Below are positions 1 to 64,000 of a DNA stretch of 64,000 nt, piece after piece. Below the pieces are notes generated by a model. The model did not search any database. It saw nothing but the letters and a program-made list of their open reading frames with translations, and was not told the origin of the DNA. This stretch comes from Dermatophilus congolensis. Lineage in GTDB: Bacteria; Actinomycetota; Actinomycetes; Actinomycetales; Dermatophilaceae. The translations under genes were made by a program, and so were the position numbers. The stretch's first letter is position 1. Each line of letters opens with the position of its first letter. The stretch lies in contig NZ_UFYA01000001.1 in NCBI RefSeq assembly GCF_900447215.1, positions 2,356,001-2,420,000 of the forward strand, read 5' to 3'.

Positions 1-117
1 ATCATCGCGCAGCGCGGAGTCTTCACATAAATCGGGTGTGGGAGGTGTAGGCGCATGTTGATATGCACCTACACCTAGGAAAGATGAAACTTGACGAAAA
101 TATTTTTTCTCATTCAT
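1..117 (-). CDS. partial ORF downstream of recF, possibly DciA/DUF721-type
   Basis: An open frame begins with ATG inside the last codons of recF and runs 39 codons to the window edge without a stop. The start overlaps the recF stop by 8 bases, which would couple translation. In many actinobacteria the gene after recF encodes a DUF721/DciA-type protein, but the visible residues (starting MNEKKYFRQVSS) show no diagnostic motif, so this rests on position only. Part of the stretch (about 41-77) can also fold as an imperfect hairpin, GTGTAGG...CCTACAC, so the region could instead be a recF terminator. Confidence 0.4.
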   Translation of the reverse strand, partial: MNEKKYFRQVSSFLGVGAYQHAPTPPTPDLCEDSALRDD

Positions 118-1300
118 CTCGCACATTTCCGGCGAAGATATTAAGTGTCTTTCCCTGCAGTAGAGGAGGAAGATCCTCCTCTACTGCAGCGGTAATTAAA
201 ACTTGTTCAGCATCTTCGATCAGCTCCGCTAAACGTGCACGACGACGAGCGTCAAGCTCAGCAAAAACATCATCAAGAATCAGAACAGGATCTTCTCCGA
301 GGTCATGGCGAAGAAGATGATACGAAGCAAGCTTCAACGCGAGGGCAAAAGACCAAGTTTCTCCGTGCGAGGCATATCCCTTTGCAGGCATCTCCCCAAG
401 AGAAAGCTCTACTTCATCTCGATGCGGCCCAAACAGGGTTACTCCCCGTGCGAACTCAGCTTGATGAGATCCTTGCAAGGATTCAAAGAGGGCCTGTTGT
501 AAATCTTCTACATCAGGAGTCTCGTTAGAATTAATGAGGGAAGAAACTTTAAGAGAGTGTTCTAAGGTAAGACTTGTTCTATACGTAGCACGCGCGAAAA
601 AGTTTTCTGTTTCGTCTTCAGAAATTGAAGAATAAGCGTCCTTCAAACGGGGAGAAAGATCATGAAGAAGCCTGAGACGCGCATACATAAGTCGCCCACC
701 TAACCCCGCAAGCTGGTCATCCCATATAGATAAAGTCGACTCAAAATAAGGATCTTTTGGATAGCTAGTTTTTTTGCCACCTCCACCAAGGGACACAGCT
801 TTCTTCAATAAAGCATTACGCTGCTTCAAAGCTCGAGCGTAGTCTCCTTGAACTGACGCCCATTTGGGCTGCCGCGCAACAAGAAGCGTATCTAGAAAAT
901 CACGTCTTCCAGATGGATCACCTTTAATAATCGATAGATCCTCTGGGGCGAATAAAACGGTCCTTACGTTACCCAGAATGTCTCTAGGACGCGAAACTTG
1001 AGTTCTATTAATCCCAGCTTTATTTGCGCGACCAGGAATAATGTCAACCTCAACAGTGGTACTGCGCCCTCTTTTACTAACAGCTGCCCTGATGACGCTA
1101 TGATCTGCGCCGAATCGAACAAGTGGACCGTCACTGGCGACTCTATGTGATCGAAGAGTTGCGAGGTATCCGATAGCTTCGACTAGATTTGTCTTACCTT
1201 GACCATTGGGGCCAACGAGAAACGTGACTCCTGGCTCGAGGGAAACATCTGTGGAGATGTAGTTACGAAAGTCTGCAACCCATAGATGTGTGACGTGCAT
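110..1300 (-). CDS. recF: DNA replication/repair protein RecF
   Basis: RecF is a cytoplasmic SMC-like ATPase that binds ssDNA-dsDNA junctions and helps RecOR load RecA at stalled forks. The 396-residue protein has the N-terminal Walker A GPNGQGKTN (residues 30-38), a late ABC-type segment LFGPHRDEV, and Walker B with D-loop, LILDDVFAELD, near the C terminus. Length and motif order match the family. It follows dnaN with about 90 bp between them, the usual dnaA-dnaN-recF order. A hairpin in the gap may attenuate read-through. The ATG start has only a weak upstream purine tract. Confidence 0.97.
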   Translation of the reverse strand: MHVTHLWVADFRNYISTDVSLEPGVTFLVGPNGQGKTNLVEAIGYLATLRSHRVASDGPLVRFGADHSVIRAAVSKRGRSTTVEVDIIPGRANKAGINRTQVSRPRDILGNVRTVLFAPEDLSIIKGDPSGRRDFLDTLLVARQPKWASVQGDYARALKQRNALLKKAVSLGGGGKKTSYPKDPYFESTLSIWDDQLAGLGGRLMYARLRLLHDLSPRLKDAYSSISEDETENFFARATYRTSLTLEHSLKVSSLINSNETPDVEDLQQALFESLQGSHQAEFARGVTLFGPHRDEVELSLGEMPAKGYASHGETWSFALALKLASYHLLRHDLGEDPVLILDDVFAELDARRRARLAELIEDAEQVLITAAVEEDLPPLLQGKTLNIFAGNVRDE

Positions 1301-1350
1301 AATCCACTTTCTTATGAGTTTTACTATCGGAATATTGTTACAAAATAAAT

Positions 1351-1386
1351 TAAATGGTGGAGAGGATCCCCCTCCCCACCATTTAA
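1351..1386 (-). terminator. hairpin between dnaN and recF
   Basis: TAAATGGTGG pairs with CCACCATTTA around a GC-rich centre, giving about 15-bp arms with one mismatch. On the minus strand it is followed by an A/T-rich run (TTTATTTTG). It lies just after the dnaN stop, so it could end or attenuate dnaN transcripts before recF. Confidence 0.6.
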
Positions 1387-1392
1387 TAAAGA

Positions 1393-2526
1393 TCAGTTAG
1401 TAAAACGCACTGGCATGAGTACATATCGGTACGAAGAGTCACAGTCACCATCTGCTTCTCTTTGACCGCTGAGAACTGCTGGCTTACCAGGCTGAGTGAA
1501 AGCAAGTCTGGTAAAGGGAGATGAAACAGCGTTAAGCCCATCGATCAGGTAAGTCGGGTTGAAGGCAATTTCGATGTCAGGCCCAACTAACTGACACTCA
1601 ACCGCTTCGCTAGCCTGTGCATCCTCTCCTGTCCCCGCATCGATGCTCACTTGTCCATCAACGAATCGAAGACGAACGGGTGTGTTTCGTTCTGCAACAA
1701 TGGAGACTCGCTTGACAGCTTCGATAAGCACTTGAGTATCCACAATTGCTTCGGTATCGACGCTATTAGGGAAAATCGCTGAAACTTTGGGATAGTCGCC
1801 ATCGAGAAGGCGACTAGTTGTGCGACGTTGCCCTGCATCAAAGCCAATAAGGCCGTCACCTCCAGCTGCTTCCCCAAGGGCAACCGAAACCGAGCCAGAT
1901 GCCCCTAGAGATTTTGCTGTGTCGGAGAGCGTCCGAGCAGGAACAAGAACAACGGCGTTAATGTCCTCATCATCAGGACGCCAAGTCAGCTCACGCATGG
2001 CCAAGCGATAACGATCTGTAGCCAACAATGTCATGCGCTCACCGTCGACCTCCATGCGAACACCCGTAAGAATGGGAAGCGTATCTGAACGATCAGCAGC
2101 AACACTGACCTGGGCTACTGCATGAGTGAAGACATCACCAGGAATGTGACCGCTCGGCTCAGGAGATACCGGGAGTGTGGGATATTCTTCCACGGGCATT
2201 TTTAGCAAGGAAAAACGACTAGATCCACAAGCGACAGAAACTTTATTTCCGTCAGTAGTCACATCGACGGGTTTTCCTGGAAGTGTTTTTGAAATATCTG
2301 AAAGCATCCGCCCTAAAACTAATGCTCGGCCTGGTTCGTGCACATCTGCCTCAACAGTTATACGTGCAGATACTTCGTAATCGAACGCAGATAAAGTCAA
2401 TGACCCGTCAGCGTCAGCTTCGAGAAGAATTCCGGCTAGAACCGGCGTAGGTGGACGATTAGGCAGGCCACGAGCTACCCAAGTGACTGCTTCAGTCAGC
2501 ACGTCGCGCTCTACACGGAATCTCAC
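1393..2526 (-). CDS. dnaN: DNA polymerase III beta sliding clamp
   Basis: This is the ring-shaped processivity clamp of the replicative polymerase. It is a homodimer with three similar domains per chain. The N terminus RFRVERDVLTEAVTW and the C terminus YRYVLMPVR are typical of the family. A GTG six bases further upstream is possible, but GAGGAG sits 8 nt before the chosen GTG and only 2 nt before the other, so the 377-residue form is preferred. It lies on the far side of oriC from dnaA, transcribed in the same direction. Confidence 0.97.
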   Translation of the reverse strand: MRFRVERDVLTEAVTWVARGLPNRPPTPVLAGILLEADADGSLTLSAFDYEVSARITVEADVHEPGRALVLGRMLSDISKTLPGKPVDVTTDGNKVSVACGSSRFSLLKMPVEEYPTLPVSPEPSGHIPGDVFTHAVAQVSVAADRSDTLPILTGVRMEVDGERMTLLATDRYRLAMRELTWRPDDEDINAVVLVPARTLSDTAKSLGASGSVSVALGEAAGGDGLIGFDAGQRRTTSRLLDGDYPKVSAIFPNSVDTEAIVDTQVLIEAVKRVSIVAERNTPVRLRFVDGQVSIDAGTGEDAQASEAVECQLVGPDIEIAFNPTYLIDGLNAVSSPFTRLAFTQPGKPAVLSGQREADGDCDSSYRYVLMPVRFTN

Positions 2527-2971
2527 AGTCACCGCTCCTCAAACTCAACACAGCGCGTGGGGCCACATCAATGAATCCACTTCGGTGGCCATGGTCGTTT
2601 CGGTTTCAGGCTTTCGGCTCGAAACGGTTTGACACATCGATGCTAACCACCTTGGAGCCTGCTCTTCTCCCAAAGTGGCCCAAATTTTGGAACTTTACCT
2701 AGTCGGGCCACCTACCTCGAGGTGCTTCCGTACGCAGTCGCGCATAGCTAGAGGTATAGATTCATCGTCTTAATAAGCCCTGTGGATTTTGTGGATTTCC
2801 TCGATATGACCAGTTCAAGGGCCCTTAAGGGTTGGGGATTTTGTCTGTGGATTTTTAGTGGATGACCTATACGACCCTGTGGAAACTCTCACTGCATCCA
2901 CACTGCATCCACAGTCTTGTATCTATCTTTCCTCATGCAATACGCACTTCTCCCCAGGGTTACCCACTGAT

Positions 2972-2980
2972 TTATCCACA
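2972..2980 (+). promoter_or_regulatory. DnaA box, perfect consensus
   Basis: TTATCCACA, an exact match to the DnaA box, in the middle of oriC. Confidence 0.85.
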
Positions 2981-3090
2981 GGGAAGAGCAAGGAATCTTC
3001 ACAAGATATCCCCAATCTTGTCCCCAGTTGTGGATCCAACAAGGCAGGTCAAGGGCTAATTAGATCCGCAGTGGATTACGAAAACGATTA

Positions 3091-3132
3091 CCCTCCTGAC
3101 TTATGAACAAGTATGTGGATAAGTCAGGAGGG
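3091..3132. repeat. inverted repeat in oriC overlapping a DnaA box
   Basis: CCCTCCTGACTTAT (3091-3104) is repeated inverted at 3119-3132. The perfect DnaA box TGTGGATAA (3114-3122) starts in the 14-nt loop and extends four bases into the right arm. It could be a protein-binding dyad or a structured element of the origin. Confidence 0.8.
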
Positions 3133-3264
3133 TCCCCTTGCAGTGGAGAATAGCAACTCTTCAACCCCTAAAATCCGACCCAAAAAGGATGAAAAATATT
3201 TGAAGAGTCAGTGTGGTGGTGTCTGTTTTTCGCGCGTGTCGCTGCCTACGTGCCAGTGAGGCAT

Positions 3265-3312
3265 TGCGAGGGGGGGTTGGGAGATGACGTCATCTCCCAA
3301 CCCCCCCTCGCA
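3265..3312. terminator. 48-bp perfect palindrome after dnaA
   Basis: Both 24-base arms match exactly with no spacer: TGCGAGGGGGGG... on the left, centred on GACGTC, and CCCCCCCTCGCA on the right. It starts 16 bp beyond the dnaA stop on the dnaA transcript side, so it probably ends dnaA transcripts. No clear T-run follows, and DNA this symmetrical could also extrude as a cruciform. Confidence 0.75.
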
Positions 3313-3328
3313 GGTGAAACTAAGTCGT

Positions 3329-4888
3329 CTAAGTGGACTGTTGAGATCGGATACGCGTGGTTAGCTCTGTTACCTGGTTATAAACAGAGCGCCGCTCTGC
3401 CATGAGCTGCCGGATCTTCTTGTCTGCATGCATGACAGTTGTGTGGTCACGCCCACCGAACTGCTGGCCAATTTTGGGTAGAGAGAGCTCAGTCAGTTCA
3501 CGGCATAGGTACATAGCAATTTGACGAGCATTGACGAGAGTGCGTGACCTAGAGGCGCTGCACAGATCATCAATAGTGAGGTCAAAGTACCCAGCTGTTT
3601 GCGCCATGATTGTCGCAGCTGTGATCTGACTAATTTGTTGATCAGGCATGAGATCACGCAAAACAATTTCTGCTAGCCCGAGATCCACTTCTTGTCTATT
3701 TAAGCTGGCGAAAGCAGTTACGCGTATGAGCGCTCCTTCTAGCTCACGAATGTTGCTAGATATCCGACTCGCAATGAATTCAAGAACTTCGTCAGGAACT
3801 TTTAATTGCTCCTGACGTGCTTTTTTTGAAAGAATCGCGATTCGCGTTTCTAAATCTGGCGGTTGGACATCAGTAAGTAAGCCCATTTCGAACCGAGACC
3901 GCATGCGCTCTTCGAAGCCAGAGAGCTGCTTTGGTGGAACATCGGAAGTGATAACTACTTGCTTATTGGCATTATGTAAAGTGTTAAAAGTGTGGAAAAA
4001 CTCTTCCTGAGTTTGCATTTTTCCTGACAGGAACTGAATATCGTCAATAAGTAGAATATCAGTTTCGCGATAGCGGCGCTGAAAGCTGCTAGCGCGATCA
4101 TCGCGGATTGAGTTGATAAAATCATTTGTGAATTCTTCAGAGTTCACATATTTAACTCGAACTTTTGGGTAGAGATTCTGTGCGTAGTGGCCTATCGCAT
4201 GCAGCAGGTGTGTCTTGCCTAGACCTGAATCGCCATAGATAAAAAGCGGGTTATAAGCTCGAGCTGGGGCCTCAGCGACAGCCACTGCGGCCGCATGAGC
4301 AAAACGGTTACTAGAGCCAATCACGAATGTGTCGAAGGTGTATTTAGGATTGAGATGGTCGCCACCTGAATCATTTGTTGTTTGATTCTTGGTGTTACCT
4401 CCTGCTGGTTTACGTGGCCTGTCTGGTCCAGAATCGTGATGAGCAGTTTCCGTGGAAACAGTATCCGCCACCCCCCCAAAGCGTTCTTGAGCGGCAGCAG
4501 AAGTTACGGGAAGCGAATTGTCTCCGCTGGTCTTGCTTGAGGAATGGATATCTTCAATTTTCCAACTGTCGTTTTCGCTGTACATATCAAGAGTTGGCTG
4601 ACTCGATTCCTCGATAGCTCCACGAATAGAGGAATCTACTGTTACTGCGAGGCGAATATCACGGCCAGTTTCCCGCGCTAGGGATTCCGTAAGAGACTCG
4701 CGAACGCGTGTCTCCACAATGTCTTTAGTGAATTCATCAGGTACAGCAATGATTGCGGTTGAGTCGAGAATTCCAACCAGCGCACATTGTGCGACGAAAG
4801 CTCGTTGCGGAGCAGGGATGCCTGCTTCCTGCAGAGAGTGCAGCGTCGCCGTCCAGATCCGGCTGGTGTCGCTTTGTTTTTCCGACAC
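3329..4888 (-). CDS. dnaA: chromosomal replication initiator DnaA
   Basis: DnaA is an AAA+ ATPase that binds DnaA boxes, melts oriC and recruits helicase. The 519-residue form has domain I (about 1-85), a long low-complexity linker (about 90-178), Walker A GDSGLGKT (219-226), Walker [11 protein letters not shown] (277-286) and the C-terminal DNA-binding signature [17 protein letters not shown] longer in-frame ATG exists 87 codons upstream, but those residues look non-coding. The GTG chosen is preceded by AGGAGG at good spacing and gives the expected N terminus ([11 protein letters not shown]). An ATATCCACA box lies about 210 bp upstream, so autoregulation is possible. Confidence 0.97.
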
Positions 4889-5688
4889 GTTGTGCCCTCC
4901 TGCTGAGTATGTAATGCGGTGATAAGTCCTAGGACACGTTAGGTGTCCACTGCGCGAGCATCTTGTGGGAAACCCTGTGTGTACCTGCCCGCGCAGGGCA
5001 TCAATTTTCTCGAGAAGTTTTATTGAAACATGCAGGCTACAGTGCTGCCCAGGCTGTTTCCACAGCTGTGGAAACAGCCTGGGGGTACAGGATACGGGAT
5101 ATCCACAGGCTACTAGTGCTCGACCATTGACAAAGTCAATTAAGGTCATGAAACCTGCTGCTTAGGTGGGTATTTGACGAAGTATTAAGGGCAGTGCATG
5201 CATGTGGATGCCCTGTGGGAATCTCTCTCGCTTAGGTTTTCGGGTCACTTGGCCGGTGGAAAATAGACAGCGAGTCGTGCTGGCTAGTCGTAAGCAGAAT
5301 CTGTCAATCGGGTCGGCGGATAGGTTTGCGTTCAAATGCACGAACTCATCGGCCGCTGGGTGAACTGCCAGATGAGGTAGCTGTATTCGCTGTGGTTCGA
5401 GTAAGTTAGCCCAGCAAGTTTGACCTCTATTTCCTATTTCACGTAACGTGGTGTGTCAGTCGGTTTCGACGGGCGGTTTCGTGTGCCCGTCTCCAAGCTG
5501 TGGTAGTCAAGACGTAACGTGCGCAGAAGTCATGAGTTTCTCTCGCGCGTAGTGACTAGAATGAGAGTGGAGACGGACCTTCGATCCCGACCGTCGGCGG
5601 CGAGGCTTTCTCAATCGTTCGAGATTTGCGTCGCGTCATGGTCGAGCCGACTTAACCGACTCGTCGACGAGACCCAACGGAGTTCAAC
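4889..5688. promoter_or_regulatory. divergent dnaA / rpmH promoter region
   Basis: This 800-base stretch has no convincing gene. It should carry the promoters of dnaA (leftward) and of rpmH-rnpA-yidD-yidC (rightward). Visible elements are a perfect 36-bp palindrome (5048-5083), a near-consensus DnaA box ATATCCACA (5099-5107), TTGACG at 5174 and a possible rpmH -10 TAGAAT at 5557. Transcription start sites cannot be fixed from sequence. Confidence 0.65.
5048..5083. repeat. 36-bp perfect palindrome upstream of dnaA
   Basis: CCCAGGCTGTTTCCACAG followed directly by its exact reverse complement, with no spacer. It lies about 160 bp before the dnaA start. Its core TTCCACAGCTGTGGAA is shared in part with the region before dnaB (CCACAGCTGTGG at 29441). 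It may be a binding site for a replication regulator or a structured leader element. Confidence 0.8.
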
Positions 5689-5826
5689 GTGAGCAAGCGC
5701 ACTTTTCAGCCCAACAACCGTCGTCGCGCTAAAAAGCACGGCTTCCGCAGTCGTATGGCCACTCGTGCTGGCCGCGCTATTCTTGCCTGCCGTCGCCGTA
5801 AAGGCCGCGCCAGCATTTCCGCCTGA
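5689..5826 (+). CDS. rpmH: 50S ribosomal protein bL34
   Basis: A 45-residue, arginine/lysine-rich protein of the large ribosomal subunit. It starts at GTG with [19 protein letters not shown] and ends [11 protein letters not shown], which is diagnostic of bL34. It is the first gene of the rpmH-rnpA-yidD-yidC run, divergent from dnaA, as in most bacteria. Only 17 bp separate it from rnpA. Confidence 0.97.
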
Positions 5827-5843
5827 ATCTTCCGGGCAGGATC

Positions 5844-6236
5844 GTGCTCTCCGCATGTAACCGGCTATGTGAACCTACAGATTTTCACGTAGCGGTAAAA
5901 GGCAAGAGAGCAGGTGGAAAACTGCTTGTTATTCATGTTGCTCAGCCTGAGGGCAGACGAAGCCGACCCCCGCGGGTCGGCTTCGTTGTGTCGAAAGCGG
6001 TGGGCATTGCTGTTGTGCGAAACAGAGTAAAGCGCCGTCTACGCCATTCTTTGCGTGCACGTATTCCTTCTCTCCCCCAAGGTGTCGACCTCGTCGTTCG
6101 AGCTAACCCTGCGTCCGCGCAAGTAGACTTTCTACGCCTTGAGACTGAGCTAGAACGTCTTCTCACTAGGGTGATGAAAGACTTGAATGAAGTTTCAGTG
6201 GGTCACAAAAAATCAGTGATGGGTCGATCTGTGTGA
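5844..6236 (+). CDS. rnpA: ribonuclease P protein component
   Basis: The basic protein subunit of RNase P, which helps the catalytic RNA mature tRNA 5' ends. The 130-residue product starts at GTG ([13 protein letters not shown]). It carries the hallmark RNR region [12 protein letters not shown] at about residues 57-68 and the central motif RVGFVVSK. The stop overlaps the start of yidD by 4 bases, which implies translational coupling. Length is normal. Confidence 0.95.
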
Positions 6237-6541
6237 GTCCCCTACTAGTCGATCGCTTACGTGGCATGCTAGCTAGGCCGTTTTTATGGGCGATTCGGGG
6301 GTATCAGCTATTTATTTCTCCCCTGATACCCCCTAGATGCCGTTTCTATCCCAGTTGTTCCACGTACATGCTTGTGTCTATTCAGCGTTTTGGTGTGGTC
6401 AGGGGGCTTGGGCTGGGGGTCAGACGTTTGGGGCGTTGTCATCCTTGGAATCCAGGTGGTGTTGATCATGTACCTGCGCGAGACGCTAAAAGACGCTCGG
6501 CGCGTCAGAATGGAACTATCTCAGACACCACCGACAGGTGA
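6233..6541 (+). CDS. yidD: membrane protein insertion efficiency factor YidD
   Basis: A small amphipathic protein thought to assist YidC-mediated membrane insertion. The 102-residue product has the family motif [11 protein letters not shown] followed by [22 protein letters not shown] start; it overlaps rnpA by 4 nt. Its placement between rnpA and yidC is the usual one. The C-terminal tail is hydrophilic and not conserved in the family. Confidence 0.94.
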
Positions 6542-6622
6542 TGAAACTTTGACAATAAACTTCGGTCATATCTGGTCTGTAGAGATACCCGAAGATGGAA
6601 CGAAGAGACCGTAGAGGAAAAT

Positions 6623-7663
6623 ATGGAGAGGTCCTTTTTCGAGACGCTGATGCTTCCACTTGAATGGTTTGTCGAGTGGGTGCTGGTTGCTTTCCACAGT
6701 CTCTTCTCGTGGGTTGGAATGCCTGCAGAGTCAGGGTGGACGTGGGCGCTATCCATTGGTGGATTGGTTATTGTCATCCGCGTCCTGTTGATGCCCTTGT
6801 TCTTTAAACAAATCCAGTCGTCACGTCGTCTGCAGCTCATTCAGCCTGAGATGCAGAAGATTCAAGCAAAATACAAGGGAAAAACTGATCCAGAATCTCG
6901 GCAGCGAATGTCTGAAGAAACAATGGATCTGTATCGTCGAACAGGGACCAACCCTTTTGCATCTTGTCTGCCGATTCTTGTTCAGATGCCTTTCTTCTTT
7001 GCGTTGTTTAGCGTTTTGAACAACCTTGGTCGAGTTGCTTATGGACAGCGTTTGTCTGCAGGACCATTGAATCCACAGCTAGCAGGTCAGGCAGATGCAT
7101 CGACTCTTTTCGGAGCCCCGCTGTCAGCCACATTTATGACCTCTCATTCCATCGAGGCAAAAATTCTTACAATTGTGCTGATTCTGTTGATGTCAGCCAC
7201 TACATTTATCACGCAGCATCAGCTGACGATGAAAAATATGCCTGCTTCGGCACTTGACAATCCGATGGCTCGGCAACAAAAAGTAATGTTGTATGTTTTC
7301 CCCTTGATTTTTGCGGTTACAGGTGTCAATTTTCCTGTAGGTGTTCTTATCTACTGGTTCACCACGAACGTCTGGTCAATGGGGCAGCAGTTTTGGGTGA
7401 TTCGCCGGATGCCAACTCCTGGATCGGAAGCAGAAAAAGCATTCCAAGAAAGACGCCGTCGTCAAGGAAAACTGCCGGCAGAAAGTCGCATGGATGCAGT
7501 AGAAAAAAATATTGCATCAGAGAAAAAACGTTCGTGGTTCAAAAACAACACAGATGTCTCAAACATTGCAGGTGAGTATCGCGATAGCCCTGCAGCGGAC
7601 AAGCTTCGACAAGGTGGTCAGCGTCAGCAGCCTCGCAGGACCAGCCGTTCGCGGCGAAAATAA
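6623..7663 (+). CDS. yidC: membrane protein insertase YidC/Oxa1
   Basis: Inner-membrane insertase for Sec-dependent and Sec-independent proteins. The 346-residue form is the short Gram-positive type without the large periplasmic domain. It has an N-terminal hydrophobic segment, the conserved stretch GTNPFASCLPILVQMPFF, and later membrane segments around LTIVLILLMSATTF and VMLYVFPLIFAVTGVNFPVG. The basic C-terminal tail (RQGGQRQQPRRTSRSRRK) probably contacts ribosomes. It starts 81 bp after yidD. Confidence 0.96.
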   Translation: MERSFFETLMLPLEWFVEWVLVAFHSLFSWVGMPAESGWTWALSIGGLVIVIRVLLMPLFFKQIQSSRRLQLIQPEMQKIQAKYKGKTDPESRQRMSEETMDLYRRTGTNPFASCLPILVQMPFFFALFSVLNNLGRVAYGQRLSAGPLNPQLAGQADASTLFGAPLSATFMTSHSIEAKILTIVLILLMSATTFITQHQLTMKNMPASALDNPMARQQKVMLYVFPLIFAVTGVNFPVGVLIYWFTTNVWSMGQQFWVIRRMPTPGSEAEKAFQERRRRQGKLPAESRMDAVEKNIASEKKRSWFKNNTDVSNIAGEYRDSPAADKLRQGGQRQQPRRTSRSRRK

Positions 7664-7747
7664 CTTGTATTCCCGCGCTTTGCGCGGCCAGGCCACACAT
7701 AATCGATCTGGCAGCGGATAGAACTGCCTATTCATTGGAGGGACAGC

Positions 7748-8245
7748 ATGAGCGAGGGAATTAGTGCTAGCCGCACAGAGGAGCTAGAGCGTGAAGGTGA
7801 AATTGCGGCAGACTTCCTCGAGCGTTTACTTGATATTGCCGACTTGGACGGTGACATTGATGTAGATATCGATGGCGACCGGGCTTCAGTTGCCATCGTA
7901 GATTCAGAAGATGGTCGAGTACCACGTCGTTTAGTCGGGCAAGACGGCAAAGTTCTCGAAGCATTACAAGAATTAACTCGTATGGCAGTACAGGCTGAAA
8001 CTGGTGAGCGTAGCCGGGTAATGCTTGATGTAGCTGGCCACCGTGCTGAGAGGCGCGAAGCAGTTATATCTAGTGCACGAAAAGTGATCGCTGAGGTAAA
8101 AAAATACGGCGAGGCTCGATCGCTCGAACCTATGTCTGCATTTGAACGTAAAGTAGTTCATGACGAGGTGCTTCGCGCAGGACTCGAATCAGAATCCGAA
8201 GGCAGTGAGCCTCACCGTTTCGTTGTTGTACTTCCCCTGGTTTAA
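7748..8245 (+). CDS. jag: KH/R3H RNA-binding protein Jag (KhpB)
   Basis: A 165-residue single-stranded nucleic-acid-binding protein. It has a KH domain with the GXXG-type loop VGQDGKVLEALQELTR, then an R3H domain with the signature RREAVISSARKVIAEVK and the tail EPHRFVVVLPL. It lacks the N-terminal Jag_N domain of firmicute homologues, which is usual in actinobacteria. GGAGGGACAGC precedes the ATG. Position after yidC is conserved. Confidence 0.93.
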   Translation: MSEGISASRTEELEREGEIAADFLERLLDIADLDGDIDVDIDGDRASVAIVDSEDGRVPRRLVGQDGKVLEALQELTRMAVQAETGERSRVMLDVAGHRAERREAVISSARKVIAEVKKYGEARSLEPMSAFERKVVHDEVLRAGLESESEGSEPHRFVVVLPLV

Positions 8246-8258
8246 ATCACACCTTCTC

Positions 8259-8295
8259 TGATGGCAGTGGCAGCTAGGCGCGGCCACTGCCATCA
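8259..8295 (+). terminator. hairpin after jag
   Basis: TGATGGCAGTGG pairs exactly with CCACTGCCATCA across a 13-nt loop, followed by a pyrimidine-rich stretch. It lies between jag and rsmG and is probably a terminator or attenuator. Confidence 0.65.
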
Positions 8296-8310
8296 TTCGC
8301 CTTCTTAACG

Positions 8311-9048
8311 ATGGATCAACCAACCGTGGATAATTCGTTTTCCTCTGAACTTTCCCTTCCTCCCAGGATTGCTCATCTGATCTATAAAGATCGCCTAGAT
8401 ATAGCTGTAAAGTTTTCAGAATTATTAGCTACAACGGGAGTGACTCACGGACTAATAGGTCCTCGCGAAGTTCCACGATTGTGGAGTAGGCACATTCTAA
8501 ATTGTGCAATCGTGCAAGATGTACTGGAACCTGGTGTCGCCGTGGCAGATATTGGCTCTGGTGCTGGGCTGCCAGGATTAGCTTTAGCTATTGCACGGCC
8601 TGACCTGCAACTACATCTGATTGAGCCACTTGCGCGACGCACAACATGGCTTTCATCTGCTGTTGAGGAATTGGGACTTACAAATGTGGTAATTCATCAT
8701 GCGCGCGCCGAAGCTTTAGCCGGCCAGCTCGCTGTTCCTGTTGTAACTGCACGAGCAGTCGCTCGTCTTGCAAAACTGGCAATGTGGGCTGCCCCCCTAT
8801 TGAGCCCGGGAGGCGAACTGGTTGCTCTCAAAGGCGCATCTGCTTATCGTGAACTGGAAGAGGACCGTCAGCAAATAGCTGTCTCTGGTGGCTGTGATAG
8901 CAAAGTTGAGCTTCTTGGAGAAGGAACTTTAGAAGATCCCACGACGCTTGTACGTATTCGTTTTATCTCAGCCCAGAAGGGAAATGTTCGAGTGAAAACT
9001 TCTGGCAAGAAAAAGTCACGCCATAGTCGCAGAACTCAAAATCAGTAA
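8311..9048 (+). CDS. rsmG: 16S rRNA (guanine-527-N7)-methyltransferase RsmG
   Basis: An SAM-dependent enzyme that methylates G527 in the 530 loop of 16S rRNA; loss is linked to low-level streptomycin resistance in other species. The 245-residue product has the SAM site DIGSGAGLPGLALAI followed by LIEPLARRTTWL, and the later motif VTARAVARLAKL. The C-terminal tail is lysine-rich. It sits before parA as usual and is followed by a terminator. Confidence 0.95.
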   Translation: MDQPTVDNSFSSELSLPPRIAHLIYKDRLDIAVKFSELLATTGVTHGLIGPREVPRLWSRHILNCAIVQDVLEPGVAVADIGSGAGLPGLALAIARPDLQLHLIEPLARRTTWLSSAVEELGLTNVVIHHARAEALAGQLAVPVVTARAVARLAKLAMWAAPLLSPGGELVALKGASAYRELEEDRQQIAVSGGCDSKVELLGEGTLEDPTTLVRIRFISAQKGNVRVKTSGKKKSRHSRRTQNQ

Positions 9049-9059
9049 GGTCTCAGTTG

Positions 9060-9091
9060 ACCTCTCGGCCCACTTAGGTGAGTCGAGAGGT
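9060..9091 (+). terminator. rho-independent terminator after rsmG
   Basis: ACCTCTCG pairs with CGAGAGGT across a 16-nt loop and is followed directly by TTTTTG, a classic intrinsic terminator. Confidence 0.8.
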
Positions 9092-9193
9092 TTTTGATGC
9101 CCAGAATCTCTCTGTTCCGTAATTGTCATGTCGTCATGTCACCAGAGCTAGCTCTGAGGGTACCGTAGGTCCTTGAAGGCATCGTTCTATGCA

Positions 9194-9209
9194 TGTTTCA
9201 CGTGAAACT
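9194..9209. promoter_or_regulatory. parS: parS site 1
   Basis: TGTTTCACGTGAAACT, one mismatch from consensus TGTTTCACGTGAAACA, about 60 bp upstream of parA. Confidence 0.9.
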
Positions 9210-9223
9210 TCTTGTCGGAGCTC

Positions 9224-9239
9224 TGTTTCTCGTGAAACG
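9224..9239. promoter_or_regulatory. parS: parS-like site 2
   Basis: TGTTTCTCGTGAAACG, two mismatches from consensus, 30 bp from site 1, so nearly three helical turns between dyads. It lies in the parA promoter region, so ParB may also affect parA expression. Confidence 0.75.
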
Positions 9240-9266
9240 CGTTGACGTTAGAGACAAGGAGGAGCT

Positions 9267-10217
9267 GTGCCCCAGGAGTCACCAGCACTGACAGTAAAAG
9301 ATCATGCTGACCCCTTAGACGAAAAGGAACCAGATGAATCAGCGCTGAACAGGGTCGTTTCCCAGCCGAAGCGGCGTTTGATTCGACCTAAAGGATCTCC
9401 CTGGAAGAAACCTGCGCATACCAGGATCATCACTATCGCAAATCAAAAAGGAGGCGTTGGGAAAACAACTACAGCAGTCAATCTTGCAACAGCTCTGGCA
9501 CTTGGAGGGCAACGAGTATTACTTATAGATTCGGACCCACAAGGCAATGCAAGCACCGCACTAGGGATCGAGCATTCCTCAGAGGTCGACAGTATTTATG
9601 ATGTTCTGATTGAAGATGCTTCGCTGATTGATGTTGAGCAACCTTCTGCGTTAACCCAAGGACTAACGTGCGTACCTGCCACGATTGAGTTAGCTGGTGC
9701 TGAGATAGAACTAGTTTCATTCGTTGCACGTGAAACACGACTGCAAAGAGCAATTGAGTCTTATCTGCTGCAAAAAAATAAAGACAAAGATCCAGTTGAT
9801 TATGTGATTATCGACTGCCCCCCAAGCTTGGGACTTCTCACGCTTAATGCTTTTGTGGCTGCTCGCGAAGTGCTTATTCCGATTCAGTGTGAATACTACG
9901 CTTTGGAAGGTTTGTCGATGTTGATCCGCAATATCGACATGATCCGGCGACACCTCAACCCTGTGCTTCACATTTCGACGATCTTGCTCACGATGTATGA
10001 CGGGCGCACCAAGCTTTCATCGCAGGTAGCAGAAGAAGTTCGCTCAGTTTTCCCAGATCAGGTACTCAATGCGATGGTGCCGCGATCTGTTCGGATATCT
10101 GAAGCTCCAAGCTACGGCGAAACCGTTTTGACTTACGATCCGATGAGTACGGGATCCTTAGCGTATCTAGGTGTTGCTCGAGAGTTTGTTGAACGCGATC
10201 CAAGTTCTCAATCGTAA
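9267..10217 (+). CDS. parA: chromosome partitioning ATPase ParA (Soj)
   Basis: A Walker-type ATPase that binds the nucleoid and moves ParB-parS complexes during segregation. It has 316 residues. After a hydrophilic extension of about 50 residues comes the deviant Walker A NQKGGVGKTTT (59-69), then DSDPQGNASTALG and VIIDCPPSLGLLTLNA. GTG start after AAGGAGGAGC. It is the first gene of the parA-parB pair, flanked by parS sites; a further parS-like match lies within its coding sequence. Confidence 0.97.
   Translation: MPQESPALTVKDHADPLDEKEPDESALNRVVSQPKRRLIRPKGSPWKKPAHTRIITIANQKGGVGKTTTAVNLATALALGGQRVLLIDSDPQGNASTALGIEHSSEVDSIYDVLIEDASLIDVEQPSALTQGLTCVPATIELAGAEIELVSFVARETRLQRAIESYLLQKNKDKDPVDYVIIDCPPSLGLLTLNAFVAAREVLIPIQCEYYALEGLSMLIRNIDMIRRHLNPVLHISTILLTMYDGRTKLSSQVAEEVRSVFPDQVLNAMVPRSVRISEAPSYGETVLTYDPMSTGSLAYLGVAREFVERDPSSQS
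9722..9737. promoter_or_regulatory. parS: parS-like site inside parA
   Basis: CGTTGCACGTGAAACA, two mismatches from the parS consensus, within the parA reading frame. Confidence 0.55.
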
Positions 10218-10221
10218 GTAA

Positions 10222-10237
10222 TGTTTCACGGGAAACA
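10222..10237. promoter_or_regulatory. parS: parS site between parA and parB
   Basis: TGTTTCACGGGAAACA, one mismatch from consensus, immediately after the parA stop. Confidence 0.88.
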
Positions 10238-10303
10238 TATATAGCAGCGAGTTTAGCGAAACGGCTATTAGCTGGTAGTGGGCACGAGGAGGAGGAAGAA
10301 CGT

Positions 10304-11608
10304 ATGAGTAGTGATCGGCAGCGTGGTTTAGGGCGGGGGTTGGGGGCTTTGATTCCCACTGATGTCCCGCGAGAATCACTTGCAGCTAAACCACGAAGTA
10401 CAAGGCCCTTGACTGAGTCAGTTCCTGCAGTGCAAACCAGGCCAGCAGATTTATTCTTTGAAAGCGACGTTACTCGGCGCACACGAGAATCTGCTTCTTC
10501 ATCAGCAGCTGCATCTGGACGAAAAAATAAGTCGAGTGCTCCTACAGATAGTCAGGGACGTCGTGCTGCTTTAGATAAAGCTTTCGAGAGTGTAGGACGT
10601 GCAGGGGCGGATGTCAGTTCTTCAGAATCTGATGTAGTTCAAAGTAGTTCTGATGTTTCACGGGAAACCAAAGAACTAAGTAAAATTCATCTCGAATCTG
10701 AAGGAGAAATAGTCATAACTTCCACAGAGCCCCGAGAGGGAGTCGTGGTGAAAGATGACTTGTCTCCTGTTCCAGGGATTGAGCTTGCTCAGATTGATAT
10801 TGATGCAATTCACCCGAATGCGAAGCAACCTCGAACAGTTTTTGATGAGCAAGAGCTAGATGAACTTGTTGCCAGCATCAAAGAAATTGGAATACTCCAA
10901 CCAATTGTTGTTCGGCATAGTCAAGAAATTGAATCTGGCTATGAGTTAATTATGGGTGAGAGGCGTTGGCGCGCTTCCCGAATAGCGGGGCTGCAATCAG
11001 TGCCTGCAATCATCAAAAGCACACCTGATGACGCAATGCTGCGTGATGCGCTTTTGGAAAACTTGCATCGAGTTCAGCTCAATCCTTTGGAAGAAGCCGC
11101 TGCCTATCAGCAACTGCTTGATGATTTTGGTTGCACCCACGAAGAACTCGCAGATCGTGTAGCTCGATCACGCCCTCAGATTAGTAATACATTGCGACTT
11201 CTGAGGCTTCCGCCTCTTGTTGCTCGGCGTGTAGCAGCTGGTGTTTTAACTGCAGGCCATGCTCGTGCCTTGTTGGGTCTTTCAGATGCAGCAGCGATAG
11301 AGCGTCTAGCTCAGCGAATAGTGGCAGAAGGCCTATCTGTGCGAACAGTAGAAGAAATTGTTGCCGTTTCGTCAAATAATGCTAGTAGTAAACCTCGTCG
11401 TCCGCGCAGTTCTCAACATAATCAGGGGTATGAAGATTTAGCAGCAAGACTTACAGATCGCCTTGATACTCATGTGACCATAAATATGGGGAGAAAAAAA
11501 GGGAAACTAACGGTTGAGTTTGCTGGTCGAGAGGACTTAGACCGAATCTTGAAGGCAATTGACTCGACCTGTTTAGCTGAAGAGAGCGAATCTATCCAGG
11601 AAACTTAA
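10304..11608 (+). CDS. parB: chromosome partitioning protein ParB (Spo0J)
   Basis: A CTP-dependent DNA clamp that loads at parS and spreads to form the segregation complex. It has 434 residues. A short conserved N terminus (RGLGRGLGALIP, the ParA-interacting end) is followed by a long disordered linker to about residue 155. Then come the ParB/Srx-like nuclease fold with the CTP-binding motif GERRWR (218-223), the helix-turn-helix ELADRVARSRPQISNTLRLL and a C-terminal dimerisation domain. GGAGGAGGAAG precedes the ATG. A parS-like site lies in its linker-coding DNA. Confidence 0.97.
   Translation: MSSDRQRGLGRGLGALIPTDVPRESLAAKPRSTRPLTESVPAVQTRPADLFFESDVTRRTRESASSSAAASGRKNKSSAPTDSQGRRAALDKAFESVGRAGADVSSSESDVVQSSSDVSRETKELSKIHLESEGEIVITSTEPREGVVVKDDLSPVPGIELAQIDIDAIHPNAKQPRTVFDEQELDELVASIKEIGILQPIVVRHSQEIESGYELIMGERRWRASRIAGLQSVPAIIKSTPDDAMLRDALLENLHRVQLNPLEEAAAYQQLLDDFGCTHEELADRVARSRPQISNTLRLLRLPPLVARRVAAGVLTAGHARALLGLSDAAAIERLAQRIVAEGLSVRTVEEIVAVSSNNASSKPRRPRSSQHNQGYEDLAARLTDRLDTHVTINMGRKKGKLTVEFAGREDLDRILKAIDSTCLAEESESIQET
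10654..10669. promoter_or_regulatory. parS: parS-like site inside parB
   Basis: TGTTTCACGGGAAACC, two mismatches from consensus, in the segment coding for the ParB disordered linker. Confidence 0.75.
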
Positions 11609-11611
11609 AAT

Positions 11612-11663
11612 TAACAAGGGTTGGGGTGTTGTTTCATGTGAAACAACACCCCAACCCTTGTTA
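11612..11663. terminator. bidirectional palindrome with a parS site at its centre
   Basis: Two exact 25-base arms (from TAACAAGGGTTGGGGTG) surround a single central mismatched pair. The arms lie between the convergent parB and trxA genes and start 3 bp after the parB stop, so the element should terminate both. Its centre, TGTTTCATGTGAAACA (11630-11645), is one mismatch from the ParB target parS. Confidence 0.85.
11630..11645. promoter_or_regulatory. parS: parS site in the parB-trxA terminator
   Basis: TGTTTCATGTGAAACA, one mismatch from consensus, forming the core of the 52-bp palindrome. Confidence 0.8.
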
Positions 11664-11665
11664 TA

Positions 11666-11992
11666 TCAGGCAATGAAGTCTGCGATTTCGCGGAGCAACT
11701 TTGGCTTCGGGTGGGCTCCGACAATTGTTTTCACAATTCCCCCGCCCTGGAAGACGTTCATCGTAGGAATACTTACGATTCCGTACTTAGCTGCAGTTTT
11801 CGGGTTTTCATCAGTGTTGAGTTTGATAATTTCGATCGAACCAGCATTCTCGGCTGCGATTTCTTCGAGGATTGGAGCTACAGCACGGCAAGGACCGCAC
11901 CATGGTGCCCAAAAATCGACAAGAACGGTTTTTTCATTCTTGAGAACGTCAGCTTCGAAATCAGCATCACTGGTCTCTTTAATAGCTGCCAT
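11666..11992 (-). CDS. trxA: thioredoxin
   Basis: A cytoplasmic disulfide reductant, recharged by thioredoxin reductase. It has 108 residues and the active site WAPWCGPCRAVAP with cysteines 32 and 35, plus the later cis-proline motif VSIPTMNVF. Full length and typical. It follows trxB on the same strand with an 83-bp gap and ends against the shared parB terminator. Confidence 0.97.
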   Translation of the reverse strand: MAAIKETSDADFEADVLKNEKTVLVDFWAPWCGPCRAVAPILEEIAAENAGSIEIIKLNTDENPKTAAKYGIVSIPTMNVFQGGGIVKTIVGAHPKPKLLREIADFIA

Positions 11993-12075
11993 GAAATCTC
12001 CTGGTTGATTAACTGACTGAGAGTCAGACTAAAGTGTTATCACTTACCCACGACTGATAGGTCTCATGTATGAGA

Positions 12076-13008
12076 TTAGATAGTTTCCAGATAACGTTCT
12101 GCGTCGAGTGCAGCTGCGCATCCGCTACCTGCTGCTGTGATTGCCTGTCGATAAGTGTGGTCTACAAGGTCACCGCAGGCGAAAACGCCAGGAATATTAG
12201 TGACACTGCTCCGACCTTGCGTTAACACATATCCTCCCTCATCGATCTCAACAGCGTCACAGACGAGTTCATTGCGAGGATCGTGACCAATAGCTACAAA
12301 AACAGCACGAGTTTCCACCTCGCGGGTCACCCCAGTTATTGTATCTCTGAGGGTAATAGATTCGACTTTATCGACTCCGTTAATTGATGTAACCGCAGAG
12401 TTCCAGAGGAATTCAATTTTCGGGTTATTCATGGCTCTTTGTGCCATGATGGCACTTCCTCTGAGCTGATCACGCCGGTGTATCACTTTGACTGACTTGG
12501 CAAATTTTGTAAGAAAAGTTGCTTCTTCAAGTGCTGAGTCACCGCCACCGACTACCACGATGTCTTGATCACGGAAAAAGAAACCGTCACAGGTGGCACA
12601 CCAAGAAACACCTTTTCCTGAGAGCTCTTTCTCACCAGGAACATGGAGCTCGCGGTAAGCAGAACCCATAGCAAGAATCACAGCTCGAGCACGGTATGAG
12701 TTACCGCTTCCATCTGTAGCTGTTTTTATGTCGCCGGATAGATCAAGAGAAACTACATCATCGATGATGAGTTCTGCTCCGAAATGTTCTGCTTGTTTCT
12801 GCATTTTTTCCATGAGGTCAGGCCCCAGTATTCCATCGGGAAAACCTGGAAAATTTTCCACCTCAGTGGTATTCATTAGAGCGCCGCCGGCTGCAACTGA
12901 TCCTGTGATTACGACAGGAGAAAGATTGGCACGCGCTGCGTATATGGCTGCGGTGTAGCCTGCAGGTCCGGAACCAACAATCAAGACGTTGTGGATATCC
13001 TCGCTCAT
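12076..13008 (-). CDS. trxB: thioredoxin-disulfide reductase
   Basis: An FAD enzyme that uses NADPH to reduce thioredoxin. It has 310 residues with the N-terminal FAD site [11 protein letters not shown], the redox motif WCATCDG (C137, C140), the NADPH site [11 protein letters not shown] and the C-terminal FAD motif [10 protein letters not shown]. The ATG has a GAGAGGA tract upstream. It pairs with trxA. In many actinobacteria this pair follows sigM and its anti-sigma gene; only the latter seems present here. Confidence 0.97.
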
Positions 13009-13113
13009 GGAAGTCCTCTCAAATAGAAGTATAGCTAGTCAGCGTTTGAACTGTCGAATACTTACAACGCGCTGGAAAAGTTATTTACCCGCTCAACGAT
13101 TATGAGGGTAGAC

Positions 13114-13803
13114 CTATTCCAGGCGTCTGTTAGATGCGGCGTTCTTACTGTTGGAGACAGGATCTGCTGTTGTTTCCTCTTCCAAAAGGACAGGGCTTCT
13201 GAAAACAGGGCATGCTGGATCGATCACGCGCAGGCGTCGTTGCCCTTGGGTGTTTGTGGTGACAAAAGCAGCTGTGATGCCGTTGTACGGTGCGATCTCT
13301 ACCTGCTCAACTTCATTAACGTCAATACGAAGATGTCTGAGGCAATTAAGTATTTGTCTCGAAAGGATTTGACTATCTTTTGTTGGGGTTGATTGAGAAG
13401 TCTCGACAGGTGGAGAGTTATGAGGTGCAGATAGCGCAGCCACAGCTTTGGAAGGTTCCGGGATGGGGGCAGAGCGCTCGGTGAGTGGAATGCCTTCTTG
13501 CGCGAGCGTTGTCGTCATGCGACTTTGAGTATCTAACTGAGTCATCCCCGCAGTGACAAGCAGAGTTGTTCCGATAGCTGCAAGTAGTAGTGAAAAGCTC
13601 ACCAGGAGAGGGACCGGTAACCTAGATCTGCCGTGCAAACGGTTAGGAATAGGTGGTGGTGGGATTTTTCGATTTTGTGAGGATAACTGTTCCTGTGAAA
13701 CAGCTTTTTTTAGACGTTGGGTGAGGCCTGCGGGCGTTTGAGGCGTGTGTGCTGACGCCAGAAGTCGGCGGATTTCCTCGTCTTCGGGGTAATTGTGCCT
13801 CAT
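13114..13803 (-). CDS. membrane protein, anti-sigma-factor-like by position
   Basis: A 229-residue protein with a hydrophilic N terminus (MRHNYPEDEEIRRLLASA), one membrane segment (PLLVSFSLLLAAIGTTLLVT, about residues 65-84) and an outer domain of about 130 residues. The start is the ATG preceded by GGAGGAGG; an upstream in-frame ATG adds 18 unlikely residues. In related genomes the gene here, between sigM and trxB, encodes an anti-sigma or similar membrane protein with a comparable DEEIRRLL-type start. No zinc-binding anti-sigma HxxxCxxC motif is visible, so the function is uncertain. Confidence 0.7.
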   Translation of the reverse strand: MRHNYPEDEEIRRLLASAHTPQTPAGLTQRLKKAVSQEQLSSQNRKIPPPPIPNRLHGRSRLPVPLLVSFSLLLAAIGTTLLVTAGMTQLDTQSRMTTTLAQEGIPLTERSAPIPEPSKAVAALSAPHNSPPVETSQSTPTKDSQILSRQILNCLRHLRIDVNEVEQVEIAPYNGITAAFVTTNTQGQRRLRVIDPACPVFRSPVLLEEETTADPVSNSKNAASNRRLE

Positions 13804-13905
13804 TCCGTCCTCCTCCCGGTGGTGGTAAGTTTGGGGATTTTCCCCGATCGGTTTCACATGAAGGACGTACAGGCTCTATTCCGGGTTCCCCGAGAAGTGT
13901 GCGTG

Positions 13906-15546
13906 TTAGTAGACCGTGATTTCTGAGATGCTGCCGCGGTATCGGCCGTCTTCTCCTTGGGGCAACTTAGTGAGGAGCACAATCAGGTATTGGGCAGGTT
14001 CAGTGCTGCTAGCGCGAATATCGCTTTCACCTTTTGGTGCATTTTCTACTTTCCCGATTTCCGTGGCTCCTTCGATGGAGCTTGAGTTATTCGATAATAC
14101 AGTGATTGATTGCCCCTGGCGGCCGTTGATTTTTACGCCTTTAATTGATCTCTGATCTTGTAATTTAAGTACAAGTCCTACTCCACGTTTGTTCCCACCA
14201 ATAATGTCAGGAGAGTCATATCCTTCGGTATGCCACTCAGATGACGTATTTTGATCAGTTGCTCGATGTGTTTGATTTTCGTTCTCTGCCCCGTCGCCTT
14301 GGGGGTCAAAAGATCTTACATGTGATATAGCGATAGGAGTTGAGTTATCGGTATGAGTAGCTGAAGCATTAGGGGTTGCAGGTTTCGCTGGTGCAGGTGT
14401 CGTTGGTGTTGCACTAGTAGTGGATTCCGGAATCGTGTTAATAAGTACGGGTATAGCTGCGGCAGTAGCAAGGAGTATTCCTGCTAAAACTACCGCGACG
14501 ATAGGGCGCGCATATTTTCCGTCTTTGTATGAGGGCGCAGCAAAACCTGGAGCGATGGCATTTTCGTTGTCGGTGCCAGTGCCGACCGCGAGTGCTTCGC
14601 GGATGTTTAGATATGAAGGGTCAGATCGTCGTTCTTCAAGGTCACGTCGTTCTGCAGCAATACGTTCATTTTTTCGGTCTTTTAGGCGAGTGGTGATTGA
14701 GGAAGCGCTCTTGTTAGATGGCGTTGCGTCTGGTGTGGTTTCGGTTGTTTTTTCCGTGTTTTTGGAATGAGAAGCTTTAGTGACGCGAACGCTGGACCAA
14801 GGACGTAATTGTGCTGCGACTTCAGCAGGAGTTACAGGGCCAGAATTGTGGTTGAGAGTACTTCGGCAGACCGCATCGATTTCAGGAGGAACCGCGCTTA
14901 CTAGTTCGGAGGGCACTGCGATCGCTGTTCCGACGCGGGGAGCTGTGTCAAGTCCTCGTACAGGACTGGGAAGAGGCCACCGTGCAGTGATGGCTGCATA
15001 CATGAGGGCAACGATGGCGCAAGCATCAGTGCGTTGTGCATCTTCGGTGTTGAAGTTTTCGTTTCCGCCAGCGATAGCGTCAGCGACTGCAAGTCCCGCA
15101 ATTTTTACGAGTCCGCTGTCTGTGATGCGAATAGCGTGAGGGGTGAGGTGGAGATGGTGAACATTGCGGCGTGCGGCTGTGGTGAGTGCGGTAGCGATTT
15201 CACCGGCAATGCGACGTCCCTCTTCGGGGGGGAGAGGACCAGTTTCTAGAAGCTGGGCGAGGGTACGCATGTCTGCGAGAGATTCTTCGACGACCCAACT
15301 CATGCGGATATCGGAACCAACATCAAGTACGCGCACAAGTCGGTGATCGGCAATTGCGGCTGAATTGCGTGCGGCTTTGACGATTTCTTGGGCTTGAGGA
15401 TGCGAGGTTGGAAGAACAGTGACTTCGACTTCTCGTCCTAGGGTGTCATCAGTGGCGGCCCATACATCTATGTCGCCGATTCGGGCTCGACGGTTGTTGA
15501 GCCGATACCGTCCTGCAACGACTTGTCCTGCTCCTACGCCCTGCAC
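13906..15546 (-). CDS. membrane pseudokinase of the MurJ/peptidoglycan pathway
   Basis: A 546-residue protein with four parts: a kinase-like fold (about 1-270), a charged linker, one membrane segment (PIVAVVLAGILLATAAAIPVLI, about 350-371) and an outer discoidin-like domain ending GSISEITVY. The catalytic residues are missing: the VAIK lysine region reads VEVTVLP, the HRD loop reads HHLHLTPHAI and DFG is replaced by VKIAGLAV. In mycobacteria the same domains form the C-terminal half of MviN/MurJ and recruit an FHA regulator. Here they are a separate gene after murJ. GTG start. Confidence 0.85.
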   Translation of the reverse strand: MQGVGAGQVVAGRYRLNNRRARIGDIDVWAATDDTLGREVEVTVLPTSHPQAQEIVKAARNSAAIADHRLVRVLDVGSDIRMSWVVEESLADMRTLAQLLETGPLPPEEGRRIAGEIATALTTAARRNVHHLHLTPHAIRITDSGLVKIAGLAVADAIAGGNENFNTEDAQRTDACAIVALMYAAITARWPLPSPVRGLDTAPRVGTAIAVPSELVSAVPPEIDAVCRSTLNHNSGPVTPAEVAAQLRPWSSVRVTKASHSKNTEKTTETTPDATPSNKSASSITTRLKDRKNERIAAERRDLEERRSDPSYLNIREALAVGTGTDNENAIAPGFAAPSYKDGKYARPIVAVVLAGILLATAAAIPVLINTIPESTTSATPTTPAPAKPATPNASATHTDNSTPIAISHVRSFDPQGDGAENENQTHRATDQNTSSEWHTEGYDSPDIIGGNKRGVGLVLKLQDQRSIKGVKINGRQGQSITVLSNNSSSIEGATEIGKVENAPKGESDIRASSTEPAQYLIVLLTKLPQGEDGRYRGSISEITVY

Positions 15547-15673
15547 GGCACCTGCCTTGTCCTAGGTCGATTTCTTCACGGTGCCGCGTCTTGCGGCGGT
15601 GTCTTTTTCGACCGCATTGTGGCGGTGGGCCGGAATGGGCGGTCGCGTCCCCTTGCTGGGCTTGTGGGACAGT

Positions 15674-17299
15674 CTAGGCCTGGCCGTGTGTTGGCTTGCG
15701 TTTTGGTAGGCGAGTCGTGATCAGCTGAGTGATTTGTTTTACTTCGTCGATGCGCATCCGGTGTGCCCCGATGAGGTATATCGGGATAAAGATCGCGGAC
15801 CCCAGGGCGACTTTCAAGGTGGATTCGAGGGCCCGGATGGGGATGATGTTTTCGATAGCCAAGAAAGCAGCGTAACTAGCGAGCGTTGCGGGTATACACG
15901 CGACTATGACGCGTACCCATGTGCGGGTAATGCGGTACATGCGGAGACGGCCCATGCGTTGTTGGACCCACATGGTCGCGATGATTGCGCTAATGATGTT
16001 GGCAATTGCTTGGGCTCCAGCTGCTGCTACTCCGCGCCATTCATCAGTGAGGAGTAGAGCGGCGATAGTGAGCACTGTTCCGATGCTGGTGTTGAGAACT
16101 TGCATACGAAAAGGAGTTCGGGCATCGCTGTGTGCAAGGAAAGCTCGTTGGCAAAGGTAGTAGACGCCGTAAGCGGGCAGGCCGAGCATCATGGCCATGG
16201 TGAGGTATCCGATTGCGTCAGTGGCTTCTCGTGAATTTCCGAGGAAGATCAGTCCGGTGAGTGCAGTTCCGATAGCAAGGGTGCCGAACGCGATGGGGAT
16301 CGTTGTTACGCCGATGAGGTTGGCACCTCGCCGGAGGTCACTTCGGATTGTGTCTCTGTCGTCGATGGCTACGGCTTTGGCCATAGAGGTGAAAAGCGCG
16401 GTGGCTAAGGAGACAGTGATGAGTCCGTGGGGAGTCATGAAGAGGAGAAATGCCTGGTCGTAGGCAATTTTTCCTGGATAGTACTGGGCGACTGAAGTGA
16501 GGACTCGTGTTTGAATGATGAGGCCAAGTTGGGCGACGGCCAAGGAGGCAAATGTCCATCCGGCGACGCGTCCGACTGCTCCGAGGCCGACTCCTCTGAA
16601 ACCAAAGCGGGGGCGGTAGCGGAATCCACTTCGGTGGAGAGGCCATATGAGGACGATTGCTTGGAGCGCGACACCGAGTGTGAGGGAGCCTCCCAGAAGG
16701 GCGATCATGGCGGGAGTGAAGGTGGTGGGGTCACCGTTTCCGCGCCCGTAGGCGTTGATGAACCATCCCAGGGCGACGATCCAGACAATGTTGCAAAGCA
16801 CTGGTGACCACATGAACCACCCGAATTTTTCTCGGGCGTTGAGGACTTGACCGAGGATGGCGTAGAGGCCGTAAAAAAAGATGGCTGGCATACAGATGTA
16901 GCTGAATGCCACGGAGAGGCCGTAGGTGGGTTCGTCCCAGTTAGCGCTGGAGAGGAGGTTAACGAGGAAGGGAATGAGGGGTATGCAGATGGCGGTTACG
17001 CCGAGAAGTACGAGGATAGACAGAGTGATGAGTTTATCGAGGTATTCCTGTCCACCGTCGGGGTTTTTTTGTGCTGCTGCGATTTGTGGAACGAGGACAG
17101 CGTTGATAACGCCGCCAGCTAAGAGTGTGTAGATGGTGTTGGGCAGCATGTTTGCGACGGCCCAGGAGTCTCCGGCGAGGGTGAGCCCAAAGACTGCGAG
17201 GATCATGGATTGACGAGCGAGTCCGAGTACGCGGGAGACGAGGCTTCCTGATGCCATGAGGGCGCTGGCGCGTGCGAGGCTGCCGTTGGAGCTGCTCAT
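15674..17299 (-). CDS. murJ: lipid II flippase MurJ
   Basis: A MOP-superfamily membrane protein that flips lipid II to the outer leaflet for peptidoglycan synthesis. It has 541 residues and about 14 membrane segments, with the N-terminal signature SGSLVSRVLGLARQSMILAV and the family motif NMLPNTIYTLLAGG. It lacks the C-terminal pseudokinase half of the mycobacterial protein, which is the next gene. The ATG overlaps the stop of the upstream DUF6049 frame (ATGA), so translation was coupled to that gene. Confidence 0.95.
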   Translation of the reverse strand: MSSSNGSLARASALMASGSLVSRVLGLARQSMILAVFGLTLAGDSWAVANMLPNTIYTLLAGGVINAVLVPQIAAAQKNPDGGQEYLDKLITLSILVLLGVTAICIPLIPFLVNLLSSANWDEPTYGLSVAFSYICMPAIFFYGLYAILGQVLNAREKFGWFMWSPVLCNIVWIVALGWFINAYGRGNGDPTTFTPAMIALLGGSLTLGVALQAIVLIWPLHRSGFRYRPRFGFRGVGLGAVGRVAGWTFASLAVAQLGLIIQTRVLTSVAQYYPGKIAYDQAFLLFMTPHGLITVSLATALFTSMAKAVAIDDRDTIRSDLRRGANLIGVTTIPIAFGTLAIGTALTGLIFLGNSREATDAIGYLTMAMMLGLPAYGVYYLCQRAFLAHSDARTPFRMQVLNTSIGTVLTIAALLLTDEWRGVAAAGAQAIANIISAIIATMWVQQRMGRLRMYRITRTWVRVIVACIPATLASYAAFLAIENIIPIRALESTLKVALGSAIFIPIYLIGAHRMRIDEVKQITQLITTRLPKRKPTHGQA

Positions 17300-19391
17300 T
17301 CCAGGTCGACCCCTTTGATGTCGGCGTCGGTGACGCGTGTGCGGCCTCGGCGGATGGTTCGTGCGAGGCCGAAGGTAAATATGAGCGCAACGAGTATGGC
17401 GCCGATAGTGATAGTGATGCCGCCGCTGGGTTGGACTCGTACTTTGACGGTGGCGTCGGTGCCGAGCCTAGTTCCGGCTGCGGTTTGTAAGTGGGTGGAG
17501 ATGGGGACGAGTCCTGCTGCTATTGCTTCGACGGGTACTTTGACGGTGGTGCGGCTTTTGGGAGAGATAGACAGGGGAGTTGGTTGGGTTATGTGGAGTC
17601 TGGGTGTTCGTTGGTCAGGTTCGAGGATGAGTCGTACGTCGTGAACAGCTACGTCGAGGTTGTTGACTATGGTGACTTGGAGTACGCCGGAGTCTGCAAG
17701 GAAGTTGACGGTACTTGGTAGGACGTTGACGCCGGTGGTAAGGGTGTGGATGCGGTCGGTGGTTGTGGTGAGTGCGGTGTCGTGTTGTGTGGGGTGTCCT
17801 CGCCAGCGGGCTGAGGCGAGGGCGTGTGTGGTGGTCGTGGTGGGAATGAGGGTGGATTTGTTGGTTGGGGTGAGGACGGTTTCGAGGCCGTTGAGGTGGC
17901 GCTTGGCGTCGAGAATGTCCTCGATGGTGTTTGGAGTGATGGGGCTGTTGTTGTTGGGGGTGTGGTTGGGGGGTTCTGTGGTTGGTGTTTGGGGCTCGTT
18001 GGTGCGGTGAAGGAAGTCGTTGGTGTTGGTGAGGGTGATCCAGGGTGTATTGGATATGTCGGTTAGGAGGGTGTGGAGGGTGTTGGGGTTTGGGTTGAAC
18101 CCTCGGGGGCTGTGACGAGGACGTCGCGGGGTTTGCTTGGGTTTTGGGAGAGGAGGGTGAGTGTTTCGGCGAGGAATTGTTGGGTGATTTCGCCGGTGTG
18201 TGTGGGGTTGGTGGCGCGGTTGAAAAGGTTGTTGAGGCCGCTGTCTGATACGAGGAGGGGGTTTCCCTTGGGGGTGCGGCGGGAGGCTGGGCCTGTGCGG
18301 TCTGGGTCGGGGTCTATGTGTGTGTTGTCGGTGATGTAGGTGGTGGGATTCTGTTTGTTGCGGGGGTGTAGCGCGTTATTGATGGTGGTTCGCTGTTGAG
18401 TGGTGAGGGCGTTGTCGATAGGCCAGGCAAGTAGGGGGGCGGTGTCTGCTGCGCGTGCTTGTTCGGGGGGCGCGCCAGTTTCGGTGAGGAGTTTGCCGAG
18501 TTGGGGGTTGGTTTTTCCGATCGCTTTGAGGAGGTTGGGGTTTGCGTCGGTTGTGGTGAGTGGGTCGATGTCTGGGTCGGTGGGGGGGAGTTGCCAGATG
18601 GTTGAGGTTGGGGTGGTGATGTTTTTGGTGATGTTTTTGGTGAGTTGTGTTGGTGTGTCGGGGGTGTCTGTGTTCTTTGTGGCTGGTGGGGTGGTGTTTG
18701 GGGCTAGGAGGGTGGGGTCGAGTGCGTAGGTGGTGGTGTGTCCTTTGGTGCCGTTGAGGATGTTATCGATACGGCTTCCTGGGCCTGCGAATTCCGTCCA
18801 GGCTTTGTCGAGTTCTTCTCCTGTTGCGGTGACGAGGTGGGGGTCTGGGTCGGTGGTGAGTGGTATGAGGAATCCGAGTTGGAGAGGTTGGTATTCCTTG
18901 CGGGTGTGGGTGGGCAGGAATGAGCGTGTGGTTGTGGTTGTGGTGGGGTTGGCGGCTTCGAGGATGAGGGGACGTATGTCGTAGGCGTTGGTGGTGGTGA
19001 TGTTGTTGCCGTCGATGGTGAGGGTGGCGGTTTGGGTTTTGCCAGGTGGGAGGGTGATGGGGGTTTTGCTTGTGGCTACGTGGGTGGTGTCCAGGGGTTT
19101 GTTGCTTGTGGTGTAGGTATTGATTTCGCTGCGTGTGGTGAGTTTCTGGTTGCCGAGGAGTGCGCGTATTTGGATGTTGGGTAGTGGTTTGTTTCCGCGG
19201 TTTGTCAGTGTTGCGCGGATAGTAATGGGTTCTCCGGGGGTGGCGATGGTGGGAGTGACTCGTGTGAGGGCGAGTTCGAGGGGGTTTTGGGTGCTGTTGC
19301 GTTCGTTGGGTGTGGCCGCTGGTGTGGAAATGCTGGTGAAGATGGTGGCCAGGATGAGTGCGGTGAGTGCGCGGTGTGTGTGTTTGCTCAT
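17296..19391 (-). pseudogene. DUF6049 family exported protein, single-base frameshift
   Basis: In actinobacteria a DUF6049 protein of about 700 residues sits between the Nudix gene and murJ. Here the frame starts at ATG (MSKHTHRALTALILATIF, a signal peptide), overlapping the Nudix stop. It runs to VLVTAPEG and then leaves frame, ending at a stop near 18063. The frame offset by one base continues without a stop from GFNPNPNTLHTLLTDI to a membrane segment (ITITIGAILVALIFTFGLA) and DADIKGVDLE, and overlaps the murJ start. Adding one base to the 5-C run (plus-strand G run 18105-18109) restores 698 residues. It is a real mutation, a phase-variable tract or a sequencing error. Confidence 0.9.
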
Positions 19392-19870
19392 GGGGTTCCG
19401 GCGAGTCGTTCCCAGGCGAGTTGGGCGATTCGGCGTTCGTTGGGGAACGTGAGTTGTTCTTGTACGCGGTGGAGGGGGAACCATGCGACGGCGAATGCTT
19501 CGTGGTCTGGGTCGTTTTCGACGGTGAGCCCGCCTCCTGTGGCTTCGAGGAGGTAGTGGTGGACTACTTTGTGTACGCGGCGGTCATGGGTGGAGAACCA
19601 GTAGTCAATGGTGCCCAAGGTTGTTAGGACGCGTCCTTGGATTCCTGTTTCTTCAGCAACTTCGCGCTCCGCTGTTTGTTCTAGTGTTTCGTCACCTTCT
19701 TGGTGCCCTTTGGGAAGGCACCATTCGACGCGTCCTGCGCGGTTGCGGCGTGCGATGACGGCGATATGGGCTTGGCCTTGTTGGACGTCGACGACTATGC
19801 CTCCGGCGGAGCGTTCGAGCACTGCGGGGACGCGCCGCACGGGGCGGCTCGGTCGCGGTGCGGTGGTCAT
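19388..19870 (-). CDS. Nudix hydrolase
   Basis: A 160-residue Nudix enzyme that cleaves a nucleoside-diphosphate-linked substrate. The Nudix box is complete: GHQEGDETLEQTAEREVAEE (G-x5-E-x7-REUxEExGU). The N terminus is rich in proline and arginine. It is the first gene of the Nudix-DUF6049-murJ-pseudokinase run, and its stop overlaps the next ATG. In actinobacteria this gene is regularly linked to murJ and the CCA-adding enzyme, which is divergent here. Substrate unknown. Confidence 0.92.
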   Translation of the reverse strand: MTTAPRPSRPVRRVPAVLERSAGGIVVDVQQGQAHIAVIARRNRAGRVEWCLPKGHQEGDETLEQTAEREVAEETGIQGRVLTTLGTIDYWFSTHDRRVHKVVHHYLLEATGGGLTVENDPDHEAFAVAWFPLHRVQEQLTFPNERRIAQLAWERLAGTP

Positions 19871-20059
19871 CTTTTGATTCTAACGAGGTATTTGGCAACC
19901 GCACTCATACGGGCTCTTTGGTGATGAGTTAGTGGCGTATTGGTTGTTGACCTGCTGTTTTGTGGTGGCGTGTGACGCGGTGATTGTGTGTGTTTGTGTA
20001 TTGAGGCTGTTGAACGGGGCTGGCGTCTGGCTTTGTTGAGGGTGTGCTGAGGGGCGGGG

Positions 20060-21550
20060 GTGGTGTGGCTGCGGCTATCCTTGCGTGCCGTGTCGGTCCA
20101 CCATATTGATCCTGCTTTGCGCGAGGCCATTTCTCGGCTGACGCCGCATTTGCCTGTTCTTCTCGACCTCGGTGGGAGGTTTGCGGCTGAGGGGTTCGAG
20201 TTAGCACTGGTTGGGGGGCCGGTGCGGGATGCTTTTTTGGGGCGTGATGCTCCTGATTTGGATTTGACGACTTCGGCGCGTCCTGATGATTCGGAAAGAA
20301 TTCTTCGTGCGTGGGGTGATGCTACGTGGGATTTGGGGCGTGAATTCGGCACTATTGCTGCGCGTTTGGGTGATGTGACGGTTGAGGTGACGACGTATCG
20401 GGCTGATGCGTATGACCATGAGTCGCGTAAGCCGGTGGTGTGTTTTGGTGACAGTTTGGTGGAGGATTTGGTTCGTCGTGATTTCACGGTGAACGCGATG
20501 GCTTTGCGGTTGCCTGGGCTGGAGTTTGTTGATCCGCACGGTGGGTTGGATGACTTACTGGCAAAGCGTTTACGGACGCCATCAGCACCGGAGGTGTCTT
20601 TTGCGGATGATCCATTGCGGATGATGCGTGGGGCTCGTTTTGTTGCGCAGTTGGGTTTTGAGCTGGATGAGGGTGTTCGTTCGGCGATGGTGGAGGCTGC
20701 TGATTCTTTGGAGATTGTCTCTGCTGAGAGAATTCGTGATGAGTTCTGCAAGTTGGTATTGGCAGAGCATCCGGTTGCGGGGTTGCGGGTTTTAGTTGAG
20801 ACAGGTTTGGCAGACCGCATGCTTCCGGAGTTTTCGGTTTTGCGGTCGACGGTGGATGAGCATCGGCGTCATAAGGATGTGTATGAGCACACGTTGATGG
20901 TGTTGCAGCAGGCGGTGGATTTGGAGCAGGAACCTGGGGAGGGGTCTGTGGTTCCTCGTCCGGATTTGGTTTTGCGGTTGGCAGCGATTTTTCACGATAT
21001 TGGTAAGCCGCCAACGAGGAAATTTGAGGAGGGTGGGGGCGTTAGCTTCCACCATCATGAAATTGTCGGGGCGAAAATGACGCGTAAACGTATGCGTGCA
21101 TTGAGGTTCGATAAGGAGACGATTAAGGCAGTTGCTCGGTTGGTGGAGTTGCATTTGCGGTTCCATGGATATGCCGACGGTGAGTGGACCGACTCTGCTG
21201 TACGGCGCTATGTGACGGATGCGGGCTCTCTGTTGCAAAGGTTGCATCGGTTGACTCGGGCTGATTGCACTACGCGTAATCGTCGTAAGGCGGCGCGTTT
21301 GCGGCAGGCTTATGACGCTCTTGAGTCTCGTATTGAAAAGTTGATGGCCGAGGAGGAATTGAAGGCTGTTCGGCCGGAGCTGAATGGTAATGAGATTGCT
21401 GAGTTGTTGGGAATTGAGCCGGGCCCGTTGCTGGGCAGGGCGTATAAGCAGGCTTTGGAGATTCGGCTGGAGGAAGGGCTGATTGGCCGCGAGGCTGTGT
21501 CTGAGCGGCTTCGTTTGTGGTGGGCAGATCAGCCAGAGAACCGTGATTGA
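20060..21550 (+). CDS. CCA tRNA nucleotidyltransferase
   Basis: Adds or repairs the 3' CCA end of tRNAs. It has 496 residues. The polymerase-beta-type head carries ALVGGPVRDAFLGRDAPDLDLTT in two contiguous pieces, ALVGGPVRD and APDLDLTT, with the metal-binding aspartates. This is followed by FTVNAMALR and DPHGGLDDL, then an HD domain with FHDIGKP and HHEIVGA. The HD domain is typical of the actinobacterial form. The exact start is uncertain: GTG codons at 20060, 20063 and 20090 are all in frame. It is divergent from the Nudix gene. Confidence 0.93.
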   Translation: MVWLRLSLRAVSVHHIDPALREAISRLTPHLPVLLDLGGRFAAEGFELALVGGPVRDAFLGRDAPDLDLTTSARPDDSERILRAWGDATWDLGREFGTIAARLGDVTVEVTTYRADAYDHESRKPVVCFGDSLVEDLVRRDFTVNAMALRLPGLEFVDPHGGLDDLLAKRLRTPSAPEVSFADDPLRMMRGARFVAQLGFELDEGVRSAMVEAADSLEIVSAERIRDEFCKLVLAEHPVAGLRVLVETGLADRMLPEFSVLRSTVDEHRRHKDVYEHTLMVLQQAVDLEQEPGEGSVVPRPDLVLRLAAIFHDIGKPPTRKFEEGGGVSFHHHEIVGAKMTRKRMRALRFDKETIKAVARLVELHLRFHGYADGEWTDSAVRRYVTDAGSLLQRLHRLTRADCTTRNRRKAARLRQAYDALESRIEKLMAEEELKAVRPELNGNEIAELLGIEPGPLLGRAYKQALEIRLEEGLIGREAVSERLRLWWADQPENRD

Positions 21551-21572
21551 TTTGTGTGAAGTGTGGTGATTA

Positions 21573-21788
21573 TTACTCAAGGATGGCGATGACGTCGCCT
21601 TCTTGGATGACGTCTCCTGCTATGACCTTGACTGCGGTGATAGTTCCGTTGTGTTCTGCGATGACGGGGATCTCCATCTTCATGGATTCTAGGAGTGCGA
21701 TTTCTTGTCCTGCAGTTACCTTGTCGCCTTCATGGATGTTGATGTGAAGGACGTGGGCAACGAGGTCAGAAGAGATTACGAATGTCAT
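21573..21788 (-). CDS. biotin/lipoyl-binding carrier protein
   Basis: A 71-residue single-domain carrier with the biotinylation motif ESMKMEIP (the central lysine is the attachment site) and the flanking fold GDKVTAGQEIALL and GDVIQEGDVIAIL. Small free-standing carriers like this are known in actinobacteria (mycobacterial TB7.3 type); the partner carboxylase is not nearby. The ATG chosen gives the standard MTFVISSDLV start; an upstream GTG would add 12 residues. It is convergent with the CCA-adding enzyme, 22 bp apart. Confidence 0.88.
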   Translation of the reverse strand: MTFVISSDLVAHVLHINIHEGDKVTAGQEIALLESMKMEIPVIAEHNGTITAVKVIAGDVIQEGDVIAILE

Positions 21789-21867
21789 GTGATGGAGTCT
21801 TCCGTGAGAGGGAGTTACCGCCAAGTATGTGCTGGAGGGCTCCTTTGAGAATGTGGGTTTTCTTGTG

Positions 21868-21909
21868 TGACGTGTTGTTGGCTGAGTTTGACGTGTTGTT
21901 GGCTGAGTT
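21868..21909. repeat. two perfect 21-bp tandem repeats
   Basis: The unit TGACGTGTTGTTGGCTGAGT plus T occurs twice head to tail, upstream of the biotinyl carrier and opposite the PBP gene. Probably a slippage duplication. Confidence 0.9.
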
Positions 21910-22018
21910 GCTTTGGGAGGAAGAAGAATAAACGTGGGCGTGCGTTGTCATGATTCGCCGGTCATACTGGGGCGGTTAAGGTAGTTGATCCCTACCTGGG
22001 GGTCCGGAGGGGAGTGAC

Positions 22019-24241
22019 GTGAGATCTCGCGTCGTCGTCGGTAGAGGCGGCAAGGTCCGCAAGGGTCGTTTCCGTGCCCTTAAGGTGTTTTCTGCTCTTG
22101 TTCTGAGCCTGATTGTTCTTGCAATTGCAGGAGTGGTTTTCGCCTTCGTGGCTATTAAGGTGCCTAATGCCAACGAAGTTGCTAAGCAGGAAACGTCGAT
22201 TTTCTACTATTCGGATGGTAAGACTGAGATTGGTCGTACCAGTAGCGTAAACCGTGTCTCGGTTACGCAGGACCAGATGCCAAAGCTTCTGCAGAAAGCT
22301 GTCTTGGCTGCTGAGGATCGTAGTTTTTATGAAAACCCAGGTGTCTCTTTTATTGGCCTTGGTCGCGCAGTAGTGGCGATGGTTACAGGTGGGCCGACCC
22401 AGGGTGGATCTACTATTACCCAGCAGTATGTCAAAAATTATTTCTTGACGCACGATCAGACTTTTGCTCGTAAGGGTAAGGAGCTGGTTATTGCATTAAA
22501 GCTTGAGCAGGAGATGTCCAAAGATCAGATCCTGACTGACTATCTAAACACTATTTATTTTGGTCGACTTTCTTACGGTGTTCAGGCTGCATCGCAGGCG
22601 TACTTCAACAAAGATGTCAAGAATTTGTCCACTTCTGAAGCGATCTTCTTGGCTTCGATTATTCAGTCTCCGGGAAACTTTGATCCTTCAAATGGGGAGA
22701 AGACCGTTGGGCGCCTGAAGAGCCGTATGAAGTATGTGGTTGATGGAATGCTTGAAGAGGGGTGGATATCGGCTGAGGAGGCGCGGAATGTGTCTGTTCC
22801 TCAGACAGTTGCCCCTAAGCGCAAGGTTTCTTTGGGTGGCCCGGGTGGGTACCTGGTTGCGTTGGCCCGTGATGAGCTGGTGAGTAAGGCTGGTATTGGA
22901 GAGGCAGAGCTGGAGCGTGGTGGCCTTCGTGTAGTGACCACTATCGATAAGAAGGCTCAGGACAATGCTATTCAATCGGTGGAGAATAATAAGCCAGGTG
23001 AGGCTCGTATTCGCACGGGTCTGGTGAGCATTAAGCCTGGTGACGGTGCAATTCAAGCTTTGTATGGCGGTTCGAACTTCTCGAAGAACCCATACTCTGC
23101 TGCGCATCAGGCGCAGTTGCAGGCTGGATCTACATTCAAGGTTTTTGCTGTCGCTGCGGCTTTGGAGCAGGAAATCAGTACGCGGACAGTGCTTCATGGA
23201 GACAGTCCGCATACTTTTGGCTCGGAAATCACGGGCGCGGAGCCGTGGGATGTTCGGAACTATGCAAATGTCAGTTATGGAAATGTTTCTGTTCGGCAGG
23301 CCTTGGCTCACTCTGTGAATACAGCGTTTGCTGAATTGAACTTTAAGGTTGGTCCACAAAAGACAAAAGACATGATGGTAAAGCTCGGGATCCCTGAGAA
23401 TTCTCCAGACTTGGTTGCTTCAGGTTCGAATGTCTTTGGAACAGCTTCCATCCGTGTTATTGACCTGGCGAACGCATATGCAACTATTGCCGCGAAAGGC
23501 ATGAAGGCGGAACCGTACATTGTAAAGTCGGTTAACGACAATGTTGGAGTCATGAAAGAGTATGTGGCTTCGCCTTCGCCGACTCGGGTGATTAGTGAAG
23601 CTGTGGCTGCAGACACGATCGAAGCTATGCGGCGGGTTTTGTCTGACGAAGGTACGGCTAAGAAAGCATCTGGCCTTTGGTTCCCGGCTGCTGGGAAAAC
23701 AGGAACCACGGATAATTCGAAGGCAGTTTGGTTCGGTGGATTTACTCCACAGGCATCTACAGCTGTGGCTCTGTATATGCCTGATGAGAAGGGTATTCCG
23801 CAGCCGATGCATGGAATCGGCGGCAAGGCCGAGCTAACGGGTGGAACTTATCCAGTGAGTATCTGGATGGGCTATATGCGCCGTTTCATGGAAGGGAAAC
23901 ATGTCATTGCTTTCCCTGAACGTGTAGGAATTGGTGACTCTCAGGTGCCGTCTTGGTCGGAGAGCACTCCGCCTGCCACTCCGACCGGGACCTCGACCAC
24001 TGCTACGACTAAGCCGGGTGAAAGCCCGACAACGGACGACAGCAACGGGAAAGAGCCCAAGCCGACGGGCGTTCCTACAGGAACGCATTCTCCAGCACCG
24101 ACACGTGGCGGTAGCAGCTCTGACCGCGGTCGAGGTAAAGACAGACCTAGTCGCCCGGACCCGGGTGATTCTGATGGCGAACAGTCACCGCGTGAGCCGG
24201 GAGGCTATATCAGCGGTGGGGCCTCCCGTTTGGAGGAGTAG
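22019..24241 (+). CDS. class A penicillin-binding protein
   Basis: A bifunctional peptidoglycan synthase with 740 residues. A basic cytoplasmic start is followed by one membrane segment (VFSALVLSLIVLAIAGVVFAF, about 23-43). The GT51 glycosyltransferase has AAEDRSFYENPG and GGSTITQQYVKN. The transpeptidase has AGSTFKVFA (active serine), SVNTAF and GKTGTT. A long Pro/Thr/Ser/Gly tail ends the protein. Start is GTG after GGAGGGGAGTGAC. The stop codon lies inside a 52-bp perfect palindrome. Confidence 0.95.
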   Translation: MRSRVVVGRGGKVRKGRFRALKVFSALVLSLIVLAIAGVVFAFVAIKVPNANEVAKQETSIFYYSDGKTEIGRTSSVNRVSVTQDQMPKLLQKAVLAAEDRSFYENPGVSFIGLGRAVVAMVTGGPTQGGSTITQQYVKNYFLTHDQTFARKGKELVIALKLEQEMSKDQILTDYLNTIYFGRLSYGVQAASQAYFNKDVKNLSTSEAIFLASIIQSPGNFDPSNGEKTVGRLKSRMKYVVDGMLEEGWISAEEARNVSVPQTVAPKRKVSLGGPGGYLVALARDELVSKAGIGEAELERGGLRVVTTIDKKAQDNAIQSVENNKPGEARIRTGLVSIKPGDGAIQALYGGSNFSKNPYSAAHQAQLQAGSTFKVFAVAAALEQEISTRTVLHGDSPHTFGSEITGAEPWDVRNYANVSYGNVSVRQALAHSVNTAFAELNFKVGPQKTKDMMVKLGIPENSPDLVASGSNVFGTASIRVIDLANAYATIAAKGMKAEPYIVKSVNDNVGVMKEYVASPSPTRVISEAVAADTIEAMRRVLSDEGTAKKASGLWFPAAGKTGTTDNSKAVWFGGFTPQASTAVALYMPDEKGIPQPMHGIGGKAELTGGTYPVSIWMGYMRRFMEGKHVIAFPERVGIGDSQVPSWSESTPPATPTGTSTTATTKPGESPTTDDSNGKEPKPTGVPTGTHSPAPTRGGSSSDRGRGKDRPSRPDPGDSDGEQSPREPGGYISGGASRLEE

Positions 24242-24288
24242 TGCTTTGGCTCCGGTCGAGATATCTCGACCGGAGCCAAAGCACTACT
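24237..24288. terminator. 52-bp perfect palindrome over the PBP stop codon
   Basis: Two exact 26-base arms with no spacer, centred on GAGATATCTC. The first arm includes the TAG stop of the PBP gene. It should end PBP transcripts before the next gene, 34 bp on. Confidence 0.8.
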
Positions 24289-24321
24289 GGGGGCTTCTTT
24301 GTTAGCAAGTAGGGTTCTTCT

Positions 24322-25734
24322 ATGAGCTCTCAGGGTGATGCGAGCGCCTCGGCGCCTGAGCAGTTGTCATCGGTGCAGGGTTCTCGTGATGAGAACTCGG
24401 TGTTAGGTGGTCCACTTGGTCGCTATGCCAGATTGCCTGTTGTTGAAGTGAAGAAGGGGCGATGGTCTGGGCGTTTAGTCCCAGCATGGCAGCCAGTAGC
24501 TGCGGTGTTGAGCTTTATGGCTGCAGTGATGGTGGCTCTGGGAGTGTTGCAGAAGGCGCATTGCTTTACTCATGGCTGGGCTGGGTCGTCGGTTTTTTGG
24601 CGTGCGTGCTATTCGGATTTGCCGACGATGTTTGTGACTAGTGGTTTGTCTTCGGCGGCTTTTCCTTATGAAGGTGAGCTGTCGCTGTCAGAACCTTTGG
24701 GAACGGGGGTGCTGTTGTGGCTGCTGTCCTTTTTTGCGGTTTCTAGTGGCAGATCGGTGGATTTTGTCGCGGCTTGGTCTGTTGTGGCATCGATCTTGGC
24801 GATGGGGTTGGTGGTTGTCACTGTGCTGACAGCGCGGCGCGACCCATGGCGGGTATGGATGGTTGCGTTTAGTCCTTTGCTGATCACTGTGGTTCTTGTT
24901 GGGCCGGAGTTGGTCGGGGTGTTTTTGGTTTCGGTTGCTTTGTTTTTTTGGAGTCGTGAGAGAGTTGTCCTCTCGGGGGCAGTGTTTGCTCTTGCAATTT
25001 GTTCGCGTAGTTATGCCTTGATTGTGTTGGCGGCGGTGGTGTTCTCTGCTGTGCGGGCGGGAGCTTATGCTGCTGCTCGACGCTTAAGTTTTGTGGCTGT
25101 CGTGGGTGCAGCGGCTGGTCTGGGTGTTTTTGCTGTGTGTGGTTTCAGGGTTTTCGGTCCCTATGAGTGGTGGCTTGGTGCTGAGGCAGAGTTTGGTTCA
25201 TTGCAGTATCTCTTCACTCTTCTTCGTGTGCCTTTGTCGCCAGTAGTCGCGTCGGTGGTGGCGATTACAGGATGGGTATGCGCGCTTACGGTAGGGGCTT
25301 TCATGATGTTGTCGCTGCCACGGCGTCCCATGATCGCTGAGGTTGCTGCGGTAATGATGGTCGTGGTGGCGTTGTTTTCTAAGGCGCTTTCTCCTCAATG
25401 GGCTTTGCTGTTGTTGCCATTGGTTGCTTTGGCGCGTTTGCCCTGGAAGGTCTTTGCGGTGTGGTCTTTGTCTGAGTGCGTGTATTTCGTCATGGTATGG
25501 ATGCACTTACCATTGCAAACTGAGCCATCGCGGGCTTTGCCTGAGGGGTGGTATGCCTTGTTTTTAGTGGTTCGCGTGGCAGTTCTTCTTCTGGTTGGTT
25601 GGTCATGTTTTTCGCGGGCTATCACGCGTCGTTCAGTGCGCCAGGCTCCTGCGAACGATGCTTTGGTGACGGAGCCAGATGATGTTGCTGGTGTGGCAGC
25701 GGGGCGTTCAGACAGGCTCGTGATTACTTTTTGA
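24322..25734 (+). CDS. polytopic membrane glycosyltransferase, GT87-like
   Basis: A 470-residue protein with about ten or eleven hydrophobic segments (for example VAAVLSFMAAVMVALGVLQ and ALLLLPLVALARLPWKVF). A hydrophilic, serine-rich N terminus of about 50 residues precedes the first segment, and the loop after it reads CYSDLPTMFVTSGLS. This resembles actinobacterial GT87/DUF2029 polyprenyl-phosphate-dependent mannosyltransferases, which often lie between a PBP gene and rpsF. No catalytic motif can be assigned from sequence alone. Confidence 0.7.
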   Translation: MSSQGDASASAPEQLSSVQGSRDENSVLGGPLGRYARLPVVEVKKGRWSGRLVPAWQPVAAVLSFMAAVMVALGVLQKAHCFTHGWAGSSVFWRACYSDLPTMFVTSGLSSAAFPYEGELSLSEPLGTGVLLWLLSFFAVSSGRSVDFVAAWSVVASILAMGLVVVTVLTARRDPWRVWMVAFSPLLITVVLVGPELVGVFLVSVALFFWSRERVVLSGAVFALAICSRSYALIVLAAVVFSAVRAGAYAAARRLSFVAVVGAAAGLGVFAVCGFRVFGPYEWWLGAEAEFGSLQYLFTLLRVPLSPVVASVVAITGWVCALTVGAFMMLSLPRRPMIAEVAAVMMVVVALFSKALSPQWALLLLPLVALARLPWKVFAVWSLSECVYFVMVWMHLPLQTEPSRALPEGWYALFLVVRVAVLLLVGWSCFSRAITRRSVRQAPANDALVTEPDDVAGVAAGRSDRLVITF

Positions 25735-26052
25735 GCCAATGAGGAAATGAGGAGTAGTCAGTTCCCTTGTGGGGTTGTGTGTTTTTCACATGGGGGTGCC
25801 GGATTCGTCCGTGGCTGTCTAAGCCAGGTATTCTGGTGATGTTCACTCGTCTCCCTGCCCTTAGGGCCCGGCTGCTTACTCTTCGAATAGGTTGCGCGTG
25901 TCGGTAGTCGGAGGTGGCGGCCTCTTCAGTTTTTCTGGTGGGGCTCGGTGCTGATGCTTGTTGGTGCGTCGGTACAGGTGAACAACGCACTCAACCCTCC
26001 TGTCACGGATCGACCGTGACCGAACAAGACCAAAGGAGGTGGGTTAACGAGC
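25735..26052 (+). promoter_or_regulatory. leader and promoter region of rpsF-ssb-rpsR-rplI
   Basis: A 318-base stretch with no gene. Just before rpsF lies the inverted repeat GTCACGG-5-CCGTGAC (26002-26020) and then a strong ribosome site, AAAGGAGGTGGG (26032-26043). The hairpin could be a translational control element for the ribosomal operon, but no known S6:S18 leader motif was recognised with certainty. Confidence 0.5.
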
Positions 26053-26340
26053 ATGCGTAAGTACGAAATCATGATCATCGTGGACCCCGAGATCGACGAG
26101 CGTTCGATCACCGCTTCTCTAGAGCGTTACATCAACGTGATTAAGGCTGGTGGCACCGTCGATAACGTCGATGTGTGGGGCCGTCGTCGTCTTGCCTACG
26201 ACATTAAGAAGCACTCTGAGGGTGTCTACGTCGTCATCGACTTCACGTCGGAGTCGGCTGTTGCGCAGGAGCTTGACCGTCAGCTCGGCTTGTCTGAGTC
26301 GATTCTGCGTACCAAGTTGCTGCGTCGCGACGCAGCCTGA
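26053..26340 (+). CDS. rpsF: 30S ribosomal protein bS6
   Basis: A small-subunit protein that binds 16S rRNA together with S18. It has 95 residues, starting [17 protein letters not shown] and containing [19 protein letters not shown], both diagnostic. First gene of the conserved rpsF-ssb-rpsR-rplI operon, with a strong ribosome-binding site. Confidence 0.97.
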
Positions 26341-26363
26341 ATCGATTCGAAAGGAACCCGCCC

Positions 26364-26939
26364 ATGGCCGGCGAAACAGTAATCACGCTCATCGGCAACC
26401 TAACGGCCGACCCCGAGCTGCGTTTCACTCCGTCCGGGGCCGCGGTCGCCAGTTTTACCGTTGCATCTACTCCTCGCACGTTTGATCGCAACAACAATGA
26501 ATGGCGTGATGGTGAAACGTTGTTCATGCGTTGTTCGGTTTGGCGCGACGCTGCTGAGAACGTTGCCGAATCCTTGGAGAAGGGGCATCGGGTGATTGTT
26601 ACTGGTCGCCTGCAGTCTCGCTCTTGGGATGACAAAGAAACCGGTGCACGTCGCACTGCACTAGAGCTGCAGGTAGATGAGGTTGCTCCCTCTCTTCGTT
26701 ATGCTACGGCTAAGGTCACGAAGACCAGCCGCGGTGGCGGTGGCGGTTTTAACAACGGTGGTGGTTTTCAAGGTGGTCACAATGGTGGTGGCGGATTTTC
26801 GCAGCCTAGCCGTGGCCCTGTAGACAACGACCCTTGGGCGACGGGTGGTCAGGGTTCTGGTGGGGGTCAGCAGGCTCCTTCCGGTGGCAACCGTGGTGGC
26901 TGGAGTAATGGTCCGGCTTACGACGAGCCACCGTTCTGA
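26364..26939 (+). CDS. ssb: single-stranded DNA-binding protein
   Basis: Coats ssDNA during replication and repair and recruits partners through its C-terminal tip. It has 191 residues: an OB-fold domain (about 1-110) starting [19 protein letters not shown], a glycine-rich linker with [10 protein letters not shown]-type repeats, and the tip YDEPPF. The tip is a shortened acidic end compared with the usual DDDIPF. It is 23 bp after rpsF in the standard operon. Confidence 0.96.
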
Positions 26940-27012
26940 TCGACACTCAATTATTCGTAGTATCCATCCCGGACTGCTATGTCCGGGCTCACCCAGAAGG
27001 GAGAGCACCACG

Positions 27013-27249
27013 ATGGCTAAGCCCGTAGTGCGTAAGCCGAAGCGCAAGGCAAATCCGCTTAAGGCGGCGAAGGTCGAGAACATCGACTACAAGGACACAG
27101 CGCTTCTTCGTAAGTTCATCTCGGACCGCGGCAAGATCCGTGCTCGTCGCGTCACAGGTGTGAGCGTGCAGGAACAGCGCCTCATCGCGAAAGCAGTGAA
27201 GAATGCTCGCGAAATGGCTCTTCTGCCCTACACGAGCTCGGCTCGCTGA
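27013..27249 (+). CDS. rpsR: 30S ribosomal protein bS18, cysteine-free form
   Basis: A 78-residue partner of S6 on the platform of the small subunit. The core [20 protein letters not shown] is intact. The N terminus reads [17 protein letters not shown] and has no cysteines, so this is the zinc-independent type common in actinobacteria. The ATG at 27013 has AGAAGGGAG upstream. Confidence 0.95.
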
Positions 27250-27272
27250 GCGAGAGTAAGGGAGGAATAGCT

Positions 27273-27716
27273 ATGAAGCTCATTTTGACGCACGAGGTTT
27301 CTGGTCTCGGCGCTGCTGGTGACATTGTCACTGTCAAGGACGGCTATGGCCGTAACTACCTGCTTCCTCGTGGTCTGGCTACGCCGTGGACCAAGGGTGG
27401 CGCTAAAGAAGTTGAGCAGCTTCGCGCTGGTCGTGAGGCCCGTGCGATTAAAGATCTTGACCAGGCAAAGGGTGTGAAGGGGCAGCTTGAGGCAACTCCG
27501 CTGAACCTGATTGCGCAGTCGACAAAGTCTGGTCGTCTTTTCGGTTCTATCACGCAGGCTGATGTTGCTGAGGCGGCTAAGGCACAGCGTGGTATTTCGA
27601 TTGACAAGCGCAAGGTTGAGTTCGCCACGCCTGTTAAGTCTGTTGGCATGCACACAGCTACAGTGTCGCTGCATCCGGAAGTTAAGGCGACTGTGAAGCT
27701 GAACGTTAAGGCTTGA
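27273..27716 (+). CDS. rplI: 50S ribosomal protein bL9
   Basis: A two-domain large-subunit protein at the base of the L1 stalk. It has 147 residues. The N-terminal domain has [20 protein letters not shown] and [10 protein letters not shown], followed by a helical linker and a C-terminal domain with SGRLFGSIT. Last gene of the operon, closed by a terminator shared with the convergent MATE gene. Confidence 0.97.
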
Positions 27717-27726
27717 TTTATTGCAG

Positions 27727-27764
27727 CGAGGGGCGTGTCTCTGTCAGCAGGGACACGCCCCTCG
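27727..27764. terminator. bidirectional terminator between rplI and the MATE gene
   Basis: CGAGGGGCGTGTC pairs exactly with GACACGCCCCTCG across a 12-nt loop, between the convergent genes. Confidence 0.8.
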
Positions 27765-27773
27765 TTATGCGGT

Positions 27774-29114
27774 TTAAGCTCCAGTGATCATCCATGTGTC
27801 GGAGTGTGCTCGTGCGTGGAGTGTAGCCGCGCGAGCGGCCATAAAAATCGAGTAGATAACCCACAGTGCTGCGAGTGAAACAGGTGGGCCTGCAGCCTGT
27901 AGACCATTTCGGAAAGCAATGAGCAGAAAGATCAGGGGTAGGTAGCTAATGAGAAGCAGTATTTGTGTGCGAGCAAGCCATGGGGTGTCTCCTGCTCCGA
28001 TAAGTATTCCGTCAAGTAAGTAGGCATATGCGGCGATTGGCTGTAGGGCGGCTATAACTAGTAATCCTGCTTGTGCGGCTGTATGAATGTTGTAGTCGGG
28101 TGTGAAAAGTGTGGGGACAAATGGTGCGGCGATAAAAGTAAGCACGCTGAAGGTGAGTCCAAGGCGCAGTGCTGCTCGAGTGAGAAGACTAACGGTGTGT
28201 CGCGCTTTTCGCGTTTCGCTAGCTCCGAGATCTTGGCTGACAAGTGTTTGTCCTGCGATGGCCAAGGAGTCAAGGGCGAACATTAGGAATGTCCATATGG
28301 ATGTTATGAGTTGGTGAGCGGCTAGGGTGGTGTCACCGAGTTGTGCTGCACTCCAGGTGGTTGCGAGAAGAACTCCCCTCAGTGCGAGTGTTCGAACAAG
28401 TAGGGGTGTTCCAGCGAGAGCAGCCTTCAATACGCGTCCAAGGTGGGGTTTTAATGAGATTTTTTCGCCGCTGGTTGTTTTGAAAGATGCATAGACGAGT
28501 CCGATTGCCATACCAGTCTGGGATATAACGGTTCCGCAAGCTGCGCCTGCGATGCCCATTTTTAGGCCGTGGACGAAAGTGACGTTGAGGATGATGTTGG
28601 CGGTGAAAGCTACGGTTGAAGCCACTAGCGGTGTTTGGGTGTCTTTAAAACCTCGAAGTAGGCCTGTTACTGCCAGTATGACGAGCATGCTAGGTAAGCC
28701 CCAGGCGGATATCTGCAGATAGATGCTGCTTTGATCTGTGGCAGCGGGAGAAGCGCCAAAAGCGCCACTGATGGGTGCTGCGAAGATGTTGAGAAAGAGA
28801 CCTGTAGCTATACCAAGTAACAGTGCGAGCCAGATGCCGTCGACACCGCTGTGAAGTGCTTGGTTTATTTTCCCAGCTCCGATGTTTCTCGCCACGACAG
28901 ATGTAGTTGCATATGCCAAGAAAACAAAAGTTCCTACGGCTGTTGATAGGACAGTAGTGGCAACAGCTAAGCCTGCCAGTGGAGTAGTTCCCAGATGTCC
29001 GATGATCGCGGAATCTGCGAGAAGAAAGAGTGGTTCGGCTACGAGGGTGAGAAAGGCTGGGAAAGAGAGTCGCCAAATATCGCGTTTGAGCGCGGCGTCG
29101 GAAAGAGGTGGCAC
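27774..29114 (-). CDS. MATE family efflux transporter (DinF-like)
   Basis: A 446-residue membrane protein with about 12 segments in two related halves. The first half begins LSFPAFLTLVAEPLFLLADSA and includes GHLGTTPLAGLAVATTVL. Features such as VVARNIGAGK and SQDLGASETRKA fit the DinF branch of cation-coupled multidrug exporters. GTG start. It is convergent with rplI. Substrate cannot be predicted. Confidence 0.92.
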   Translation of the reverse strand: MPPLSDAALKRDIWRLSFPAFLTLVAEPLFLLADSAIIGHLGTTPLAGLAVATTVLSTAVGTFVFLAYATTSVVARNIGAGKINQALHSGVDGIWLALLLGIATGLFLNIFAAPISGAFGASPAATDQSSIYLQISAWGLPSMLVILAVTGLLRGFKDTQTPLVASTVAFTANIILNVTFVHGLKMGIAGAACGTVISQTGMAIGLVYASFKTTSGEKISLKPHLGRVLKAALAGTPLLVRTLALRGVLLATTWSAAQLGDTTLAAHQLITSIWTFLMFALDSLAIAGQTLVSQDLGASETRKARHTVSLLTRAALRLGLTFSVLTFIAAPFVPTLFTPDYNIHTAAQAGLLVIAALQPIAAYAYLLDGILIGAGDTPWLARTQILLLISYLPLIFLLIAFRNGLQAAGPPVSLAALWVIYSIFMAARAATLHARAHSDTWMITGA

Positions 29115-29544
29115 GATCCCAGGTTATGTGTGCTTGGCCCGGAGCAGCTGGGTGGATCAGTCAGCGTTGTAGGTAAAGGACGGGTCCTGGGGTAGGAGGC
29201 TGTTGATGCCCTGTGGATAAGATGCAATGCTTGTGGGGCTTCAAGGCAGGTATAGAGAAAGACACGCCAGCATCGAAGTTCAGTCTTAAATTCTTGTATT
29301 TATGTTTCCCACAAGCTTTTGGGGACATTTATGCACTTGAATGCGTTGTTACTTCGTCTAAGTCAGATGTTTGTCCCACAGACATCCACATTATGTGCAC
29401 CGAAAGCTGCCGTTACTCCACATGGTATCCACAGTCTTTTCCACAGCTGTGGGTGGTTTGTGATGTTGCGTGCTTGAACGGGTGTGGATTGTGCGCCTAA
29501 GTTGACGGGGGCGGTTGTTCCCCGCCGTGGTTTGGAGGGTGGTT
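29115..29544. promoter_or_regulatory. dnaB upstream region with DnaA boxes
   Basis: 430 bases with no gene. It holds a perfect DnaA box TGTGGATAA (29212-29220), a one-mismatch box GTATCCACA (29425-29433), a weaker ACATCCACA (29382-29390) and the dyad CCACAGCTGTGG (29441-29452). That dyad core also occurs in the long palindrome upstream of dnaA. DnaA control of dnaB expression is plausible but not shown. Confidence 0.65.
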
Positions 29545-31914
29545 GTGTCGTTGTCCAAGGTGGGCGAGTCTGCTTTTGATACCGCATCGACAGGTGATGC
29601 GGATCGTTTGCCTCCTCAAGACGTGCATGCAGAGTCGAGCGTGCTTGGCAGCATGATGCTTAGCAAGGATGCTATTGCTGACTGTATTGAGGTGGTCAAA
29701 GGGGCTGATTTCTATCGGCCCAGCCATGAGATTGTTTATGACGCGATCATTGACCTGTATGGTCGAGGAGAACCTGCAGACGCTATTACCGTCGCGGACG
29801 AACTTGGGAAGCGTAATGACTTGGCGCGTATTGGTGGCCAGTCATATCTACATGAGTTGATTTCGTCTGTACCGACCGCTGCTAATGCCTCGTACTATGC
29901 CGAGATTGTCGCTGAGCGTGCTGTTCTTCGTCGGCTTGTGAATGCCGGAACTAAGATCGTTCAACTTGGTTATGGACAAGAGGGTGGGGATGTCGAGGAG
30001 ATCGTCAACGCTGCTCAAGCCGAGGTGTATGCCGTAGCAGATAAGCGTGGCGGCGAAGATTATGTAGTTCTTGGTGATTTGCTTGAGGCTGCAGCGGATG
30101 AAATCGATAACAATTCAGGGCGGAGTGGTGAGCTTGTCGGCGTTCCTACGGGGTTCACTGATTTAGATGAATTGACGAATGGTCTGCATCCCGGACAGAT
30201 GATCGTTATCGCTGCCCGGCCTGCGATGGGTAAATCTACATTGGCCTTGGATATTGCTCGGGCTGCGGCTATTCATAATGGATTGGCTGCTGTGGTTTTC
30301 TCGTTGGAGATGAGTCGCAACGAGATCACAATGCGACTTTTGTCTGCGGAGGCTGGGATTCAGCTTCAGCACATGCGTAAGGGCACGATGCGTGATGAGG
30401 ATTGGGTAAAGCTGACTCGGACGATGGGAGAGGTCTCCGAGGCACCTCTGTTTATCGATGACTCTCCCAACATGTCGTTGATGGAAATTCGTGCAAAGTG
30501 CCGACGGTTGAAGCAGAGGCACAACCTCAAGTTGGTGATTATTGACTATTTGCAGTTGATGAGCTCTGGCAAGCGGGTGGAATCGCGTCAGCAGGAGGTA
30601 TCGGAGTTTTCGCGTGCATTGAAGTTGTTGGCGAAAGAAATTGAGGTTCCTGTTATTGCGTTGTCACAGTTGAACCGTGGCCCGGAGCAACGTCAGGACA
30701 AGAAGCCTCAGGTAAGTGATCTGCGCGAATCAGGTTGTTTAACTGCTGATACGAGAGTGCTTCGTGCTGATACTGGTGCTGAAGTCACACTGGGGTATTT
30801 ATTTGCTTCGGGTGCGAAAGATGTGCCGGTATGGGCGTTAGATGACAAGTGTCGTTATGTGGTGCGGCCGATGACACATGTCTTTTCCACGGGAATTAAG
30901 CCTGTGTATCGGTTAACGACATCGAGCGGTAAGACGATTCGTGCTACGGAAAATCACCCGTTTTTGACATACTCAGGTTGGTCATCGTTGGGGAAGTTGG
31001 TGTCGGGTGAGCGGATTGCGGTACCGCGGCATGTTCCTGCGCCAGAAGTGGTGGATGCCTCTTGGCAGGACGCTGAGGTAGTTGATCTAGCTGTGGTTGT
31101 TTCTGGTCATGTGGATGCTTTGGTGCCTGCTGCGGTTTTTTCGTTGCCTAAGCGTCAGATTGCGCTATTCTGCCGATCCTTTTTTTCCTGTTCGGGTGGA
31201 GTCACTTTGTCCGATACGAATCCAGGGGGTGAGATTTTTGCGTTTGCAGATGAGCGTTCGTCGTTGGATTCGGTGTCGCGGCTGTTGTTGCGTTTCGGGA
31301 TTGAGACTGTGATTTCTGGCGATGAGTCTGGGTGGGTATTAGACGTGGTGGGTGTGGATTCGCAGCGGCGTTTTTTGCAGGAAGTAGGTATTGAGGGTCC
31401 GGCAGCTGATGACGCTGGGCGGTTGCTAGAGATTGTGCGTGATGTTTCTGGTGCGAGGGATCCTGGCCCAGGGCAGTTGCCGTTGTGGGGTGAGGTAGCT
31501 GAGGTCTTGAAAGGCGAAGATCCTGTTGTTTCGACGAAGGTGGGGGTGAGTGCACCTCTTGGGCGAGTTGTATCAGTGCTTGATGCGGTCGATATGGATC
31601 TTGAGGCAGTAAATGATGTGGCTTGGGAAATAGTCACGGGCATTGAGCTGTGTGGGGAAGAAGAGGTTTTTGATGCCACGGTAGTGGGAGCCCACAATTT
31701 TGTTGCTGATGGGATAGCAGTTCATAACTCGATTGAGCAGGATGCTGACATGGTGATGTTGTTGCATCGAGAGTCCGTGTATGAGCCAGACTCTCCGCGT
31801 GAAGGTGAGGCTGACATCATTGTGGCAAAGCATCGTAATGGTCCTACTGCCACGATTACGGTGGCTTTCCAGGGGCATTTCAGCCGCTTCACCAATATGG
31901 CGACAAATTTCTGA
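29545..31914 (+). CDS. dnaB: replicative DNA helicase DnaB, interrupted by an intein
   Basis: A hexameric 5'-3' helicase that drives the replication fork. The precursor is 789 residues, about 458 after splicing. An N-terminal domain starting at PPQDVHAESSVLGSMML is followed by the RecA-like motor with Walker A ARPAMGKSTLALDIA and Walker B LVIIDYLQLM. The late motif DLRESG-SIEQDADMVML is split by the intein exactly between G and S, and the frame then continues to FQGHFSRFTNMATNF. The GTG with GGAGGG 5-6 nt before it is preferred over a TTG ten codons upstream. Confidence 0.95.
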   Translation: MSLSKVGESAFDTASTGDADRLPPQDVHAESSVLGSMMLSKDAIADCIEVVKGADFYRPSHEIVYDAIIDLYGRGEPADAITVADELGKRNDLARIGGQSYLHELISSVPTAANASYYAEIVAERAVLRRLVNAGTKIVQLGYGQEGGDVEEIVNAAQAEVYAVADKRGGEDYVVLGDLLEAAADEIDNNSGRSGELVGVPTGFTDLDELTNGLHPGQMIVIAARPAMGKSTLALDIARAAAIHNGLAAVVFSLEMSRNEITMRLLSAEAGIQLQHMRKGTMRDEDWVKLTRTMGEVSEAPLFIDDSPNMSLMEIRAKCRRLKQRHNLKLVIIDYLQLMSSGKRVESRQQEVSEFSRALKLLAKEIEVPVIALSQLNRGPEQRQDKKPQVSDLRESGCLTADTRVLRADTGAEVTLGYLFASGAKDVPVWALDDKCRYVVRPMTHVFSTGIKPVYRLTTSSGKTIRATENHPFLTYSGWSSLGKLVSGERIAVPRHVPAPEVVDASWQDAEVVDLAVVVSGHVDALVPAAVFSLPKRQIALFCRSFFSCSGGVTLSDTNPGGEIFAFADERSSLDSVSRLLLRFGIETVISGDESGWVLDVVGVDSQRRFLQEVGIEGPAADDAGRLLEIVRDVSGARDPGPGQLPLWGEVAEVLKGEDPVVSTKVGVSAPLGRVVSVLDAVDMDLEAVNDVAWEIVTGIELCGEEEVFDATVVGAHNFVADGIAVHNSIEQDADMVMLLHRESVYEPDSPREGEADIIVAKHRNGPTATITVAFQGHFSRFTNMATNF
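30736..31728 (+). mobile_element. DnaB intein with degenerate homing endonuclease
   Basis: A 331-residue protein intron. It starts with cysteine (CLTADTRVLRAD, block A), has block B TIRATENHPFLT with the catalytic histidine, and ends with blocks F/G, FDATVVGAHNFVADGIAVHN, before the +1 serine. All splicing residues are present. Between about residues 100 and 290 lies a remnant of a LAGLIDADG endonuclease: the second motif reads CRSFFSCSGGVT, with serine where the metal-binding aspartate should be, and no first motif is visible. The insertion point (RESG/SIEQ) is the one used by the cyanobacterial Ssp DnaB intein. Confidence 0.92.
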
Positions 31915-32019
31915 TCGGTCTTGGGGTCCTCTAGTTATTAGGCGAGGGGCGGGCATACTTGCTCAGGTCGTGGTGTGTGTCAATGAGTCTTTCGGGTGCG
32001 ATGTGTGCCTGGCGGTGGA

Positions 32020-33174
32020 TTAGACCACGTGCAGCCCGGTTTGTGCGGGGTTGTTGGCGGATATGGCGCCTGTGAGAATTCCATGGGTTGCGGCGAAGAC
32101 GGTGAAGGGTGGTCCGCCGAATGTGCCTCGTGTGATGTGTGCGGTGGATGGATTATGAGGGTGTAGATCGCCTGTGATCTCTATGTGGTAGCCGTCTCGG
32201 TCTGTCCCGGACCAGGGTCTTTGTTCTTGTGGTGGTGGTATTCCTGTGATGTCAGCTGCTGCTCGTATGGCGTCGTGTATGGCGCTTTCCCAGTGTTCGT
32301 TTGGATGTAACAAGGTTCCGTTGGGGGCGGAGAGTCGGGTGCAGCCGCCGATGGCCCAGATGTTGGGGCAGCTAGTGCGTTGATTGGGGGTGACGATAAT
32401 GCCGTTATTGGTGGCTATTCCTGCTTTTTCTGCGAGTGTTGTTTCAGGTGTGAACCCTATGCAGGTGATTGCGATGTCGGTGGTGATGGAATAAGTGGTG
32501 TTGTCGTTTGCGTGGATGTCAGCGGTGATGTGGGTGTCTGAAGTGGTTATGTGGGTTACGCGCCCGTGGATGAGGTGAGCACCGGCTTGGGCGTGTTGTT
32601 TATGTAGCCAGGTTGAAATGGTGGTTCCCAGAAGATTTTCGAGAGGGAGGGTGGGGTCTACAAGCGTGACTTGAGTTCCAGTTGCGCTTGCTGGGGAAGC
32701 GGCCTCAGCACCGATCAGAACTGCGCCAGTAATGGGATATGTGTCGGTCTTTGCCGAGATATGGTTGCAGCCGCCGGGCGTCTTCGAGTGTGCGGAGAGA
32801 GTGGAAAAAGGTGAGTGTGTGTTGAGACTGTGAAGCGGGGCGGGCTGTCCCGCCAGTGGCGAGGACGGCGATGTCACAAGCGAGGTGTGTTCCGTCTGCG
32901 AGCCTGACGTGATTTTTTCTAGCGCAGTGACGTGAGTTTGGGTGAGTAAACGGATTTTGTTTGTAGCGAACCACTCTTTTGGTCACAGCGCTAGCTGCGT
33001 TTCTGGTACGTGGCCTAGTAGATATTCCTTTGACAAGGGTGGTCGGTCGTAGAGAAGTTTCCCGGTTTCGATGATGACGATGGGGCCTGAATATTTATGT
33101 CTGCGCAGTTCTTCTGCAAGGGTCACTCCCGCGATGCCCCCGCCGATGATGACGACGTTGCTGTCTCTGATCAT
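32020..33174 (-). pseudogene. decayed NAD(P)/FAD-dependent oxidoreductase
   Basis: Pieces of a ferredoxin- or nitrite-reductase-type FAD protein of about 380 residues are spread over all three minus frames. The first 63 codons have the FAD motif VVIIGGGIAGVTLAEELRR and PPLSKEYLLG and end at an in-frame TGA (32983-32985), after which PKEWFATNKIRL continues. A one-base loss in a 6-T plus-strand run (32913-32918) moves to the frame of VRLADGTHLACDIAVLATGG. A one-base gain near 32734-32736 moves to the frame of LIGAEAAS, which runs to the end. With one stop and two frameshifts it is not functional as written. Confidence 0.88.
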
Positions 33175-33852
33175 GCAGGCATCTTGCTGACCTTTTTGGG
33201 GTGGGTAGCTGTGGAAGCTGGTGAAACGTGAGTGGCTGGGGTAGGGGTGCTGGTGGGAAGTGATCGATGGCCATGCAGTAGTGATCGCTGTAGGTAGGCA
33301 GGATTCACGAGTTAGCTATCGAGATCGCTCCAGGTCGTGTGCACCTTGGGATAGAACGACGCACAGGGGGCTGGCATGTTCTGTGCCACCGCGTCGTTAA
33401 AAAAGTCGCATCTTGCGATTTGGTGTTCACCGCTAGGTCACTCTAGAGTAGTGATTGTTCGCCCGGCAGGGAAGAACAGGAACGGCTTCTCGGCTGTGGC
33501 TAGTCTCGCTTCGAAGTTACCTTCGAGAAAAGCGGGAAGTTGCACCGAGCTGAGTGGCCTGGTAAGATTGCTTCTCGGCTCAAGCGCTTAAGTAGCGCTG
33601 GTCGAAGATAGTCGATTGCCTCTGATGGGGAAATTCTTGTACTAGAGTTTCTTAGTCGTGTGCGTCCGATGCTTGAGAACTCAACAGCGTGCCATGAATA
33701 ATCGATGCCAATTGTTTGTTGGTTGAAGTCAATTCGGACAATAGTCGCTATAAAGAATGTAGTGACATTAATTGTCAGTGTTGTTTCGGCCAGGATTTTC
33801 CTGCGTTCGTGGTAACTAGTTCTCTAGTTACGTGTACGTGGGCGTGATTTCT
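33175..33852 (+). promoter_or_regulatory. rRNA operon promoter and leader region
   Basis: About 680 bases without a gene before 16S. One promoter candidate is TTGCCT (33616-33621), an 18-bp gap, and TACTAG (33640-33645). It is followed by TTGAGAACTCAACAGCGTG (starting near 33673), which resembles the conserved actinobacterial rRNA leader and processing sequence. A second -10-like TATAAA lies at 33749. Several tandem promoters are likely but cannot be resolved by eye. Confidence 0.6.
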
Positions 33853-38775
<4,923 letters not shown>

Positions 38776-38872
38776 ACACTTTTAAGAGTTTTGTTCGCGT
38801 CGACTGTGCGGTTCTTGGGGCATCAGCCCTACGGGATCATGAAGGATGTTTTTCTGATTGGTTCTGTTGGTT

Positions 38873-38990
38873 TTTCGGTGGTTATAGCGTTGGGGAAACG
38901 CCCGGTTACATTCCGAACCCGGTAGCTAAGCCCTTCAGCGCCGATGGTACTGCACTGGGGACGGTGTGGGAGAGTAGGTCACCGCCGGAA
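38873..38990 (+). rRNA. rrf: 5S ribosomal RNA
   Basis: About 118 nt. It begins TTTCGGTGGTTATAGCG and ends GGTCACCGCCGGAA, so the terminal helix closes (CGGTGG / CCGCCG-type). Internal motifs CCCGGTTACATTCCGAACCC and GGAGAGTAGGTC are typical. Last member of the operon. Confidence 0.93.
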
Positions 38991-39000
38991 TATATGTAAT

Positions 39001-39035
39001 GGAAAGGGCCTGGAACATTGTTCCAGGCCCTTTCC
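39001..39035. terminator. terminator after 5S rRNA
   Basis: GGAAAGGGCCTGGAAC pairs with GTTCCAGGCCCTTTCC (16 bp) around ATT, followed by TCATACCC. It ends the rRNA operon. Confidence 0.8.
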
Positions 39036-39052
39036 TCATACCCAAAAACACT

Positions 39053-39107
39053 AGTTAAGGGGGTGAGGGGTAAAGCATCAGATGCTTTACCCCTCACCCC
39101 CTTAACT
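39053..39107. terminator. 55-bp palindrome after ldh
   Basis: Two exact 27-base arms (AGTTAAGGGGGTGAGGGG...) with a single A between them, 6 bp beyond the ldh stop and only 17 bp from the 5S terminator. It should end ldh transcripts and, with its neighbour, insulate the convergent rRNA operon. Confidence 0.8.
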
Positions 39108-39113
39108 CTTCTT

Positions 39114-40064
39114 TTATTCTGCGTGAGTTGCCTCATCGTAGTGAGTCTTCAAAATATTCACACTCTGTTCGAAAGCGGCGCGCTCTTCCTCATCCAAGTC
39201 CAACTCCACAATGTGTTTCACCCCACCACGAGACAAAATGGCAGGCACACCAACAGCCACGCCTTCCTGCCCATACTCACCATCAAGAATTGCACTCACA
39301 GGCATCGTCGCTTTTTCATTCTTCAAAATCGCACGCGTCACCCGAGCCAACGACATGCCAATTCCGTAGCTAGTCGAACCCTTCGCATCAATAATCTCGT
39401 AAGCAGACTTCCGCGTCCGCTCAAAAATTTCATCCAAGTCCGACTTCAACTGTGGATCATTCTTAAACTGACGACTCAAAGAACGACCTGCAACCGAAGC
39501 TGAACTCCACACAGGCAACTCAGAATCGCCGTGCTCACCAATGATCGTCGCATGTACATTCGCGGTCGACACCTCAAAGTGACGTCCCAAGTGGAACCGC
39601 AAACGAGCAGTATCCAACGTAGTACCCGACCCCAAAACCTGCTCACGAGGCAGGCCACTAAAACGATACGTAGCAAAAGTTAAAATATCGACAGGGTTCG
39701 TAGCCACCAAGAAAATACCGTCAAACCCAGAAGCCATTACCTGAGAAACAACACTCGAATAAATCTTCAAATTAGTGTCAATCAAATCAAGACGCGTCTG
39801 ACCAGGCTTCTGCGCCGCACCAGCACAAATAACTACCATGGCTGCGTCTTTACATGCACTGTAATCACCAAAAGTCACATGTACCGGCGCCGGGGCCCAC
39901 GCTTCGCCATGGTTCAAATCCAACACATCGGCACGCGACTTAGTCTCATTCAAATCAATCAAAACAAGATCTTCACAGATCCCCTGATTTACCACTGCAT
40001 ACGCATACGCCATTCCCACAGCGCCCGTACCAATAAGCACAACCCGATTCGGCACATACTTCAC
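39114..40064 (-). CDS. ldh: L-lactate dehydrogenase
   Basis: An NAD-dependent enzyme interconverting pyruvate and L-lactate. It has 316 residues with the NAD site VVLIGTGAVGMAYAYA, the acidic residue after beta-2 (VLIDLNE), substrate-binding motif ATNPVDILT and catalytic histidine in IIGEHGDSE. An ATG five codons upstream is possible, but GGAGG in that very codon context lies 8 nt before the GTG chosen here. It is convergent with the rRNA operon and divergent from the acyl-CoA synthetase. Confidence 0.95.
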   Translation of the reverse strand: MKYVPNRVVLIGTGAVGMAYAYAVVNQGICEDLVLIDLNETKSRADVLDLNHGEAWAPAPVHVTFGDYSACKDAAMVVICAGAAQKPGQTRLDLIDTNLKIYSSVVSQVMASGFDGIFLVATNPVDILTFATYRFSGLPREQVLGSGTTLDTARLRFHLGRHFEVSTANVHATIIGEHGDSELPVWSSASVAGRSLSRQFKNDPQLKSDLDEIFERTRKSAYEIIDAKGSTSYGIGMSLARVTRAILKNEKATMPVSAILDGEYGQEGVAVGVPAILSRGGVKHIVELDLDEEERAAFEQSVNILKTHYDEATHAE

Positions 40065-40265
40065 TGCCAAAACCTCCATAACGAAGACACAAATACGATC
40101 ACCAGCATCCCCCACCCCCCACCATCAAAGCCACCCAGACCACCACCCCACCCACGCCAAATACGCCACATCCCACCCCAGCGCACCCCCGCACTCCCAA
40201 CAAAACAACCACATAAAATGCGGCATTCTGGAACCGGAAGCGCCACGCCAATGAAGGGAACACCC

Positions 40266-41774
40266 ATGACGCTCACCGAGATGCTCGCCAACACCATCGC
40301 GACACACGGTGATTGCCCAGCCCTCAGCGACAACACCACCACCCTCACCTACACCCAACTAGGCGAACGCGCCGACACCATCGCACAACACCTCATCAAC
40401 GCCGGCATCAAACCCGACGACCGCATCGTCCTATCAATCCCAAACACCGTCGAATTCGCAGACTGGTACTACGGAACCCTCCGCGCAGGAGCCATCGCAG
40501 TTCCACTCAACCCCGCCCTACACACCACCGAAATCGAAGCACAACTACGCCACGTAACCCCCGCCCTCCTCATCACCCGCCCCGACACCCCCAATAGCCA
40601 CCAAGCCGCCCACAACACACAAACCCCCACCATCACCATCACCCCCGGCCAACCACCCACCACCTACCTCAACACCACCAAACCCGTCACCACCTACCCC
40701 CACCGCAGCACAAACGACCTCGCAGTCCTACTCTTCACATCCGGCACCACATCCACACCCAAAGCCGCGATGCTCACCCACAACAACCTCGTCACCAACG
40801 CCACCATCTGTGCCGACATCATCAAACTCACCCCCAACGACACCATGCTCGGCTCCTTGCCCCTATTTCACGCCTTCGGCCAAACCGTCTGCCTCAACGT
40901 CGTCCTCGCCACCGGCGCACACACCATCCTCCAACCCCACTTCAACCCCCGCCAAGCCCTCAACCTCATCACCAAACACGCCATCACCTGCATCACCGCA
41001 GTCCCATCCATGTACAACGCCCTCGCTTTCGTCCACAACCACCCCAACCACACCTACAACCTCAACACCATCAAATGGGGAATCAGCGGCGGCGCACCCC
41101 TAGCCCCCGAACTCCACGACCGCCTCACTCACACCCTCGGATTCCCCATCATCGAAGGCTACGGACTCTCCGAAACCTCACCCGTCGTCCTACTCAACCA
41201 AGGCACACACAACCGCCCCGGAAGCGTCGGAACCCCACTACCCGGAATCACCATCAACATCATCAACCCCGAAACCGGCGAAACACTACCCACCGGCCAC
41301 GCCGGCGAACTCACAGTCCACGGGCATGCAGTCATGCGCGGCTACTGGAACGACCCACAAGCCACCAACGAAACCCTCCACAACGGCACCCTCCGCACCG
41401 GAGACATCGCCCGCATCAACCACGATGGATACGTCGAAATAGTCGACCGCCGCAAAGACCTCATCATCGTCGGCGGCGAAAACGTCTATCCCCGCGAAAT
41501 CGAAGACACCCTCTACACCCACCCCGCCGTTGCCGAATGCGCCGTCCTAGGCATCCCCGACCCCACACGCGGCGAAGCAATCATCGCCGCCATCACCACC
41601 CACGACAACATCACCACCAACGAACAAGAACTCCGCGACCACGTACGCAAACACCTAGCCCCCTTCAAAGTCCCTCGCCACATCTGGTTCACCACAGAAA
41701 TCCCCAAAGGAAGCACCGGAAAAATCCTCAAACGCGCTATCGCCATCCCCAAAGAAATACACCCCAACAACTAA
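40266..41774 (+). CDS. acyl-CoA synthetase (AMP-binding enzyme)
   Basis: An adenylate-forming ligase, probably activating a fatty or other carboxylic acid as its CoA ester. It has 502 residues with the P-loop [18 protein letters not shown], adenylate motif [11 protein letters not shown], hinge [20 protein letters not shown] and the C-terminal catalytic lysine in [11 protein letters not shown]. The ATG at 40266 follows AAGGGA and gives the expected start; a longer in-frame extension exists but looks non-coding. Codons are very C-rich compared with the genes left of the rRNA operon. Confidence 0.9.
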
Positions 41775-41805
41775 AACCCCACACCACCAACCAGAAATAA
41801 AAAAC

Positions 41806-42639
41806 ATGAAAAACAAAGAACTCCAACAACACATCATCAACGAACTCCACGTAACCAACCCAGCAACATTTGACCCCGCCGAACAAGCCGAAAAACGCAT
41901 CACATTCCTCACCAACTACCTTCAACACACCCAAGCACGCGGATACGTCCTAGGAATCAGCGGCGGAATCGACTCCACCCTCGCCGGACGCCTATGCCAA
42001 CTCGCCGTCGAACGCACCCGCAACACCGGCACAGACGCCACCTTCATCGCCATGCGACTGCCCTACAACACCCAAGCCGACGAACCAGACGCCCAAGATG
42101 CCCTCACCTTCATCAACCCCGACCAAACCCTCACCGTCGACATCGCCCCCGCCACCGACGCCATGTGGAACACCTGCACCCACGCCGGAATGACCCAACT
42201 CACCAACCCCCACTTCATCCGCGGCAACATCAAAGCCCGCCAACGCATGATCGCCCAATACACCATCGCCGCAGCCCACAACATGCTCGTCATCGGCACC
42301 GACCACGCCGCCGAAGCACTCGTCGGCTTCTACACCAAACACGGCGACGGAGCCTGCGACCTCACCCCCCTCGCCGGCCTACCCAAACGCCGCGTCCGAC
42401 AAATCGCCCACCACCTCGGCGCACCCGAACACATCATCAACAAAATCCCCACCGCCGACCTCGAAACAGACAAACCCCTCAACCCAGACGAAACCGCACT
42501 CGGCGTCACCTACGACCACATCGACGACTACCTCGAAGGCCACACCATCCCCCCCCACGCCGAAACCACTATCACCAACTGGTACACCCGCACCGCACAC
42601 AAACGTGCCCTGCCCCTCACCCCAACCAACACCCACTAA
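41806..42639 (+). CDS. nadE: ammonia-dependent NAD+ synthetase
   Basis: Makes NAD+ from deamido-NAD+, ATP and ammonia. It has 277 residues and no glutaminase domain. The ATP-binding P-loop is [19 protein letters not shown], with further motifs [14 protein letters not shown] and [20 protein letters not shown] in two parts, both characteristic of E. coli-type NadE. It starts 31 bp after the acyl-CoA synthetase and is probably co-transcribed. Confidence 0.95.
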
Positions 42640-42719
42640 CCCCACCCCCACCCAAAAACCATCCCCACCACACCCCAACCCTCCCCCCAAAACGCCGCCA
42701 CTGGGAGTAGACAAGAAAC

Positions 42720-43568
42720 ATGACAAACCCCACCCCCACCAAAAACCTCCGAGCCGGCAACACCACCATCCCCATGCCCCAACTCGGCTACGGCACCTGG
42801 GAAGTCCCCAACCAAGACGCCACAGACTGCGTCCTGCACGCCCTCAACACCGGCTACCGCAGCATCGACACTGCCGCCATCTATGGCAACGAAGAAGCAG
42901 TCGGGCGCGCACTACGCCAAACCCCCATACCCCGCGACCAAATCTTCCTCACCACCAAAGTCTGGAACGACGCCCAAGGCACCCACACCACCAAAAAAGC
43001 CCTCGAAGAATCCCTCCGCAAACTCGACACCGACTACGTCGACCTCTACCTCATCCACTGGCCCACCCCCGCCAAAGACGCCTACGTCGACACCTGGAAA
43101 ACCCTCATCGAACTACGCGACAGCGGAAAAACCCGCGCCATCGGCGTATGCAACTTCAAAGAACACCACCTCCAACGCCTCGCCGAGGAAACCGGAGAAC
43201 TACCCGCCATCAACCAAATCGAACTCCACCCCTACCTCACGCAAAACCCCATGCGCGCCTACCACGACGCCCACGACATCATCACCGAAGACTGGTCCCC
43301 CCTAGGCGCACGCCTCAACATCATCGACGACCCCACTATCACCTCCATCGCCCAAGCACACAACGTCACCCCCGGCCAAATCATCCTGCGCTGGCACCTC
43401 CAAATCGGATCCATCGTCATCCCCCGATCCGTCAAAACCACCCGCATCGAAACCAACTTCGACCTCTTCAGCTTCGAACTCAACAACGAACAAATGAACG
43501 CCATCAACGCCCTCGACCAAGGAAAACGCTCCGGCCCAGACCCCGACGACATGAACATCGGCGCCTAA
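42720..43568 (+). CDS. aldo/keto reductase
   Basis: A 282-residue TIM-barrel NADPH-dependent carbonyl reductase. The catalytic tetrad is present: Asp in YRSIDTAAIYGNEE with the Tyr, Lys in FLTTKVWN, and His in YLIHWPTP. The cofactor end has IVIPRSVKTTRI. It resembles 2,5-diketo-D-gluconate reductase-type enzymes (AKR5), but the natural substrate is unknown. It follows nadE by 80 bp and is closed by a hairpin. Confidence 0.93.
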   Translation: MTNPTPTKNLRAGNTTIPMPQLGYGTWEVPNQDATDCVLHALNTGYRSIDTAAIYGNEEAVGRALRQTPIPRDQIFLTTKVWNDAQGTHTTKKALEESLRKLDTDYVDLYLIHWPTPAKDAYVDTWKTLIELRDSGKTRAIGVCNFKEHHLQRLAEETGELPAINQIELHPYLTQNPMRAYHDAHDIITEDWSPLGARLNIIDDPTITSIAQAHNVTPGQIILRWHLQIGSIVIPRSVKTTRIETNFDLFSFELNNEQMNAINALDQGKRSGPDPDDMNIGA

Positions 43569-43579
43569 AAACCACCCAA

Positions 43580-43625
43580 CCAGGCGGGCCGCCCCCACCC
43601 CACCCCACAGCCGCGGCCCGCCTGG
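43580..43625 (+). terminator. terminator after the aldo/keto reductase
   Basis: CCAGGCGGGCCG pairs exactly with CGGCCCGCCTGG across a 22-nt loop. Confidence 0.7.
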
Positions 43626-43768
43626 CCCATGTCCCCAAACATCAACCCACCACCCCAGCACAAGTACAGTGAACTCCCGAATCGCAGACCCAAAAGACAA
43701 CCCGTCACAAACCAGGACAGCGATACGTAACAAGCAGCAACAGGCCACACACCAGGAAGGCCACCCAC

Positions 43769-45778
43769 GTGACCACCCACACACCAACAACAGGCCCCAC
43801 GGCCAAAGAGCTCACCCTCCGCGGCATCATCATCGGCGGCATCATCACCCTCGTCTTCACCGCCGCCAACGTCTACCTCGGACTCAAAGTCGGCCTTACC
43901 TTCGCCACCTCAATCCCCGCCGCAGTCATCTCCATGGCGATCCTGCGCTACTTCGCTGACCACACCGTCACCGAAAACAACATCGTCCAGACCATCGCCT
44001 CCGCCGCAGGAACCCTCTCCGCCATCATCTTCGTCCTACCCGGCCTCGTCATGCTCGGTTACTGGTCCGGCTTCCCCTACTGGACAACCGCCGCAGTCTG
44101 CTTCTTCGGCGGAGTACTCGGCGTCATGTACTCCATCCCCCTACGACGCGCCCTCGTCACAGGCTCCGACCTGCCCTACCCCGAAGGCGTCGCAGCAGCA
44201 GAAGTGCTCCGCGTCGGCGACACCGCCTCCGGAGCCCAAGAAAACCAACGCGGACTCACCGTCATCAGCGCCGGCGCACTCTCCGCCATGGGGTACATCC
44301 TCCTCGGCAAACTCCGCCTCGTCTCCGAATCCATCTCCCGCACCATCCGCATCGGATCAGGCGGCACCATCATCGGAAGCAGCCTCTCCCTGGCCCTCAT
44401 CGGCGTCGGCCACCTCGTCGGCATCACCGTCGGCATCGCCATGATCATCGGGCTCATCACCTCCCACGGCATCCTCCTACCAATCCTGAGCCCCGAAGCC
44501 ATCGCCAACGCAGGCAACGAGCCCCTCGCCGACACCCTTCAACACGTCTTCAAAAACGACGTCCGCATGATTGGCGCCGGCGCCATGGCCGTCGCCGCCC
44601 TATGGACCCTCCTGAAAATCATCGGCCCCATCATCAAAGGAATCACAGGAGCCCTCGCAGCCAGCAACGCCCGCGCACTCGGCGAAGAACTACCCCTGAC
44701 CGAACGCGACATCCCCATCAAACTCGTCGCCACCGTCACCATGGCCTCCATGCTCCCCATCGGCGCGATCCTGTGGCTCTTCACCCGCGGCACCCCCCTC
44801 CAAGACAACGCAACCGGCCTAATCATCACCTCCATCCTCTTCATCCTCATCATCGGACTCTTCGTCGCCTCCGTCTGCGGCTACATGGCCGGCCTCATCG
44901 GCGCATCCAACTCACCCATCTCCGGCGTAGGCATCATCGTCGCCATCGCCATCGCCTTACTCATCAAAACCGTCCACGGCGCAGGCACCGGAGACACCAC
45001 CGCAGCCCTCGTCGGCTACACCCTCTTCACCACTGCCATCGTCTTCGGCGTCGCCACCATCTCCAACGACAACCTCCAAGACCTCAAAACAGGACAACTC
45101 GTTGGAGCCACCCCCTGGAAACAACAAGTCGCCCTCATCATCGGCGTCGCCTTCGGCTCCCTAGTCATCCCGCCCATCCTCCACATCATGAACACCAGCT
45201 TCGGATTCGTCGGAGCCCCCGGAGCCGGACCAGACGCCCTAGCCGCCCCCCAAGCCTCCCTCATCTCCACCCTCGCCAAAGGCGTCCTCGGTGGAGACCT
45301 CAACTGGGGACACATCGGACTGGGAGCCGCGCTAGGCGTTGCAGTCGTCATCATTGACGAAACACTCCGCGCTACCAGCAAAAACCGTCTCTCACTACCG
45401 CCACTTGCCACAGGCATGGGCATGTACCTACCCATCAGCCTCACCCTCATGATCCCCATCGGTGCACTCCTGGGAATGATCTACGACCGCTGGGCCGAAC
45501 GCCGAGGAAACCCCGAAAGCGCCAAACGACTCGGCGTCCTCATGGCAACCGGCCTCATCGTCGGAGAATCCCTCTTCGGAGTTCTCTTCGCCGGAATCGT
45601 CGCCACCACCAACAATGAAGATGCACTAGCCATCCTTCCCAAGAGCTTCGAACCCGTCGCAGACATCATCGGCGTCGCCCTCTTCGCCATCATCATCGTC
45701 GCCGCCTACACCTGGATTCGCTCCGTAGCACTCAAAAACGACGTCCCTACCCCCACCACAAACAACAACCCCACATAA
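43769..45778 (+). CDS. OPT family oligopeptide transporter
   Basis: A proton-coupled importer family for peptides or metal-chelate complexes. It has 669 residues and about 14-16 membrane segments. Its start, LTLRGIIIGGIITLVFTAAN followed by VYLGLKVGLTFATSIPAAV, and the motif PYPEGVAAAEVL are typical of the bacterial OPT/YSL-like branch. GTG start preceded by AGGAAGG. Substrate cannot be predicted. Confidence 0.93.
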   Translation: MTTHTPTTGPTAKELTLRGIIIGGIITLVFTAANVYLGLKVGLTFATSIPAAVISMAILRYFADHTVTENNIVQTIASAAGTLSAIIFVLPGLVMLGYWSGFPYWTTAAVCFFGGVLGVMYSIPLRRALVTGSDLPYPEGVAAAEVLRVGDTASGAQENQRGLTVISAGALSAMGYILLGKLRLVSESISRTIRIGSGGTIIGSSLSLALIGVGHLVGITVGIAMIIGLITSHGILLPILSPEAIANAGNEPLADTLQHVFKNDVRMIGAGAMAVAALWTLLKIIGPIIKGITGALAASNARALGEELPLTERDIPIKLVATVTMASMLPIGAILWLFTRGTPLQDNATGLIITSILFILIIGLFVASVCGYMAGLIGASNSPISGVGIIVAIAIALLIKTVHGAGTGDTTAALVGYTLFTTAIVFGVATISNDNLQDLKTGQLVGATPWKQQVALIIGVAFGSLVIPPILHIMNTSFGFVGAPGAGPDALAAPQASLISTLAKGVLGGDLNWGHIGLGAALGVAVVIIDETLRATSKNRLSLPPLATGMGMYLPISLTLMIPIGALLGMIYDRWAERRGNPESAKRLGVLMATGLIVGESLFGVLFAGIVATTNNEDALAILPKSFEPVADIIGVALFAIIIVAAYTWIRSVALKNDVPTPTTNNNPT

Positions 45779-45794
45779 CCAACCCCCCAAACAC

Positions 45795-45828
45795 CAGCGG
45801 CCCGCCACAACAACGTGGCGGGCCGCTG
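45795..45828. terminator. bidirectional terminator between the OPT gene and gnd
   Basis: CAGCGGCCCGCCAC pairs exactly with GTGGCGGGCCGCTG around AACAAC, between convergent genes. Confidence 0.85.
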
Positions 45829-45844
45829 ACACATCACCCCAAAC

Positions 45845-46726
45845 TCAGCCGTCAGCCTCTTCCTTCGTGGCATGCCCACCAAACTGTTTACGCATAGCCG
45901 CAACCATCTTCATCGCCGGACTATCCTTCTGCTGCGACACAAACCGCGCAAACAACGCCGCCGAAATAGTCGGAACCGGAACACCCAAATCCACCGCAGC
46001 ATTCACCGTCCAACGCCCCTCACCCGAATCCGCCGCATACCCCTCAATCTTGTCCAAATGCGGATCCGCATCCATAGCGTTATCCATCAAATCAAGCAAC
46101 CACGAACGAATAACCGTTCCCTCACGCCAACTCTTGAAAACCTCAGGAACATTCACCACCTGCGGAGCCTTCTCCAGCAACTCCCAACCCTCGGCATACG
46201 CCTGCATCAACCCATACTCAATGCCGTTATGCACCATCTTCGCGAAATGCCCTGCACCATGCCCACCAGCATGCACAAACCCAAACTCACCCTGCGGGCG
46301 CAACGCATCAAAAATCGGCTGAGCCAACGCCACCGCCTCATCCGGCCCACCCACCATCAACGCATAACCGTTCTGCAAACCCCACACACCACCCGAAACA
46401 CCACAATCCACAAAATGCGCACCCTTCTGCGCCAACAACGCCGCATGCGCCTCATCGTTGTACCAAGGTGAATTACCCCCATCAATCACCAGATCACCCG
46501 AGGACAAAAACCCCGCAACCTCCTCAATAACCTGACCCGTCACAGCATCAGGAACCATCACCCACACCACCCGAGGAGACGGAAGCTCAGCAATCATCTC
46601 CTCCACCGACGACACATCAGCGATCTGCGGATTTGTGTCAAAACCGACTACCTCATGGCCAGCACGGCGAAGACGCTCCCGCATATTGCCACCCATTTTT
46701 CCCAACCCGATCAAACCCAGCTTCAT
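45845..46726 (-). CDS. gnd: 6-phosphogluconate dehydrogenase, decarboxylating (short form)
   Basis: Oxidises 6-phosphogluconate to ribulose 5-phosphate and CO2. The 293-residue protein is the short GndA/YqeC type, usually NAD-preferring, rather than the 470-residue form. It has the dinucleotide site LGLIGLGKMGGNMRERLRRA, the substrate motif DGGNSPWYND, the signature VDCGVSGGVWGLQNGY and the catalytic lysine in AKMVHNGIEYG. CAGGAGATTGCA precedes the ATG. Confidence 0.94.
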   Translation of the reverse strand: MKLGLIGLGKMGGNMRERLRRAGHEVVGFDTNPQIADVSSVEEMIAELPSPRVVWVMVPDAVTGQVIEEVAGFLSSGDLVIDGGNSPWYNDEAHAALLAQKGAHFVDCGVSGGVWGLQNGYALMVGGPDEAVALAQPIFDALRPQGEFGFVHAGGHGAGHFAKMVHNGIEYGLMQAYAEGWELLEKAPQVVNVPEVFKSWREGTVIRSWLLDLMDNAMDADPHLDKIEGYAADSGEGRWTVNAAVDLGVPVPTISAALFARFVSQQKDSPAMKMVAAMRKQFGGHATKEEADG

Positions 46727-46982
46727 TGCAATCTCCTGTCCGCCTGGCCAAGCACACGAACCACAACCCGCGACACCGCAGTGAACGAGCCCGACCCGTA
46801 CAACCCACCAACGGCATTGTCGGCAAAATCACATGTGGCAGGATGCGCCACATCCTTCATAAATGATAAAGGGGCCTTGTCAAAGACAGGTCATCCGGAC
46901 GTTCATAACCGTCCCCGACATCCAAACGAAAAACCCCGCGCCGTAACCCAACAGCACCCCAAACAGCACCAATACTGGAACT

Positions 46983-48110
46983 GTGCCCCCCGCAACACCC
47001 ACCCCCCGCCACCGCAGTCAACTACTACGCACCGAAGCCGTCCTAGCAACCCGCTTCCTCGTCACCGTCGCCGCGCTCCTGCTCATCATCTGGATCGCCG
47101 TTCACATCTACATCGTCACCATCGCAGCATTCCTCGCCTTCGTCCTGGCCTCCCTCCTCTGGCCCGTCACCAAGCCCCTCAGCCGCCCCCTCAGCCGCCC
47201 CGTCGCTGCCATTCTCGTCGTTCTCACCACAGGACTGCTCGTTGCCGGACTCCTCTGGGCCACCATCATCCAACTCATCAACGCCGCCCCCACCATCTCC
47301 ACCGCCGCCGTCGGCAGCGTCGAAGCCACCAACAAATGGCTCATCAAACAAGGCTGGGTCCTACCCCAACACACAGTCGACAACCTCCAAAACCAAGTCG
47401 CCTCCCGAACAGACCAACTCATCACCAGCCTCAGCGGAGCCGCAATCACCAGCCTCAACATCGCCACCGCCACAGCATCCATCACCGCCCTCGCCCTGGC
47501 CGCCACCGTCTTTACCCTCATCGGCGCCGAACAACTCACCAACGCCATCACCCACATCGCCCCACCCCGCTACCAAAACGCAGCCCGCAACGCCCTCCAC
47601 GAAGCCACCATCACCGCCCGCTGGTGGACATTCGCCTCCACTCTCACCGGACTCGTCAACGGCATTCTCATCGGCATCGGTCTCGAATGGCTGGGAGTCC
47701 CTCTCGCAATCCCCCTCGGACTTGTCACCTTCATCCTTGGCTACGTCCCCATGATCGGATCAACCATCGCCGGCGCCATCTGCATTGCCATATCCCTCTT
47801 CTTTGGCGGTATCAACCTCGGCCTCGAAACACTCATCCTGGTCACCATCGTCATCGCCACCGAAAGCAACCTCCTCTCCCCACTCCTTATGTCACGCGCC
47901 GTCCGCTTCCCACCCGTCATCACCCTCTTCCTCTCCACCGCCGGCGCCGCCGCCCTCGGAATGATCGGACTCTTCCTCTCTATCCCCGTCGTCGGCATCA
48001 CCGTCGCCGCATACAAAGGCTTCCACCACACAGTGCACACCGCCTCCGACACCATGCCCATCGCCATCCCCGCCATCGAAACCCACCCCCAACCACCACA
48101 CACCCCCTAA
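46983..48110 (+). CDS. AI-2E family (TqsA/PerM-like) transporter
   Basis: A 375-residue membrane protein with about eight segments. A paired N-terminal group (LLLIIWIAVHIYIVTIAAF, ILVVLTTGLLVAGLLW) is followed by a cytosolic stretch and a C-terminal group containing the family motif LGYVPMIGSTIAGAICIAIS. The family includes autoinducer-2 exporters and Na+/H+ antiporters, so the function here is open. GTG start. Its stop overlaps the stop of the convergent trpF gene by 4 bp, leaving no room for a terminator. Confidence 0.88.
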   Translation: MPPATPTPRHRSQLLRTEAVLATRFLVTVAALLLIIWIAVHIYIVTIAAFLAFVLASLLWPVTKPLSRPLSRPVAAILVVLTTGLLVAGLLWATIIQLINAAPTISTAAVGSVEATNKWLIKQGWVLPQHTVDNLQNQVASRTDQLITSLSGAAITSLNIATATASITALALAATVFTLIGAEQLTNAITHIAPPRYQNAARNALHEATITARWWTFASTLTGLVNGILIGIGLEWLGVPLAIPLGLVTFILGYVPMIGSTIAGAICIAISLFFGGINLGLETLILVTIVIATESNLLSPLLMSRAVRFPPVITLFLSTAGAAALGMIGLFLSIPVVGITVAAYKGFHHTVHTASDTMPIAIPAIETHPQPPHTP

Positions 48111-48712
48111 ATCGACCTCGCCGCCTCCACAAACGCAAATACCTTCTCCGGCTCCTTCACACCCGGACGAACCTCCACACCACTGGCCACATCCACCCCC
48201 CACGGCGAAACCACCCGCACCGCCTCAGCCACATTCCCCGGATGCAGACCACCCGCCAACATCCACTCACCTACCGGGCACTGCGACCCCAACACCGACC
48301 AATCCCACGCCAGCCCCTCACCTGGCCGCGGCGCATCCAACACCAACACCTCCGCCCCCCAAGCCCGTGCGTCCAACACCCCCGCCTGCGAAAAAGACGT
48401 CGCCCGCCACACCCGCGGAAAAACCTCCGCCGCTGCCACGAAATCCTCAAAACCATATGCACTGCCATGCAACTGCAAAACCGAAAACCCCAATCTCTGC
48501 GCAACATCAACAGCCACACGCACAGGCAAATCATTCGTCACCAACACCGTCGACACACGCCCACCCACCGTCTCCACCACCCGACCAGCCACCTCCACAC
48601 CCACCCCACGCACGCTTGTCTCACTCATCACCACACCCACCGCATCAGCCCCCGCCTCCACCACCACACAGGCATCAACCACCGACGTAATCCCACAAAT
48701 CTTCACGAACAC
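48107..48712 (-). CDS. trpF: phosphoribosylanthranilate isomerase
   Basis: Third step of the tryptophan branch: an Amadori rearrangement of phosphoribosylanthranilate. The 201-residue barrel starts FVKICGITS (catalytic Cys) and has the general-acid Asp in VLVLDAPRPGEG and the phosphate site MLAGGLHPGNVAEAV and DVASGVE. It stands alone without other trp genes. The GTG start overlaps the upstream nuclease gene by 10 bases, so the two are probably co-expressed. Confidence 0.93.
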   Translation of the reverse strand: MFVKICGITSVVDACVVVEAGADAVGVVMSETSVRGVGVEVAGRVVETVGGRVSTVLVTNDLPVRVAVDVAQRLGFSVLQLHGSAYGFEDFVAAAEVFPRVWRATSFSQAGVLDARAWGAEVLVLDAPRPGEGLAWDWSVLGSQCPVGEWMLAGGLHPGNVAEAVRVVSPWGVDVASGVEVRPGVKEPEKVFAFVEAARSI

Positions 48713-49500
48713 GACTGCAACGCCTTCTCCAACGCAGGCTTATCCGCCCGATCAAGCTTTAAACCGTACGCCTTAGTCACCTTGATGAACTTCACCGCAT
48801 AAGCACAATGAAACCCCTTATTCGGCGGCATCCAATCACCCGGCGTCTTATCACCCTTCGACCCATTCGCCGGACCATCAGCCGCCAACAAATTCAACAC
48901 CGGATCATTCGCGAACTTCGCCCGCTTCGCCGCAGACCACGACGACGCTCCCAAGTCATAGCTGGCAGACAACGGAAAAACATGGTCGATCTGCACCGCC
49001 GAAGCCTTCTGCTTAGAGAACCGAATCGTCTTACCCGTATACGGATCATCCAAAACACCCGTCAACACAGTGCAGCCTCGCGCATCCTCCTTAAACGTCA
49101 CATCACGCAACTGCTGCGCCAACACGTCATTACGCGTATCACAACTGTTGTGCCCCAACTCAGCATCCGTGTTATCACTCCACGCAGGCCCAAATACCTC
49201 CCGCGAATACCCCTCCACCCGCCGCCGCGTCACCACAGGCAACTGCTCCAACGCACCCTTAGCCTCCGCCACCTCCGCAGCAGAAACCTTCGCCTGCACA
49301 CCCCCCGCCGAACCCACCCCACCCGGAAGCCAATCCTCAATCCCAGGCACCACCACAACTGCCACCCGCCGAAACGCAGCAAACGCCGCAGCTACCCGCG
49401 GATTATGCGAAAACAACGACAACCCAATCCCAACCACCACAACCGCCACCACAATGACACTCCACGCCCGCTTACCCACCAAACGCTGCACATACGTCAC
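48703..49500 (-). CDS. membrane-anchored HNH endonuclease family protein
   Basis: A 265-residue protein with an N-terminal membrane segment (AWSVIVVAVVVVGIGLSLF, about 12-30) that may be a signal or an anchor, then an extracellular nuclease-like domain. The domain has the DUF1524/GmrSD-C-type HNH pattern: CDTRNDVLAQQL, QIDHVFPLSASYDLGA and NDPVLNLLAADGPANGSKGD, in pieces, ending WMPPNKGFHCAYAVKF. Such secreted nucleases are common in actinobacteria and may scavenge nucleotides. GTG start. Confidence 0.88.
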   Translation of the reverse strand: MTYVQRLVGKRAWSVIVVAVVVVGIGLSLFSHNPRVAAAFAAFRRVAVVVVPGIEDWLPGGVGSAGGVQAKVSAAEVAEAKGALEQLPVVTRRRVEGYSREVFGPAWSDNTDAELGHNSCDTRNDVLAQQLRDVTFKEDARGCTVLTGVLDDPYTGKTIRFSKQKASAVQIDHVFPLSASYDLGASSWSAAKRAKFANDPVLNLLAADGPANGSKGDKTPGDWMPPNKGFHCAYAVKFIKVTKAYGLKLDRADKPALEKALQSCS

Positions 49501-49668
49501 TTCAGGACACCGGCCCCATCACAAAACCAACACCAAACATGGCCGTGATCTTTTCACCTTCCCGCCATGTGGGCCCTCCAACGTGGGAGTCAAACCCCAA
49601 TCACCACAACGCCCCCCACACGCGCACACCCCCAACACAACAGCCAACGAATGTGCTTGCCTGTGCAA

Positions 49669-51330
49669 ATGACTTCTCTAATCAACAACCCCGCAGACGT
49701 GGTTCCCGAACTGTTGGAAGGAGTCGCGCTCACCCAGCCAGGACTAGCCCTGCTCAAAGACCGCACCATCGCCGTACACGCCGCCACCGCCCACGCCATC
49801 GCCCAAGGACGCCGCGACCAAGTACCTGTCGCCATCATCTCCGGCGGCGGCGCCGGCCACGAACCCGCCCACGCCGGATACGTCGCCGACGGAATGCTCA
49901 CCGCCGCCATCGCCGGAGGAATCTTCGCATCCCCCAGCGTTGACGCCATCCTCGATGGCATCCGCGCCGTCACCGGCGAGGCAGGCGCACTCCTTGTCGT
50001 CAAGAACTACACCGGCGACCGCCTCAACTTCGGTATGGCCGCCGAAGTCGCCCGAAGCGAAGGCCTCAAAATCGAAGTCGTCACCGTCGCCGATGACGTC
50101 GCCCTCGCCACCTCCGCAGACAACGCAGGCCGCCGCGGCCTGGCCGGCACCGTGCTTGTCCACAAAATCGCAGGAGCCCTCGCCGCCGCAGGCGCACCCC
50201 TCAACGAGGTTGCCGCCACCGCGCGACGCGTCGCCGAATCTGTAGGAACCATGGGCGTCGCCCTCACCGGCGCCACCGTCCCCGGCGCCACCGACGCCGG
50301 ATTCGACCTGCCCACCGGCGAAGTTGAACTCGGACTAGGAATCCACGGAGAACCCGGCGTCAGTCGCGAAAAACTCACCAACGCAGACGAACTCGTTAAA
50401 ACCCTCGTTACGCGCATCGCCGCTGACCGCGGCTACGCTCCCGGGCAAAAAGTCGTAGCCCTCATCGGCTCAGCAGGCGCCACATCCGCCCTCGAACTCG
50501 ACATCGCTACCCGTGCCGCCGCCAAAGCCATCAACAACCTCGACCTCGACCTCACCCGCATCTGGGCCGGACCCGTCATGACAAGCATCAACATGATCGG
50601 CATCTCCGTCACCCTCCTAGCCATCGACGAGGAACTCCTCACCCACCTCGACGCCCCCACAACCTCCATCGCCTGGCCAGGAGCCGGACCCCACAACGCC
50701 CGCATTACCTGGATCGAAGCACCCGAAGACCCCACCAGCGACCACTGCGAAAACAACACCGACGAACGAATCCACAACGCCATCGACACCGCTTGCGCGA
50801 TGCTCCTGGACAACCGCGAAAAACTCGACCACGCCGACCGCAACGTAGGAGACGGAGACCTCGGCTCCACCCTCGCCCGCGGAGCCGCAGCCTGGCAAAA
50901 AAACCCAGGAAAAGGCAGCGGAGCAGACCAACTCCGCCGCCTTTGCCACATAGCCCGACGTGACGTCGGCGGAACCTCCGGACCGCTCTACGCCATCATG
51001 TTCCTACGCGCAGCCGAAGCCCTCGACCAAGGAACCCCCTGGCCTGAAGCATTCTCCGCAGGCGTACACGCCATGTGTGAACTGGGAGGAGCCAAACTCG
51101 GCGACGGAACCATGGTTGACGCCCTCCTGCCCGCAGCCACCGCTGCATGCGAAAAACGCACCTGGAACGATGTCGTCAACGCAGCTGAAGAAGGCGCTGC
51201 CTCCACAGAAGAAGGCGTCTCCCGCAAAGGCCGGGCCAGCTACGTCGGTGAACGAGGACGCGGCTACACCGACCCCGGCGCTGTTGCCGTTGCCATGTGG
51301 CTCGCCTCGCTACGCGACAGCCTCTCCTAA
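49669..51330 (+). CDS. ATP-dependent dihydroxyacetone kinase (DhaK-DhaL fusion)
   Basis: Phosphorylates dihydroxyacetone to DHAP. The 553-residue chain joins the DAK1 substrate domain (about 1-330) and the DAK2 ATP domain (about 360-553), the ATP-using form rather than the PTS one. Visible are GGGAGHEPAHAGYV, the catalytic Asp in NYTGDRLNF, the substrate-binding His226 in LGIHGEPGV and the magnesium site RNVGDGDLGSTLARG. The start MTSLINNPADVV is typical; upstream in-frame codons are ignored. Confidence 0.95.
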   Translation: MTSLINNPADVVPELLEGVALTQPGLALLKDRTIAVHAATAHAIAQGRRDQVPVAIISGGGAGHEPAHAGYVADGMLTAAIAGGIFASPSVDAILDGIRAVTGEAGALLVVKNYTGDRLNFGMAAEVARSEGLKIEVVTVADDVALATSADNAGRRGLAGTVLVHKIAGALAAAGAPLNEVAATARRVAESVGTMGVALTGATVPGATDAGFDLPTGEVELGLGIHGEPGVSREKLTNADELVKTLVTRIAADRGYAPGQKVVALIGSAGATSALELDIATRAAAKAINNLDLDLTRIWAGPVMTSINMIGISVTLLAIDEELLTHLDAPTTSIAWPGAGPHNARITWIEAPEDPTSDHCENNTDERIHNAIDTACAMLLDNREKLDHADRNVGDGDLGSTLARGAAAWQKNPGKGSGADQLRRLCHIARRDVGGTSGPLYAIMFLRAAEALDQGTPWPEAFSAGVHAMCELGGAKLGDGTMVDALLPAATAACEKRTWNDVVNAAEEGAASTEEGVSRKGRASYVGERGRGYTDPGAVAVAMWLASLRDSLS

Positions 51331-51338
51331 CAAACATG

Positions 51339-51386
51339 TCCGCGTGGCAAGACCACAACGTCACACCAACAGCCTTGCCACGCGGA
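51339..51386 (+). terminator. terminator after dihydroxyacetone kinase
   Basis: TCCGCGTGGCAAG pairs exactly with CTTGCCACGCGGA across a 22-nt loop. It lies only 6 bp from the end of the convergent small gene and may serve both. Confidence 0.75.
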
Positions 51387-51391
51387 CCCAC

Positions 51392-51706
51392 TCACTGATG
51401 CGGGGGAGTGGACCCATCATCGAAAACACTCACCGGCCCCACCGACCGCACAATCTGATCCGCGAACGCCGTCACTTCCGGATCAGAAACCTCAATACCC
51501 AACACAGACAAGCGCGAGCGCAGCTCTTTTTCCGCTGCATCCGTGGAGGTGAAACCAGCGGCAGTCAGCTTGGTGAGCATACTTCGAAGCTGCTCAGCTT
51601 TCTCGACCCCCACCTCGTCAATAAACGCCTGGTTGAGCTCAAATTGGGTGGCGATGTTTGCGTCGTGGCGCTCGCCCTCGTCACACAGGTCAGGTTTATC
51701 CGGCAT
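51392..51706 (-). CDS. uncharacterised 104-residue protein
   Basis: The ATG at 51706 is preceded by AAGGAG at good spacing, which supports a real gene; codons upstream in frame look non-coding. The protein is acidic and mostly helical in character: MPDKPDLCDEGERHDANIA, then QAFIDEVGVEKAEQLRSMLT, then a run of charged heptads. It has no signal peptide or membrane segment and one cysteine (C8). I do not recognise the family. The next gene rightward, PEP carboxykinase, is divergent. Confidence 0.7.
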   Translation of the reverse strand: MPDKPDLCDEGERHDANIATQFELNQAFIDEVGVEKAEQLRSMLTKLTAAGFTSTDAAEKELRSRLSVLGIEVSDPEVTAFADQIVRSVGPVSVFDDGSTPPHQ

Positions 51707-51994
51707 GGCTAGCTCCTTGCAGTTTGGGGGTAACGGCAAAACTCCACGACAGGACACCCGCCGCAGAGACGCAGTACATCTCCGACCATCCCATGCCGCA
51801 GGGCACCTAGCCGTGATGACGTGGCCGAATGGCACCAGGCATACACATACAAAAAACCAATCTCGGACAAACTTGTGTCAAATAATAAGACGACACTGCT
51901 CAGTGAGCTATGAAAACGCATACATGCGTACCGTGTAAGCAAGCGGCACCGTAGCCGCGATACCTAACGACGCAAACTGAGGACGGTCGACAAC

Positions 51995-53836
51995 GTGGTT
52001 GATGTAGTTGCAGCGATGGACAAGGCCGGATTGACGAACGCGTCCGTGCGCGAATTCGTCAGTCACTGGGCAGAAATTACCGGAGCGAAAAACGTCGAAG
52101 TGGTCAGCGCATCCGACGATGCCCGCCTCATCCAAGAAGCACTCGACGCCGGCGAACTTCAACCCGCAGGCCAAGGGCGTTACTACTCACGCAGCTACTC
52201 CAAAGACACCGCCCGATCAGAATCACGCACCATCGTTGCCACTGCCGATGAAAAAGATAAAGGCGTCTACAACAACTGGCGTCACTCCAGTGAAATGAAG
52301 CCACTGCTCGAAAACCTCATGCGCGGTGCGAGCGAAGGCAAAACCATGTACGTGATCCCCTACCTCATGGCACAGCCCGGATCACCCCTGGAAAAATACG
52401 CCGCCGGAGTCGAACTCACCGACAACCGTGCAGTCGTACTCCACATGATCCGCATGGCCCGTGTCGGCGTTGACCTCATCAACAACCTCGAAGACCCCGA
52501 CACCTTCGTCCGCGCCGTTCATGTCACCGGCGACCTGGAAAACCTCGGCCAAGGAACCCCAGAAGACAAGCGATACTTCGTCACCGTCGCCGACGAACGA
52601 CTCATCCTGCACTTCGGATCCTCCTATGGCGGCAACGCCCTCCTGGGAAAAATCGCCCACGGCCTACGCCAAGCCGCCTACGACGGCTGGGCCAGCAAAA
52701 AATTCCTTGGCGAGCAGTACCTCCTCCTAGGAATTGAAGACAAAGAAACCGGCAAGAAGTACCACATCACCGGTGGATTCCCCAGCGCATCTGGCAAAAC
52801 CAACCTCGCCATGACATTGCCGCCAGATGCACTCGGCGACCGCTACAGCGTCAAGTTCTACGGCGACGACATTGCCTGGCTCTGGGTTGACGAAAAGAGC
52901 GGCAAACTCATGGGCCTCAACCCCGAAAACGGTGTCTTCGGTGTCGCAAAAGACACCAACGAAAAAACCAACCCCACCGCCATCGCAGCCGTCCAAGAAG
53001 GCAGCGGCGCGATCTTCACAAACATTGCCTACAACACCAAAACTCACGAAGTCTGGTGGGAAGGCCGCACCCCAACCCCGCCAGCCGACCTCGACGGCTG
53101 GTACGACTGGAAAGGCCAGGCCATCGCCGAACGCAGCGAGGCCGAAAAAGACGAACCCTGGGCCCACCCAAACAGCCGCTTCACCAGCACCCTAGCCAAC
53201 GTTCCCAACGTTGCGCCTGACTACAACGACCCCGTCGGCGTTGAAATCGACGCCATCATTTTCGGCGGCCGTACCCGTGACCGCGAACCCCTCATTCGCG
53301 CCATCACCGATCTGGCCGAAGGCGTCTACGACGGCCTCACCCTCGGAGCCGAAGCCACCTTCGCCGCCGAAGGTGTCGACGGACAACTGCGCTACGACCC
53401 CATGTCCAACCGACCCTTCATGTCTTACTCCGAAGGTGACTACGCCCGCCACTACCTCGACGTCATCGGTCGAGCCACAGACAAACCGCTATTCGCCCAC
53501 GTCAACTGGTTTGCCCGTGACCCTGAAGACGGCCACTACCTCTGGCCCGGATTCCGCGAAAACCTGCGCGCACTGTTGTGGCTAATGGACCTCAAAGCAG
53601 GTAAGGCCAAAGGCCGTAAAACCGCCGTCGGGGTCCTCCCCACCCAAGATGAGCTCAACCTGGAAGGACTTGACATTCCCCAGGAAGACCTCGACCGCAT
53701 CCTTTCCATCGACGTGCCTCGCTGGAAGCAAGAGATGGGCTTCCGTGCCGAGCACCTCGAACAATTCCCCAACCTGCCCGAAGAAATTTGGGAAGCCCAC
53801 CGCCGCGTCGAAGCAGACCTCAATAAAGAGGACTAA
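51995..53836 (+). CDS. pckG: phosphoenolpyruvate carboxykinase (GTP), divergent
   Basis: Converts oxaloacetate and GTP to PEP, CO2 and GDP, the first committed step of gluconeogenesis. It has 613 residues. The P-loop reads GGFPSASGKTNLAM (about 261-273), the metal site YGDDIAWLW follows, and FGGRTRDREPLI plus WFARDPEDGHYLWPGFREN are typical of the GTP class. Two points are unusual. The near-invariant P-loop cysteine is Ser266 (TCT), and the early motif reads KGVYNNWR rather than DAGPTNNW. GTG start, so the N terminus is VVDVVAAMDKAG. Confidence 0.93.
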   Translation: MVDVVAAMDKAGLTNASVREFVSHWAEITGAKNVEVVSASDDARLIQEALDAGELQPAGQGRYYSRSYSKDTARSESRTIVATADEKDKGVYNNWRHSSEMKPLLENLMRGASEGKTMYVIPYLMAQPGSPLEKYAAGVELTDNRAVVLHMIRMARVGVDLINNLEDPDTFVRAVHVTGDLENLGQGTPEDKRYFVTVADERLILHFGSSYGGNALLGKIAHGLRQAAYDGWASKKFLGEQYLLLGIEDKETGKKYHITGGFPSASGKTNLAMTLPPDALGDRYSVKFYGDDIAWLWVDEKSGKLMGLNPENGVFGVAKDTNEKTNPTAIAAVQEGSGAIFTNIAYNTKTHEVWWEGRTPTPPADLDGWYDWKGQAIAERSEAEKDEPWAHPNSRFTSTLANVPNVAPDYNDPVGVEIDAIIFGGRTRDREPLIRAITDLAEGVYDGLTLGAEATFAAEGVDGQLRYDPMSNRPFMSYSEGDYARHYLDVIGRATDKPLFAHVNWFARDPEDGHYLWPGFRENLRALLWLMDLKAGKAKGRKTAVGVLPTQDELNLEGLDIPQEDLDRILSIDVPRWKQEMGFRAEHLEQFPNLPEEIWEAHRRVEADLNKED

Positions 53837-53854
53837 GTAGGCACGCGCGGTACT

Positions 53855-53938
53855 GGTTCACCTCGTAACTGGAGGTGCGAGGTGAACCATGCGGTGGTCT
53901 GCACGGTGCGTTCGAGGAGCCGTGTCGTGCAGACCACC
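53855..53938 (+). terminator. two tandem hairpins after pckG
   Basis: The first hairpin is GGTTCACCTCG / CGAGGTGAACC (53855-53888), the second GGTGGTCTGCACG / CGTGCAGACCACC (53893-53938); all arms pair exactly. Together they make a double terminator or a structured leader of the next small gene. Confidence 0.75.
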
Positions 53939-53970
53939 AACTCACTAAGCACCCAAACCCAGAAAGACAG

Positions 53971-54300
53971 ATGCTCGACCCCCGTCACGACACCATCTGG
54001 CGAGCCCGACACAGTGTATGGATGCTGCCCATCCTGCTCGGCGCAGGCCTCATCGCCTGGTCAGGGTTCGCCTGGATCGCATTCCGTGCTCGTCAGAAAA
54101 GCTGGTGGATCATCGCCGCCGCATACCTGCTAGGCGCGGCCGCGGTGCTGCTTTGGCCTCCAACAGCACGTGGAAAACAAAGCACAGCGCTCCTAGCCCT
54201 GTGGGCTTCAGCCATCGTCGTCGCAGCCATTCTGCGCAACCCCTACCTTGAATGCGCCTATAAGCGCCAGGTCAGCTGCGCCTACCACACCTACATATAA
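53971..54300 (+). CDS. small membrane protein of unknown function
   Basis: A 109-residue protein with three hydrophobic segments: VWMLPILLGAGLIAWSGFAW, SWWIIAAAYLLGAAAVLLW and STALLALWASAIVVAAIL. The N terminus is cytosolic and charged (MLDPRHDTIWRARH), and the short tail has two cysteines (LECAYKRQVSCAYH). The ribosome site AGAAAGACAG is moderate. No family was recognised. It follows the hairpins after pckG and ends against a convergent terminator. Confidence 0.65.
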   Translation: MLDPRHDTIWRARHSVWMLPILLGAGLIAWSGFAWIAFRARQKSWWIIAAAYLLGAAAVLLWPPTARGKQSTALLALWASAIVVAAILRNPYLECAYKRQVSCAYHTYI

Positions 54301-54327
54301 CAATCCGGCAAGCGCTCTACATGACGA

Positions 54328-54357
54328 GACCGTCGGCGACACATGTCGCCGACGGTC
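54328..54357. terminator. bidirectional terminator between the small membrane protein and cyclophilin genes
   Basis: GACCGTCGGCGACA pairs with TGTCGCCGACGGTC with almost no loop, between convergent genes. Confidence 0.8.
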
Positions 54358-54380
54358 AGTTCTCCCTCATGCGGGAGGCG

Positions 54381-55088
54381 TTACTTCTCAGTGATAGTGA
54401 CCTTCTCTACCTTGTGCACCTTGCTCGGTACACCAGCCTGGTCGCCAGCCTCACCGCCGTCTGCCTCGATTTTCTTCACGACGTCCATTCCCTTAGTGAC
54501 CTGACCAAACAGGGAGTAATTCGGAGGCAGACCCACGCCTGCCTCACCAGTCACCACAAAGAACTGGCTCCCGCCAGAGTTGGGCTCGCCTGTATTTGCC
54601 ATCGCAATCGAGCCAACTTTGTACTCGCCTTGCTGCGGGAACTCATCTTCAATTCGGTACCCGGGGCCACCTCGACCAGTTCCTTCATGGTCACCACCTT
54701 GGATCATGAAGTCTTTGATTACGCGGTGGAAAGGCGTGGTGTCGTAGTACTTGTTCCGTGCGAGGAACACGAAGTTATTCACCGTTTTTGGTGCTTTCTT
54801 CTGATCCAGCAGTACATCGAACTCACCTACGTCAGTTTTCACCGTCGCGGTATACGTCTTTTTGTCATCGATGCATTGCGGCGCTGGCCCAGGGAACTGG
54901 GTAGTCCGCTTCTCTGCGCCATCGGCAGGAGGACATTCCACCTTTCCCGTAGGAGCAGCACTGGCTGGTTGCGACGCTGAGGCGCTCTGGGAGGATGAAT
55001 CTGCTCCGGCATTGTTAGACGACGAGCCGCACGCCGTGAGGGTCAATGCGGCCAAGGACACGACAAGGGCTGTAGTCGAGATACGCAC
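54381..55088 (-). CDS. cyclophilin-type peptidyl-prolyl isomerase, lipoprotein
   Basis: Catalyses proline isomerisation in exported proteins. The 235-residue precursor has a lipoprotein signal with lipobox LTAC (Cys20), a Ser/Ala-rich spacer and a cyclophilin domain with FHRVIKDFMIQGGD, SGGSQFFVV and NYSLFGQVTKG. The catalytic arginine is in FHRVI. It should sit on the outer face of the membrane. GTG start. The gene-free region upstream presumably holds its promoter. Confidence 0.94.
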   Translation of the reverse strand: MRISTTALVVSLAALTLTACGSSSNNAGADSSSQSASASQPASAAPTGKVECPPADGAEKRTTQFPGPAPQCIDDKKTYTATVKTDVGEFDVLLDQKKAPKTVNNFVFLARNKYYDTTPFHRVIKDFMIQGGDHEGTGRGGPGYRIEDEFPQQGEYKVGSIAMANTGEPNSGGSQFFVVTGEAGVGLPPNYSLFGQVTKGMDVVKKIEADGGEAGDQAGVPSKVHKVEKVTITEK

Positions 55089-55466
55089 AAAACAAAGGTA
55101 GTTGCTGGCAGCGGCCCACGCCGTATAAGCCAGCTACGACGCGCCTGATCTGTTCAGCTAAGAGAAGACTCTCTTGTATTTCATCCACGATGAATACAGG
55201 AGACACCTCCCGGCAGAAAACTTGTCCATACACGGTGAGAAAAACTCGATTACCTCAACAAAAAGACCCACGATCTTCGAAATTGAGCGCCCTCAATGCG
55301 GTGAAAATAGAGGGCTTGACCTGCGTGTTCACCGGATAAAACAGTTCGTCCACAATGTGGAGAAGGTATGTGGATAGAACAGACTTACGGGATCATTCCG
55401 CATCCAGCACAGTTGCCCTGAAAAACCGTCCTGGTCGACTGTCTGTAGCGGCCCAACGCGTGACGC
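55089..55466. promoter_or_regulatory. cyclophilin upstream region
   Basis: 378 bases with no convincing gene. It contains a near-consensus DnaA box TGTGGATAG (55369-55377) next to GTCCACAATGTGGA, and an inverted pair GCCCTC...GAGGGC near 55289-55314. The promoter of the cyclophilin gene must lie here, but no clear -35/-10 pair was identified. Confidence 0.4.
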
Positions 55467-56348
55467 TCACAAATATGCACCCATCGCAGCTAAAGCTTCA
55501 TTCCCGTATGAACCCCCAAACATGATGGTGTGTACCAACAAAGGAGGAAGCTGATACCACCGCACGCGCGACTTCCAACCGTCCGCTAATGGCGCAACTT
55601 CTTCATAAGCAGCAAAAGCCCGCGAACCAAACCCACCAAACAACATCATCATCGCCACGTCGTACTCTCGGTGCCCCCAAAAAACAGCCGGATCCACCAA
55701 CCAATTCCTGCCATTCACATCAACAAGACGATTCCCCGCCCATAAATCCCCATGCAATAAAGCAGGCGGCTCCACAGCCCCACATAATTCATCTGCCCTT
55801 TGTGCCAACCGCTCCACCAAGCCCCGCGCACGTGGATCTAACCTGCCTACCGCTACTGCCTGCTCCGTCAAAGGCACCAGCCTGCGTTCTGCGAAAAACT
55901 CCGACCACCGGTCACAGGGGCGCTCATCCAGGCCGACCGTCCCTAAAACCCCCCGAGTATCGTCACTGACCCCACCAAAAAACTCATTCGACGAACCATG
56001 CAGCCCCGCCAATCCTCGACCAAACTCCTCCTCAATCACTGCCGACCCGCGCTCACCTTCATCAACCCACTCCAACACCAACCCCCGCCGCGATGAAGAC
56101 AGCACCCGCGGCACATTCAAAGATGCCGGAGCATGCTCTCGCAATGCCTGTAGTCCCAATGCTTCATGCTCAAACATCCCCGGCACCGGATCTGGCAATA
56201 CCTTGATAAACACAGCACCATCGGGAGTCTGAGCCCGAAAAGACCTCGCCACATCTCCGCCGCGCACCGGAGTCACATCGAAAAGACGAAATCCTTCCCA
56301 CACATCCCTGAAATCCCGCAAGCCATCAGGGATAACCCCAATACTCAT
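55467..56348 (-). CDS. fructosamine kinase family protein
   Basis: A 293-residue phosphotransferase of the ketosamine-3-kinase/aminoglycoside kinase fold. It probably phosphorylates glycated amines so that they fall off proteins. Visible are VFIKVLPDP (ATP-binding lysine), the N-lobe acid region FEHEALGLQALRE, the catalytic loop LLHGDLWAGNRL and metal site LVDPAVFWGHREYDVAM. The ATG follows AGGAAG; an upstream ATG adding ten residues is less likely. Divergent from the S4-domain gene. Confidence 0.9.
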   Translation of the reverse strand: MSIGVIPDGLRDFRDVWEGFRLFDVTPVRGGDVARSFRAQTPDGAVFIKVLPDPVPGMFEHEALGLQALREHAPASLNVPRVLSSSRRGLVLEWVDEGERGSAVIEEEFGRGLAGLHGSSNEFFGGVSDDTRGVLGTVGLDERPCDRWSEFFAERRLVPLTEQAVAVGRLDPRARGLVERLAQRADELCGAVEPPALLHGDLWAGNRLVDVNGRNWLVDPAVFWGHREYDVAMMMLFGGFGSRAFAAYEEVAPLADGWKSRVRWYQLPPLLVHTIMFGGSYGNEALAAMGAYL

Positions 56349-56432
56349 TCGACTTCCTACCTCGTCTAAGCCGATCAACGCCCACAGCGAGCAACCCTCC
56401 GCCCCGCCATGCTGTCCCGATACGCTAAACCG

Positions 56433-56825
56433 ATGGCGGAGAACAGCACAGTACGGATTGACGTGTGGCTATGGGCTGTCCGCGTCTATAAAACACGTTC
56501 ACTCGCAGCCAGCGCCTGCAAAAACGGGCGAGTCACCATTGATGGAAACAAAGCCAAACCATCCTCCAACGTCAAAATCGGCAGCAAAGTCGAAGTTCGT
56601 AAGATTGAAGGCACGCGCATTCTGCAGGCCGTGCAGCTGCTCAATAAACGCGTCGGTGCGCCAGTAGCTGCCGAAGCAGTCATTGATACTTCCCCGCCCG
56701 CGCCCCCACGCCAATTCCGCCCCGCTGCAGTAGCTGTCCGGGAACCCGGCGCGGGACGTCCCACCAAACGCGAACGCCGCGAACTTGATCGCCTCCGCGG
56801 TCGCAGTGGCAACCGCATCCGATAG
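56433..56825 (+). CDS. S4-domain RNA-binding protein (Hsp15/HslR-like)
   Basis: A 130-residue protein with an N-terminal S4 fold: VRIDVWLWAVRVYKTRSLA, CKNGRVTIDGNKAKPSSNV and IGSKVEVRK. The C-terminal half is rich in proline and arginine. Hsp15-type proteins bind stalled 50S subunits carrying nascent chains. The start is the ATG giving MAENSTVRIDVW; an earlier ATG eight codons upstream is possible. Confidence 0.9.
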   Translation: MAENSTVRIDVWLWAVRVYKTRSLAASACKNGRVTIDGNKAKPSSNVKIGSKVEVRKIEGTRILQAVQLLNKRVGAPVAAEAVIDTSPPAPPRQFRPAAVAVREPGAGRPTKRERRELDRLRGRSGNRIR

Positions 56826-56903
56826 AGCCCCAATTTCACTGTGCCTGGCGCTTCTTTGCTGCCAACAGGGTGCCGATTGTTTTCCTAAAGCACCCCACCT
56901 CAA

Positions 56904-56921
56904 TAGTTGCAGTTTCAACTA
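56904..56921. promoter_or_regulatory. MarR-type operator-like dyad over a -10 element
   Basis: TAGTTG-6-CAACTA overlaps TAAAAT (56920-56925), a good -10 sequence, 40 bp before the first gene of the redox operon. Dyads of this form are bound by MarR/DUF24-type redox or quinone sensors; no regulator gene is visible nearby. Confidence 0.5.
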
Positions 56922-56960
56922 AAATGAGATGGAACCCACCCCAACCACCAAGGACACCCC

Positions 56961-58001
56961 ATGGAAAACACCAACCAAGGAAGCTACGTCACCGCAGGAA
57001 AACCCTACGAGCGCGACACCCGATACATCACCACCCGCATCACCCGCGACGGCCGCGACGGATACCCCGTCGAACCACACCGCTACCGCCTCATCGTCTC
57101 CAGAGCCTGCCCCTGGGCCAACCGCACCATGATCGCCCGACGCATCTACGGACTCGAAAACGTCCTCAGCATGGGGATCGCCGGCCCCACCCACGACAAA
57201 CACAGCTGGACCTTCGACCTCGACCCCGAAGGCAAAGACCCCATCCTGGGCATCCACCATCTCAAAGACGCCTACGAAAAACGCCACCCCAACTACCCAC
57301 GCGGAATCACCGTCCCCGCCATCGTCGACACCCACAACGGCGCCGTCGTCACCAACGACTACAACCAAATCACCCTCGACCTCGGCGAAGAATGGCGCCA
57401 CCTCCACCGCGAAGGCTCACCTAACCTCTACCCCCACCACCAACAACACGAACTCGACCAACTCATCAAATACATCTACACAGAAATCAACAACGGCGTA
57501 TACCGCGCCGGATTTGCAGGCAGCCAAGAACAATACGAAGCCGCCTACAACCGACTCTGGACAGCCCTAGACACCCTCGAAGAACGCCTCGCCACCACCC
57601 GCTACCTCATGGGCCCCCAGATAACCGAAGCCGACCTACGCCTCTACCCCACCCTCATCCGATTCGACCTGGCCTACCACGGCCACTTCAAATGCAACCG
57701 CCAACCCCTCTCCACCATGCACAACCTCTGGAACTACCTCAAAGACCTATTCCAAACCCCCGGATTTGGCGACACCAACGACCTCCTGCACATCAAACAG
57801 CACTACTACGGCGTCCACACCGACATCAACCCCACCCAAATCATCCCCAGCGGACCCGACATGAGCGCTCTCCTAGACCCCCACGACCGAGAACGCTTCG
57901 ACACCAACACCTGGGGAGACCACGGCACCCCACCACCCCCACCACCTGCCACCGAAATCGTTGACCCCACCCATACACCACTCCACATCACAAAAAGATG
58001 A
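56961..58001 (+). CDS. glutathionyl-hydroquinone-reductase-like protein
   Basis: A 346-residue member of the Xi-class glutathione transferase family (YqjG/ECM4). The thioredoxin-like half has the active site SRACPWANRTM with Cys50, and the helical half has YIYTEINNGVYRAGFA and LTEADL-like QITEADLRLYPTLIRFD. In actinobacteria, which mostly lack glutathione, such enzymes may use mycothiol to reduce quinone conjugates. AAGGA precedes the ATG. Its stop overlaps the next start (ATGA), so it is the first gene of a coupled operon. Confidence 0.88.
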   Translation: MENTNQGSYVTAGKPYERDTRYITTRITRDGRDGYPVEPHRYRLIVSRACPWANRTMIARRIYGLENVLSMGIAGPTHDKHSWTFDLDPEGKDPILGIHHLKDAYEKRHPNYPRGITVPAIVDTHNGAVVTNDYNQITLDLGEEWRHLHREGSPNLYPHHQQHELDQLIKYIYTEINNGVYRAGFAGSQEQYEAAYNRLWTALDTLEERLATTRYLMGPQITEADLRLYPTLIRFDLAYHGHFKCNRQPLSTMHNLWNYLKDLFQTPGFGDTNDLLHIKQHYYGVHTDINPTQIIPSGPDMSALLDPHDRERFDTNTWGDHGTPPPPPPATEIVDPTHTPLHITKR

Positions 58002-59245
58002 AACCTCAAACTTCCACGCAGCCACATGCTGAATACTTACTCAACGTGACCGCCCCGAACTCCGGACCCAACCGCACAGCCGCACGCGAACGAGCCCGGC
58101 TCCTCGGAATCAACATCGGAGTTCTACTCCTCGTCGCCGCGATCGTGCTCATCGTCGCCCAACTCCTCCCAGCCCTACCCGCACCCATCTACCCAACCGT
58201 CTTCACCGCCGTTGCCGCCATCCTCATCACAACAGGAATCCGCAATGCCCGCCGCGGCAACACCGAAATCGCCCACACCCTCGGCGGCTGGGCCGGCATC
58301 CTCACCCTCCTGCTCACCCTCACCTGGTCATCACTCCTAGGCTGGGGCGGCGCACTCACCTCAACCCTGCTCATCGCCATCACCCTCAACCTAGCCATCG
58401 CCGCCACCCTCCGCTCACCCATCCACCTAGCCATCACCATCCTCACCGCCCTGCCCTGGGCCGCCATCGCCCACCTCTACGAAATCCCACCCATCCCCGC
58501 ACTCATCCTCAGCGCCATCGGACTCTTCTGGCTCACCAACATCCAGTACTCCCACATCCTGGCCATCACCACCACACTCACCTTGCCCGTCAGCCTCACT
58601 CTCCTCCTGCACCCCTGGACCCACGACACCATCGCCATCGACGGCGCCGACATCGCAACCATGGCCGGACTCATCCTCCTGTGCTCCACCCTGGCCGGAC
58701 TCACCACCAAAAAAACCCCCGACGAGCGCCTCTGGCCCACCACACGCACCACCATCCTCACCGCCCTCATCATCCAAACTCTCGCCGGGGCCGTACCTGC
58801 CATCGCCAGCCACCTCACTCCCACCCACCCCTGGCCAGGCCTGCTCCTCGGCGCCGCCTGCGCCCTCGCCGCCTGCGCCCTCGCAGTTCACCACGGCACT
58901 CGAACCGGCTGGTGGACCCTCACCGCCCACGCCGCCCTCCTATGGGGATCAGTCCTGACCACCCTGACCACCCCCACCCCCTGGACCACCCTCATCATCG
59001 TCATGGCCTACGGAACCCTCCTCATCCGCATCACCCGCCACGCTGGCGCAGACACCCGCACCGGAATTGCCGCCCTCGCCGCCCTCGCCGCCCTCGCCAC
59101 CGCAACAACCCTCATCACCCAACCTGCCCCCTACACCGCCGCACTCATCCTCGCCCTCATCGGCGCCCTCATCATCACCACAGCCCTAAGCCGCGGCCCC
59201 GTACCACCCACCGGCCGCACCGACGGACGAGAGGTCACCCCATGA
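57998..59245 (+). CDS. polytopic membrane protein of unknown function
   Basis: A 415-residue protein with roughly 12-13 hydrophobic segments in closely spaced pairs, for example IGVLLLVAAIVLIVAQLL and LITALSRGP near the end. A hydrophilic start of about 35 residues precedes the first segment. No family or transport motif was recognised. It overlaps the genes on both sides (ATGA at each junction), so it is translationally coupled to the reductase and the GMC oxidoreductase and likely works with them. GTG at residue 27 is an alternative start. Confidence 0.75.
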   Translation: MKPQTSTQPHAEYLLNVTAPNSGPNRTAARERARLLGINIGVLLLVAAIVLIVAQLLPALPAPIYPTVFTAVAAILITTGIRNARRGNTEIAHTLGGWAGILTLLLTLTWSSLLGWGGALTSTLLIAITLNLAIAATLRSPIHLAITILTALPWAAIAHLYEIPPIPALILSAIGLFWLTNIQYSHILAITTTLTLPVSLTLLLHPWTHDTIAIDGADIATMAGLILLCSTLAGLTTKKTPDERLWPTTRTTILTALIIQTLAGAVPAIASHLTPTHPWPGLLLGAACALAACALAVHHGTRTGWWTLTAHAALLWGSVLTTLTTPTPWTTLIIVMAYGTLLIRITRHAGADTRTGIAALAALAALATATTLITQPAPYTAALILALIGALIITTALSRGPVPPTGRTDGREVTP

Positions 59246-61203
59246 TGGTCCCCCGCCGAAACCTCCTCACAGCAGGACTCACCGCCGGAGCAACCCTCGC
59301 CGCAGCCAGCGCCGCAGCCCTACGCCACGACTGGGTCCCCACCCCCAACGCCGGCCCCCGACGCCCCACCATCGACAGCTCCGCCACCGACAACCGCACC
59401 GAATACGACTACATCATCATCGGCTCCGGAGCAGGCGGCGGCCCCCTCGCCGTCCGACTCGCCGAAGCAGGACACACCGTCCTCGTCGTCGACGCAGGCC
59501 CCGCCACCTCATCCCGCGACGTCTACGACGTCCCAGCCTTCCACCTCTTCGCCTCCTCCGACCCAGAAATCAGCTGGGACTTCTGGGTCAAGCACTACAC
59601 CGACCCAACCAAACACGGCAGCGCATACATTCCCCAACACGGCGGAGTCCTCTACCCCCGAGCCTCCACCCTCGGCGGATGTACAACCCACCACGCCCTG
59701 CTCATGCTTGCCCCCGAACTCGAAGACTGGAACTACATCGCACGCCACACCGGCGACCCGTCCTGGAACGCCGCCATCATGAACAAATATCTCCAACGCG
59801 TCCGCGAATGGCTCCCCATCGAAACCAGCCCCGCAGCCCTGCTCGCCCGCGACACCACCCTCGCCCGCATCGTCACCGCAACCATCACCCAACACCCAGC
59901 CCACAACCTCACCCCCGCAGACATCGACCTCAACAACCTCACTGCCAAAGGCACCCTCTTCGACCCCAACGACCCCGCCGCCGTCGAAGCAACACGAACC
60001 GGTGCATGCCTCGTACCCCAATCCAGCCGCAACGGACACAGATACGGCACCCGAGACCGTCTCCTCGACGCCGCCCCACGCCTCACCAGACACCTCTTCT
60101 TCCAAACCGACGCCCTCGTCGAACGCATCACCTTCGACCGCGGCCGCGCCAACCGCCCCCGCGCCACCGGCATCGACCTGGTCATCTCACCCCGCGCCTA
60201 CGGCGCCAGCCCCATCCAACACCGCATCAACACCGACCAACGCAACAAAAATCGCCGACACATCACCGCCCGCCGCGAAGTCATTGTCGCCGCCGGCGCA
60301 TTCAACACCCCACAACTGCTCATGCTCTCCGGCATCGGCGACCCCAAACAACTGCAACGCCACGGCATCCAAACCATCATCGCCTTACCCGGCGTTGGCG
60401 AAAACCTCCAAGACCGATACGAAATGACCGTCGTCACAGAATTCGACCGCCGATTCGCCCTCCTACGCGACGCAGCCTTCGGCGCCCCCAGCGACCTCGA
60501 ACTCCAACGCTGGCGCTCCGGCGACCCCAACGCCCTCTACCGCTCCAACGGCCTACTCATCGGACTCAAAGAAAAATTCGACGGCGGCTCCGACCACCCA
60601 GAACTCTTCATCTTCGGTGCACCCTCCCACTTCACCGGTTACCGACCCAACTTCGCCGAAGACGGAGTCCGCAGCCGCCGCCACTTCAACTGGGCCATCA
60701 TCCGCGGATACCAACAAAGCATGTCCGGATACGTCCGCCTCCGCTCCGCCGACCCCACCACCACACCCGACATCAACTTCCGCTACTTCGACGACGGAAC
60801 CAACACCCCCGGCGCACAAGCCGACCTCGCAGCCATGCGACAAGGCTTCCGCCACGCCCGCTCCGTCAACGACCTCGCCCGCAAACTCCGCTTCACAGAC
60901 GCCGCCCGCGACCACGAAATCTACCCAGGACCCACCATCAACGGACCCGACCTCGACAACCTCATCCGCCGCGACGCATGGGGCCACCACGCCTCATGCA
61001 CCGCACCCATGGGCCCAGACAACAACCCCAAAGCAGTCCTAGACTCCCGCTTCCGTGTCCGCGGCGCCGAAAACCTCCGCGTCGTCGACGCATCCGCCTT
61101 CCCTAAAATCCCCGCACTCTTCCCACTCATGGCCATCTACGCCGCCAGCGAACGCGCCGCCGATGTCATCCTCAACGACGCCCGAACTACCCACACCGCA
61201 TAA
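59242..61203 (+). CDS. Tat-exported GMC family FAD oxidoreductase
   Basis: A 653-residue flavoenzyme. The start MMVPRRNLLTAGLTAGATLA is a Tat signal, implying export of a folded FAD protein. The FAD site is YDYIIIGSGAGGGPLAVRL and the second FAD motif YPRASTLGGCTTHHALL. In choline oxidase the corresponding LGGCSSHN histidine binds FAD covalently, so His150 may do so here. The active-site region WGHHASCTAPMG and the C-terminal VVDASAFPKIPA complete the family pattern. Substrate unknown, probably an alcohol. The start overlaps the membrane gene; the longer upstream frame is not coding. Confidence 0.9.
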   Translation: MMVPRRNLLTAGLTAGATLAAASAAALRHDWVPTPNAGPRRPTIDSSATDNRTEYDYIIIGSGAGGGPLAVRLAEAGHTVLVVDAGPATSSRDVYDVPAFHLFASSDPEISWDFWVKHYTDPTKHGSAYIPQHGGVLYPRASTLGGCTTHHALLMLAPELEDWNYIARHTGDPSWNAAIMNKYLQRVREWLPIETSPAALLARDTTLARIVTATITQHPAHNLTPADIDLNNLTAKGTLFDPNDPAAVEATRTGACLVPQSSRNGHRYGTRDRLLDAAPRLTRHLFFQTDALVERITFDRGRANRPRATGIDLVISPRAYGASPIQHRINTDQRNKNRRHITARREVIVAAGAFNTPQLLMLSGIGDPKQLQRHGIQTIIALPGVGENLQDRYEMTVVTEFDRRFALLRDAAFGAPSDLELQRWRSGDPNALYRSNGLLIGLKEKFDGGSDHPELFIFGAPSHFTGYRPNFAEDGVRSRRHFNWAIIRGYQQSMSGYVRLRSADPTTTPDINFRYFDDGTNTPGAQADLAAMRQGFRHARSVNDLARKLRFTDAARDHEIYPGPTINGPDLDNLIRRDAWGHHASCTAPMGPDNNPKAVLDSRFRVRGAENLRVVDASAFPKIPALFPLMAIYAASERAADVILNDARTTHTA

Positions 61204-61205
61204 CC

Positions 61206-62900
61206 ATGACCACAACACCAACAACACCCAACACACACACCACCGGCCCCCACCCCACCTGGCCACGACTCGAAACCGAACACCTCCCCACCGACGCCGA
61301 CACCGTCATCATCGGCTCCGGATTCGGCGGCTCCGTCGCCGCCGCACGCCTAGCCCAAGCAGGAAAAGACATCCTCCTACTCGAACGTGGCCGCGAATGG
61401 ATACCCGGCGAATTCCCCGACGACTTCGCCAGCGTCCGCCGCAACATCCGCACCCGCCACAACCCCATGGGCCTATTCGACCTCGCCCTAGGCCTAGACG
61501 TAGACCGCCTCATCGCCAACGGTCTCGGCGGCGGATCCCTCATCTACGCCAACGTCATGCTCCCCCCAGAACCAGAAGTCTTCAACGACCCCCACTGGCC
61601 CGAAGGCATCAACCTACGCACCCTCACCCCCTACATCGGGCGAGTCCGAGCCATGCTTCGCCCCGAACACGTCCAACGAGCCCCCAAACACGTCGAACCC
61701 CTCACCGGCCTAGCCCACCACCACAAACTCCCCGTCAAACCCGTCCCCGTAGCCGTCAACCTCACCCGCCCCAACGAACCCAACCCCCACGGAATCCAAC
61801 AAAACACCTGCACACACTGCGGAAACTGCGTCACCGGATGCAACGTTGGCGCAAAAACCACCATGCGAGCCAGCTACCTACCCCTAGCCCACAGCGCAGG
61901 CGCCCGCATCGTCACCCGCACCGAAGTCCGCACCATCGAACCCTCACCCAACCCCCACCATCGCTGGCGCCTACGCGGATGGCGCCTCAACTACGTCGGC
62001 GCCCACTACGAACGCACACCCTTCACCCTCGACTGCACCACCGTCATCCTCTCCGCCGGAGCACTAGGAACCACCGCCCTGCTCCTACGCAGCTCCGCCG
62101 CCGGCCTCGCCCTCTCACCCAACCTCGGACACCGATTCTCCGGCAATGCCGACTCCCTCGCCCTCTCCTACAACGCAGGTATCACCCGCCAAGCAGGAAT
62201 CGGTGCCCGCGACCAATTCGCCCCTGACAGCGAATACGGCCCCACCATCGCCCGCATGATCGACCGCCGAAACGGTGCCCACGGCCACCTCATCCAAGAC
62301 GCAGTCATCCCATACCCCATCGCAACCATGTTGCGCCGCCTCCTCGCTGGACGCTTTGCCCTCAGCGGAGACGAACGCATCTACTGCGACCTACGCCCTG
62401 GCGGATGCCCACCCGGCTGCAGCGCCATCGAACACTCTCAACTCTGGCTAGCAATGGGAACAGACGAAGCCAACGGCACCGTCCGACTCGGACCCCGCGG
62501 CGAACCCACCGTCCACTGGCCCGACGCCCACCGCCAAAACATCTACCGCCAACAACAAGACGACTTCGCCCACCTAAGCGAAACCGGAGAATCCATCCAC
62601 ATCTCCAACCCTCGACACCTCGTCCGACGCAGCGGAATCCCCGCACAATCCCCCGTCACAGTCCACGCCCTCGGCGGAGCAGCCGTGGGGCCCAACGTCG
62701 ATACAGGCGTCATCGACCGCGACCACCGCGTCTACACAGGACACGGCAACACCACAGGTACCGCCGTTCACCCCGGCCTCTACGTCATCGACGGTGCAGC
62801 CAGCCCAACATCCCTGGGCGCCAACCCCGCACTCACTATCGCTGCACTCGCAGAACGCGCAGCCGAACGCCTCCTCCACCACGAGAACGAGACCCCATGA
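61206..62900 (+). CDS. ChoD-like GMC oxidoreductase with a four-cysteine motif
   Basis: A 564-residue FAD enzyme without a signal peptide. The FAD site is TVIIGSGFGGSVAAARLA, then GLGGGSLIYANVM. A cluster CTHCGNCVTGC (C202, C205, C208, C212) has ferredoxin spacing and is followed by NVGAKTTMRASYLPLA, a pattern of actinobacterial cholesterol-oxidase-like (ChoD) and long-chain alcohol oxidases. The C terminus has VHALGGAAVG and YVIDGAASPTSLGANPALT. It begins 2 bp after the Tat-GMC stop. It may oxidise a sterol or other bulky alcohol, but this is not demonstrable from sequence. Confidence 0.88.
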   Translation: MTTTPTTPNTHTTGPHPTWPRLETEHLPTDADTVIIGSGFGGSVAAARLAQAGKDILLLERGREWIPGEFPDDFASVRRNIRTRHNPMGLFDLALGLDVDRLIANGLGGGSLIYANVMLPPEPEVFNDPHWPEGINLRTLTPYIGRVRAMLRPEHVQRAPKHVEPLTGLAHHHKLPVKPVPVAVNLTRPNEPNPHGIQQNTCTHCGNCVTGCNVGAKTTMRASYLPLAHSAGARIVTRTEVRTIEPSPNPHHRWRLRGWRLNYVGAHYERTPFTLDCTTVILSAGALGTTALLLRSSAAGLALSPNLGHRFSGNADSLALSYNAGITRQAGIGARDQFAPDSEYGPTIARMIDRRNGAHGHLIQDAVIPYPIATMLRRLLAGRFALSGDERIYCDLRPGGCPPGCSAIEHSQLWLAMGTDEANGTVRLGPRGEPTVHWPDAHRQNIYRQQQDDFAHLSETGESIHISNPRHLVRRSGIPAQSPVTVHALGGAAVGPNVDTGVIDRDHRVYTGHGNTTGTAVHPGLYVIDGAASPTSLGANPALTIAALAERAAERLLHHENETP

Positions 62901-63979
62901 ACACCTTCCTCAACGCCATACGCAACTGCCTACGCGGCAGCTTCCTCGTCCTCGCCCTCATCATCTCCATCATCGCCACAATCCTTCTCGACGTCCGCGA
63001 CCTGCGCAGCCCAGCCAACGCAAAAACCGACATGCCACCGGCATCAGTCGCCCCCTGGCACGACCCCTCTTGGACACCTTCTACCACCGTCCCCGGATTA
63101 CACACCCGCCAACTCGACATAGGCGACCTTGCTGGCGGCGGAACCACCCGCGTCGGTGTCCTCGAACCCACCATTCCAGCCGTCGCCGATGTTCTCTTCA
63201 TCCACGGCCACGCCGACCGACTCGACAACCACCGCGCACTCTTCACCAGCCTCGCGCAACGCGGCATGCGCGTCATCTCCTACGACCTGCCCTCCCACGG
63301 CAAATCCCGCCTAGCTCCCATTGACCGCTGGAGCATCGACGACCTCACCGAACTCACAGCCCGAGTCGAACACGCCACCCACACCAAACACCCACTCATC
63401 CTCTCCGGATGGTCCTTCGGCGGACTCATCGCCACCCGCATCGCACAAGAACCAACCCGCCTACATCGATTCTCCCGCCCCATTCGCGCACTTATCCTCG
63501 AAACCCCCGCCGTCGCCCCTCTGCCCTTCGTCGGAGGCGACGGCATCGCTCGAGCACGCACCCTCACCCACGACACAGACGCTCCCGTAGCCGCCCCACC
63601 CACACCCGCATCACCCTTCTATAACCCTCTCTTCGCCACCCGACTTCTCACCGAAGCCACCATTGCTGCAGCACACCCCCTTCCGGTCGGGCTACCTACG
63701 CTCATCATCGGATCCGACCCCGAACACGACCGCTACATCGACGCTAAAAAAGTTGCCACGTGGGCTACAGGTGTAGCTAAAAAGACCGGTGCCAACATCA
63801 CCTTCCGAACCTGCCACGGTGCTCGCCATGGCGTTGACATCGAAGCCTGGCCAATCGGACCAGCCGCCAATCACCACATCACCAACTTCATCGCCAAAAC
63901 TCTCACCCTCGCTACTGCTGCTACCCGCACCAGCAACTCAACCCCCACACCCACGGAAGTGACCACAGCATGTCGGTGA
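62897..63979 (+). CDS. membrane-anchored alpha/beta hydrolase
   Basis: A 360-residue serine hydrolase. An N-terminal hydrophobic segment (LVLALIISIIATILL, about 17-31) anchors or exports it. The domain has the oxyanion loop FIHGHADRLDNH, the nucleophile elbow LSGWSFGGLIA (Ser), the acid in IIGSDPEHDRY and a late histidine in CHGARHGVDIEAW. It resembles lysophospholipase or monoacylglycerol lipase enzymes. It overlaps the ChoD-like gene by 4 bp (ATGA) and the next gene by 10 bp. An ester substrate linked to the GMC alcohol products is an attractive guess. Confidence 0.87.
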   Translation: MNTFLNAIRNCLRGSFLVLALIISIIATILLDVRDLRSPANAKTDMPPASVAPWHDPSWTPSTTVPGLHTRQLDIGDLAGGGTTRVGVLEPTIPAVADVLFIHGHADRLDNHRALFTSLAQRGMRVISYDLPSHGKSRLAPIDRWSIDDLTELTARVEHATHTKHPLILSGWSFGGLIATRIAQEPTRLHRFSRPIRALILETPAVAPLPFVGGDGIARARTLTHDTDAPVAAPPTPASPFYNPLFATRLLTEATIAAAHPLPVGLPTLIIGSDPEHDRYIDAKKVATWATGVAKKTGANITFRTCHGARHGVDIEAWPIGPAANHHITNFIAKTLTLATAATRTSNSTPTPTEVTTACR

Positions 63980-64000
63980 CCACCTTCACAGAAACCATGC
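63970..64000 (+). CDS. gene start cut by the window end
   Basis: ATG at 63970 overlaps the hydrolase stop by 10 bp and reads MSVTTFTETM before the window stops. The overlap pattern matches the other junctions in this operon, so a sixth member probably follows. Nothing can be said about function. Confidence 0.5.
   Translation, partial: MSVTTFTETM

Follow-up and report, generated by a model that had tools for sequence, protein, structure and literature searches.

The window, a 64,000-nucleotide stretch of a Dermatophilus congolensis contig (NZ_UFYA01000001.1, positions 2,356,001 to 2,420,000), carries parA and parB followed by trxA in convergent orientation. Genes were assigned by Pfam and candidate ParB sites by their match to parS:

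9194 to 9209: parS with one mismatch, TGTTTCACGTGAAACT, upstream of parA
9224 to 9239: parS-like, two mismatches; the counterpart in the sister species is a perfect 14-mer
9267 to 10217, plus strand: parA
9722 to 9737: parS-like, half-degenerate site within parA
10222 to 10237: parS-like, TGTTTCACGGGAAACA, in the parA-parB gap; identical in the sister species
10304 to 11608, plus strand: parB (ParB_N, HTH_ParB and ParB_C domains)
10654 to 10669: parS-like, TGTTTCACGGGAAACC, within parB, where it encodes VSRET; identical in the sister species
11612 to 11663: perfect palindrome, a predicted bidirectional intrinsic terminator common to parB and trxA (from its fold, its arms and paired indels in the sister species)
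11630 to 11645: parS-like core of the palindrome, TGTTTCATGTGAAACA, one mismatch from parS; TGTTTCATATGAAACA in the sister species
11666 to 11992, minus strand: trxA (thioredoxin), convergent with parB

The palindrome occupies 52 of the 57 nt that separate parB from trxA. Since the parB stop lies at 11608 and that of minus-strand trxA at 11666, it takes up virtually the whole gap, beginning 3 nt past the former stop and 2 nt past the latter. Its two 25-nt arms (11612-11636 and 11639-11663) are 100% complementary and are separated by a TG spacer. As RNA, the stretch folds into a stable, G+C-rich hairpin with a 24-bp stem and the 4-nt loop AUGU (-42.5 kcal/mol, z -8.9); because the loop is this short, the outer base pairs of parS fall within the stem and only the parS centre falls within the loop. 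A U-rich tail (TTAATTTTAA) follows the hairpin on the trxA side only, the parB side (plus strand) being without a U-tract. The sequence-only reading of this DNA had described two exact 25-base arms around a near-parS core between convergent parB and trxA, and arms, fold and core match all bear this out. Its further proposal of a bidirectional terminator agrees with a hairpin adjoining both stops and with the tail on the trxA side, but not with the missing tail on the parB side.

Long perfect palindromes 3' of stop codons are nothing unusual in this genome; examples lie at 3265-3312, at 8259-8295 (an ordinary hairpin in the jag-rsmG gap of the window) and at 24237-24288. The last of these, a perfect 26-nt palindrome without a spacer, overlaps the end of a 740-aa reading frame and is probably another long terminator. 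Two adjoining long palindromes with 17- and 35-nt arms lie at 39001-39115, near 40 kb; the GC skew of the window also changes sign near 40 kb, though parAB is located near 10 kb.

The single mismatch between the core at 11630-11645 and parS (TGTTTCACGTGAAACA) falls on the central CG. The core is the last member of a group of six parS-like sites clustered between 9194 and 11645, and these six compare with 0.38 sites expected in the window at up to three mismatches. Genome-wide (2.63 Mb), seven parS-like sites are found at up to two mismatches, six of them inside the 2.5-kb parAB region. For a perfect palindrome drawn at random, the probability that its apex comes as close as one symmetric change to parS is about 4e-4. 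Other parS-like sites of the same genome vary at neighbouring central positions (CACGGG, CTCGTG). In the ParB of the window, R290, G318 and R321 correspond to R173, G201 and R204 of Caulobacter ParB, the parS-type recognition residues (mapping via PMC7383237), and R301 corresponds to Caulobacter position 184, at which Lys or Arg has been described as permissive (PMC7383237). With an Arg at this position, the protein may plausibly tolerate imperfect parS sites. In C. glutamicum, degenerate sites with at least three mismatches did not recruit ParB, while sites with one or two mismatches are not discussed there (PMC7083940). A search of a plasmid collection with parB retrieved no close relative.

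Comparison within the genus covers two species, as the assembly of a third (G002) contains no parB and yielded no contig with its trxA. The closest species compared, whose ParB is 90% identical, has the same hairpin between parB and trxA, with paired 2-bp deletions in both arms that leave the pairing intact; judging from these paired changes, the hairpin is clearly being maintained in this genus by compensatory change. The sister core, TGTTTCATATGAAACA, has the centre CATATG: both central parS bases are changed and every outer base is kept, so that TGTTTCA...TGAAACA is present in both species. Most other parS sites are unchanged in the sister species, and one is better. The loss of the central CG, by one base here and by two in the sister, suggests that the core is probably a weakened ParB site in this genus, and the change of both central bases in the sister makes ParB binding at 11630-11645 uncertain. 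According to the sequence-only reading, relatives conserving only the hairpin around a core unlike parS would refute its proposal; the sister species goes half of the way, with the hairpin kept and the centre altered, but the outer bases intact.

We gathered 107 actinobacterial loci by ParB similarity alone and searched each of them for parS 16-mers and for base complementarity beyond these. A site was called nested when it had at least eight net extra complementary pairs outside the parS 16-mer, a choice that biases arm pair counts because nested sites are picked for complementarity. By this definition 43 of 475 sites are nested, against about 0.4 expected from shuffled flanks. Gene context was assigned by ORF calling and anchoring on known neighbours. 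Where it could be resolved, 40 of 41 nested sites lie no more than 120 nt past a stop codon, compared with 53 of 227 plain intergenic parS sites (Fisher p 1e-20); the distance is mostly 19-40 nt and almost exclusively 19-75 nt, and in the 107 loci no nested site of resolvable context falls between divergent genes. These hairpins, located in terminator position, usually carry an exact parS at the tip. Between genera the core stays constant but the arms are unrelated in sequence, which argues that the constraint on the arms is pairing. Behind parB, nested hairpins are found in Isoptericola halotolerans (L003, 29-nt arms), Xylanimonas (L021) and Cellulosimicrobium terreum (L048). Elsewhere the same position holds an ordinary hairpin without parS in some species, and a parS next to a hairpin in others; given that both of these states exist, a merger of parS and terminator is a simple step. 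In Cellulomonas cellasea (L065, around 5320-5375) the parB terminator has an ordinary inner hairpin, and each of the two arms enclosing it contains a parS-like copy. In the jag-rsmG gap of many genera, the hairpin that immediately follows jag is tipped by an exact parS (e.g. L003:1858-1897, L063:1035-1074 and L053:1945-1984).

For a broader survey we used a covariance model of parS with its arms, on which nested sites score about 40-60 bits, compared with about 19-32 bits for plain parS and 36.6 for one partial hairpin. In the genome of the window and in the sister genome the model matches at the parB-trxA locus only. Among Actinomycetes, nested parS hairpins were detected in 72 of 395 genomes and in 21 of 138 genera; when the palindromic core of the model was scrambled, none of the 395 genomes matched, there being no positive-control genome for this scrambled version. 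Within the family of the window's organism, 19 of 188 genomes (14 of 53 genera) have nested hairpins, and in the remaining 169 no hit reaches the threshold of the model. Sorted by gene 3' end through neighbour anchoring, about 25 of the nested hairpins lie behind parB and about 25 behind jag, with others behind rsmG, parA and trxA. Those directly behind parB, where the sequence-only reading had suggested looking for the same arrangement in related genomes, usually contain an exact parS and recur in several families. Its anatomical claim, that parS can form the centre of a terminator, finds support in the exact-parS hairpins 3' of parB, jag, rsmG, parA and further genes and in the failure of the scrambled core to match. 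Plain parS is still the majority form, as exact parS sites are nested in 11 of 65 cases across four genomes that were chosen for having hits. On contig 1 of a streptomycete-like genome (G459) there are 43 exact 14-bp parS matches, many of them paired 20-50 bp apart (e.g. 219895, 219919 and 219963).

The palindrome at 11612-11663 lies between two stop codons at the end of a parS cluster, and hairpins with an exact parS recur at gene 3' ends in other actinobacteria. We consider it probable that this is a dual-use palindrome, a terminator hairpin as RNA and a ParB loading site, or the descendant of one, as duplex, brought about by sequence economy. In the RNA form it would act as a 3'-end hairpin (intrinsic terminator) common to both convergent genes and end both transcripts; in the duplex form, its central 16 bp would be a member of the parS cluster, a loading site for ParB in its CTP-bound state, or would derive from such a site. 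Since a stem needs nothing other than base pairing, and parS is a perfect palindrome found near gene ends, parS could top a terminator stem free of cost, a merger that the compactness of convergent gaps would favour. Thereafter the two parts would come under separate constraints, the arms drifting through compensatory change and the core being held by ParB recognition. We infer all three elements of this account, namely termination at the hairpin, ParB binding at the core and sequence economy as the reason for their union.

A competing possibility, to which we give appreciable but lesser credence, is that the element now serves as a terminator only in this genus, the core being a fossil parS that ParB no longer uses and selection acting on the hairpin alone. 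The erosion of the central CG in both species, the compensatory changes that maintain the hairpin and the presence nearby of several equal or better parS-like sites would all fit this. On the other hand, the outer parS bases are kept in both species, which is weak evidence because the divergence is short; other sites of this genome tolerate changes at neighbouring central positions, and ParB has an Arg where Lys or Arg is described as permissive (PMC7383237). It is highly improbable that a long terminator acquired an apex resembling parS by accident. Long perfect palindromes past stop codons are indeed common in this genome, but the site belongs to a parS cluster, the sister species retains it, and in other genomes the 3' end of the same gene repeatedly carries a hairpin with an exact parS; these points, together with the result of the scrambled-core search and the low probability per palindrome, led us to reject chance resemblance. 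We also reject, as very unlikely, an enlarged ParB loading element, palindromic or cruciform-forming, to which the arms would belong instead of to a terminator. The arms are perfect and directly adjoin parS, but they vary freely in sequence across genomes, most parS sites do without them, and their position past stop codons, never between divergent genes where context could be resolved in the 107 loci, is that of a terminator.

A further alternative makes the nesting a regulatory device in which termination of parB and trxA would respond to ParB at the apex, or ParB loading would be governed by transcription passing through it. The sequence-only reading had speculated along these lines, with ParB clamps that could affect the release of RNA polymerase and transcription that could strip ParB, which would link segregation to parB expression. 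Nesting far above chance and its recurrence at parB in several families would be expected of such a segregation-coupled terminator, and the ParB-parS complexes of P. aeruginosa and S. pneumoniae can act on the expression of genes close by (PMC7022226, PMC5521831). However, nesting is at least as common behind jag, and is also found behind rsmG and other genes; it is seen in a minority of genomes only; and loss of Spo0J in B. subtilis left parS-adjacent genes unaltered (PMC7022226). We therefore hold this alternative to be unlikely, the equal frequency behind jag and parB favouring simple packing over a parB-specific circuit. Extended beyond this locus, the same idea would unite the nested parS sites of actinobacteria as a functional class, with loading of ParB clamps and termination acting on each other, so that segrosome assembly feeds back on parB and neighbouring operons; we put it forward as a doubtful hypothesis. 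The dual-use palindrome, with economy as its explanation, is the reading we retain.

The nested arrangement is more general than the observation of a single sequence: its dual-use anatomy is well supported, and ParB binding at the worn copy studied here is uncertain. In actinobacteria, including streptomycete-like genomes rich in parS, a centromere-like site and a terminator have repeatedly been fused into one palindrome. Genomes that hold both nested and plain parS provide a natural set in which interference between transcription and ParB loading could be looked for. The arrangement is also a potential confounder for parS genetics, since mutating or deleting a nested parS may break a terminator, and vice versa.

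The locus shares with the chromosomal parS of ParABS systems (consensus TGTTNCACGTGAAACA; B. subtilis, C. glutamicum, Streptomyces) the 16-bp palindrome, the clustering at parAB near oriC and a parS-type ParB, and differs from it in that the site forms the apex of a terminator hairpin and is one base off at the centre. The accounts cited here place parS in intergenic or coding positions and leave terminators unmentioned (PMC7083940, PMC7022226, PMC4852455, PMC12511625, PMC8743542), and our full-text search of the open-access literature yielded no report of a parS located within a terminator. Like the bidirectional intrinsic (Rho-independent) terminators of other convergent genes, the hairpin is a stem-loop directly past two facing stops; unlike them, it has an unusually long and perfect stem, a one-sided U-tract and a protein-binding palindrome at its apex. 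Depending on the bacterium, expression in the vicinity of parS is or is not altered by bound ParB (PMC7022226, PMC5521831). The parS3/parS4 sites of P. aeruginosa and comCDE of S. pneumoniae resemble the present case in that parS-bound ParB can influence nearby expression, but those effects are exerted on promoters or at a distance, with no terminator involved (PMC5521831, PMC7022226). The nearest precedent is that of the DNA uptake sequences (DUS) in Neisseria terminators, where a short recognition sequence of a DNA-handling process likewise doubles as a terminator hairpin (PMC2397512). The Neisseria sequences occur as two inverted copies at close spacing, one per arm, whereas parS is present as a single palindromic copy at the apex, the exception being the C. 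cellasea locus with its parS-like copy in both arms.
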